From NCBI GenBank assembly GCA_017447815.1, contig JAFSMS010000108.1, positions 1-44,274 on the forward strand: a DNA stretch of 44,274 nt, written 5' to 3'. The position numbers were made by a program, and so were the translations under genes. Shown piece after piece: positions 1-44,274 of the stretch. Source of the DNA: Bacteroidales bacterium (GTDB lineage: Bacteria > Bacteroidota > Bacteroidia > Bacteroidales > UBA932). The notes under the pieces were generated by a model. The model saw only the letters and a program-made list of their open reading frames with translations. It was not told the origin of the DNA and ran no database searches. Positions within the stretch are counted from its first letter, which is position 1; the number at the start of each line of letters is the position of its first letter.

Positions 1-296
1 CCTGCGGTGCCACGCCCCTCCTTCTTACCGTTCCCGGCGAAAACGTTCCGCAGGATGCCTGTTTCGCGGATTTCAAGCCGCTGATCACGTTGAACCGGGC
101 CAATGGCGGCGCGACCTATTTCAATGACGGGGAGCTGGTCGCCAAATGGAGCCCTCGGGATGTTCCCGAAGGCTCCGATCTGAAAGGGCTTCTGGAGCGG
201 GATCCGGTGGACGTTTCCACCGAGTTTACGGTCCAGCGCCGGATCAAGGCACAGGGGTTTGCCCTGTACCTCGTGGCGCTGCTTCTGCTGCTATAG
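1..296 (+). CDS. C-terminal fragment of a probable DoxX-type membrane protein (BT_3928-like)
   Basis: An open frame enters from the left edge (first full codon at base 3) and ends with TAG at 294-296, giving the last 98 residues of a longer protein. The middle reads NGGATYFNDGELVAKWSPRD and the end is a hydrophobic segment, FALYLVALLLLL. This resembles the C-terminal part of Bacteroidales DoxX-family proteins, where a thioredoxin-like stretch with a 'dG.lv.kWs..d.P' motif precedes a last membrane segment. The match is from memory and weak, so the product name is tentative. The gene converges on cotH: its TAG directly abuts the CTA (reverse TAG) of the opposite gene. Confidence 0.45.
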   Translation, partial: CGATPLLLTVPGENVPQDACFADFKPLITLNRANGGATYFNDGELVAKWSPRDVPEGSDLKGLLERDPVDVSTEFTVQRRIKAQGFALYLVALLLLL

Positions 297-2057
297 CTTG
301 TTGATTTCCGTGTCCAGCCACGACAGGCGCTGGGTATAGAAATCCTTCATGTAGGCGACCGCCTCCGACCAGGAGTTGAAATTGTCCGGCGGGTAGTAGT
401 AGTTGCGGGCGGCGCGCGGATTCTTTCCGGCGCTCACGTTGTGGTCGTAGGCCGGCTTGTTATACTCCGCCATCTTGTCGATGAAATCCGGGATCATGTC
501 GAGCCGGGGCTTCACGAGGTTCCAGCGCTCCTTGAGGGCCGCCACGAAGAGCGGATCCTCGAACAGGTACTGGGAGTAGCTCTTCTGGGAGCCGTCCCGG
601 TCGCCGTTCTCGAAGGAACCGCCCCGGATCTTGATGAACCATCCCTTGGGACCGTCCATGCCGTAGTCCAGGTTGAAATCACTCCCGATGTAGGAGCAGT
701 TGCCCAGGGCCAGGTCGAAGTCCCACACCATGGGCATGAACAGCTTGGTGTCCCTGTCCTTGGCGAAGTAGGTGGAAAGGCGCATGCCGCCGTCCACGTT
801 CATGGTCAGCTCCTGGACGATGTAGTTCCCGATGAAGGTGTACAGGTCCAGTTTGGACTGGTAACCGGTCTCGGGATCGAAGGAACGCTCCTTCAGGAGG
901 CGCTCCACGTCGTTCACATACTCGGTGATATAGGCCATCTGGGCCTGGGCGTCGGCCGAGTTGTCCGGATTGTTCCGGTCTCCGAAGTCGGGGTCCTTGA
1001 ACTTGATCTTCTTCTGGAAGGTCTCGGTCCGGAAGTAGCGGTCATAGTCGCCCTTGTTGTCGATTTCCAGGAGATAGCCGCCGTCGGTCTCGCCGGGACC
1101 CACCACCGTGATGGGGATCTTGTTCTCCCGGTCCGCTTCCTTGGCTTCCACCAGCAGGTAGCAGCCGCCGTACCGGCCGTTGAAATAGACTTCGGCGGCG
1201 CGGTATTTCGGAGTCCAGGGCATGGAAACGAGGCGGGAGATGCGGAGGGCGACCGCGTTCCGCAGCAAGGTCGGATCCTGGACGTCGGCCAGCAGGAGCC
1301 AGTCCTTGTCGCCCTTCATCCCGAACACTTTCCGATGCTCGGCCAGTTTGATCTTGTAGGAATGCTTGATCCCTCCCTCGGCGTCGTAGGAGGTGTTTCC
1401 GCGGCCACGGATGCGCATCTGGAGCACCTGGGAGTCGTTTTCGTAAGCCTCTTCGTCGTCATCCTCGTACATGCCCTTGGGATCCCGGAAGCGGACGGTC
1501 CCGTCCACCCAGGTGTATTCGCCTTCCGCCAGGCGCTGGGTCTCCTGTTCCCAGGTGATGTCGATGCGGGGGAAATCTTTCACGTCCGTAGTGGCGTTGT
1601 ACGTAGGATAGCGGGGAACATCGGCCCCGGTGTCTTCCCAGGTCCGGAGGGTCTGCGGCTGGGGTTGCGGCTGCGGCTCCGGCTCGGGTTCCGGCTCGGG
1701 CTGCGGACTGTCCTTGGATTTCACGGTAATCCGGCAGCGGGCCGAATGCCCGCCGTCCCGGCTGGTCGCTGTGATGCTGGCGCTACCTGCGGCCAGGGCC
1801 GTGACAAGGCCCTGAGCATCCACGACGGCCACCTTTTCGTTGTTGGTGGACCATTCCACCGCGGGATCCTTGGCATCCGCCGGGACCACCTTGGCCTCGA
1901 GCCTGAAGGTTTCCCCTTCGTACAGGGATTTGGTCAGGGGAGAGACCGTAACGTCCTTGACGTGGACGACGGCCTCTTCGATGGCGTCCGGGTTACAAGA
2001 CACGCCCGCAAGAGCGAGCGTGCAAACCGCCAAAAAGCGGATATTCTTGAATTTCAT
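291..2057 (-). CDS. CotH-kinase-family lipoprotein with bacterial Ig-like (Big_2) domain
   Basis: 588 residues starting at MKFKNIRFLAV. An upstream in-frame ATG at 2126 lies inside infB and would bury the signal peptide, so 2057 is chosen. A lipoprotein signal ends at Cys21 (LAGVSC), so the product is probably anchored in the outer membrane or on the surface. Residues about 31-115 are a Big_2-type Ig domain (SLYEGETFRLEAKVVPADA). A Pro/Glu/Gln linker follows at about 118-140. The remainder is a CotH-like domain with YGGCYLLVE and the acidic MVWDFDLALGN motif. CotH of Bacillus is a spore-coat kinase; Bacteroidota homologues are common but their substrates are unknown. It begins 4 bp after the infB stop, so it is probably the last gene of the rimP-nusA-infB transcript. 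Confidence 0.85.
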   Translation of the reverse strand: MKFKNIRFLAVCTLALAGVSCNPDAIEEAVVHVKDVTVSPLTKSLYEGETFRLEAKVVPADAKDPAVEWSTNNEKVAVVDAQGLVTALAAGSASITATSRDGGHSARCRITVKSKDSPQPEPEPEPEPQPQPQPQTLRTWEDTGADVPRYPTYNATTDVKDFPRIDITWEQETQRLAEGEYTWVDGTVRFRDPKGMYEDDDEEAYENDSQVLQMRIRGRGNTSYDAEGGIKHSYKIKLAEHRKVFGMKGDKDWLLLADVQDPTLLRNAVALRISRLVSMPWTPKYRAAEVYFNGRYGGCYLLVEAKEADRENKIPITVVGPGETDGGYLLEIDNKGDYDRYFRTETFQKKIKFKDPDFGDRNNPDNSADAQAQMAYITEYVNDVERLLKERSFDPETGYQSKLDLYTFIGNYIVQELTMNVDGGMRLSTYFAKDRDTKLFMPMVWDFDLALGNCSYIGSDFNLDYGMDGPKGWFIKIRGGSFENGDRDGSQKSYSQYLFEDPLFVAALKERWNLVKPRLDMIPDFIDKMAEYNKPAYDHNVSAGKNPRAARNYYYPPDNFNSWSEAVAYMKDFYTQRLSWLDTEINKL

Positions 2058-2061
2058 CGAC

Positions 2062-4779
2062 TTACAGACTTCTCTTGATCTCCACCACGGTGAAGGCTTC
2101 GATGATGTCCCCGATGTGGATGTCATTGAAACGTTCCAGGGCGCAGCCGCATTCGAAGCCGGCGGCGACTTCCTTGGCGTCGTCCTTGCCCCGCTGGAGG
2201 GAGGCGAGGGAGCCGGTATACACCACGATGCCGTCGCGGATGAGCCGGACCTGGGCCTTGGCCGTGAGTTTGCCTTCCTTGACCTGGCAGCCGGCGATGG
2301 TGCCCACCTTGGAGATCTTGAAGGTCTGCTTGACCTCGGCGGTCGCAGTGACCTCCTCCTTCTTCTCCGGCTCGAGCATACCCTCGATACCTTCCTTGAC
2401 CTCGTTGATACAGTCGTAGATGACGGAGTAGAGGCGGATTTCGATGCCTTCCTTCTCTGCCGAGCGGCGGGCTTCCGCGGAAGGACGCACCTGGAAGCCG
2501 ATGATGACGGCGTCGGAGGCTTCGGCCAGCAGGACGTCGGATTCGGAAATCTGACCCACGGCCTTGTGGATGACGTTCACGCGGACCTCCTCGGTGGAAA
2601 GCTTGATGAGGGAATCGGACAGGGCTTCCACGGAACCGTCCACATCGCCTTTCACGATGACGTTGAGTTCCTTGAAGTTGCCGATGGCGATACGGCGGCC
2701 GATCTCTTCCAGGGTGAGGTGCTTCTGCGTCTTGATGCCCTGGATGCGGATGAGTTGTTCGCGCTTCTGGGCGATGGACTTGGCCTCTTTTTCATCGGCC
2801 ATGATGTTGAACTTTTCACCGGCGGCCGGGGCGCCGTTGAGGCCCAGGATGCTCACGGGCGTGGAAGGACCGGCGCTTTCCACCTTCTGTCCGCGCTCGT
2901 TGAACATGGCCTTCACGCGGCCGTAGTAACAGCCGGAGATGATGACATCTCCCACACGCATGGTTCCGTCCTGCACCAGCACCGTGGCCAGATAGCCGCG
3001 GCCCTTGTCCAGGGAACTTTCGATGACGGCGCCGCTTCCCATTTTGTTGGGATTGGCCTTGAGTTCCAGGAGGTCGGTCTCGAAGAGCACCTTTTCCAAC
3101 AGTTTGTCCACGTTGATGCCTTTCTTGGCCGATATTTCCTGGCACTGGTACTTGCCGCCCCAGTCTTCCACGAGGATGTTCATTTCGGACAACTGGCGGC
3201 GGATGGTGTCGGGGTTGGCACCGGGCTTGTCAATCTTGTTGATGGCGAAGACCATGGGAACGCCGGCGGCCTGTGCATGGGCGATGGCTTCCTTGGTCTG
3301 GGGCATCACGGCGTCGTCGGCCGCGATGATGATGATGGCGAGGTCTGTCATCTGGGCGCCGCGGGCACGCATGGCGGTGAAGGCTTCGTGACCCGGGGTG
3401 TCCAGAAAAGTGATGTGACGGCCGTTGGGGAGTTGGACGTTGTAGGCGCCAATGTGCTGGGTGATACCGCCGGCCTCACCGGCAATCACGTTGGACTTGC
3501 GGATGTTGTCCAGCAGGGAGGTCTTACCGTGGTCCACATGGCCCATGACGGTGATCACGGGCGGGCGTTCCACCAGGTCTTCTTCCCGGTCGGGTTCCTG
3601 CTGCTGGATTTCCTCGGTGAGTTCAGCGGTGACGAATTCCACCTTGTAGCCGAATTCCTCGGCCACGAGGACCAGGGTTTCCGCATCCAGGCGCTGGTTG
3701 ATGGACACCATCATGCCCAGGGACATGCAGGCGCCGATCACCTTCACCACCGGGGTGTTGTTCATCAGGGTGGCCAGGTCGTTCACCGTCACGAACTCGG
3801 TCACTTTCAGGATCTTGTTCTCTGCGGCGGCGGCACGCATCTCTTCTTCGGAACGGATGGCGGCAATTTCGCGCTTCTCCTTGCGGTGCTTGGCGCCGAA
3901 ATTGTTTTTGCTCTCGTTCATCTTGGCGTAGGTTTCCTTCACCTGCTTCTGGATTTCCTTCTGCAGTTCTTCCTGCTCGGCCTCCGTCATGGCGGGTTTG
4001 AAGCGTTCGCCCTTCTTGGCGGGGCGGGCTTTCTTCTCTTCCTTCTTCTTGGGGGCCTTTTCGGCCTGCACCTTGGTTACGTCCACCTTCTGGGACCCGC
4101 TGCTCTTGATGCGTTCGCGCTTTTTGTTGCGTTTGGGATCAAACTGGGAGAGGTCGATTTTGCCCAGGACCTTGAAGGGCGCTGCTGCCGGGGCCGAAGA
4201 GGTTTCCGCTGGGGTCGGGGCGGGCTTCTCTTCTTCTTGTGCGGTGGCAGGCTCTTCCTGGGGGGCGGGTTCGGGTTCGGCCACGGGCTCGGGTTCCGCT
4301 ACGGGCTCCGGTTCGGGTTCCGGTTCAGGCTCGGCCACGGGTTCCGGTTCAGGCTCGGCCACGGGTTCGGGCTCGGGTTCCGCCACGGGCTCCGGTTCAG
4401 GCTCGGCCACGGGTTCGGGCTCTGCAACGGGCTCCGGTTCGGGCTCGGCCACGGGCTCGGGTTCCACGATGTTGCGGGACAGGTTGTTGCTCTTGATGAC
4501 CGTCACGCGTTCGGGTTCGAACTCGTCTTCTTCGACGTCCTGTTTCCTCGACGCCTTGTCCAGGATTTCGGTCAGTTTGACATCCACCTTTTCGGCGGCT
4601 TCCTTCAGTTCCAGGTCTTTTCCGAACTTTTTATGGAGTTCCGGAAGATACTCGTCCGACACTTTCATGTTGGGATTGGCGCCTTCGATGCCGGCGCCCT
4701 TGGAATTGAGGAAGTCCACCAGGGTGTCAAGCCCGATGTTGAATTGTTTGATAAGTTTCGATAGTCTGATTTCTGCCAT
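2062..4779 (-). CDS. infB: Translation initiation factor IF-2
   Basis: 905 residues. The GTPase brings initiator fMet-tRNA to the 30S subunit and promotes 50S joining in the cytoplasm. The N-terminus ([16 protein letters not shown]) is the IF2_N helical domain. Residues about 105-175 are an unusual run of Glu-Pro-Val-Ala repeats, followed by a Lys/Glu-rich linker. G-domain motifs are clear: MGHVDHGKT near 410, DTPGHE near 460 and NKIDKPG near 515. Domains II to IV follow, ending [10 protein letters not shown]-like ([10 protein letters not shown]). It sits 26 bp after nusA in the order rimP-nusA-infB, which is conserved in many bacteria. A purine-rich AAGGGG lies about 6 bp before the start. 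Confidence 0.97.
4260..4466 (-). repeat. Coding minisatellite in inf[12 protein letters not shown] repeats
   Basis: A run of degenerate short units built on GGTTC/GGCTC and CCACGGG (plus-strand reading) encodes roughly 70 residues of alternating Pro-Glu with Val-Ala spacers, in frame between the IF2_N domain and the basic linker of IF-2. Units differ mainly at silent positions, which fits repeat expansion followed by drift under protein-level constraint. Such tracts are prone to copy-number change and to assembly error. Confidence 0.85.
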
Positions 4780-4805
4780 AAATAACCCCTTTTTTGTCTA
4801 AATGA

Positions 4806-6074
4806 TTAATCCTCGAATTCTTCGTGCAGGATGCGGAGCACCTCTTCCACGGTCTCGTCTTCCAGGTCGGCCCGGGAGGCGATGTCGGCCGGAGAAAGCG
4901 CCATGACGCTGCGGGCGGTGTCGCAGCCGATGGACTGCAGCCGTTCGATCACCCAAGGATCGATGACGTCTTCGAATTCGCTCAGCAGGACGTCGTCCTC
5001 CTCTTCCTCGTTCTGAGGGAGTTCACGCCAGACTTCGATTTCGCGGCCCACCAGCATGCCGGCGAGCTTGATGTTCACGCCGCCCTTGCCGATGCCTTTT
5101 TTCACCTCGTCGGCCTGCATGTAAACCTTGATTTTCTCTTCAGGGCTGTCTCCGAGGTCGATGCGGGAGATGCGGGCCGGGTTGAGGGCGCGCTGGATCA
5201 TCAACTGCGGGTTGCCGGACCACTGGATGACGTCGATGTTCTCGTTGCGGAGTTCGCGGACGATTCCCATGATGCGGGAGCCCTTGACGCCGATGCAGGC
5301 GCCGATGGGGTCGATGCGGTCATCGTAGGATTCAACGGCCACCTTGGCCCTTTCACCGGGGATGCGGACCACCTTCTTCACGGTGATGAGTCCGTCGTAG
5401 ATTTCCGGAACCTCCATCTCGAAGAGTTTCTCCAGGAAACTGTCGGTGGTACGGGAGAGGACGATGTACGGGGTGGTGTTGTTCTTCATCTCCACGCTCT
5501 TGATGATGGCGCGGACCGAGTCGCTTTTCTTGAAGCGTTCCCCGGGAATCTGCTCGCTCTTGGGCATGCGGAGTTCGTTGCCTTCCTCGTCCAGGATGAG
5601 CACTTCGTTCTTCCAGGTCTGATACACTTCGCCGGTGAAAATCTCACCCACGCGCTCGGAATACTTCTTGAACACATTGGCCTTCTCGATATCCATGATA
5701 CGGCCCTGCAGGTTCTGGCGGATGTTCAGGATGCCGCGGCGGCCGAAGGACGCCAGGGAGAGTTTGCGGGTGTAACTGTCGCCGATCTCGTAGTCGTCGT
5801 CGCCGGTCTCGGCCTTGATTTCGTCCAGGGTAATCTGGGTGACGGGGTCTTCCACTTCCTCCACCACTTCGAAGTTCTGGTAGATTTCGCAGTCTCCCTT
5901 GTCCACGTTGATGATCACGTCGAAATTGTCGGCGCTGCCGTAGGTCTTGGAAATCTGGGTGAGGAACACATCCTTCAGCACACCCAGCATCACGGCGCGG
6001 TCGATGTTCTTTTCTTCCTTGAAGTCCTTGAAGGCGTCAATCAAGGTTACTTCCTTTTCTTTTTCTTTAGCCAT
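4806..6074 (-). CDS. nusA: Transcription termination/antitermination protein NusA
   Basis: 422 residues, the usual length for a NusA without the extra C-terminal acidic repeats of E. coli. NusA binds RNA polymerase and nascent RNA and affects pausing, hairpin-dependent termination and antitermination. The N-terminal RNAP-binding domain covers about 1-125, the S1 domain about 140-205 (GEIFTGEVYQ, RMPKSEQIPGERF), and tandem KH domains about 210-350 (RIDPIGACIGVKGSRI; ADEVKKGIGKGGVNIKLA). The C-terminus, about 365-422, is a helix-hairpin-helix-like segment (WVIERLQSIGCDTARSVM). It lies 12 bp after rimP. Since NusA acts on leader terminators, the hairpin upstream of rimP may be a target of feedback. 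Confidence 0.96.
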   Translation of the reverse strand: MAKEKEKEVTLIDAFKDFKEEKNIDRAVMLGVLKDVFLTQISKTYGSADNFDVIINVDKGDCEIYQNFEVVEEVEDPVTQITLDEIKAETGDDDYEIGDSYTRKLSLASFGRRGILNIRQNLQGRIMDIEKANVFKKYSERVGEIFTGEVYQTWKNEVLILDEEGNELRMPKSEQIPGERFKKSDSVRAIIKSVEMKNNTTPYIVLSRTTDSFLEKLFEMEVPEIYDGLITVKKVVRIPGERAKVAVESYDDRIDPIGACIGVKGSRIMGIVRELRNENIDVIQWSGNPQLMIQRALNPARISRIDLGDSPEEKIKVYMQADEVKKGIGKGGVNIKLAGMLVGREIEVWRELPQNEEEEDDVLLSEFEDVIDPWVIERLQSIGCDTARSVMALSPADIASRADLEDETVEEVLRILHEEFED

Positions 6075-6086
6075 TATGATAGAATA

Positions 6087-6554
6087 TTATTTGAAATCGA
6101 TAAAAGGCGTGACGGAATTGATTTCAGAGAGGGGACAGGTGTCCGTGTGCTCCACCTTCTCTTTCTTCTTCCTGCCTTCCACGGCCTCCAGGGCCGAGTA
6201 GCGGAGGGTGACGGATTCTTCATCCGCTGCGACGAGGGTGGCGATGAGGCGTTTCCCGCCCTTGAACTTGACATCCACCTGGGTCCCGACGGCCTTGAGG
6301 TACTGCCTGAGCACCTTGAAGGGACGGTCCAGCCCGGCCGATGAAACGGTGAGGGCATAGTCTTCTTCGTCCTGGTTGAAGCACTCGTGCATCACTTTGT
6401 CAATGGCGGCGCAGTCATCCCAGTCCACGATGCCTTCTTCCTTCTCGATGACAATCTCAATGTCATTTTCCGCGCTTACGCTGACTTCCACCAGGAAGCA
6501 GCCCCTTTCTGCGACGGCGGCTTGGACAGCCTGTTCAATCTGCTGTTTTGTCAT
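6087..6554 (-). CDS. rimP: Ribosome maturation factor RimP
   Basis: 155 residues, starting MTKQQIEQAVQAAVAERG. RimP helps assemble the 30S subunit. Family hallmarks visible are the acidic segment with VDWDDCAAIDKVMHECF and the SSAGLDRPFK motif, followed by the small C-terminal SH3-like domain (VDVKFKGGKRLIATLVAADE). The frame stays open upstream to an ATG at 6620, but that ATG lies upstream of the predicted transcription start, so the start at 6554 is preferred. First gene of the rimP-nusA-infB operon. Confidence 0.93.
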   Translation of the reverse strand: MTKQQIEQAVQAAVAERGCFLVEVSVSAENDIEIVIEKEEGIVDWDDCAAIDKVMHECFNQDEEDYALTVSSAGLDRPFKVLRQYLKAVGTQVDVKFKGGKRLIATLVAADEESVTLRYSALEAVEGRKKKEKVEHTDTCPLSEINSVTPFIDFK

Positions 6555-6566
6555 AACCTTCCATAT

Positions 6567-6596
6567 AAAAAAGATAGGGGACCTCCGTCCTCTATC
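6567..6596 (-). terminator. Terminator-like hairpin in the rimP leader (candidate attenuator)
   Basis: On the minus strand GATAGAGGAC, loop GGAG, then GTCCCCTATC form a 10-bp stem with one A-C mismatch, followed at once by six U residues (A-run 6567-6572 on the plus strand). It lies between the predicted rimP promoter and the rimP start, 12 bp before the ATG, so transcripts of the operon must pass it. Confidence 0.7.
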
Positions 6597-6609
6597 TCGT
6601 TCACGGGCG

Positions 6610-6641
6610 CAAAGATACATATTTATTCTGAAAATACCAAA
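6610..6641 (-). promoter_or_regulatory. Predicted rimP-nusA-infB promoter, Bacteroidota type
   Basis: Minus strand reads TTTG (6638-6641), 20 bp, TATCTTTG (6610-6617), an exact match to the Bacteroidota -33/-7 consensus TTTG/TAnnTTTG. The predicted start near 6605 gives a leader of about 50 nt that contains the hairpin at 6573-6596. Confidence 0.8.
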
Positions 6642-6646
6642 TCCGT

Positions 6647-6678
6647 GTTGACAGGAACTCTTTTTTTTGTTAAATTTG
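6647..6678 (+). promoter_or_regulatory. Predicted purA promoter, Bacteroidota type
   Basis: GTTG (6647-6650), 20 bp, TAAATTTG (6671-6678). The -7 element matches TAnnTTTG and the -33 has one mismatch. The -33 boxes of this promoter and the rimP promoter are only 5 bp apart, back to back. The purA ATG at 6684 is 5 bp after the -7 box, so the mRNA is predicted to be leaderless or nearly so. Confidence 0.75.
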
Positions 6679-6683
6679 CAAAT

Positions 6684-7955
6684 ATGGAACAGAACAAATT
6701 AGATATCGTACTCGGCCTCCAGTGGGGGGATGAGGGAAAAGGCAAGGTGGTGGATGTGCTCACTCCTTCCTACAAAGTGGTAGCCCGTTTCCAGGGCGGT
6801 CCCAACGCCGGACACTCGCTGGTTTTTGACGGCGACGGTTTTGTCCTCCACACCGTCCCTTCCGGAATCTTCCGCAAGGATACGGTCAACATCATCGGAA
6901 ACGGCGTCGTCATCGACCCTGTCATCCTCATGGAGGAGGTAGCCGCCATCGAAGCCAAGGGAGTGGACATCAGCGGGAAACTGCTCATCTCCAAGCGCGC
7001 CCACCTTATCCTGCCCACGCACCGCATGCTGGATGCCGCCAGTGAAGCCGCCAAGGGAAAGTCCAAGATCGGGTCCACCCTCAAGGGAATCGGCCCCGCC
7101 TACATGGACAAGACCGGCCGCAACGGCCTGCGGGTGGGAGACATCCTTTCCCGGGATTTCCAGGCCCGCTACGAAGCCCTCAAGAAGAAGCATTTCGGCC
7201 TTCTGGCGCAGTACGATTTCTCTTTTGACATCACCGACTACGAGAAGCGGTGGATGGAGGCCGTCGAGGGCCTGAAGCGGTTCCCGTTCATCGACTCCGA
7301 GGTTTACGTGAACGAGGCCCTTTCCTGCGGCACCCCCATTCTGGCCGAAGGGGCACAGGGCGCCCTCCTGGACATCGACTTCGGCACCTATCCATTTGTC
7401 ACGTCATCCAATACGCTTTCGGCCGGCGTCTGCACGGGCCTGGGTGTCGCGCCCACCCGCGTCGGCAAGGTTTATGGCATTTTCAAGGCCTATTGCACCC
7501 GGGTGGGCAGCGGGCCTTTCCCTACGGAACTCTTCGACGAAGACGGGGAGCGCCTGCGTAGAATCGGCCACGAATTCGGCGCCACCACCGGGCGTCCGCG
7601 CCGTACCGGCTGGCTGGATATGGTGGCCCTCAAGTATGCCGTCATGATGAACGGCGTAACAGACCTCATCATGATGAAATCCGACGTCCTGGACAGTTTC
7701 GACACCGTCAAGGTGGCCGTGGCCTACGAGGAAGAGGGGAAAACGGTCAAGGATTTCCCTTATGACGGCGGAGAGCATGTGAAGCCCGTGTATCAGGAAT
7801 TCCCCGGCTGGAAAACCCCGCTCAGCGGCCTTCGCCGCTACGAGGATTTCCCCGAGGCATTCAAGCAGTATATCGCTTTTATCGAGAAGGAAACCGGCTG
7901 CCGGATCAAAATCGTATCCGTCGGGCCGGACCGGGAAGATACCGTTCTCCGTTAG
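6684..7955 (+). CDS. purA: Adenylosuccinate synthetase
   Basis: 423 residues. PurA couples IMP and aspartate using GTP to make adenylosuccinate, the first step from IMP to AMP. The N-terminal P-loop-like motif QWGDEGKGK holds the catalytic Asp16, and GGPNAGHSL supplies His45. Further signatures are [24 protein letters not shown] and the C-terminal [11 protein letters not shown]. The frame is open upstream to 6387, but [12 protein letters not shown] aligns with the usual PurA start and follows directly on the promoter. Its TAG overlaps the reverse-strand stop of purB, the next enzyme in the AMP branch. Confidence 0.97.
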
Positions 7956-9247
7956 GCAATGCCCACACGGGAGAAAATCTCATCCACGTTCTTGAAGTAA
8001 TAATCCAGGGTAAAGCACTGATCCAGTTCTTCCCTGGATATTTTTTCACTCACCAGCGGCGAAGCCTCCAGCAGGGTCTTGTAGTCCTTGTTCTGGGTCC
8101 AGGCTTCCATGGCGATGGGCTGCACCGTGTCATAGGCCTGTTCGCGGGAAAGCCCCTTGGCGATGAGGGCGTTCATCACGCGCTGGGCGAAGATGACCCC
8201 GCGTGTCCGGTAAATGTTCGCGAGCATGGTTTCCGGATAGACCACCAGGTTTTCCAGGATGCCTTTGAAGCGCTGGAGCATGTAGTCCAGCAGTTCGGTC
8301 GCATCCGGAAGCACAATCCGTTCGGTGCTGGAATGGGAGATGTCGCGCTCGTGCCAGAGGGCGACGTTCTCATAGGCCGTGGCCATATAGCCGCGCATCA
8401 CGCGTGCGCAGCCGCAGATGTTCTCGGACGAGATGGGGTTGCGTTTGTGCGGCATGGCGCTGGAGCCTTTCTGCCCCTTGCGGAAGGCTTCTTCCACTTC
8501 GCGGACCTCGGTGCGCTGGAGGTTGCGCACCTCGAAGGCCATCTGCTCCAGGGTGGAGGCAATGAGGGCCAGGGTGCCCACATAGCAGGCATGGCGGTCG
8601 CGTTGCAGCACCTGGGTGGAGATGCGGGCCGATTCGATGCCCAGTTTTCCGCAGACATAGTCCTGGATGAAGGGAGGGATGTTGGCGAAGTTGCCCACGG
8701 CGCCGCTCATCTTGCCGGCTTCCACACCGGCGGCGGCATAGCGGAAGCGCTCGAGGTTGCGCTTCATTTCCTCATACCAGAGCGCCCACTTGAGGCCGAA
8801 ACTGGTGATGTCGGCATGGATGCCGTGCGTGCGGCCGATGCAGGGGGTGGATTTGAACTCCAGCGCACGGCGCCGGAGCACCTCCAGGAATTCCTCCAGG
8901 TCTTTCAGGAGGATGGCATCGGCCTGCTTGAGCAGGTATCCGTTGGCCGTGTCCACGACGTCGGTGGAGGTGAGGCCGTAGTGCACCCATTTGCGTTCTT
9001 CGCCCAGGCTCTCGCTGACGGCGCGGGTGAAAGCCACCACGTCATGACGGGTCTGCTCTTCGATTTCCCGTATGCGGGAAACCTCGAAGCGGGCGTTGAC
9101 CCTAATCTTTTCCACATCTTCGGCCGGGATGACACCCAGTTTGCTCCAAGCCTCACAAGAGAGGATCTCTACCTGCAGGTAGGCACCGAACTTGTTTTCT
9201 TCGGTCCATACGTCCCGCATTACTTTCCGGGAATAGCGCTCAATCAT
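7952..9247 (-). CDS. purB: Adenylosuccinate lyase
   Basis: 431 residues. PurB removes fumarate from SAICAR (step to AICAR) and from adenylosuccinate (step to AMP), so it serves both IMP and AMP synthesis. The fumarase/aspartase signature [16 protein letters not shown] is present, as are the His motif [16 protein letters not shown] and [11 protein letters not shown]. The length matches the PurB family of B. subtilis type. It lies 3 bp after purC, so the two form an operon read from the promoter at 10214-10245. It converges on purA with overlapping stop codons. Confidence 0.97.
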
Positions 9248-9250
9248 GCT

Positions 9251-10195
9251 TTATCGGTTTTGAAGGAACTTCAGGATATTGGCTTCGATGCGGGCGGGGA
9301 TGTCCTCGCATTCGGCCCGTTCGAAAGGCGTGTCGCTCAGTTTCTGATACAGTTCGATGTACCGGTCGGTGATGCCGGTGACCACCTCGGGGGTCATCTC
9401 GGGCACCTTTTCCCCTTCGCGGCCCTGGAAGCCTCCGGCCATGAGCCATTCACGGACGAATTCCTTGGAGAGCTGCTTCTGGTGCTCCCCCTTCTCCAGC
9501 CGCTCTTCATAGCCTTCGGCATAGAAGTACCGGGAGGAATCGGGTGTATGGATTTCGTCCATCAGGATAATCCGGCCGTCTTTTTTGCCGAACTCGTACT
9601 TGGTATCCACCAGGATGAGACCCTTCCGGGCGGCGATTTCGGTGCCGCGCTGGAACAGGGCCAGGGTGTAACGCTCCAACTGTTCGTATTCATCGGCCGG
9701 GACGATGCCGCGGGCGATGATCTCTTCCTTGCTGATGTCTTCGTCGTGCCCCTCGGCCGCCTTGGTGGTGGGGGTGATGATGGGATGGGGCAGTTTCTCG
9801 TTTTCGCGCAGGCCCTCCGGAAGCGTGACTCCGCAGAGGCTGCGTTTGCCGCTTTTGTACTCCCGCCAGGCATGACCGGCGAGATATCCGCGAACCACCA
9901 TTTCCACTTTGTAAGGCTCACAACGCCAGCCGATGGTGACCATGGGATCCGGAACGGCGACTTTCCAGTTGGGGAGGATGTCGGCCGTGAGGTCCAGGAA
10001 CTGGGCGGCCAACTGGTTCAGCACCTGCCCCTTGCAGGGAATTCCTTCCGGCAGCACGACGTCGAAGGCGGAGATGCGGTCGGTGGCCACCATGACCAGG
10101 TAGCCACTGCTGAGGGAATAAACGTCACGGACTTTTCCCGTGTACAAGGAAACTTGACCGGGAAGTTGGAATTGGGTTTTTACAACGGCTTTCAT
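9251..10195 (-). CDS. purC: SAICAR synthetase (canonical, long Bacteroidota-type PurC)
   Basis: 314 residues from [11 protein letters not shown]. PurC joins CAIR and aspartate with ATP to give SAICAR. The ATP-binding loop YTGKVRDVY and the [12 protein letters not shown] motif are intact, as are [17 protein letters not shown] and the C-terminal [12 protein letters not shown]. An ATG seven codons upstream is too close to the -7 element to be used. This is the standard-looking PurC of the window; a second, shorter and divergent one lies at 24234-24968. It is co-transcribed with purB, the enzyme that uses SAICAR next. Confidence 0.96.
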
Positions 10196-10213
10196 GGGAG
10201 AATAATAATTGTA

Positions 10214-10245
10214 CAAAGTTAAAATGCTAATCCCGTTTCTGCAAA
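10214..10245 (-). promoter_or_regulatory. Predicted purC-purB promoter, Bacteroidota type
   Basis: Minus strand reads TTTG (10242-10245), 20 bp, TAACTTTG (10214-10221), an exact consensus match. The predicted leader before purC is only about 14 nt. It lies in the 88-bp gap after pyrB, so purC-purB can be expressed independently of the pyr operon upstream. Confidence 0.8.
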
Positions 10246-10283
10246 TGTTTTCCGGATATATCGACCAGTGATGTCCCGGCGGA

Positions 10284-11363
10284 TTACCGCACCTTCGAGT
10301 CGCAGTACCAGCAGCGAAGGACGCCGTCGTCTCCGCGGCGGAACTTGTGCGGCGCTTTCTCGTTGTTGCAGATGCACTTGCGGTTGGTGCAGCGGGCCGT
10401 GGGGTCGGTGACGGGTTCCTCGTCGGCCGGCATGCCGTGCTCGGGGTCGTCCTTCCATTCCAGGAGTTTGACGATCAGGGCTTCCCGCACGAACTTGCCG
10501 TTCTCCACCTGGCGGAAATAGGCGGCACGCGGGTCGGCATCCACCTCGGTGAGGATCTCATTCACGCGGGGCAGCGGATGGAGGACGGCCATCTTCTCCT
10601 TGGCAAGGGACATGCGGGCGGCGTCCAGGACGAAACTGTCCTTCACGCGGTCGAACTCGTCCTCGTCGAGGAAACGCTCCTTCTGCACGCGGGTCATGTA
10701 CAGGACATCCAACTGAGGCATCACTTCCTCCATCGTCTCCACTTCGCGGTAGGGGATGCCGGTACGCTCGCAAACGTCGTGCTTGATGTAGTCCGGCAGT
10801 TTGAGTTCCGGGGGGGCGATGAGGACCACTTTGATGTCCTTGTAGCGGGAGAGGGCCTTGATGAGGGAGTGGACGGTCCGGCCGAAGCGGAGGTCTCCGC
10901 AGAAGCCGATGGTGATCCCGTCGATATGTCCGAGTTCGCGCTGGATGGTCAGCAGGTCGGTCAGCGTCTGGGTCGGATGGCTGTGAGAGCCGTCGCCGGC
11001 GTTGATAATCGGGACGCGGGATACTTCTGTGGCATAGAGTTGCGCACCCTCGATGTGGTGGCGCATGGCGATGACATCGGCAAAGCAGCCGACGACGCGG
11101 ACGGTGTCCTGGACGGTCTCTCCCTTGCTCACGGAGGAGTTCCGGGCGTCGGAGAAACCGAGGACGTTGCCGCCCAATTCCATCATGGCCGAGGTGAAAC
11201 TCAGGCGGGTGCGGGTGCTGGGCTCGTAGAAGAGCGTGGCCAGCTTTTTATGGGACATGCTGCCTTGATAGCGTTCGCGGTGGGCGATGATGTCCTGTGC
11301 GAGGGAAATGATTTCGTCGGTCTCCTGCTTGGTCAGGTCTATCGGGTCGATGAGGTGTTTCAT
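10284..11363 (-). CDS. pyrB: Aspartate carbamoyltransferase catalytic chain with C-terminal PyrI-type zinc module
   Basis: 359 residues. PyrB makes carbamoyl-aspartate from carbamoyl phosphate and aspartate. Residues 1-310 are a normal catalytic chain: [11 protein letters not shown] (carbamoyl-phosphate site, STRT at 49-52), [21 protein letters not shown], and HPLPRVNEI. The last 35 residues hold C325-x4-C330 and C351-x2-C354, the spacing of the zinc site of the regulatory chain PyrI (C-x4-C, then C-x2-C). The PyrI N-terminal nucleotide-binding domain is absent here, and no separate pyrI is in the window. It is the last gene of the pyr operon, 11 bp after pyrE. The loss of allosteric control by nucleotides is an inference. 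Confidence 0.93.
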
Positions 11364-11374
11364 ATGGTTTTGGT

Positions 11375-12010
11375 TTATGATTGTTTAATCCAACTTTCAT
11401 CCTGGGGGTTGTCGCGGAAGGCGAGGATACGTCCCTTCCAGTCCGCTGTGATGCGTCCCTCTTCCACGGCCACGTCCACGAGGACGTCCAGGTTGCACAG
11501 GGAATGGTTTTCCGTATTCGCGGCGGCGATGCGTTCCAGGCCGCGTTTCATCCCGTAAGTGAAGATGGAGACGATGCCCAGCACATCGGCACCGGCCTCC
11601 CGAAGGGCTTCCACCACTTCGATGGAACTGCCGCCGGTGGAAATCAGGTCTTCGATGACGACGACCTTCGTGCCCGGGGCCATTCTGCCCTCGATCCGGT
11701 TCGTCCGGCCGTGGGTCTTGGCCTCGCCGCGGACGTAGCCCATGGGCAGGTCCAGGATGGTGGCGGTGATGGCGGCGTGGGCGATTCCGGCCGTGGAGGT
11801 GCCCATCAGCATCTCGCAATCCGGATAGTAACGCTGTACGAGCCGGGCGAGTCCGTTCTCCACCTGCTCGCGCACCCGGGGGGCGGAGAGGGTGAGGCGG
11901 TTGTCGCAGTAGATGGGACTCTTGATGCCGCTGGCCCAGGTAAACGGCTCTTCGGGGCGCAGGAACACGGCGCCGATGGAGAGGAGGGAGGAAGCGATCT
12001 GTCTTTCCAT
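11375..12010 (-). CDS. pyrE: Orotate phosphoribosyltransferase
   Basis: 211 residues from [17 protein letters not shown]. PyrE transfers ribose-5-phosphate from PRPP to orotate, giving OMP. The type I PRTase motif VVVIEDLISTGGSS is intact, and the N-terminal PFTWASGIKSPIYCDNR is the typical orotate-site region. The start codon overlaps the pyrF stop as TAATG, pointing to translational coupling. A seven-codon in-frame upstream extension exists but lies inside pyrF and is not preferred. Confidence 0.96.
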   Translation of the reverse strand: MERQIASSLLSIGAVFLRPEEPFTWASGIKSPIYCDNRLTLSAPRVREQVENGLARLVQRYYPDCEMLMGTSTAGIAHAAITATILDLPMGYVRGEAKTHGRTNRIEGRMAPGTKVVVIEDLISTGGSSIEVVEALREAGADVLGIVSIFTYGMKRGLERIAAANTENHSLCNLDVLVDVAVEEGRITADWKGRILAFRDNPQDESWIKQS

Positions 12011-12711
12011 TATATGAATTCTTTTAAGCATTTCTCATACGCCGCGACAGGGTCCGGGGCGGCGGTGATGGGGCGGCCTACGACGATGTAGTCCGAGCCG
12101 ATTTCCCGGGCGTCGGCGGGGGTGGTGATGCGCACCTGGTCGTCCGCGGCGGCGTCGGCAAAGCGGATGCCGGGGGTGACGGCGAGGAATCCTTTTCCGC
12201 AGGCTTCCTTGACCAGGCCGGCTTCCCGGGGGGAGCAGACGACCCCGTCCAGCCCGGCTTCCTTCGCGTTCAGGGCATATTGGGCCACCGTCCGGCGAAG
12301 ATCCGTGCCGATCAGCAGTTCCTTCTGCATGACCTCTTCCGACGTGGAAGTGAGTTGGGTGACGGCAATCAGGAGCGGCCGCGTTCCGTCCTCCCGGGTC
12401 AGCCCTTCCAGGGCGGCGCGCATCATCGCGACGGTGCCGGAAGCATGGACATTGACCATGTCCACGTCCAGGCCGGAGAGCACCCGCATCGTTTTCTTGA
12501 CGGTGTTGGGAATGTCGTGGAGTTTGAGGTCCAGGAAGATCCGGTGTCCGCGGGCCTTGATCTCGCGGACGATGGAGGGACCTTCGGCATAATAAAGTTC
12601 CATGCCGATTTTCACAAAAGGTTTCCGTCCCTCGGGGAAACGGTCCAGGAATTCCAGCGTGGCTTCACGGCTGGCGAAGTCGCAGGCGATGATGACGTCT
12701 CGGTGGGTCAT
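12010..12711 (-). CDS. pyrF: Orotidine 5'-phosphate decarboxylase
   Basis: 233 residues from [14 protein letters not shown]. PyrF decarboxylates OMP to UMP, the last step of the pathway. The catalytic Asp/Lys network is visible in [16 protein letters not shown], with further motifs [17 protein letters not shown], and the phosphate-binding C-terminal VTPGIRF and YIVVGRPIT. The length is typical of the bacterial group I family. The start overlaps the pyrD stop as ATGA. A longer frame upstream runs through pyrD and is not real coding. Confidence 0.96.
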
Positions 12712-13619
12712 ACGGTTCCGATGATTTCTTGTAAGGTATTGATGTTCAATTCGTCCATGAGGACGGGGAGTTCTTCGATGATTTCGGGGCAGGCCAGCGG
12801 GTTGCGAAGGTTCTCCGCGCCCACCTGGACGGCCGTCGCACCGGCCATCATCATTTCGATGACGTCCGCGGCCGATGCCACACCGCCGCAGCCCATGACG
12901 GGAATCCGGCAGGCGTGCGCCACCTGGTAAACCATCCGGAGGGCGACGGGGAAGACGGCCCGGCCGGAAAAACCGCCCATCTTGTTGGCGATCACCGGCT
13001 TGCGCCGATGAATGTCGATCCGCATCCCGAGGAAGGTGTTCACGAGCGTGAGGCCGTCGGCCCCGGCATCCTCGCAGGCGCGGGCGATGGAGACGATGTC
13101 CGTCACGTTCGGACTCAGTTTGATGAAAACGGGTTTCTGGCAAACGGCTTTCACCGTGCGTGTTACCTCGGCGGCCGATTCGGCGGAAGTTCCGAAAGCC
13201 ATGCCTCCGTTGTGTACGTTGGGGCAGGAGATGTTGACTTCGATGAGGTCGATGCCCCCGCATGCATCGGCCCTCGCGCAGCATTCCCGGTATTCGTCCA
13301 GGGAGAAACCGCTGATGTTCGCGATGATGCAGCCGTCATAGACCTTCCGGAGCGAAGGGACTTTCTCATTCACAAGCACGTCGATGCCCGGATTCTGCAG
13401 GCCCACGGAATTGATCATCCCGCCGGGGCACTCCGCGATGCGGGGCGTCGGATTTCCGTAACGCGCCTCCCGCGTCGTCCCCTTGAGGGAGATGCCGCCG
13501 AGGACGTTGAGGTCCATCTCATCGGCCAGTTCCAGCCCGAAACCGAAGGTTCCGCTGGCCGGAATCACCGGGTTTTTGAGTGTCAGGCCGCACAGGCCCA
13601 CGGAGAGATCCTTTACCAT
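12708..13619 (-). CDS. pyrD: Dihydroorotate dehydrogenase, class 1B catalytic subunit
   Basis: 303 residues from [18 protein letters not shown]. It oxidises dihydroorotate to orotate on FMN. The active-site base is the Cys in [13 protein letters not shown], which marks a class 1 enzyme. The adjacent pyrK shows this is the NAD-linked 1B type, a soluble heterotetramer rather than the quinone-linked membrane form. The FMN phosphate loops are seen in [14 protein letters not shown] and [10 protein letters not shown]. The start overlaps pyrK by 7 bp. Confidence 0.95.
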
Positions 13620-14341
13620 AGCAGTTCCTCCTTCTTGAACACCGGACCGTCCTTGCACACGCGCCGGGGACCGTTTTTCGTCTGGATGCTGCAGCCGTAG
13701 CAGAAGCCGGCGCCGCAGCCCATGCGCTCCTCCAGCGAGGCTTCACCGGGCCCCTCCAGCGTGCCGCACACGACTTTCATCATGACCATCGGCCCGCAGG
13801 TATAAAAGAAATCGTAGGACGGACGGGCCGCGGCGATCGCATCGGTGACGAAGCCCTTTACGCCCGCGGAGCCATCGGCCGTTGACAGCAGGACTTCGTC
13901 GCAGACCGCCCGGAATTCCTCGGCCAGGATGATTTCCCCGGCCTTGTTGAACCCCAGCACGGCCGTGACCTTTTTCCCGCGCGCCTTCAACTCCTTGGCC
14001 AGCAGGTACAGCGGGGGAACCCCGAGTCCGCCGCCCACAAGCAACGCCTCTTCCCGGCACGCTTCCGGATGGAATCCGTTCCCCAGGCCGGTCAGCACTT
14101 CCAGTTCCGTCCCGGGCTGCATCTGAGACAGCGCCTTCGTCCCTTCTCCCACAACCTTGTACACCAGCGTCAGTTTCCCGTCTTCCCGGTCACAGACGGA
14201 CAGTGGTCTCCGGAGGTAGAATCCCGGGATGGCGATGTCCACGAACTCGCCTTCCACATCGGCCTTGCCCGCCAAAACCAAGCGATAGGTCTTGGGCGCG
14301 AGGAGCGTATTCTCCGCGATCGTATAAAGGCTTTTATTCAC
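13613..14341 (-). CDS. pyrK: Dihydroorotate dehydrogenase electron-transfer subunit PyrK
   Basis: 242 residues starting with GTG. PyrK carries FAD and a 2Fe-2S cluster and passes electrons from PyrD to NAD. The FAD-binding motif is [11 protein letters not shown], the nucleotide-binding fold begins [16 protein letters not shown], and the cluster ligands lie in [14 protein letters not shown] plus the Cys of RRVCKDGP. The GTG start overlaps the carB stop as GTGA. Its position directly before pyrD matches Gram-positive pyrK-pyrD pairs. Confidence 0.94.
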
Positions 14342-17300
14342 TTTTTGTATTCTTCGTCAATGGTGGAAATCCCCAGCGTAATCTCTTCCAGCACATCCAG
14401 GAGAACCCGGACGGTCTCGAGGGCCGTGAAGATGGTGACATTGTTCTCCACCGCGCAGCGGCGGATGCCGTAGCCGTCCAAGTGGCTGGATTTCTGGTTC
14501 AGGTCGATGGTGTTGATGACATATTTCACGTGTCCCTTGCGGATGGCCTGGTAAATCTCGTCGCTGCCTTCCCCGAGTTTCCGGAGCATCTTGGTGCGGA
14601 TGCCGTGCTCTTTCAGGAAGGCCGCCGTGCCTTTGGTGGCCTCGATGTTGAAGCCCAGGTTGTAGAACCGGCGGATGAGCGGAAGGGCGTCCTCCTTGTC
14701 CTTGTCGGCGATGGTGGCGAAGACGGTCCCGTAGGACTTGATGTCCATGCCGGAGGCCTGCAGGGACTTGTACAGGGCACGGTTCAGGGAATCGTCATAG
14801 CCGATGGCCTCGCCCGTGGACTTCATCTCCGGGGAGAGATAGGTGTCGATGCCCTTGATCTTTCCGAAGGAGAAGGCCGGCGTCTTGACAAAGTGGCGCT
14901 TGCGCTCCGGGAAATAGACCTCCGTGATGCCCTGCTCCTTCAGGGAGTGGCCCAGCATCACCCGCGTGGCGATTTTTGCCATCGGGATGCCCGTGCTCTT
15001 GGAAATGAACGGAACGGTGCGGGAGGAGCGGGGGTTGACCTCGATCACGTACACGTTCTCGTCGCTGTCCACGATGAACTGGATGTTGAACAGGCCCACG
15101 ATGCCGATGGCCTTTCCGAGTTTCACCGTATCGTCGATGATCTCCTGCTTCACCTTCGGGCTCAGGCTGAAGGAAGGATAGACGCTGATGGAGTCGCCGG
15201 AGTGGATGCCGGTGCGCTCCACGTGTTCCATGATGGCCGGGATGAAGACGTCCGTCCCGTCGCAGATGGCATCGACCTCGGTCTCCTTGCCCTGGATGTA
15301 CTTGTCCACGAGGACAGGGGAGTTCTCGTTGATTTCCACCGCGTTGTGGAGGTAGTGGCGAAGGGTGTCCTCGTTGCCGACGATCATCATCGCACGGCCA
15401 CCGAGTACGAAACTCGGACGCACGAGGACCGGGTAGCCGATGTCCTCGGCCGCCTTCACGCCGTCCTCCACGTTGGTGACGGCATGGGCCTTGGGCTGGC
15501 GGATGCCGGTCCGGCGCATGATCTCCTCGAAGAGTTTGCGGTCCTCGGCATTGTCGATGGCCTCCAGGCCGGTGCCGATGAGCGGAACGTTGAACTCGGA
15601 GAGGGGACCGGCGAGGTTGATGGCCGTCTGGCCGCCCAGGGAGACGATGACCCCGTCCGGACGCTCGAGCGAGATGACGTTCATCACATCCTCCGTGGTG
15701 AGCGGCTCGAAATAGAGTTTGTCGGAGACGGTGTAGTCCGTGGAGACCGTCTCGGGATTGTTGTTGATGATGATGGCCTCGTAACCGGCCTCGCGGATGG
15801 CCCAGATGGCGTGGACCGTGGAGTAGTCGAATTCCACGCCCTGGCCGATGCGAATGGGGCCGGAGCCCAGCACGAGGATCTTCTTCCGCTCGCTTCGGAC
15901 CGACTCGTTCTCCTGTTCGTAGGTGGAGTAGAAGTACGGGACGTAAGTGTCGTGCTCGGCGGCGCAGGAGTCGATCATCTTATAGACCGGGACGATGCCG
16001 TGCTCGAAGCGGAAGCGGATGATGTCGGCCTCCGTCTTTCCCCAGAGCTGCCCGATGAAGCGGTCGCCGAAGCCCATGCGCTTGGCTTCCCGGAGGATTT
16101 CCGCGTCGCCCGGGGCGGCCTTCACGCGGCGTTCCATCCGGACGATGTTGTAAATCTTCTCGAGGAAAAGCCAGTCGATCTTCGTGCGGTCGTAGATGCG
16201 GGACAGGTCGATGCGAAGGCGCAGAAGCTGCGCGATGGCATGGATGCGGTCGTCGGTAGGGGTGGAGATGTAGTCGAGGAGTTTTTCCTCGGACCAGTCG
16301 TCGAACTTTTTCTTGTGGATGTGGCAGCAGCCGCTTTCCAGGGAACGCATCGCCTTGAGGATGCTTTCTTCGAGGGTGCGGCCGATGCTCATCACCTCGC
16401 CCGTCGCCTTCATCTGGGTGCCGAGTTCGTTGGAAGCCTCGCTGAACTTGTCGAAGGGGAAACGGGCCACTTTGGCGACGACATAGTCGATGGCCGGCTC
16501 GCAGCAGGCGGGAGCGCCGGCCACCGTAATCTCGTCCAGGGTCAAGCCCACGGCGATTTTCGCCGTCACGCGGGCGATCGGGAAGCCGCTGGCCTTGGAG
16601 GCGAGGGCGGAGGAGCGGGACACGCGCGGGTTGACCTCGATGATATAGTACTTGAAGGACAGCGGGTCCAGGGCGAACTGGACGTTGCAACCGCCTTCGA
16701 TCTTGAGGGCGCGGATGAGTTTCAGGGCGCTGCAGCGCAGCATCTGGTACTCCTTGTCGGTGAGGGTGAGGGCGGGCGCCACGACCATGGAGTCTCCGGT
16801 GTGGATGCCCACGGGGTCGATGTTCTCCATCGAGCAGATGGCGATGGCGGTGTCATTGCGGTCGCGCATCACCTCGAACTCGATCTCCTTGTAGCCCTTG
16901 ATGCTCTTTTCCACCAGCACTTCGCCGACGGGGGAGAGGGCGAGGGCGTTCCGCATCATGTCGCGGAGTTCCTCTTCGTTGTAGGCGAAACCGCCGCCCG
17001 TGCCGCCCAGCGTGAAGGCCGGGCGCAGGATGACCGGGTAGCCGATCCGCTCCGCCGCCGCCACGGCCTCCTCTACGCTGTAGGTGATTTCGGAAGGGAT
17101 GACCGGCTCGTCGATCGACAGGCACAGTTCCTTGAAGAGTTCGCGGTCCTCCGCCTTCTCGATGCCCTGGAAGGACGTGCCCAGGATTTCCACGCCGCAT
17201 TCTTCCAGGACGCCCTTCTTGGCGAGCTGGACGGCGAGGTTCAGGCCGGTCTGGCCGCCGAGGCCGGGCACCAGGGCGTCGGGACGCTCGTAGCGGATGA

Positions 17301-17529
17301 TTTTGGCGACATATTCCAGGGTGAGGGGTTCCATATAGACCTTGTCGGCCATCTGGGTGTCCGTCATGATGGTCGCGGGATTGGAGTTCACGAGGATCAC
17401 CTCGTACCCCTCTTCCTTGAGGGCGATGCAGGCCTGCGTGCCGGCATAGTCGAATTCTGCCGCCTGGCCGATGACGATTGGGCCGGAGCCGATCACGAGC
17501 ACTTTCCGGATATCTTTTCTTCTAGGCAT
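14338..17529 (-). CDS. carB: Carbamoyl-phosphate synthase large subunit
   Basis: 1063 residues, the usual length. CarB makes carbamoyl phosphate from bicarbonate, two ATP and ammonia; the ammonia normally arrives by an internal tunnel from CarA. The two homologous ATP-grasp halves start with [21 protein letters not shown] (residue 10 on) and [20 protein letters not shown] (about 550 on). The C-terminal MGS-like allosteric domain covers about 930-1063. All synthetase motifs seen look intact, in contrast to its partner CarA. Overlaps carA by 8 bp and pyrK by 4 bp. Confidence 0.96.
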
Positions 17530-18604
17530 TCTTCGGGCCCTCCATCATTTGGATAAACTTGTCAAAAAGGTTCACGTAGTCCAGCGGACCGGGAGCGGAT
17601 TCCATGTGGAACTGGATGCCGAAGACCTTGTCTTCCCGGTTCTCGAATCCCAGCACAAATCCTTCGGGGACAAGGACGTGTGTCGGAGTGAGCGCCGTCC
17701 CTTCCAAGCTGTCGAAACGGTAGGTCTGGTTGAGGACGGCGATGTGGATCCGGCCGGTGGCGAGGTCGCGCACCGGGTGGTCTCCGTGCATGCCGCAGCC
17801 CATCGGGGCGAGAGCGGCGCCATATTCCAGGCCGATGGCTTCCATGCCCAGGCCGATGCCCAGCACGGGGACGCGGCCCTTGATCTCGGCGAACAGGGTG
17901 CGGATTTCCGGGGCCTCCAGGGCCGAAACGGGACCGTTGGACAGAAGGACCCCGTCCGGATTGAACGCGAGGATGTCCTTCGCCGGGGTGTTGTACGGAA
18001 CCACGGTCACGTTGCAGCCGCGCTGCTTCAGGCAGGTGAGGATGCTTTGCTTGACGCCGCAGTCCACCGCCACGACATGGAAGCGGTGGTTCGAGGTGCG
18101 GGTGACCCAGCGCTTGCGGCAACTCACGCGGCGCAGGAGGTCCTTCGGCCGCTGCGTCGCCGCAATGAGGGCGAGGGCTTCCTCCCGGGGCATGTCCGCC
18201 TCTACGATAGCGGCCATGGGCCGGCCGGTCTCACGGATGATTTTGGTGATCATCCGGGTGTCCACGCCGCTCAGGCAGGGGATTCCGTGGTCCTCCAACT
18301 CCTCTTCCAGGGTTTTGGTGGAGCGGAAGTTGCTGGGCGTGTCGCAGCATTCGCGGACGATGAGTCCGCCGATGTCCGTAGAACGGGATTCATAGTCTTC
18401 GTCCGCGATGCCGTAGTTCCCGATGAGGGGGTACGTCATCACGACGATCTGTCCGGCGTAGGAGGGGTCGGAAATGATTTCCTGATACCCGACCACGGAT
18501 GTGTTGAACACCAGTTCGCAGACTTTGCGGCAATCGGCTCCGAAGCCGGTCCCGTAAAATTCCTGGCCGGTTTCCAGCACCAGTTTTTTCTCGGGTCTGA
18601 TCAT
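17522..18604 (-). CDS. carA: Carbamoyl-phosphate synthase small subunit with degenerate glutaminase site
   Basis: 360 residues, full length. CarA normally hydrolyses glutamine and feeds ammonia to CarB. The N-terminal small-chain domain is normal ([33 protein letters not shown]). The class I amidotransferase domain is not: the nucleophile motif GICLGHQ reads GIGLGMEA, with Gly251 (codon GGC at 17852-17854) in place of Cys. The glycine loop SNGPGDP reads SNGPVSAL (222-229), and the QNHG motif reads LNQT. His333 and Glu335 of the triad remain (QFHMES). The reading frame is intact, so it is probably a structural or ammonia-passing subunit without glutaminase activity. Overlaps pyrC as ATGA. Confidence 0.93.
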
Positions 18605-19716
18605 ATTGTCAAGTTGTTATGATATACTGTTTTTCCTTCCATGACGGTTCTGAGGATCCTTCCGTACACCTTCGCCCCTTCGAACGGCGTGGCGCGCCCC
18701 ATGGAGGCGAACTCGCTGCTGCGGATGATATAAGGAGTGTCCAGGTCCACCTCGACCCGGTCCGTCGGCGCTTCCGGGAGCCGGAAGATGCGGCGCGGGG
18801 CGGTGGACAGCACTTCCACCAGGCGTTCCAGGCCGATGCGGCCGGTTTTCACCAGGCGGGTATAGAGCACCGGGAATGCCGTTTCGAGCCCTACGATGCC
18901 CATCGCACTGCCCGCAAGGCCCCTGGATTTCTCTTCGGCCGAATGCGGTGCGTGGTCGGTGGCGACGACATCGATGGTCCCGTCGGCCAATCCTTCGATC
19001 AGCGCCTCGCGGTCCCCGGCGGTCCTGAGCGGCGGATTCATCTTGAAACGTCCGTCCTCCTGAAGGTCGTCCTCGCAGAGCGCAAGATAATGGGGGGCGG
19101 TTTCGCAGGTCACTTTGACCCCGCTCCTTTTGGCCTGGCGGATGATGTCCACGCTCTCGGCGCTTGAAATATGGCACACGTGGTAGCGGCAGCCCGTCTT
19201 GGCCGCCAGTTCCACGTCACGGGCAATCTGTCCCCATTCGCTTTCGGAGCAGATTCCTTTGTGTCCGTGTTCCCGGCAGTAGCGTCCGTCGTGGATGTAA
19301 CCGCCCCGCAGGAGGGTGTTGTCTTCACAGTGGGCGGCGATGATGACGTCTTCGGCCGCCGCCGCGCGCATCGCTTCCAGCATCATCTCCCGGCTCTGGA
19401 CACCGCTTCCGTCATCGGAGAAGGCGACGCACCGGCCCTTGAGGGCATGGAAATCGACCAGTTCCTTTCCAAGCCGTCCGATGGTGATGGACCCGTAGGG
19501 GAGTACCCGGATCAGGGCGTCCCGGTCGATGGCATCCTGCTCCACGGCCAGATGTTCGGGGGAGTCCGGCACCGGATTGAGATTGGGCATCGCGCACACG
19601 AGCGTATATCCGCCGCGCGCCGCGGCCTGACTGCCGGTGCGGATGGTTTCTTTCCAGGTCTGTCCCGGTTCACGGAAATGTACGTGAAGGTCGGCGAATG
19701 CGGGTAGCGTAATCAT
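18601..19716 (-). CDS. pyrC: Dihydroorotase, class I, with short N-terminus
   Basis: 371 residues. It closes carbamoyl-aspartate to dihydroorotate. Metal-site motifs are [10 protein letters not shown], the class [25 protein letters not shown] and ATDHAPHS. Most class I enzymes have about 50 residues before the HxH motif, forming half of the composite beta domain. Here the protein starts [14 protein letters not shown], so those strands are missing, although the C-terminal counterpart ([19 protein letters not shown]) is present. The frame is open further upstream but runs through the terminator and past the promoter. First structural gene of the pyr operon; the stop of a 44-codon leader ORF overlaps its ATG. 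Confidence 0.94.
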
Positions 19717-19847
19717 GCTCCGATAATAAAAAAAAGACAACCCGAAGGGCTGCCAATAACAAATGGAAATGGATGAATAGGGAAACGGGTGACATCCTCG
19801 GCTCTGCCGATACAGACTTTCCGGGATATGAGGGTGTTCCGCATCAT
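19713..19847 (-). CDS. Predicted 44-residue leader peptide of the pyr operon
   Basis: An ATG-ATG start at 19847, about 7 nt after the predicted transcription start, opens a frame of 44 codons ([14 protein letters not shown]... ending GCLFFIIGA). It stops with a TGA that overlaps the pyrC ATG as ATGA. The ORF translates through a U-rich tract (19755-19786, 17 U in 32) and through the whole terminator and its U-run. E. coli pyrBI has the same plan: a 44-codon leader read through U-rich RNA and the attenuator. No homology of the peptide itself is claimed. That it is translated is inferred. Confidence 0.6.
19728..19754 (-). terminator. Intrinsic terminator in the pyrC leader (attenuator)
   Basis: On the minus strand GGCAGCCC, loop UUC, GGGUUGUC form an 8-bp stem with two G-U pairs, followed at once by eight U residues (19728-19735). 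It ends 11 bp before the pyrC ATG and downstream of the predicted promoter, so it can only act on the pyr operon transcript. A small hairpin (19798-19810, UCGGC/GCCGA) lies upstream, before the U-rich tract, and could act as a pause site. Confidence 0.8.
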
Positions 19848-19858
19848 TTCTCGGACTG

Positions 19859-19891
19859 CAAAGGTACTGCTTTTTGGGAAAAAACTCCAAA
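19859..19891 (-). promoter_or_regulatory. Predicted pyr operon promoter, Bacteroidota type
   Basis: Minus strand reads TTTG (19888-19891), 21 bp, TACCTTTG (19859-19866), matching TTTG/TAnnTTTG. The 314-bp gap between pyrC and purE holds this promoter, the leader ORF and terminator at 19713-19847, an A-tract dyad (19877-19884 with 19892-19899) around the -33 box, and the divergent purE promoter. Confidence 0.78.
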
Positions 19892-19956
19892 TTTTTTCCG
19901 GGAAAATATCAACATTTCTTTTGTTGAAAAAACTTTTCGGAAAAAGCGGAAAAGGA

Positions 19957-19988
19957 TTTGCGTCCTTGAGATATTCGGCCTATCTTTG
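19957..19988 (+). promoter_or_regulatory. Predicted purine operon (purE) promoter, Bacteroidota type
   Basis: TTTG (19957-19960), 20 bp, TATCTTTG (19981-19988), an exact consensus match. The purE ATG lies 42 bp after the -7 box. No terminator-like hairpin is seen in this leader, in contrast to the divergent pyr leader. Confidence 0.8.
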
Positions 19989-20030
19989 CAATCCGTTATT
20001 GGAAACGAACGCCTAATTCCTTTGAGCCCT

Positions 20031-20501
20031 ATGAGCAAGGTAGCCGTCATCATGGGCAGCGCCAGTGACTGGGACGTCATGTCCCCGGCCTGCACCACCT
20101 TGGAAGAATTCGGAATCCCTTACGAGAAGAAGGTTCTGAGCGCCCACCGGAATCCCGGACCGCTCGCGGACTATGTCCGTGCCGCCCGCGACAACGGGTT
20201 CGAAGTCATCATCGCCGGCGCCGGCGGCGCTGCGCATCTTCCCGGGGTCATCGCCGCCCTGACCACCCTTCCGGTCATCGGCATCCCGGTGAAGTCCAAG
20301 GCCTTGAACGGCTTGGATTCACTCCTGTCCATCGTCCAGATGCCCTCCGGCATCCCCGTCGCGACAATGGCTATCGACGGGGCCAGGAATGCCGCCCTCT
20401 ACGCCGTAGCGATGCTTGCCTTGAAGGATGACGCCCTCCGCCTGAAACTGGAGGAGTTCCGCAAGGCCCAGAGCGAAAAAGTACTGAATACGATTATTTA
20501 A
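20031..20501 (+). CDS. purE: N5-carboxyaminoimidazole ribonucleotide mutase (class I PurE)
   Basis: 156 residues from [17 protein letters not shown]. PurE moves the carboxyl group of N5-CAIR to give CAIR. GSASDW and the catalytic His of VLSAHRNP are present, with the class I hallmark [14 protein letters not shown] and [17 protein letters not shown]. Class I enzymes need PurK to supply N5-CAIR; no purK is in the window, so it must be elsewhere or be replaced. A longer in-frame extension to 19773 crosses the promoter and is rejected. First gene of the purine operon. Confidence 0.95.
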
Positions 20502-20507
20502 ACTTTC

Positions 20508-20539
20508 ATGCCCACCCCCGCCACCGCGCCGGTGGGCAT
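20508..20539 (+). other. Hairpin in the purE-purL gap with two competing folds
   Basis: ATGCCCACC (20508-20516) pairs perfectly over 9 bp with GGTGGGCAT (20531-20539). A second perfect stem, CCACCG (20521-20526) with CGGTGG (20530-20535), uses part of the same right arm, so only one can form. No U-run follows, so it is not a standard terminator. Confidence 0.6.
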
Positions 20540-20553
20540 ATCATTTAACGTCC

Positions 20554-23500
20554 ATGAACAGCAGACGCATTTTCGTAGAAAAGAAAGACCGGTTCCGGGT
20601 GGAAGCGGCGAGCCTTCTTGCCGAGTTCAACGAAAACCTTTCCTTGAACCTCCGGTCCCTCCGGCTCATCAATGTGTATGACCTTTTCGGTTTCTCGGAT
20701 GAACTTCTCGAACAGACCCGCTACAGTGTGTTCGGCGAGGTGGTGACCGACACCGTGACGGACAGCCTTCCCCTGGAAGGGAAGAGGTACATTGCCGTGG
20801 AGTATATTCCGGGCCAGTTCGACCAGCGGGCCAGTTCCGCCGTTGACTGCGTCCACCTGATAGACCCGGCGGCGGATATCGAGATCAAAAGTTCCCGCCT
20901 GCTGGTCTTCGACGATTCGGTGGACGGGGACACCCTGAAGCGGATCCGCCACTATTTCATCAATCCCGTGGAAAGCCGGGAGAAGGACCTTTCCGTCCTC
21001 ACCCTCAGCGAGAAGGCCGACGTGAAGTCCCTGGAGAACCTTGCCGGCTTCACGGACATGGCCCCGGCCGATTATGCCGGCTTCTGCCAGGGACACGGCC
21101 TTGCCATGAACACCGACGACCTTGCCGAGGTGGTCCGCTATTTCCGAAGGGAAGGCCGGAATCCCTCCGAAACGGAACTCCGGATCCTGGACACCTACTG
21201 GAGCGACCATTGCCGCCATACCACCTTCACCTCCGAACTGGAGGAGATTACGGTGGATGAATCCTTCCTGAAGGCCGAACTGGAAGAGTCCCTGGCCCTT
21301 TTCGGGCAGATGCGCGCCGACCTGGGCCGGGAGATGAAGCCCCGCTGCCTGATGGAACTCGCCACGATCGGGGCCCGCTGGCTGCGCAAGCAGGGCAAAC
21401 TGGACGATCTGGAGCAGAGCGAGGAGAACAATGCCTGCAGCATCTTCGTGAACGTGGATGTGAACGGGGAGACGGAAAAATGGCTCCTGCAGTTCAAGAA
21501 CGAAACGCATAACCACCCCACGGAAATCGAGCCGTTCGGCGGTGCGGCTACCTGCCTGGGCGGCGCCATCCGCGACCCGCTCTCCGGCCGCGCCTATGTC
21601 TATCAGGCGATGCGTGTCACCGGTGCCGGTGACATCACGGCCCGCGTGGCGGACACCATCCCCGGCAAACTGCCGCAGCGGATGATCAGCAGGAAGGCCG
21701 CCGCCGGCTATTCCAGTTACGGCAACCAGATCGGCCTGGCTACCACGCACGTGCGGGAAATCTATGCCGACGGCTATACCGCCAAGCGCATGGAGATCGG
21801 CGCTGTCGTGGGAGCCGTAAAGGCCTCCGCGGTCCGGCGGGAAAGTCCCGCGCCCGGCGACGTGATCCTTCTGCTGGGCGGCCGGACGGGCCGGGACGGC
21901 ATCGGGGGAGCGACAGGCTCTTCCAAGGAACATACGGAGGCATCCCTGGAGACTTGCGGCAGTGAGGTCCAGAAAGGAAACGCCCCCGAAGAGCGCCAAC
22001 TCCAGCGTCTTTTCCGCCGCCCGGAGGTGACGCGCCTCATCAAGAAATCGAACGACTTCGGCGCCGGCGGCGTGAGCGTCGCCATCGGCGAACTGGCCGG
22101 GGGCCTGGACATCTACCTGGACCGCGTGCCTGCGAAATATGCCGGCCTCAATGCGACGGAACTCGCCATCAGCGAGTCCCAGGAGCGCATGGCCGTGGTC
22201 GTGCAAGCCGCAGACAAGGAGCGTTTCATGGCCCTCTGCAGCGCCGACAACATCGAAGTCACCCATGTGGCCGACGTCACGGATACGGGACGCATGCGGA
22301 TGTTTTTCCACGGGGAGAAGGTGTGCGACCTCTCCCGCGAATTCATCGACAGTGCCGGCGCCAGGCACTTTGCGAAAGCGGCAATCCTGCCGGTGGAGGA
22401 CAAGGATCCATTCGTGCGCACTCCGGAAGGGGATACGCTCACGGAGAAGATGCTCTCCGTCATGGCCTCCCCGAACGTCGCTTCCCAGAAGGGACTTGTG
22501 GAGATGTTCGACTCCACCATCGGCCGTTCCACGGTGCTCATGCCTTACGGCGGTGCCCGCCAACTGACCGAGACGCAGGTTTCCGTACAGAAACTTCCGG
22601 TGGACGGGTACACCGACACGGCGAGCGTCATGGCCTTCGGTTACAATCCGGACCTCGCGGTCTGGAGCCCTTACCACAGCGCGGCCTACGCCGTCGTCGA
22701 GGCCTGCACGAAAGTTGCCTGCACCGGCGCCGACTGGTCCCGCATGCGTTTCTCCTACCAGGAATACTTTGAGCGGATGACCCAGGACCCGCATACCTGG
22801 GGCAAGCCGCTGAGCGCCCTTCTGGGCACGGTCAAGATGCAGAAGGAACTGGGCCTCGCCTCCATCGGCGGCAAGGACTCCATGAGCGGCACATTCGAGC
22901 ATATCCACGTGCCGCCCACCCTGGTGGCCTTCGGCATCACCACGGTGGACGCACGGACCGTCATTTCCCCGGAATTCAAGAAAGCGGGGAACCGGATTTA
23001 TCTCTTGAAACATACGCCTCTTGCCAACCGGATGCCCGATACGGACCGGTTGAAGGCCCACTGGACCTTCCTCCGCGAGTCCGTGGAAAGCGGCAAGATT
23101 GTATCGGCCTGGTCGCTTGCCTACGGCGGCGTCGCCGAAGCGCTGGTGAAGATGGCCATGGGTAACCGCCTGGGTGTCCGGGTGTCCGTCCCCGAATACG
23201 ACCTCTTCTCGCTCGGCTATGGTTCGGTGGTCGTGGAAACCGTCGGAGAACTTGTCCATCCGGATGCGCTCCTTCTGGGCACGGTGACGGACGGCGCTTT
23301 CGAGGTCAACGGTGAAGCGATGGAACTCGCTTCCCTGGAGAAGGCCTGGGAGTCCCGGTACTTCAAGTTGTATCCGCCGCGCGTGAAGGCCCAGTTCGAA
23401 GAGCCGGTCCCGGCCGTGAAGCCGGTCCCCTACGATCGGAGGAACCTCGTGTATCCCGGCGAAGCCGTAGAGCACCCCGTCGTATGCCTACCCGTCTTCC

Positions 23501-24237
23501 CGGGCTCCAACTGCGACTATGACACGGCCAAGGCTTTCCGGAAAGCGGGCGCCGAAGTCCGTCCCTTCATCTTCCGGAACCTGACCCCGGAGGATGTGCT
23601 TCATTCCATCGACACCCTGTCCGCCAGGATTGCGGAAAGCCATATCCTCGCCTTCTGCGGCGGCTTCTCCTCCGGTGACGAGCCGGACGGCAGCGGCAAG
23701 TTCATCGCCGATGTGATCGGCAACGCAAAGGTGAGCGCAGCCATTGAGGGCCTCCTGGGCCGCGGAGGCCTGATCCTGGGCATCTGCAACGGCTTCCAGG
23801 CCCTTGTGAAGAGCGGCCTCCTGCCGTACGGGAAGCCTGGCTGTGTCACGCCGGATTCCCCGACCCTGTTCCGCAACGACATCAACCGCCACATCTCGCT
23901 CGTCGCGACGACGGAGGTGGCTACGGTGAATTCGCCCTGGCTCGCCGGCCTTTCCGTCGGGGACCGCCACAGCATCGCTTTCAGCCACGGCGAGGGCAAG
24001 TTCGTGGTGGATGAAGCCCTGGCGCGCGAACTCTTCGCCCGCGGTCAGGTGGCCTTCCGCTATGTGGACAACCCCAACGGCTCCCATTACGACATCGAGG
24101 GCATCGTGAGCCCCGACGGACACATCCTGGGCAAGATGGGCCACACGGAGCGCTATGAACCGAACCTTATGAAGAACATCAGCGGCGAAAAATTCCAGCC
24201 GCTCTTCGAGAACGCTGTCAACTATTTCAGAAAATGA
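20554..24237 (+). CDS. purL: Phosphoribosylformylglycinamidine synthase, large single-chain PurL
   Basis: 1227 residues. It converts FGAR to FGAM using ATP and glutamine. The N-terminal linker and the paired synthetase domains cover about 1-960 (SDHCRHTTF, FKNETHNHPTEIEPFGGAATCLGG, GGKDSMSGT). The C-terminal class I amidotransferase starts near 975 (VCLPVFPGSNCDYDTAKAF). Unlike CarA and PurF here, the glutaminase looks active: nucleophile Cys in LGICNGFQAL and His in FSHGEGKF. The fused layout is typical of Bacteroidota, Clostridia and gamma-proteobacteria. Its TGA overlaps the next ATG as ATGA. Confidence 0.96.
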   Translation: MNSRRIFVEKKDRFRVEAASLLAEFNENLSLNLRSLRLINVYDLFGFSDELLEQTRYSVFGEVVTDTVTDSLPLEGKRYIAVEYIPGQFDQRASSAVDCVHLIDPAADIEIKSSRLLVFDDSVDGDTLKRIRHYFINPVESREKDLSVLTLSEKADVKSLENLAGFTDMAPADYAGFCQGHGLAMNTDDLAEVVRYFRREGRNPSETELRILDTYWSDHCRHTTFTSELEEITVDESFLKAELEESLALFGQMRADLGREMKPRCLMELATIGARWLRKQGKLDDLEQSEENNACSIFVNVDVNGETEKWLLQFKNETHNHPTEIEPFGGAATCLGGAIRDPLSGRAYVYQAMRVTGAGDITARVADTIPGKLPQRMISRKAAAGYSSYGNQIGLATTHVREIYADGYTAKRMEIGAVVGAVKASAVRRESPAPGDVILLLGGRTGRDGIGGATGSSKEHTEASLETCGSEVQKGNAPEERQLQRLFRRPEVTRLIKKSNDFGAGGVSVAIGELAGGLDIYLDRVPAKYAGLNATELAISESQERMAVVVQAADKERFMALCSADNIEVTHVADVTDTGRMRMFFHGEKVCDLSREFIDSAGARHFAKAAILPVEDKDPFVRTPEGDTLTEKMLSVMASPNVASQKGLVEMFDSTIGRSTVLMPYGGARQLTETQVSVQKLPVDGYTDTASVMAFGYNPDLAVWSPYHSAAYAVVEACTKVACTGADWSRMRFSYQEYFERMTQDPHTWGKPLSALLGTVKMQKELGLASIGGKDSMSGTFEHIHVPPTLVAFGITTVDARTVISPEFKKAGNRIYLLKHTPLANRMPDTDRLKAHWTFLRESVESGKIVSAWSLAYGGVAEALVKMAMGNRLGVRVSVPEYDLFSLGYGSVVVETVGELVHPDALLLGTVTDGAFEVNGEAMELASLEKAWESRYFKLYPPRVKAQFEEPVPAVKPVPYDRRNLVYPGEAVEHPVVCLPVFPGSNCDYDTAKAFRKAGAEVRPFIFRNLTPEDVLHSIDTLSARIAESHILAFCGGFSSGDEPDGSGKFIADVIGNAKVSAAIEGLLGRGGLILGICNGFQALVKSGLLPYGKPGCVTPDSPTLFRNDINRHISLVATTEVATVNSPWLAGLSVGDRHSIAFSHGEGKFVVDEALARELFARGQVAFRYVDNPNGSHYDIEGIVSPDGHILGKMGHTERYEPNLMKNISGEKFQPLFENAVNYFRK

Positions 24238-24968
24238 TCGACAAGAGAGAATGTGTGTTCCGGGGGAACGAAAAGCAGGTCTATGCGACCAGCGATCCCC
24301 ACATGGTGATCTTCCGCTATACGGATGTCACGATCGCCTACAACAACATCAAGCGGGCCCGTTTCCGTGGAAAGGGCGCGCTGGACAACCGGATTTCCGC
24401 CCTGCTGCTGGATTACCTCAACGGGAACGGCGTGGAAACTCACTATGTGAAGACCGTCGGCCCGGACGAGCAGTTGTGCCGGAAGATCGAGATCATCCCC
24501 CTGCAGGTGGTGGTCCACAACCGGATTGCGGGTTCCCTGGCGGTGCGCCTGGGCGTGGATGACGGTTTCCGTCCCGCCAACACGGTCGTGGACCTGCGCT
24601 ACAATAATGACGAACTCGAGGACCCGTTCATCAACCGGGACCACGCCGTCGCGCTGGGCCTCGCCACCTATCAGGAACTGGACGGGATGTATGACATCGC
24701 CCGCAAGGCGAACGACCTGCTGAAGGAACTTTTCCACCGGGCAGGCATCGAACTCGTGGACATGAAGATCGAGTTCGGACGGGCTTCCGACAACGGCGAG
24801 ATCATCATCTCCGACGAAATCAGCCCCGACACTTGCCGCCTCTGGGACGAGAAATCGGGAGAACGGCTGGACAAGGACCGCTTCCGCCTGGACCTCGGTG
24901 ATGTCACGGAAAGTTACCGGACCGTCCTGGAACGGCTCGAAAGCGTATTGGAAATCGACGAAGAATAA
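24234..24968 (+). CDS. purC: Second SAICAR synthetase, short type, with altered ATP loop
   Basis: 244 residues of the short B. subtilis/E. coli PurC type, not the long type at 9251-10195. The C-terminal two thirds is conserved: EIIPLQVVVHNRIAGSLAVR, DEISPDTCRLWD, KDRFRLDLGDVTE. The nucleotide end is not: the usual EGKAK loop reads RGNEK (10-14), and the D.ATAFNGEKK stretch reads TDVTIAYNNIKR (30-41). It is either a divergent functional isozyme or a duplicate with a new role. Tight operon placement, with ATGA overlap to purL and 6 bp to purF, argues that it is expressed. Confidence 0.88.
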   Translation: MIDKRECVFRGNEKQVYATSDPHMVIFRYTDVTIAYNNIKRARFRGKGALDNRISALLLDYLNGNGVETHYVKTVGPDEQLCRKIEIIPLQVVVHNRIAGSLAVRLGVDDGFRPANTVVDLRYNNDELEDPFINRDHAVALGLATYQELDGMYDIARKANDLLKELFHRAGIELVDMKIEFGRASDNGEIIISDEISPDTCRLWDEKSGERLDKDRFRLDLGDVTESYRTVLERLESVLEIDEE

Positions 24969-24974
24969 AGGAAT

Positions 24975-26336
24975 ATGGGTGTACTGGCAGTCTATGGCGT
25001 CCCGGACGCCGCTACTTTTATCTACTACGGCCTTCACAACCTCCAGCACCGGGGGCAGGAAGGCGGCGGAATCTGCACGTTCGACGGGCGGGGAGAGGCA
25101 CACCGCTATCGCGGACTGGGCCTTCTGAGCGAAATCTTCACCAACGGGGAACTCAAGACCCTTCCCGGCACGCTGGGACTCGGCAGCGTGAAGTATGCCA
25201 ATGCTTCCAAGGGCGGGCTGGACAACGTGGAGCCCTTGTTCTTCCATCACCAGACCGGCGATTTCGCCCTGGCTGGCGAAGGAAACGTAGTCAATTCCCG
25301 CCAGATCATGGATTACCTCCAGAAGCACGGCACGCTGTTCCAGACCGATACTGACAGCGAACTGCTGGCGCATCTGGTGAAGAAAAACGGCAAGGAGGAC
25401 CGCATCTTCCGCCTGATGAAGGCGCTCAATATGATGGAAGGCGGCTTCACCTTCCTCCTGATGACCAAAAACCGCATCTACGCCTGCCGGGACAAGTACG
25501 GCATCAAGCCGCTGTGCCTCGGAAAACTGGGCGACGGCTGGGTGATTTCCAGCGAGTCCTGCGCCTTCGAGATCATGGGGGCGGAGTTCATCCGTGACAT
25601 CGAGCCCGGCGAGATCATCTGTGTGGACGGCAAGGGCATCCGCACCAACCGGTATTCCCGTATCAAGGAACACCGGATGTGTGCGATGGAGTACATCTAC
25701 TTCGCCCGTCCGGACAGCGACATCGACGGCTGCAATGTCCATGCATACCGCAAGGAGGCCGGCCGCCGTCTGTACCGGGAGTGCCCGGTGGAGGCCGACA
25801 TGGTCGTGGGCGTCCCGGAATCCAGCCTCAGTGCCGCCATGGGATATGCCGAGGAAAGCGGCATTCCGTATGAAATGGGCCTCGTGAAGCACAAGTACGT
25901 GGGCCGCACCTTCATCCAGCCCGTGCAGTCCCTGCGGGAACTGGGCGTGAAGATGAAACTTTCCCCGGTGCGCAGCATCGTGAAGGGAAAGCGGATTGTG
26001 CTGGTGGACGACTCCATCGTCCGGGGAACGACTTCCCTGAAGATCGTCCGCCTGCTCCGGGAAGCCGGGGCGACGGAGGTCCATGTGCGCATCGCCAGCC
26101 CGATGATGCGCTTCACCTGCCACTACGGCGTGGACACCTCCACCCCCGAGGAACTCCTTTGCTCGCACCGGACCCTCGAGGAGGCCCGGCAGGCCATCGG
26201 CGCCGACTCCCTGGGCTACCTGAGCCCGGAATCCACCCGCGACTCCTGCTTCGGCTGTGCGAATCCCTGCCAGGCCTGCTTCACGGGTGAGTATCCCACG
26301 CTCCTGTATGAAAACGAAATCGAAAACAACGACTGA
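24975..26336 (+). CDS. purF: Amidophosphoribosyltransferase PurF lacking the glutaminase nucleophile
   Basis: 453 residues. PurF makes phosphoribosylamine from PRPP, the committed purine step. The PRTase half is normal (YVGRTFIQPVQSLRE, IVLVDDSIVRGTTSLKIV), and cysteines that fit 4Fe-4S ligands are kept, including DSCFGCANPCQACFTG. The Ntn-glutaminase half is broken: the mature N-terminal Cys after Met is absent (MGVLAVYG against the usual MCGI/VFG). The H-x-R-Y-S-T motif reads SVKYAN (71-76), and HNGN reads GEGN (101-104). HRGQE and the Asp of TDTDSE remain. Glutamine use seems excluded; ammonia-dependent activity is inferred. It starts 6 bp after the second purC and ends 5 bp before purM. 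Confidence 0.92.
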   Translation: MGVLAVYGVPDAATFIYYGLHNLQHRGQEGGGICTFDGRGEAHRYRGLGLLSEIFTNGELKTLPGTLGLGSVKYANASKGGLDNVEPLFFHHQTGDFALAGEGNVVNSRQIMDYLQKHGTLFQTDTDSELLAHLVKKNGKEDRIFRLMKALNMMEGGFTFLLMTKNRIYACRDKYGIKPLCLGKLGDGWVISSESCAFEIMGAEFIRDIEPGEIICVDGKGIRTNRYSRIKEHRMCAMEYIYFARPDSDIDGCNVHAYRKEAGRRLYRECPVEADMVVGVPESSLSAAMGYAEESGIPYEMGLVKHKYVGRTFIQPVQSLRELGVKMKLSPVRSIVKGKRIVLVDDSIVRGTTSLKIVRLLREAGATEVHVRIASPMMRFTCHYGVDTSTPEELLCSHRTLEEARQAIGADSLGYLSPESTRDSCFGCANPCQACFTGEYPTLLYENEIENND

Positions 26337-26341
26337 CAGAT

Positions 26342-27373
26342 ATGGCAAAATCTTACGAACAGTCCGGCGTAAACCTGGAAGCCGGATACGAGGTGGTACG
26401 CCGCATCAAACAGCATGTGGCCTCCACGGCCCGCACGGGCTCGATGGGCAACATCGGCTCTTTCGGCGGGATGTTTGACCTTTCCGTACTGGGCATCCGG
26501 GAACCTGTCCTGGTATCCGGAACCGACGGAGTGGGGACCAAACTGAAAATCGCCTTCGCCATGGACCGGCACGACACCATCGGCATCGATGCCGTGGCCA
26601 TGTGCGTGAACGATGTGCTGGCGCAGGGTGCCGAACCCCTCTTCTTCCTGGATTATGTGGCCCTGGGGCACAACATCCCCGCCAAAGTGGAGGCAATCGT
26701 GGCCGGTGTGGCCGAAGGTTGCCGCCAGGCCGGTTGCGCCCTCGTGGGAGGGGAGACGGCCGAAATGCCCGGCATGTATGCGGACGGCGAATATGACATC
26801 GCCGGCTACACGACCGGCGTGGTCGAGAAGTCCAGACTCATCGACGGCTCCAAAGTGAAGGTGGGCGACGTGCTGGTGGGCGTGGCTTCCACCGGCGTCC
26901 ATTCCAACGGTTTCTCGCTGGTGCGGAAGATTGTGGCCGACGCCGGCCTGAACTATACGGACGAAATTCCCGAATTCGGCGGCCGCCGGCTGGGAGACGT
27001 GCTTCTGACCCCCACCCGGATCTATGTCAAACAGATGCTGGACGTGATCCGCCAGTGCGACGTGCATGGCATCTGCCACATCACGGGCGGCGGTTTCGAC
27101 GAGAATATCCCCCGCGTGCTGCAGAAAGGACAAGGCCTGGAAATCCGGGAAGGGACCTGGGAGATTCTGCCCGTTTTCCGGATGCTGGAAAAGTGGGGCG
27201 GCGTTCCGCACCGCGAGATGTTCAACATCTTCAACATGGGCATCGGCATGATTGCCGTCCTGGATGCCGCAGAGGCCCCCAAGGCCATTTCCATCCTGGA
27301 GGCGCATGGAGAGAATGCCTCTGTCATCGGCCGGGTTACGGATCAGGAAGGCGTAAACATTGTCCTGCTATGA
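26342..27373 (+). CDS. purM: Phosphoribosylformylglycinamidine cyclo-ligase (AIR synthetase)
   Basis: 343 residues. PurM closes FGAM to AIR with ATP. Motifs include SGVNLEAGYEVV, the glycine-rich MGNIGSFGGMFDLS, TDGVGTKLKIAF, and GIDAVAMCVNDVLAQGAEPLFF, with LVGGETAEMPGMY for the active site. The length is normal. Its TGA overlaps the purN start as ATGA. Confidence 0.96.
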   Translation: MAKSYEQSGVNLEAGYEVVRRIKQHVASTARTGSMGNIGSFGGMFDLSVLGIREPVLVSGTDGVGTKLKIAFAMDRHDTIGIDAVAMCVNDVLAQGAEPLFFLDYVALGHNIPAKVEAIVAGVAEGCRQAGCALVGGETAEMPGMYADGEYDIAGYTTGVVEKSRLIDGSKVKVGDVLVGVASTGVHSNGFSLVRKIVADAGLNYTDEIPEFGGRRLGDVLLTPTRIYVKQMLDVIRQCDVHGICHITGGGFDENIPRVLQKGQGLEIREGTWEILPVFRMLEKWGGVPHREMFNIFNMGIGMIAVLDAAEAPKAISILEAHGENASVIGRVTDQEGVNIVLL

Positions 27374-27939
27374 AAAAACAGTTAGCGGTTTTTGCCAGCG
27401 GAACAGGCACCAATTTCGTGGCCATCGCCAAGGCCTGCGCTGCGGGTGTGATTGACGCCGATGTAGCCGTGATGGTGTGTGACAAGCCGGGTGCGGCAGT
27501 GATTGACCGGGCCCGGGAACTGGGCGTGGAAACCTTTGTCTTTTCCCCGAAAGACTATCCTTCCAAGGCCGCCTTCGAGGCGGAGATCGTACAGGTGCTG
27601 GATGCCAAAAAAGTGGATCTGGTGTGCCTGGCGGGCTATATGCGCATTGTGGGGGAAACCCTTCTCAAGGCCTATGAGGGAAAGATCGTCAACATCCATC
27701 CGTCCCTGCTCCCTTCCTTCAAGGGAGCCCACGCCGTGGAAGATGCGGTGGCCTATGGCGTCAAGGTCTATGGCATCACCATCCACTGGGTCAATGCCGA
27801 TTTGGACGGAGGCAGAATCATCGCCCAGCGGGCCTTCCCCTATGAAGGGTCGGACCCGGCCGAAGTGCATCGCCTGGGCCAGGTGATCGAACATGAATTA
27901 TATGTAGAAACTATCAATAAACTATTATGCGAGCTTTAG
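27370..27939 (+). CDS. purN: Phosphoribosylglycinamide formyltransferase (GART)
   Basis: 189 residues from MKKQLAVFASGTGTNF. PurN transfers the formyl group of 10-formyl-THF to GAR. The catalytic Asn and His are in IVNIHPSLLPSFKGAHA, and the Asp is in HWVNADLDGGRIIAQ. The formyl donor is made by FolD, encoded at the end of this operon. The reading frame is open into purM, but the ATG at 27370 is the family start. It overlaps purH by 13 bp. Confidence 0.96.
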   Translation: MKKQLAVFASGTGTNFVAIAKACAAGVIDADVAVMVCDKPGAAVIDRARELGVETFVFSPKDYPSKAAFEAEIVQVLDAKKVDLVCLAGYMRIVGETLLKAYEGKIVNIHPSLLPSFKGAHAVEDAVAYGVKVYGITIHWVNADLDGGRIIAQRAFPYEGSDPAEVHRLGQVIEHELYVETINKLLCEL

Positions 27940-29456
27940 TTAGTGTAAGTGACAAAAGCGGACTCGTTGAGTTCGTCCAGGGGCTTGTAAACCTGGGTTG
28001 GGAGATCATCGCCACGGGCGGTACCCAGAAACTGTTGGAATCCAAAGGGGTGAAGACCATCGGCATCAGCGAGGTGACCGGCTTTCCGGAGATTTGCGAC
28101 GGCCGTGTGAAGACCCTGCATCCCAAGGTGCACGGCGGCATCCTGGCCCGCCGCGACGTGCCTGCCCACATGGAAACCCTGAAGGAGAACGGCATCCAGA
28201 CCATCGAACTGGTGTGCGTGAACCTGTACCCGTTCCGCCAGACCATCGCCAAGGAAGGCGTTACCCTCGAGGAGGCCATTGAGAATATCGATATCGGCGG
28301 CCCTTCCATGGTGCGCAGCGCCGCCAAGAACTGGAAAGACGTCACCATCGTCTGCGATCCGGCCGATTACGGCACGGTCCTGGAGGAACTCAAGGCCAAC
28401 GGCAGAACCTCTGACGAAACCCGCCTCAAACTTTCGGCCAAGGCCTATACCCATACGGCCGAATACGATGCCTGCATCGCCACCTACATGCGCGCCCAGG
28501 CCGGGCTGCCGGAGAAACTCTTCCTCGAGTACGACATCAAGCAGCCGCTCCGCTACGGCGAAAACCCGCATCAGAGCGCGAACTTCTATGCCGCCCTGGA
28601 GCCGGCTCCCTTCTCCCTGGCTTTCGCAAAGCAGATCCAGGGCAAGGAACTCTCCTACAACAATATCCAGGATGCCAATGCGGCCCTGAACGTGCTACGT
28701 GACTTCGAAGAGCCCTTCTGCGTGGCCCTCAAGCACATGAACCCTTGCGGCGCGGCGGTGGGCAAGACCATCGAGGAGGCCTGGCAGGCCGCCTATGAGG
28801 CCGACAAGGTGAGTATCTACGGCGGCATCGTGGGCGTGAACCGCGAACTCACCGCCGAGGTGGCCCGCGGGATGAAGCCCATCTTCCTGGAGATCGTAAT
28901 CGCCCCGTCCTATACCCCGGAGGCCCTGGAGATCCTCTCCACCAAGAAAAACCTCCGCGTCATGCAGGTCGATATGACCCGCGACGGCAAGCCCGTCCCG
29001 CAGTACGTGAGCGTGAACGGCGGCCTGCTTGTGCAGCAGTTGGACACCCAGGTGGAAACCGTGACACCCGGGATGTGCGTGACAAAGGTGAAGCCCACCG
29101 AGGCGCAGATGGCCGACCTCAACTTCGGCTGGAAGATTGTCAAGCACGTGAAATCCAACGCCATCTGCGTCGTCCGTGACAACCACACCATCGGGGTGGG
29201 CGCCGGTCAGACAAACCGCGTCGGCTCTGCCGAAATCGCCCTGAACGAGGCGAAGAACGCCGGATTTACCGAAGGCCTTGTGCTGGCCTCCGACGGCTTC
29301 CTCCCGTTCGACGACACCGTGGCCCTCGCCGCCCGGTACGGCGTGACCGCCATCGTGCAGCCCGGCGGCAGCATCCGTGACGAGGACGCCATCAAGAAGG
29401 CCGACGAACTGGGCATTACGATGCTCTTCACCGGCATCCGTCACTTCAAGCATTGA
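27927..29456 (+). CDS. purH: Bifunctional AICAR formyltransferase / IMP cyclohydrolase
   Basis: 509 residues. The N-terminal MGS-like domain (about 1-195) is the IMP cyclohydrolase (ALVSVSDKSGLVEFV, TGFPEICDGRVKTLHPKVHGG). The C-terminal part is the AICAR transformylase, with the catalytic Lys-His in VALKHMNPCGAA. Together they form IMP, using 10-formyl-THF. Residue order and length are typical. The last codons and the stop sit inside a perfect 12-bp inverted repeat. Confidence 0.97.
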   Translation: MRALVSVSDKSGLVEFVQGLVNLGWEIIATGGTQKLLESKGVKTIGISEVTGFPEICDGRVKTLHPKVHGGILARRDVPAHMETLKENGIQTIELVCVNLYPFRQTIAKEGVTLEEAIENIDIGGPSMVRSAAKNWKDVTIVCDPADYGTVLEELKANGRTSDETRLKLSAKAYTHTAEYDACIATYMRAQAGLPEKLFLEYDIKQPLRYGENPHQSANFYAALEPAPFSLAFAKQIQGKELSYNNIQDANAALNVLRDFEEPFCVALKHMNPCGAAVGKTIEEAWQAAYEADKVSIYGGIVGVNRELTAEVARGMKPIFLEIVIAPSYTPEALEILSTKKNLRVMQVDMTRDGKPVPQYVSVNGGLLVQQLDTQVETVTPGMCVTKVKPTEAQMADLNFGWKIVKHVKSNAICVVRDNHTIGVGAGQTNRVGSAEIALNEAKNAGFTEGLVLASDGFLPFDDTVALAARYGVTAIVQPGGSIRDEDAIKKADELGITMLFTGIRHFKH

Positions 29457-29469
29457 GATGCTTGAAGTG
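29442..29469 (+). other. Perfect 12-bp inverted repeat around the purH stop codon
   Basis: CACTTCAAGCAT (29442-29453), loop TGAG, ATGCTTGAAGTG (29458-29469). The purH TGA is in the loop. There is no U-run after it, so it is more likely an RNA 3'-end stabiliser, a partial terminator or a duplicated end than a strong terminator. Confidence 0.7.
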
Positions 29470-29506
29470 TCTTAAAGACCAATATACGTTACCCCCACCC
29501 GAAACC

Positions 29507-29522
29507 CCTCCCCTCGGGGAGG
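29507..29522 (+). other. GC-rich hairpin in the purH-purD gap
   Basis: CCTCCC, loop CTCG, GGGAGG (29507-29522) within the C-rich stretch 29490-29522. Palindromes of this kind occur as dispersed intergenic units in some Bacteroidales genomes (from memory); the copy number here cannot be judged from one window. The gap 29457-29550 holds no gene. Confidence 0.5.
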
Positions 29523-29550
29523 AACTTAAACAGGTAAAAATCAAAACAAT

Positions 29551-30876
29551 ATGGGTTTAGTCTATCCTCTTCCTTCCCAACGTTCCGGTGCCGGAGCCAA
29601 GGAGATCAATTTGGAAAAGTGCCTGGGGAAAACCGTCCTGGTGATCGGCGGCGGCGGACGGGAGCATGCCATCGTGGATGCCCTGAGCCGCAGCCCGCAG
29701 GTCGGCAAGATTTACTGCGCCCCCGGCAATGCCGGAATCGGGCAGCTGGCATTCAATGTCCCGCTGAAAGACACCGATGTGGAAGGCCTGAAATCTTTTG
29801 CCCAGGACAATGGCGTGGACCTGACCGTAGTGGGCCCGGAGGCCGCCCTGGCGGCCGGGATCGTCGATGCTTTCCGCGCGGCCGGGCTCAAGATATTCGG
29901 CCACACGAAGGCCGCTACGGCCATCGAGAGTTCCAAGGAGTTCGCCAAGGAACTGATGCAGGACGCAGGCATTCCTACGGCTGCCTACCGCAGTTTTTCC
30001 GACTTTGACGAGGCGCTCTCCTACGTGCTGTCACGTCCCTTCCCGGCCGTTCTCAAGTATGACGGGCTGGCCGCCGGAAAGGGCGTAGTCATTGCGCAGG
30101 ACGAGGCCGAGGCCCGCGCTGCCCTGGCCGATATGCTCCTGGACCACAGCTTCGGCGAAGGACGGGTGGTGGTGGAAGATTTCCTCACCGGACCGGAATT
30201 CTCCTTCCTGTGCTTTGTGGACGGGGAGCGGGTGTATCCGATGCCCCTGTCGCAGGACCACAAGAGGGCCTTCGACGGAGACAAAGGGCCCAATACCGGC
30301 GGCATGGGCGCCTACACGGGCCTGCCTTTCATCACCGAAGAAGACCGTGCGTTTGCCTTCCGGGAAATCATGTGCAAGGCCGCATCGGCCATGTGCGCCA
30401 AGGGACTTCCGCTCTCGGGCGTCCTGTACGGCGGCCTGATGAAAACCCCGCAGGGCATCAAGGTAATCGAGTTCAACGCCCGCTTCGGAGACCCGGAGAC
30501 AGAGGTGGTGCTTCCGCTGCTGCAAAGCGACATCTACGAGATTTTCGAGGGCGTGGCCACCGGTACGCCGGTTCCCGGGCCGGAGTGGTCCGACGGCGTG
30601 ACCCTGGGCGTGGTCCTGGCCTCCAAGGGATATCCCGGCCACTACGAGAAAGGCTACGACATCGGCGGCCTTGAAAGGGTGGAAGCCAAGGTGTACCACA
30701 TGGGGACGGCCGTCCGGGACGGAAAGGTGTTCACCAGCGGCGGCCGCGTGCTGATGGTGGTCTCGGGCGGGACCGACCTCTCCGACGCCCGCGACCGGGT
30801 GTACGCCGAGGTGGGGAAGATTGCCTGCGAAAACCTCTTCTACAGAAAAGACATTGCACACATCGCTTTTGAATAA
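29551..30876 (+). CDS. purD: Phosphoribosylamine-glycine ligase (GAR synthetase)
   Basis: 441 residues. PurD joins phosphoribosylamine and glycine with ATP. The usual start motif VLVIGGGGREHAI appears at residue 29, so this protein has an N-terminal extension of about 27 residues compared with the family. No ATG lies nearer; a TTG inside the extension is the only alternative seen. ATP-grasp motifs are present: LKYDGLAAGKGVVIA, GPNTGGMGAYTG and EFNARFGDPETEVVLP. It uses the product of the neighbouring PurF. It is followed 9 bp later by folD. Confidence 0.95.
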   Translation: MGLVYPLPSQRSGAGAKEINLEKCLGKTVLVIGGGGREHAIVDALSRSPQVGKIYCAPGNAGIGQLAFNVPLKDTDVEGLKSFAQDNGVDLTVVGPEAALAAGIVDAFRAAGLKIFGHTKAATAIESSKEFAKELMQDAGIPTAAYRSFSDFDEALSYVLSRPFPAVLKYDGLAAGKGVVIAQDEAEARAALADMLLDHSFGEGRVVVEDFLTGPEFSFLCFVDGERVYPMPLSQDHKRAFDGDKGPNTGGMGAYTGLPFITEEDRAFAFREIMCKAASAMCAKGLPLSGVLYGGLMKTPQGIKVIEFNARFGDPETEVVLPLLQSDIYEIFEGVATGTPVPGPEWSDGVTLGVVLASKGYPGHYEKGYDIGGLERVEAKVYHMGTAVRDGKVFTSGGRVLMVVSGGTDLSDARDRVYAEVGKIACENLFYRKDIAHIAFE

Positions 30877-30885
30877 TAACGGATT

Positions 30886-31740
30886 ATGGGAAATATTATC
30901 GACGGTAAGGCTTTGAGCCAGGCCGTTAAAGACGAAGTAAAAGAACTGGTGCCCCAGTTGGAAGCCAAATACGGCCGCAAGCCGTGCCTGGTGGTGATCA
31001 TTGTCGGGGAGAACCCGGCCAGCCAGGTCTATGTCCGGAACAAAGTGAAGGCGGCCGCCTACACGGGAATGGAATCCCGGCTCGTCGAACTTCCGGCCGA
31101 CATCAGCGAGGAGGCCCTGCTGGGCCGGATCGCCGCGCTGAACGAAGACCGCCTGGTGGACGGTATCCTGGTCCAGTTGCCGCTCCCGAAACACATCGAC
31201 GAGGAGAAAGTCATCGACGCCATCGCCCGCGAAAAGGATGTGGACGGTTTCCATCCCGGCAACGTGGCCGGCCTGTGGCTGGGCAAGGACTGCATCGTCC
31301 CCTGCACGCCGGCCGGCATCATGCGCATGCTGGACAGTATCGGCTATGAACTGAAGGGAAAGAATGCCGTCGTGGTGGGCCGCAGCAATATTGTAGGAAA
31401 GCCGATGGCCAAACTCCTCCTGGACCGTCACGCCACGGTGACCATCGCCCATTCCCGCACGGCCGATCTGGGCGCCGTGACCCGCGGTGCCGATGTCCTG
31501 GTGCTGGCCGTGGGCAAAGCCGGCCTTGTGACCGGAGACATGGTCAAGCCGGGCGCCGTGCTCATTGACGTGGGCATGAACCGGAATGCGGAAGGAAAAC
31601 TCTGCGGTGATGCCGACTTCGCCTCCTGCGAACCGGTTGCCGGCTGGATTACTCCCGTGCCCGGCGGCGTAGGTCCCATGACCATCGCCATGCTCATGCA
31701 GAACACCATCCACTGCTTCCTCTCGCGGGAAGCCCGTTAA
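30886..31740 (+). CDS. folD: Methylenetetrahydrofolate dehydrogenase / methenyl-THF cyclohydrolase
   Basis: 284 residues. FolD makes 10-formyl-THF, the formyl donor for PurN and PurH, so its place at the end of the purine operon is logical. Motifs are [17 protein letters not shown] (with the catalytic Lys), [30 protein letters not shown] for the dinucleotide site and [15 protein letters not shown]. Its TAA overlaps the stop of the convergent wbqC gene, sharing the palindrome TTAA. Confidence 0.97.
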
Positions 31741-32381
31741 ATCTTTTTGAGCCAGAGAATGCTGTCGGGCCCCTCGTTGAAGAGGAGGTCCAGACAGCTC
31801 ATACCCGGGGTGAAGCCGCCCATCCGGTCGCGGAACACCTGGTAGTATGGTTTCTCCAGTCCCAGGGCTTCGAGGACCGTACAGGGCCGTTTGGGGTGGA
31901 CCGCCTCGCGGTAGTCATCGGCCACCGTGCCCGGAAGGGAAAAGCCGGAAGTGGGGGAGATGTCACAGGCGATTCCCAGGCGCTTCAGGCACCAGCGGAT
32001 GGTGGAGAGATTCAGTTCCCAGAGGGTTTCGGGCCTGGCCTGCAGGAGGGCCGACACCTCGTCCCGGTAGTAGTCGTACCAGGCCGATGTCTGGTAGGCG
32101 GCGTCGAGGGCCCGCAGCGTGCGGATCACCCAGGGGGTGGAGTAGTCCACGAGGACGGAGCGGATGGACATGTCGGCCCGGTGCACCACCGGGACCTGAA
32201 GCATCTGCATGCCGTCTGCCGCCAGGATGCAGCAACGGTTCCGGTAACTCTGCTTCTGGTAGTTCTCGCAGGCTTCCAGGAAGATACGGGACGGAAGAAC
32301 CCTGTCCGGGGACAGGGTCATATCGCGTGCGGCCAGGGCCAGCCAGGCTGCGGGCGGGAAATATGCCGTGCTCAGGAGCAC
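31737..32381 (-). CDS. WbqC-like family protein
   Basis: 214 residues with a GTG start that overlaps the lpxA stop as TAGTG. The protein opens [17 protein letters not shown], and contains the family motif [14 protein letters not shown] and LQVPVVH, then [12 protein letters not shown]. WbqC-like proteins are linked with O-antigen and sugar loci in some bacteria, but the reaction is not established. In this operon it follows lpxA, which suggests an envelope role. A longer upstream frame runs through lpxA and is rejected. Confidence 0.85.
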
Positions 32382-33178
32382 TAGCGGGCGGGACGCGGTT
32401 TGGAAATGATCCCGCGCTTGGATTCGCGGATAAAGCGGAGGATGGTATCCCGGTGGACCGTGGCGGGGAAGTTGGCTTCGATGAATGCGACGGCCTGGCT
32501 CACGTTCATTCCCTTGAAATAAAGGGTGTCGTAGATGTCTTTGATTTCGTTCACCTGCTCTTCTGTAAAGCCCCGGCGCAGCAGGCCCACGCGATTGACC
32601 CCTTCGAACGCGATGGGTTCGCGGCCGGCGAGCACATAGGGCGGAACATCCTTGGTGAGTTTGGCGTAAGCGGCGACAAACGCATGCGTACCCACTTTCG
32701 AGAACTGGTGGGATCCGGACTTGCCGCCCATGACGGCCCAGTCTTCCAGGTCGGTCTCGCCGGCCAGTCCGGCATAACTGACTATGATGCAGTGATTGCC
32801 GATCTGGCAGTCGTGTGCGATGTGGGCATAAGACATGACAAGCGTGTCGCTGCCTACCCGGGTGGTGCCTTTTCCGCTGGCTTTGGTGCCCCGGTTGATG
32901 GTGGCGCATTCCCGGATATTTACGCGGTCTCCGATTTCCACCCAGGATTCTTCACCCTCGAATTTGAGGTCCTGGGGGATGGCACCTACGACGGCGCCCG
33001 GGAAGACAGTGCAGTCCCTGCCCATTTTGACATGGTTATAGACGGTGGCGCCGTTCAGGATGCGGCAGCCGTCGCCAATCTCTGTGTTGGCGTCAATGAA
33101 GGCGAAGGGTCCGACTTCGATTCGGTCACCCAGCCTGGCGGCCGGGTCCACGTAAGCCATGGGATGGATCTTGTTCAT
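32381..33178 (-). CDS. lpxA: UDP-N-acetylglucosamine acyltransferase LpxA
   Basis: 265 residues. LpxA adds a hydroxyacyl chain to UDP-GlcNAc, the first step of lipid A synthesis, in the cytoplasm. The left-handed beta-helix hexapeptide repeats cover about 5-190 (ARLGDRIEVGPFAFIDANTEIGDGC and on), with the catalytic His in SYAHIAHDC. The helical C-terminus starts near 195 (NRVGLLRRGFTEEQV). The usual GGxSGVHQF stretch reads GGKSGSHQF. It lies 7 bp after lpxC. Confidence 0.95.
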   Translation of the reverse strand: MNKIHPMAYVDPAARLGDRIEVGPFAFIDANTEIGDGCRILNGATVYNHVKMGRDCTVFPGAVVGAIPQDLKFEGEESWVEIGDRVNIRECATINRGTKASGKGTTRVGSDTLVMSYAHIAHDCQIGNHCIIVSYAGLAGETDLEDWAVMGGKSGSHQFSKVGTHAFVAAYAKLTKDVPPYVLAGREPIAFEGVNRVGLLRRGFTEEQVNEIKDIYDTLYFKGMNVSQAVAFIEANFPATVHRDTILRFIRESKRGIISKPRPAR

Positions 33179-33185
33179 GCTTTGC

Positions 33186-34025
33186 TTATTTTAGAAGGGC
33201 TCGAAGGGCTTTGGCAGCCTTGGTATTGATGGAATGGCCGGGCTTGTAGGCGGTGATGCGGGCGTTCAGCCGGATGCCGGCAAGACGCAGGTCTCCCAGG
33301 AGGTCCAGCAGTTTGTGCCGGCCGCATTCGTCGGGGAAGTGGAGGTCGGGGTTGTCCATATATCCGTTGTCGGTCACCACCAGCGCGTTGCTCAGGTCTC
33401 CGCCTTTGATGAGGCCGGCCTTGAGCATCGGCTCGATTTCCCGGTAAAAACAGAAAGTGCGGCAGGGCGCGATTTCCCGGGCGTAGTCTGTGCCCTCGTC
33501 CCAGTGGGCGCTCTGGATGCCCAGGACCGGGGAGCCGAAGTCCACGGTGATATCGGCCGAGGGGGCTTCGGCGGGCTCGATTTTTACCCAGGAGCCGGAT
33601 TTCGGGTCCCGGACTTCCAGGGAGAGGGGAATGTCCGTGTAGTCCCGCGGGACGCCCTGGTCGGCAAGGCTGTCCTTCAGGAAAGCCTCGCAGTAAGGCT
33701 GGGCGCTGCCGTCCAGGATAGGCACTTCGAGATTGTCCAGTTCGATGAGGGCGTTGTCCACCCCAAGGCCCATGAGGGAACTCATGATGTGCTCGATGGT
33801 GACGACATCGGCCCCGTTCTGCGAAATGGTGGTGCTGCGGGCCGTGTTGGTGACATGCTCTGCCACGGCCTCGACGACGGGTTGGCCGGGGAGGTCGGTG
33901 CGGCAGAAACGGATTCCGCTTCCGGCCGGTGCGGGCAGGACGGTCATATGGGCATAGGTGCCCGTGTGAAGGCCTTTTCCTTCGAAAAAGTAATTCTTTG
34001 TTAAGGTATGCTGGTTGTTCGGCAT
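33186..34025 (-). CDS. lpxC: UDP-3-O-acyl-N-acetylglucosamine deacetylase LpxC
   Basis: 279 residues from MPNNQHTLTKNYFFEG. LpxC is the zinc deacetylase that commits precursor to lipid A. Motifs are GKGLHTG, the zinc-binding TIEHIMSSL, and GRHKLLDLLGDL with the second His and the Asp. In Bacteroides and relatives LpxC is usually fused to FabZ in a protein of about 460 residues; here it ends after the LpxC part and lpxA follows, so it is free-standing. A longer upstream frame overlaps lpxD and is rejected. Confidence 0.94.
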   Translation of the reverse strand: MPNNQHTLTKNYFFEGKGLHTGTYAHMTVLPAPAGSGIRFCRTDLPGQPVVEAVAEHVTNTARSTTISQNGADVVTIEHIMSSLMGLGVDNALIELDNLEVPILDGSAQPYCEAFLKDSLADQGVPRDYTDIPLSLEVRDPKSGSWVKIEPAEAPSADITVDFGSPVLGIQSAHWDEGTDYAREIAPCRTFCFYREIEPMLKAGLIKGGDLSNALVVTDNGYMDNPDLHFPDECGRHKLLDLLGDLRLAGIRLNARITAYKPGHSINTKAAKALRALLK

Positions 34026-34045
34026 GCGGTTACTGTATGCAAGAA

Positions 34046-35035
34046 TTATTCCTCGGCGGCCCGTTTGAAGAGGGCGTAGGATTTCATGAACTTTCGGGCG
34101 GGAATGGCGGGCGATCCCAGCAGCACCTCTCCCTCTTTCCGGATATTGCCGATGATGCCGGCCTGGGCCATGATGGTGGTATGGTCTGCGATCTTGACGT
34201 GTCCTGCGATGCCCACCTGTCCGCCGAAGATGCAGTATTTGCCCACCTCGGTGGAGCCGGCGATGCCGGTCTGGGCCGCCATGGCGGTATGGTCGCCGAT
34301 AATGACGTTGTGGGCGATCATGCACAGGTTGTCGATGCGGACGCCGTTGCCGATGATGGTGGACTCCATCTGGGCGCGGTCCACGGTGGTGTTGGCCCCG
34401 ATTTCCACATCGTTGCCGATGACGACGTTCCCCAGATGCTCGATCTTTTCCCAACTGCCGTCCGGACGCGGTGCGTTGCCGAAGCCGTCGGCCCCGATGA
34501 CGACCCCGCTGTGCAGGATGACGTTGTTGCCGATGACCATGCCGGGATAGATGCGCACGCCGGGATAGAAGATGCAGCCGTTTCCGATGGTGCAGTTGTC
34601 ACCGATGTACACGTGCTCGTGGATGATGGTATTGTCTCCCACCGTCGTGTGGCGGCCGATGAAGGAAAAGTCTCCCACATAGACCTTCTTCCCGAAGCGG
34701 GTGGACCAGAACCAGCGGGCACGCAGGCTGCGGTGGCGCTTGTTCTTTTTCTTTTTGTCGGAAACGTACTTCAGCAGGTCGGCGATGGCGGAATAGGCAT
34801 TTTCCACCCTCACCAGCGTGGGCTTGACGGGTTGCTTGGGCTCGAAGGTCTTGTCCACGATGAGGATGGAGGCTTCACTGGTATAGACAAACGGCTCGTA
34901 CTTGGGGTTGGCGAAAAAACTCAGCGTGCCCGGCTTGCCATGTTCGATTTTGGCAAACTTGGCGGCCTTGGCGTTTTCGTCCCCGTCCACCGTCCCTTTC
35001 AGGAGCTGTGCCAGGAATTTTGCGGTAAGTTCCAT
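34046..35035 (-). CDS. lpxD: UDP-3-O-acylglucosamine N-acyltransferase LpxD
   Basis: 329 residues. LpxD adds the second hydroxyacyl chain to the LpxC product. The N-terminal uridine-binding domain covers about 1-95 ([19 protein letters not shown]). Hexapeptide repeats follow from about 115 to 300, with the catalytic His in [11 protein letters not shown] and the GADGFGNAP motif. The short C-terminal helix ends [11 protein letters not shown]. Its start overlaps the gpmI stop as TAATG. The order lpxD-lpxC-lpxA gives three consecutive gene products of the pathway. Confidence 0.95.
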
Positions 35036-36555
35036 TATATCAGGGGTTCAGCGGTCATGGCGGCAGGCTGCGGGATGCCCATGAGTTTCAGGATGGTGGG
35101 GGCCACGTTGCACAGGGCGCCGTCTTTGACGGAGGTCACCTGCGGTCCGGCGTTGATCACCACAAACTGCACCGTATTGAGGGAATGGGCGGTGTTGGGG
35201 GTTCCGTCGGCGTTGACGGCGAAGTCGGCATTGCCGTGGTCGGCCGTGAGAAGGACCACGTAGTCCTTGGCGATGGCCTCTTCCACCACTTTCCCGACCA
35301 GGTTGTCGATGCAGGTGACGGCCTGGGTGATGGAATTATAGACACCGGTATGGCCCACCATGTCTCCGTTGGCGAAGTTGAGGATGATCATGTCCTGCTT
35401 TCCGCCGCGGATTTCGCCGATGAGTTTTTCGGCCACTTCGGGGGCGCTCATCTGGGGCAGGAGGTCGTAGGTGGGGACCTTCGGGGAGTTCACCAGGATG
35501 CGGTCTTCGTTCTCGAAGACGGTTTCGCGGCCGCCGTTGAAGAAGAAGGTCACATGGGCGTATTTCTCCGTCTCCGCGATGCGCAACTGATGTTTGCCGG
35601 CCTTGGAAACCGTTTCTCCCAGGGTGTCCTGCACCAGTTCCTTGTCGAAGAGGATGTGGACGCCCTTGAAGGAAGCGTCATAGGGAGTGAGGCAGCAGTA
35701 GTAGAGGGGAAGGGTGTGCATGCCTTCCTCGGGCATATCCTGCTGGGTGAGGACGGAAGTGAGTTCGCGGGCGCGGTCGTTGCGGAAGTTGTAGAAGATG
35801 ACGGCATCTCCCTCCTCGATGGTGGCGACGGGTTTTCCGTTCTCGGTGACGACGATGGGCTTGATGAATTCGTCGGTGACCTCGGCGTCATAACTGGCCT
35901 GGATGCCGGCCTGGGCGCTCTCGAAGGCGGCACCCTTGCCTTCGACCAGGAGGTCGTAGGCTTCCTTCACGCGGCTCCAGCGCTTGTCACGGTCCATGGC
36001 GTAGAACCGGCCGCAGACGGAGGCCACTTTGCCGGTGGTTTCCGCCATTTTCTCTTCCAGTTCCTTCACGAAGCCCAGACCGCTGCGGGGATCTGTGTCA
36101 CGTCCGTCCATGAAAGCGTGGACATAGACCTTCTCCAGGCCCGATTCCTTGGCTACCCGCAGGAATTCGTACACATGGTCCAGGGAACTGTGCACGCCGC
36201 CATGGGAGGTAAGGCCCATCAGGTGGAGTTTCTTTCCGCTGGTCTTCACATAGTCGAAAGCGGCTTTGATCTCCTTGTTTTCCAGGAGTTTGTGATCCCG
36301 GCAGGCCATGTTGATCTTCACAAGGTCCTGGTACACGACACGGCCGGCGCCCAGGTTCATGTGGCCCACTTCGGAGTTGCCCATCTGGCCGTCCGGAAGC
36401 CCTACGTATTCACCGCAGGCCTGCAGATGGCCATAAGGATATTTGGCGCGGAGGGCGTCAATATGGGGTGTCCCCTTGGTCCAGATGGCGTTGGAGTAGT
36501 CGTGGCGGCCTTCTCCCCAGCCGTCCAGAATCATGAGAAGTACTTTTCTGTTCAT
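35035..36555 (-). CDS. gpmI: 2,3-bisphosphoglycerate-independent phosphoglycerate mutase
   Basis: 506 residues from [14 protein letters not shown]. GpmI interconverts 3- and 2-phosphoglycerate with two Mn ions. Asp11 (DGWG) and the phosphoryl-acceptor Ser61 (MGNSEVGH) are seen, with [14 protein letters not shown], the metal-site region [12 protein letters not shown] and TADHGNADF. The length is standard for the family. It is the first gene of a unit that continues into lpxD, an unusual mix of glycolysis and lipid A synthesis. An upstream in-frame ATG at 36606 precedes the -7 box and is not used. Confidence 0.96.
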
Positions 36556-36581
36556 ATCTCGAATATTTTTTAACAAAACGA

Positions 36582-36602
36582 AGACTGCCTTCCGGGCAGT
36601 CT
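36582..36602 (-). terminator. Probable terminator after tilS
   Basis: AGACTGCC/GGCAGTCT make a perfect 8-bp stem with a 5-nt loop. On the minus strand it is followed by UUCGUUUUGUU. It lies just after the tilS stop and before gpmI, and overlaps the expected start of the gpmI transcript. Confidence 0.55.
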
Positions 36603-36603
36603 G

Positions 36604-36634
36604 CAAAGTTAATCATTTTTCACGGATATCCGAA
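36604..36634 (-). promoter_or_regulatory. Possible gpmI promoter
   Basis: Minus strand TAACTTTG (36604-36611) fits the -7 consensus. The -33 is poor: TTCG (36631-36634) at 19 bp. It overlaps the tilS stop codon. Confidence 0.5.
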
Positions 36635-37697
36635 TAATCCGCCGGGTGGAATTACCGACGCGTACACTGTGGTCGATACAGAAGGGCACGACGGCCAGGA
36701 TGTGCTGCGGATCCCGGGGCGACCGGAGCAGGGGAACAAAAGGTTTTTCACCGGCCGGGATGTGGTGGTCGGTGAACCAGTCCTGCATCTTTTTCTTTCC
36801 CGGGGCTCCGAGCGGGCGAATCCAGTCGCCGCTTTTCCAGGGGCCGATGAGCGGTTCCGTCCCGGCCGGGATGCCCGCCTTGTCCGCATCTAGAATCAGC
36901 ATTCCTTCCGGCTGTTTCACCGGAAGGCTCCCGTCCCAGGCTTCCTCCTGCATGGTGAATTCGCCTTCCCGTGCACCAGAAGGGCCGTTTTCGTGCACGA
37001 GCTCCCCTTTTTCGCCTTCCCGTGCACCAAAAGGGCCGTTTTCGTGCACGAGTTCCATTTCGGTGCGGAAACGGGCCATGTCCCGGTTGAGGGTCTGGAC
37101 GAAGGAGGGGTTGATGTCGGCAAAAACCGGGAAGACGAGGTTCCTGATCATGTTGCGTTTGCAGTCGTTCAGGGCGTTGGTGCCGTCTTCCCGCCAGGAG
37201 AGCCCGTTTTCCTTTGCGAACGCCTCGATTTCGGCCCGGGTCATCCGGAGGAGGGGCCTCAGGAGGGGGATGTCGGCATAATCCGGGTCCGGAAGGAAGC
37301 CGTTTTCTTTCATCCCGGTGATGCCGCGAAGGCCCGTTCCGCGCAGGAGGTTCAGAATCAGGGTTTCCGCGTTGTCGTTGGCATTGTGCGCCACGGCTAC
37401 GCCTTCATAACCGAACTCCCGGCACAGTTGTCCGAACCAGCGGTAACGCAGCCGGCGGGCGGCCATTTCCACGGAAATGCCCTGCTCCTGGGCAAAGGCC
37501 CTGGTGTCGAAGCGCTTGACATGGCAGGGGATGCCGTGCTCCGCGGCCCAGGCCCGTACGTGGGCTTCGTCGGCGTCACTCTCGTCCCCGCGGAGCGAAA
37601 AGTTGCAGTGTGCAACGGCGAAAGGCCCGCCGCTGAGGCGGACCTTTTCGGCCAGGCACATGGAGTCGATTCCTCCGCTGAAGGCAAGCAGCAGCAT
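36609..37697 (-). CDS. tilS: tRNA(Ile)-lysidine synthetase
   Basis: 362 residues. TilS puts lysine on C34 of the tRNA-Ile that reads AUA. The PP-loop ATPase motif is at the very N-terminus, SGGIDS (7-12), where the usual form is [25 protein letters not shown] is the second hallmark. A C-terminal TilS domain is recognisable ([20 protein letters not shown]). Between them a 17-residue unit with ELVHENGP is present twice in tandem (about 214-247), which looks like a recent duplication. The start overlaps the stop of the upstream DUF3078 gene as TGATG. Confidence 0.93.
36960..37056 (-). repeat. In-frame tandem duplication inside tilS, 51-bp period
   Basis: Two copies of a unit beginning TTCGCCTTCCCGTGCACCA on the plus strand start at 36960 and 37011. 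They are nearly identical over about 46 bp and encode two copies of ELVHENGP(F/S)GAREGE. Each unit carries two GTGCAC palindromes, so it can also fold. Confidence 0.85.
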
Positions 37698-38737
37698 CAG
37701 TGATTGTGGGTGATGGTATAGGTGAAGCCGAACTCCAGATATTCCTTGAACTGGACGCCCTTGGAGTCCGCTACGCCGTCCTTGTCGGTGTCACGTACGA
37801 TGACACGGGGGTCGTAGATGAGGTTGGTGCTCAGGGTGAGGGCGAAGAACTTGCGCAGTTTCCAGTATATTTTGTTGTCCCAGGTGATGCGGGGTTCTAT
37901 TTTGGGAGTGAGGTAGTTGTAGAAAAGGGTGACCTGCGTGGTGTAGGAGAAGGCGTCATTGATGACCCAGGCCATGTCGGCCTTGATCTGGGCGCCGAAT
38001 TCCATGCGTACCGGGCGGTAGTTGTCCCCGACGGCCGCATCCAGACCGGCCGAACGCAAATCCATGCCATAGGTTTTCCTCAGTTCGGGAATGCCCACGA
38101 TCACGGCGCCTCCGGACAAGGGTGCCACGTTCAGGGAGAACCAGGGAGCGGGCGTCCACAGGGCACCGATACCGATATCGATGTAGGCCGGGGCGAAGAG
38201 GCCGGACTTGAGCGTACGAGCGTTGAGCCAGTCCTGGACGGTGGGCTCTTCGACGCCGCTGCTCTTCGGGGTGCCGTAGGCGTAGTTGTTGTCGAACTGC
38301 GTCTTGAAGTCGAAACTGGCCGAATAGGCGAGGTTCTTCACCGGCGTCTCATAGCCCCACTTGGCCTCGAAATAAATGCGGTCCTTGTTCTTTTGGAGGA
38401 TGGGTTTGTCGGCACTGTACAGGAAGCCGTAGTCCAACTGCAAGCGGTTCACGCCCCGTAGTTTGCCTTTTTCGAATTTGCTGGTCAGGTCGATGTTTCC
38501 GGCCAGGGAGACATTGTTGTAACCGCCGGCGACCCACTGGGAGAGATAGGTCTGTCCAAAGTTGATGTTCGTCAGCAGGGTGGTGTTCCAGTAACGGGGC
38601 TTTTTGGCCGTTTCGGGAACATCCTCGGCCGCACTCAGGGCGGCGGCAGCCTCTGCGGCCGCCTCCTGGGTATTCTGGGCCTGCACCGCCAGGGAGGCGG
38701 CCACCAGGCCGATGATAAGGAATAACTTCTTCTTCAT
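37697..38737 (-). CDS. DUF3078 outer-membrane-type protein
   Basis: 346 residues. A signal peptide (MKKKLFLIIGLVAASLAVQAQ) precedes an Ala/Glu-rich spacer and a DUF3078-like region from about 49 (YWNTTLLTNINFGQTYLSQWVAGGYNNVSLAG). Alternating strands with aromatic ends fit an outer-membrane beta barrel, ending EFGFTYTITHNH. A DTDKDGVADSKG segment near residue 317 looks like a calcium-binding loop. The function of the family is unknown. It lies 24 bp after proS and overlaps tilS by one base. Confidence 0.85.
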   Translation of the reverse strand: MKKKLFLIIGLVAASLAVQAQNTQEAAAEAAAALSAAEDVPETAKKPRYWNTTLLTNINFGQTYLSQWVAGGYNNVSLAGNIDLTSKFEKGKLRGVNRLQLDYGFLYSADKPILQKNKDRIYFEAKWGYETPVKNLAYSASFDFKTQFDNNYAYGTPKSSGVEEPTVQDWLNARTLKSGLFAPAYIDIGIGALWTPAPWFSLNVAPLSGGAVIVGIPELRKTYGMDLRSAGLDAAVGDNYRPVRMEFGAQIKADMAWVINDAFSYTTQVTLFYNYLTPKIEPRITWDNKIYWKLRKFFALTLSTNLIYDPRVIVRDTDKDGVADSKGVQFKEYLEFGFTYTITHNH

Positions 38738-38761
38738 GGTTTCACTACTTTTTAAGCGGGG

Positions 38762-40240
38762 CTAGTAAGAGCGGGCGAAGAGGACCCTCTGGTGGGAAGG
38801 CTTGCCGGTATAGATGCACTTGCCTTCTTCCATGCATACGGCGCTGTCCACGGGGATGCAGCGAATGGTGGCCTTTGTCTCTTCCTGAATCTTGGCTTCG
38901 GTTTCGGCCGTTCCGTCCCAGTGGCACAGGAGGAAACCGCCCTTCTCAATCTCGACCTTGAACTCTTCCCAACTGTCCACCTTGCGGATGGAGGCGTCGC
39001 GGAAGGCCAGGGCCTTGTTGTAGATGTTTTTCTGGATGTCGTCCAGCAGGTCGATGATGCGGTCTTCGAGGCCTTCGAGGGGTTCGGAGATTTTTTCCAG
39101 CGTGTCGCGGCGGGCTACTTCTACCGTGCCGTTCTGCAGGTCGCGGGGACCCATGGCCAGGCGCACCGGGACGCCCTTGAGTTCCCATTCGGCAAACTTG
39201 AAGCCGGGACGGAGGGTGTCGCGGTCGTCAATTTCCACCGTGTGGCCCTTCGCATCCAGGACTTTCTTGAGTTGATACATCTTGTCCAGGACGGCGTTGC
39301 GTTCCTCATCGCTCTTGTAGATGGGGACCATCACTACCTGGATCGGGGCCAGGGCAGGCGGGAGGACCAGGCCGTTGTCGTCTCCGTGGGACATGATGAG
39401 GGCGCCCATCAGGCGGGTGCTCACGCCCCAGGACGTGGCCCAGACATAGTCCTGCTTGCCTTCCTTGTTGGTGAAGGTGACGTCGAAACTCTTGGCGAAA
39501 TTCTGGCCCAGGAAGTGGGAGGTGCCGGCCTGGAGGGCCTTGCCGTCCTGCATGAGGGCCTCGATGGTCATGGTGTCCAGGGCGCCGGCAAACCGCTCAC
39601 CGGGGCTCTTGTGCCCTACCACGACGGGGAGGGCCATCACCTCGCGGGCGAATTTGGCATAGATGTTGACCATCTGCTCTTTGCGGGCTTCGGCCTCCTG
39701 GGCGGTGGCGTGGGCGGTGTGGCCTTCCTGCCAGAGGAATTCCGCCGTCCGGAGGAACAGGCGGGTGCGCATTTCCCAGCGTACGACATTGCACCACTGG
39801 TTGCACAGGATGGGAAGGTCTCTCCAACTGTGAACCCAATTCTTATAGGTGTTCCAGATAATGGTCTCCGAGGTGGGGCGGACGATGAGTTCTTCTTCCA
39901 ACTTGGCCTCCGGGTCCACCACGATGCCGTTGCCTGCCGGATCGTTCATGAGCCGGTGGTGCGTGACCACGGCGCATTCCTTGGCGAATCCGGCGACATG
40001 TTCGGCCTCACGGCTGAAGAAAGACTTGGGGATGAAGAGCGGGAAATAGGCGTTCTTGACGCCGGTCTCCTTGAACATCCCGTCCAGGATGTGCTGCATC
40101 TTTTCCCAGATGGCATAGCCATAGGGTTTGATGACCATGCAGCCGCGGACGGCGGACTGTTCGGCCAAATCAGCTTTTACGACCAGGTCGTTATACCACT
40201 GAGAGTAGTTTTCTTCGCGTTTGGTTACCTCTTTTGCCAT
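38762..40240 (-). CDS. proS: Prolyl-tRNA synthetase, eukaryote/archaeal-like type
   Basis: 492 residues. It charges tRNA-Pro. The short form without the bacterial editing insert and with a C-terminal zinc-domain-like tail (ending [10 protein letters not shown]) places it with the ProS type 3 family that Bacteroidota use. Class II motifs are [25 protein letters not shown] and [15 protein letters not shown]. The anticodon-binding domain starts near 300 ([16 protein letters not shown]). First gene of proS-DUF3078-tilS. Confidence 0.97.
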
Positions 40241-40248
40241 AATAAATA

Positions 40249-40280
40249 TTTGTTTTTTTTCGTTTTTGTGCTTAATATTG
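40249..40280 (+). promoter_or_regulatory. Predicted promoter for the aromatic-rich lipoprotein gene
   Basis: TTTG (40249-40252), 20 bp, TAATATTG (40273-40280), one mismatch in the -7 element. The leader would be about 100 nt. It contains a 7-bp hairpin (ACTGCAA 40293-40299 with TTGCAGT 40310-40316) and a CCCGG/CCGGG hairpin (40331-40345). Confidence 0.55.
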
Positions 40281-40347
40281 CCTCCAGAATGGACTGCAAG
40301 GTATTAAAATTGCAGTATACCCCTTTCAAGCCCGGAGAACCCGGGTG

Positions 40348-40355
40348 CAAAGATA
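40348..40355 (-). promoter_or_regulatory. Predicted -7 element of the proS promoter
   Basis: Minus strand TATCTTTG, identical to the -7 boxes of rimP and purE. No clear TTTG lies 19-21 bp upstream, so the -33 is weak or absent. The leader to proS would be about 100 nt. Confidence 0.6.
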
Positions 40356-40373
40356 CTTATTTTTATTGGATTA

Positions 40374-40380
40374 AAGGAGG
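40374..40380 (+). promoter_or_regulatory. Strong Shine-Dalgarno sequence
   Basis: AAAGGAGG (40373-40380) with an 8-nt spacer to the ATG at 40389. It is close to the full anti-SD complement, whereas most starts in this window, as in Bacteroidota generally, lack one. It fixes the start of the following gene. Confidence 0.8.
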
Positions 40381-40388
40381 TACTGACG

Positions 40389-41582
40389 ATGAAAAAGAGT
40401 TTTTTGGCCTATGCCGTTGCGGCTTTTGCCGCCCTGGGCTGCTCTTCCGTGAGCCAGCTTCAGACACGAGTCTATGATGACGGTGTCTATTCCCGTCCTT
40501 CTGTTGTTCCCGCAGCCCAGGTGGCCGCGGCGAATTCCGATTTGGATAATCTCCTTGCAGAGAGCAAGCAATCCCAAGCCTATATAATCAACAGCCAGGG
40601 AGATACCCTGGTGGTACCGACAGGCAAGAAGGTGCAGTTTACAAACACGACGGATCTTGTCGTCACCGACTCGCCGTCCTGGATGTACGGTTATCCCTGG
40701 GCCTACAGCCCCTGGTATTTCCACGATTTCTATTACTGGCACAGCCCGTGGTTCTATAATTCGTGGTATTTCGACCGCTGGGCGTGGGATCCGTGGTACT
40801 ATGACTATTGGTATTACCACCCTTACTATCCCTTCAGGGCCTATAGTTGGTCGTTCTGGTACGATCCTTTCTTCGGCCCCCGGTATCATCACGCCTGGTA
40901 TGGCCATCCTTATTACTACGGCGGCTATTACTACGGTCCCGTATGGGGCGGTGGCGGGCTTGTCCACAAAACCCCCTATGCCGGGCAGTCCTTCGCCCGC
41001 GGCGGGGCTTCCCGCTCGGCCGGCCGCAGCCTGACAGACCGTCACGCTTCGTCCCGCAGCCGGACCGGATCGGCCACCAAGGCCACTTCTTCCGGCCGTT
41101 CCGGCATCACCACCCGTTCGGCCTCCGGCCGTTCCGGCGTGAGCACCCGTTCCGGTGTCACCAGCCGCAGCGCTTCCTCGGTGTCCCGCCGTGCGGCGCC
41201 GGTCACCCGCTCCTCTTCCGTGAGCGGAAGCACCGCCGGCAGCCGCTCTTCCGGCAGCGTCACCCGTTCCTCCGGCGGCAACGGATCCTACCGTTCCTCC
41301 GGCAGCGCCACCCGCTCTTCCGGCGGCACCGGGTCCTATCGCTCTTCCGGCAGCGGCGCATACCGTTCCTCGGGCAGCGGGTCCTATCGCTCTTCCGGCT
41401 CTTCGTCCCGCTCCTCTTCCGGCGGCAGTTATTCCGGCGGCAGCAGCGTCCGTTCTTCCGGCGGCAGTTCCTCCGGCGGCGGCTATTCGGGCGGCGGCTA
41501 TTCGGGCGGCGGCGGTTCCCGCTCCTCCGGTGGCGGTTATTCCGGTGGCGGCAGTTCCCGTTCCTCCGGCGGACGCCGATAA
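40389..41582 (+). CDS. Lipoprotein with aromatic-rich core and RSSG-repeat tail
   Basis: 397 residues of no family I recognise. A lipoprotein-like signal ends at Cys18 (FAALGCSS). Residues 19-97 look like an ordinary folded stretch. Residues 98-186 contain 47 Trp/Tyr/Phe in 89 positions (for example WYFDRWAWDPWYYDYWYY). From about 200 to the end the chain is almost only Ser, Gly and Arg, with ten RSSG units, several as YRSSG, and a GGGYSGGG end. An exported, adhesive or self-associating envelope protein is possible but not shown. It lies 21 bp before an outer-membrane barrel gene and is preceded by a strong Shine-Dalgarno. Confidence 0.8.
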   Translation: MKKSFLAYAVAAFAALGCSSVSQLQTRVYDDGVYSRPSVVPAAQVAAANSDLDNLLAESKQSQAYIINSQGDTLVVPTGKKVQFTNTTDLVVTDSPSWMYGYPWAYSPWYFHDFYYWHSPWFYNSWYFDRWAWDPWYYDYWYYHPYYPFRAYSWSFWYDPFFGPRYHHAWYGHPYYYGGYYYGPVWGGGGLVHKTPYAGQSFARGGASRSAGRSLTDRHASSRSRTGSATKATSSGRSGITTRSASGRSGVSTRSGVTSRSASSVSRRAAPVTRSSSVSGSTAGSRSSGSVTRSSGGNGSYRSSGSATRSSGGTGSYRSSGSGAYRSSGSGSYRSSGSSSRSSSGGSYSGGSSVRSSGGSSSGGGYSGGGYSGGGGSRSSGGGYSGGGSSRSSGGRR

Positions 41583-41603
41583 CTTTCAAAAAAGACTTCG
41601 AAC

Positions 41604-43283
41604 ATGAAAAGGATATTGACCTTCATTTTGGGAACGGCCGTCACAGTGGCGGCCGCTGCCCAGGACTGGCAGGATGCCCGTTTTTTTGCTGAGAACAATT
41701 ATGTCGGCACGGCCCGTACCCTGGGCATGGGCAATGCCGTGACCGCCATCGGCGGAGACCCCGGTTCCATTTCCATCAACCCGGCCGGCTCTTCCGTGGC
41801 GTCCTATTCCCAGTTTGTGATCAGCCCCGGTTTCACCCTCTCCACCACCAATGCCAGCGGCGTTGTGGCGCAGGGAAATGCCAGTGCCATCGGCCTCGGG
41901 GATGCCATCCACACCAATTATGGCCGCTTTACCCTTCCCAATGTAGGGGCCATTTTCACGGTCAACACCGGCCGCCGTTCGGGCTGGAAGCGTACCTCCT
42001 TCGGTTTCGTGCTCAACGCCACCAATAACTATACCGGGCGTTTCAATGCATCGGGTGTCAATGCCGACAACTCCTATGCCGCCTCCCTGGCTTCTTCGGC
42101 CGAAGGGTATTCGGAAACCGTGCTCGGTTCCGAGAGTTGGTGGTATGACGGGGGCGATATCGCCCGCATGCCCAAGTGGGTGGACATGATGGGTTACCGC
42201 GCCGGCATGTTCAACGGCATTCCCGGCGATGCAGGCCGCTATCAGGCCATCACGGAAGTGCGGGATGCCGCCGGCAACTGCTGGCTGGCCGCCCCGCTGT
42301 ACCAGAAATACGGACAGCAGTCCTACGGCAACAAGTATGATGTCGTGTTTAATTTCTCGGCCGACTATGAAGACAAATTCTACATCGGCATCAATCTCGG
42401 ACTGACGTCGCTTTCCTACAGGATGTCGGAATATTTCTCCGAGGCTCCCGACAATCCCGACGATTTCCCCGTCATCGAATATACCGATGGTACGCGGGCT
42501 GCCTTCAACAGCCTTCAGATGAAGCACAGTTACACGCTCCGCGGAAACGGCGTCTATGTCAAGGCCGGTTTGCTGTGGCGTCCCTTGGCCGGTCTTCGGC
42601 TGGGTGCCGCCGTCCAGTCTCCCACCATCATGAGTTATACGGCCCGTCAGGCCTTCTCCGGCGAGGTTCTCATGACCGGAAAGAGCCTGGTGCCTTCCAC
42701 CACACCGGAAGACTCCTGGACCTTCCGCATGCAGGAGCCCTGGCGCTTCAATGTGGGTGCCGCCTACAGTTTCGGCAGCCTCGCCGTCCTCAGTGCCGAC
42801 TATGAACTGGCCAGTTACAAGAGCATCCGTTACCGTTCTTCCGACAGTTCGATGCCGCAGTATCTGTCCGATGCCAATGCCGATATCCAGGATGCCCTGG
42901 GAATGGCCCACCAACTGCGCGTAGGTGTGGAGGTGAAGCCCACGGCCGACTTCTCGCTCCGTGCGGGCTACAACCTGGTCACCTACGGCCAGCGGAACTG
43001 GCTGGAGGAAGACTGGAGCGTTACGCCTCTCACCTCTGCGGAGAAGATGTCCCTTTGCAAGCACAATGTCTCCGTCGGTGCCGGTTACTCGTTCGGCTCG
43101 TTCTTCCTGGATGCCGCCTTCCGCTTCCGGATCGTTCCCAAGGAATACATGATGCCTTACCATTATTATGGCTATGACAGCAGTTTCACCAACAAGTACG
43201 TGGATTGGAGCATCCTCACCCCGGAAGTGGAAATCAAGCCCAATGCGATGGACATTGTCCTCACGGCGGGATGGCGCTTCTAA
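41604..43283 (+). CDS. OmpP1/FadL-like outer membrane protein
   Basis: 559 residues. A signal peptide (MKRILTFILGTAVTVAAAAQD) is followed by ARFFAENNYVGTARTLGMGNAVTAIGGDPGSISINPAG, the N-terminal plug-like motif of OmpP1/FadL/TodX-type proteins in Bacteroidota. The rest is rich in alternating strands and ends with an aromatic residue (LTAGWRF), as outer-membrane barrels do. The FadL family carries long-chain fatty acids or other hydrophobic compounds; the substrate here is unknown. Confidence 0.85.
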   Translation: MKRILTFILGTAVTVAAAAQDWQDARFFAENNYVGTARTLGMGNAVTAIGGDPGSISINPAGSSVASYSQFVISPGFTLSTTNASGVVAQGNASAIGLGDAIHTNYGRFTLPNVGAIFTVNTGRRSGWKRTSFGFVLNATNNYTGRFNASGVNADNSYAASLASSAEGYSETVLGSESWWYDGGDIARMPKWVDMMGYRAGMFNGIPGDAGRYQAITEVRDAAGNCWLAAPLYQKYGQQSYGNKYDVVFNFSADYEDKFYIGINLGLTSLSYRMSEYFSEAPDNPDDFPVIEYTDGTRAAFNSLQMKHSYTLRGNGVYVKAGLLWRPLAGLRLGAAVQSPTIMSYTARQAFSGEVLMTGKSLVPSTTPEDSWTFRMQEPWRFNVGAAYSFGSLAVLSADYELASYKSIRYRSSDSSMPQYLSDANADIQDALGMAHQLRVGVEVKPTADFSLRAGYNLVTYGQRNWLEEDWSVTPLTSAEKMSLCKHNVSVGAGYSFGSFFLDAAFRFRIVPKEYMMPYHYYGYDSSFTNKYVDWSILTPEVEIKPNAMDIVLTAGWRF

Positions 43284-43294
43284 AGCCCGATAAT

Positions 43295-43309
43295 CTGCCA
43301 TTTTGTCAG
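43295..43309 (+). promoter_or_regulatory. Dyad upstream of dnaK
   Basis: CTGCCA-TTT-TGTCAG, an inverted repeat of CTG(C/A)CA with a 3-bp spacer, in the 121-bp gap before dnaK. It is a possible regulator-binding site. Confidence 0.4.
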
Positions 43310-43320
43310 CAATGAACCGC

Positions 43321-43336
43321 TGGCACGAAGTTCGAT
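43321..43336 (+). promoter_or_regulatory. Sigma-54-like element upstream of dnaK
   Basis: CTGGCACG-AAGT-TCGAT resembles the sigma-54 consensus YTGGCACG-N4-TTGCW. The -24 part is exact; the -12 GC reads GA. No TAnnTTTG element is seen in the gap. Confidence 0.4.
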
Positions 43337-43342
43337 AAAACT

Positions 43343-43371
43343 AAGGCGTCGCCCGATGAGGGTGGCGCCTT
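43343..43371 (+). other. 12-bp hairpin between the OmpP1-like gene and dnaK
   Basis: AAGGCGTCGCCC, loop GATGA, GGGTGGCGCCTT, with two G-U pairs, followed by TTATGG. It could terminate the upstream gene weakly or form the 5' end of the dnaK leader. Confidence 0.55.
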
Positions 43372-43404
43372 TATGGTAGAATAAATTTAAAAGAAATAAC
43401 AGTT

Positions 43405-44274
43405 ATGGGAAAAATTATCGGTATCGACTTGGGAACCACTAATTCCTGCGTCGCAGTGATGGAAGGCAATCAGCCTACTGTCATCATCAACAACGAGGGG
43501 CAGCGCACCACCCCTTCCGTGGTGGCTTTCACCGATGGCGGTGAGCGCAAGATCGGCTCTCCGGCCAAGCGTCAGGCCATCACCAACCCCAACAACACCG
43601 TGTTCTCCATCAAGCGTTTCATGGGTGAAACGTACGATCAGGTGAACACCGAGGTTTCCCGCGTTCCCTACAAGGTGGTTCGCGGAGAGAACAACACCCC
43701 CCGCGTGGACATCAATGGCAAACTCTATACGCCTCAGGAGATTTCGGCCATGATTCTTCAGAAGATGAAGAAGACGGCGGAAGAATACCTGCGCCAGGAT
43801 GTCACGGAGGCCGTTATTACGGTTCCGGCCTATTTCTCCGACTCGCAGCGCCAGGCTACCAAGGAAGCCGGCCGCATCGCCGGTCTGGATGTGAAGCGTA
43901 TCATCAACGAGCCCACGGCTGCCGCCCTGGCCTATGGTCTGGATAAGAAGGACAAGGACATGAAGGTGGCTGTGTACGACCTCGGTGGCGGTACCTTCGA
44001 TATCTCTATCCTCCAGCTCGGTGACGGCGTGTTCGAAGTGCTGTCCACCAACGGTGACACTCACCTCGGTGGTGATGACTTCGACCAGGTTATCATCGAC
44101 TGGCTGGCCAGCGAATGTGCTTCCGAAAACGGCGGCATCGACCTTAAGAAGGATCCCATGGCCCTCCAGCGTCTGAAAGAGGCCGCGGAGAAAGCCAAGA
44201 TTGAACTTTCCAGCCAGACTTCCACGGAGATTAACCTTCCGTACATCATGCCGGTGGACGGCGTGCCCAAACAC
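43405..44274 (+). CDS. dnaK: Chaperone DnaK (Hsp70), N-terminal part
   Basis: The first 290 codons of a gene cut by the window edge. [21 protein letters not shown] is the Hsp70 start. The ATPase domain continues with [40 protein letters not shown] and [14 protein letters not shown]. The substrate-binding domain lies beyond the edge. DnaK folds nascent and stressed proteins with DnaJ and GrpE in the cytoplasm. The preceding 121 bp hold a dyad, a sigma-54-like element and a hairpin. Confidence 0.97.

Follow-up and report, generated by a model that had tools for sequence, protein, structure and literature searches.

A candidate translation-coupled transcription attenuator ahead of the UMP operon of a Bacteroidales bacterium

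Organization of the pyr operon

The window analyzed here, i.e., the whole stretch of 44,274 nucleotides, belongs to a 2.5-Mb draft genome (G000) that is 86% complete and is part of a very large genus, possibly Cryptobacteroides. Its nearest named relatives are MAGs that carry the label Bacteroidales or Bacteroidia, many of them from gut and rumen. Eight genes are arranged head to tail on its minus strand in the order pyrC-carA-carB-pyrK-pyrD-pyrF-pyrE-pyrB, with purC next (10216-9251; family match and ORF) and purE located upstream, divergent from the pyr operon. pyrC (18601..19716) codes for a dihydroorotase of 371 aa (TIGR00857, 366.5 bits), and the rest of the UMP operon, from carA to pyrB, occupies positions 10284..18604 according to family matches and ORFs, with pyrF at about 12711-12010. 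The first-pass annotation of this DNA had placed a whole UMP operon behind a leader, and the family matches of the eight pyr genes confirmed this.

Features of the pyrC leader

The region upstream of pyrC contains, on the minus strand and in this order, a promoter, the start of a short ORF, a U-rich tract and an intrinsic terminator. As read from the sequence, the promoter (19859..19891) consists of TTTG (19891-19888), a 21-nt spacer and TACCTTTG (19866-19859), i.e., it is of the -33/-7 type of Bacteroidota; a sigma-70 promoter scan of the window leader region returned no match, as expected for the phylum. The promoters before two other genes of the same genome, which we take to be those of 16S rRNA and rplS, resemble it. 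Because of these similar blocks, the pyr promoter looks strong and constitutive, which would leave room for control after initiation. Since TAnnTTTG sits at -12 to -5 in Flavobacterium (PMC9723704), +1 is predicted near position 19854, 7 nt before the ATG at 19847.

This ATG, which is followed by a second one at 19844, opens a leader ORF of 44 codons plus TGA (135 bp; 19713..19847) that continues without interruption through the terminator, its TGA overlapping the ATG of pyrC (19716). The 32 nt before the terminator stem (19755..19786) include 17 U and represent the proposed UTP-dependent pause region. The candidate attenuator is an intrinsic terminator (19728..19754) composed of GGCAGCCC-TTC-GGGTTGTC, which forms a stem of 8 pairs (19754-19736; -10.4 kcal/mol), and of a U8 run (19735-19728) whose end at 19728 lies 11 nt before pyrC. 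A scan of 501 nt on both strands revealed two terminator-like sites, vs 0.5 in shuffles. The promoter, the 44-codon ORF, the U tract, the terminator and the TGA/pyrC overlap described in the first-pass annotation were confirmed, and all coordinates given there proved correct.

Conservation of the leader within the genus

This PyrC was found at E 1e-100 in 130 of 400 genus genomes. We read 124 loci, leaving out six others, and placed 123 of them at the DLHVH motif; L183, which gave no anchor, was omitted. A terminator was detected by scan upstream of pyrC in 66 of the 123 loci, 55 of which were retained as having a promoter, an ORF and a terminator. Those removed were L091, L188 and L214 (no promoter match), L168 (tRNA), six loci of the in-gene class described below, and L211, a manual exclusion despite an ORF that ends at the stem. 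The ORF, the U tract and the terminator recur together in the 55 retained loci out of 123, and again in a second genus, as the first-pass annotation had expected for the ORF and the hairpin in relatives. A further 54 of the 123 loci with the short PyrC show neither the leader form nor the in-gene form in our scans, a count that includes L101 and L210, in which leaders with a mismatched stem were recognized by eye. A strict scan of 800 kb of the relative G144 (about a third of the genome) for the promoter-leader-terminator-gene layout matched only pyrC and one tRNA, indicating that this layout is no general habit in that genome.

The position of the ORF relative to the stem was compared with that in shuffled leaders, in tests that overstate independence, as the leaders are related. 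The ORF reaches the stem (at least -15) in 54 of the 55 leaders, window included, vs 27.4 in dinucleotide shuffles (sd 3.6, max 38), a comparison that favors the real data, for which we chose, among the ATGs in the first 25 nt, the one opening the longest ORF and then kept this ATG in the shuffles. For the other two frames, the corresponding counts are 8 and 27 out of 55. In 47 leaders the stop codon is located between -15 and +16 nt relative to the stem (shuffles, 14.5; sd 2.6, max 23), and the ORF runs on past the stem in 7, among them that of the window; none of the 55 stop codons precedes the stem by more than 17 nt. An ORF ending at pyrC, which the first-pass annotation had expected to be kept, is therefore not the rule. 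As the ORFs of the 55 leaders range from 6 to 45 or more codons, the match of the 44 codons of the window to pyrBI looks like a coincidence. The -7 box is separated from the stem by 81-110 nt in 44 of the 55 leaders, and 8 others form a short class with a spacing of 39-59 nt.

In an alignment of 44 leaders, 98.7% of the cells of the terminator helix are paired, with some compensatory changes. The same alignment points to a possible small hairpin 5' of the U tract, UCGGC-AGA-GCCGA in the window (19798..19810), with 73.5% of cells paired and some two-sided changes. Mid-leader RNA structure was nevertheless rejected, since the leaders show no excess stability (mean z -0.09 over the 55) and this hairpin, of 6 bp in the alignment, is too weak to claim. 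Taken as a whole, the window leader has no unusual structure (z -1.26; 25 of 200 shuffles equally stable).

Stronger constraint on nucleotides than on the peptide

In the closest group of eight loci, the first 20 codons of the leader have a pS of 0.085 and a pN of 0.055, vs 0.437 and 0.064 in pyrC. Three smaller groups have leader pS values of 0.07-0.11, vs 0.52-0.70 in pyrC, and pN is at or above pS in two of them. The pN/pS ratio of the first 20 codons, based on few sites and on codon counts summed over overlapping pairs, amounts to 0.65 (eight loci), 0.82 (three loci) and above 1 in two single pairs. Since leader pS is far below pyrC pS and pN is close to pS, selection on the leader, as judged from these comparisons, acts more on the nucleic acid than on the peptide. 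Variability at synonymous sites of the leaders L085-L087 and L114-L118 is about one-fifth of that in pyrC.

A CATA motif is found 18-42 nt after the -7 box in 31 of the 55 leaders (shuffles, 7.1; max 15), with the window copy at 19830-19827. The conservation of synonymous sites and the presence of this motif indicate that something besides the ORF and the U tract is under constraint in the genus leaders. The motif, or the conservation of the leader more generally, may correspond to a pause element. As regards the expectation that the terminator would be kept while the peptide varied, the helix is kept and the peptides look unrelated between the two genera, but within the genus and its subclades the leader is partly conserved at the nucleotide level.

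The U-rich tract

When the 55 leaders are divided into 10-nt bins, U averages 0.56 and 0.52 in the two bins next to the stem, compared with 0.23 and 0.16 between -30 and -50. Over the last 20 nt, U reaches 0.54, vs 0.23 for 33 terminators from 800 kb of G144 (61% GC), a control set that includes the pyr terminator of that contig itself (Mann-Whitney p 8e-12). In the 55 leaders, UUU and UUC together make up much the same share of triplets whatever the frame (14.7, 14.2 and 14.4%); selection therefore sees nucleotides, not codons. In the short-leader class (8 loci, 39-59 nt), the tract is mostly absent, with 6-13 U in 32 nt.

Related layouts beyond the genus and within pyrC

In a second family, the genus g115 has this PyrC in 23 of 23 genomes. 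Of the 14 g115 leaders resolved by script, 13 have their stop codon between -6 and +15 relative to the stem, the sole miss (L336) having a misassigned promoter; 8 of the 23 were left unresolved by the strict stem scan but have, by eye, a mismatched stem and a U run, and L340 gave no anchor. The U fraction rises here as well, with values of 0.42, 0.52 and 0.49 over the last 30 nt of 17 leaders (g115 and three from other MAGs). By eye, the g115 peptides look unlike those of the first genus. Comparable leaders were also recognized by eye in MAG loci labelled Alistipes, Prevotellaceae, Bacteroidaceae and Muribaculum, that of Muribaculum being short; L074, a MAG locus inspected in the same manner, has no such leader.

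Across the order, we scanned the upstream regions of 87 pyrB loci, setting aside the genome of the window, L263 and L272. The layout is present in 18 of them. Of 21 promoter-terminator pairs, which belong to 19 loci, 20 have an ORF that extends to the stem (shuffles, 9.4; sd 2.0, max 16), and such a pair is absent at the other 68 loci. The pyrB leaders are only mildly U-rich (0.34). The 220 nt upstream of pyrB gave no promoter or terminator match in ten genus genomes outside the 130-genome PyrC set (L309-L312, L314-L319); L313 of the same pyrB set had no anchor.

A different arrangement, in which the promoter directly precedes pyrC and a hairpin lies inside its first 30 codons, is present at 14 loci chosen by eye (L205, L206, L213, L215, L216, L217, L095, L096, L098, L154, L165, L200, L202 and L212). 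The in-gene hairpins have z values of -5.4 or lower in 12 cases and of -3.4 and -0.4 in the other two; at L098 and L154 the stem differs in sequence but is fully paired. Each hairpin is followed by just 3-5 U, which makes termination at these sites less certain. The in-gene hairpin sits after a conserved S-Y-G (TCATA(C/T)GG) near the pyrC start.

Proposed mechanism and alternatives

The leader most likely acts on the UMP operon as a translation-coupled transcription attenuator, sensing UTP in the manner of pyrBI, a reading to which we assign a probability of about 0.7. We infer that the operon would be regulated in the cell as follows. RNA polymerase would synthesize a leader of about 100 nt, and translation of the ORF would begin a few nt from the RNA 5' end. 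When UTP is plentiful, the polymerase would cross the U tract fast, and the terminator hairpin would form behind it and stop transcription before pyrC. At low UTP, the polymerase would slow in the U tract and the first ribosome would close up, its footprint near the hairpin preventing formation of the terminator, such that transcription would read through into pyrC-carAB-pyrKD-pyrF-pyrE-pyrB. Such a switch would work without a regulator protein, a ligand-binding RNA or an antiterminator. The parts and their spacing fit masking of the terminator by the ribosome when the polymerase slows in U-rich DNA. Work in E. coli (PMC4824070) found that termination dropped from about 90% to less than 10% when a stop codon was placed 5 bp ahead of a terminator; beyond 27 nt the effect had vanished and termination was maximal. 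The pyrBI-like reading put forward in the first-pass annotation gains support from the recurrence of the ORF, the U tract and the terminator in relatives, from the frame-independent U tract and from the lack of an antiterminator, of an Rfam family and of a PyrR over cut-off in our searches.

The same attenuator might instead respond to a signal other than UTP, namely the general speed or initiation of translation (e.g., through ppGpp or ribosome supply), with the U tract only aiding the pause or the terminator. This would agree with the short-leader loci, which keep the ORF and the terminator mostly without the tract, with the mild U enrichment of the pyrB leaders of the order, and with the resemblance of the promoter to rRNA-type promoters. 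However, the U enrichment is specific relative to the other terminators of a 61% GC contig and independent of frame, it is present in two genera, and the genes of the operon make UMP; we regard a non-UTP signal as rather unlikely. A further explanation holds that the ORF serves the translation of pyrC by re-initiation at the overlapping ATGA, the terminator being a fixed brake without regulation. The overlap of the TGA of the window ORF with the pyrC ATG is in line with it, as is PMC4833913, which proposes that translation re-initiates downstream of leader genes in bacteria and gives 11-14 bp as the peak distance for Bacteroidetes. Nevertheless, in 47 of the 55 leaders the ORF stops no more than 16 nt from the stem base, ahead of both the terminator end and pyrC, and this explanation appears improbable.

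TnaC and SpeFL are leader peptides that stall the ribosome, and a nascent peptide of that kind could do so here when a pyrimidine-related metabolite is present, which might explain the leader blocks conserved within genus subclades. The peptide is nonetheless not favored as a sensor, given that pN is close to pS in its first 20 codons, that the peptides look unrelated between genera, with no shared residue pattern by eye, and that they comprise just 6-10 residues at some loci; we consider such sensing very unlikely. Attenuation by amino acid codons, e.g., those of Phe, is suggested by the frequency of UUU/UUC in the tract and by the many leader peptides that are Phe-rich near their ends. The Phe-codon signal was rejected on the equal frequency of UUU/UUC in all three frames, Phe being counted by frame and in-frame runs of other amino acid codons being judged by eye only. 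An antiterminator was likewise not found, with duplex mean z values of 0.30 and -0.18, and the product of the operon is UMP, all of which leaves codon-based control hardly credible.

A riboswitch is not indicated either: the mean z of the 55 leaders is close to zero, as given above, the RNAalifold consensus of 44 leaders consists of the terminator only, and the Rfam search of the window and 20 loci returned no family, although it had no positive control, six Clostridia-type loci also returning none. PyrR-dependent attenuation was discarded on the same Rfam result and on the number of PyrR matches over cut-off, 0 of 1 for the genome of the window and 0 of 100 for genus genomes. Weak sub-cut-off matches in 48 of these 100 genomes were read as other phosphoribosyltransferases.

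Comparison with known attenuators

As in E. coli pyrBI, with its leader gene pyrL, the window has a leader ORF that begins close to the promoter and enters or crosses an intrinsic terminator, with pyr genes next. pyrBI also has a U-rich pause tract. Its terminator is located inside a 135-bp leader gene (PMC4824070), and the window ORF is also 135 bp long. Tight coupling across pyrL is needed for read-through (PMC5021804), and the UTP-dependent reiterative transcription reported for pyrBI (PMC6245113) has no counterpart that we could see in the window start sequence. Unlike pyrBI, the window leader belongs to another phylum, has another type of promoter and a near-leaderless ORF start, and precedes a whole UMP operon headed by pyrC. 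Most of the 55 leader ORFs end at the hairpin, whereas that of pyrBI runs on.

The pyr operon of Bacillus is controlled by PyrR-dependent attenuation at a terminator before the pyr genes. A terminator precedes the pyr genes here as well, but without a PyrR over cut-off in 100 genus genomes, an Rfam match or an antiterminator. The attenuators of amino acid operons function by codon-specific stalling and alternative hairpins, neither of which was seen in the pyr leaders. Those described for Flavobacterium in PMC9723704 share with the pyr leaders the phylum and a short leader ORF before the operon. Leader-peptide attenuation in Bacteroidota is treated there for amino acid operons and, in PMC7366714, in general terms only. 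We found no description of such a pyr attenuator in the literature on the pyr genes of Bacteroidota, as searched in open-licence papers, with most subscription papers outside the scope.

More tentatively, and with the odds somewhat against it, we propose that Bacteroidales evolved, independently of enterics, UTP-sensing switches based on a race between ribosome and polymerase before their pyr operons, and in one branch inside pyrC itself, where translation of pyrC would control transcription of the same gene without any leader peptide (14 loci). If true, tight transcription-translation coupling would act as a working metabolite sensor in Bacteroidota, and nucleotide sensing through the relative speeds of polymerase and ribosome would have arisen convergently outside the enterics, where it was worked out. 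The hosts are gut and rumen bacteria, for which the attenuator would provide a direct, portable assay of tight coupling in Bacteroidota. The stop-at-hairpin design and the version within pyrC would also reveal which parts of the pyrBI layout are essential.

The PyrC type found at these loci is rare in the order, where it was present in 4 of 393 genomes at E 1e-90, that of the window included. A viral_contigs scan with the PyrC of L075 as query returned no relative. Many PyrC relatives lower among the best 80 matches carry the MAG labels Oscillospiraceae or Clostridia, and lateral transfer of this PyrC type is therefore possible. The PyrC of the window is shorter than the usual dihydroorotase by about 45-50 N-terminal residues, its profile match beginning at position 53 of 428; this short form is common to close relatives, and a longer form is present in other members of the genus.
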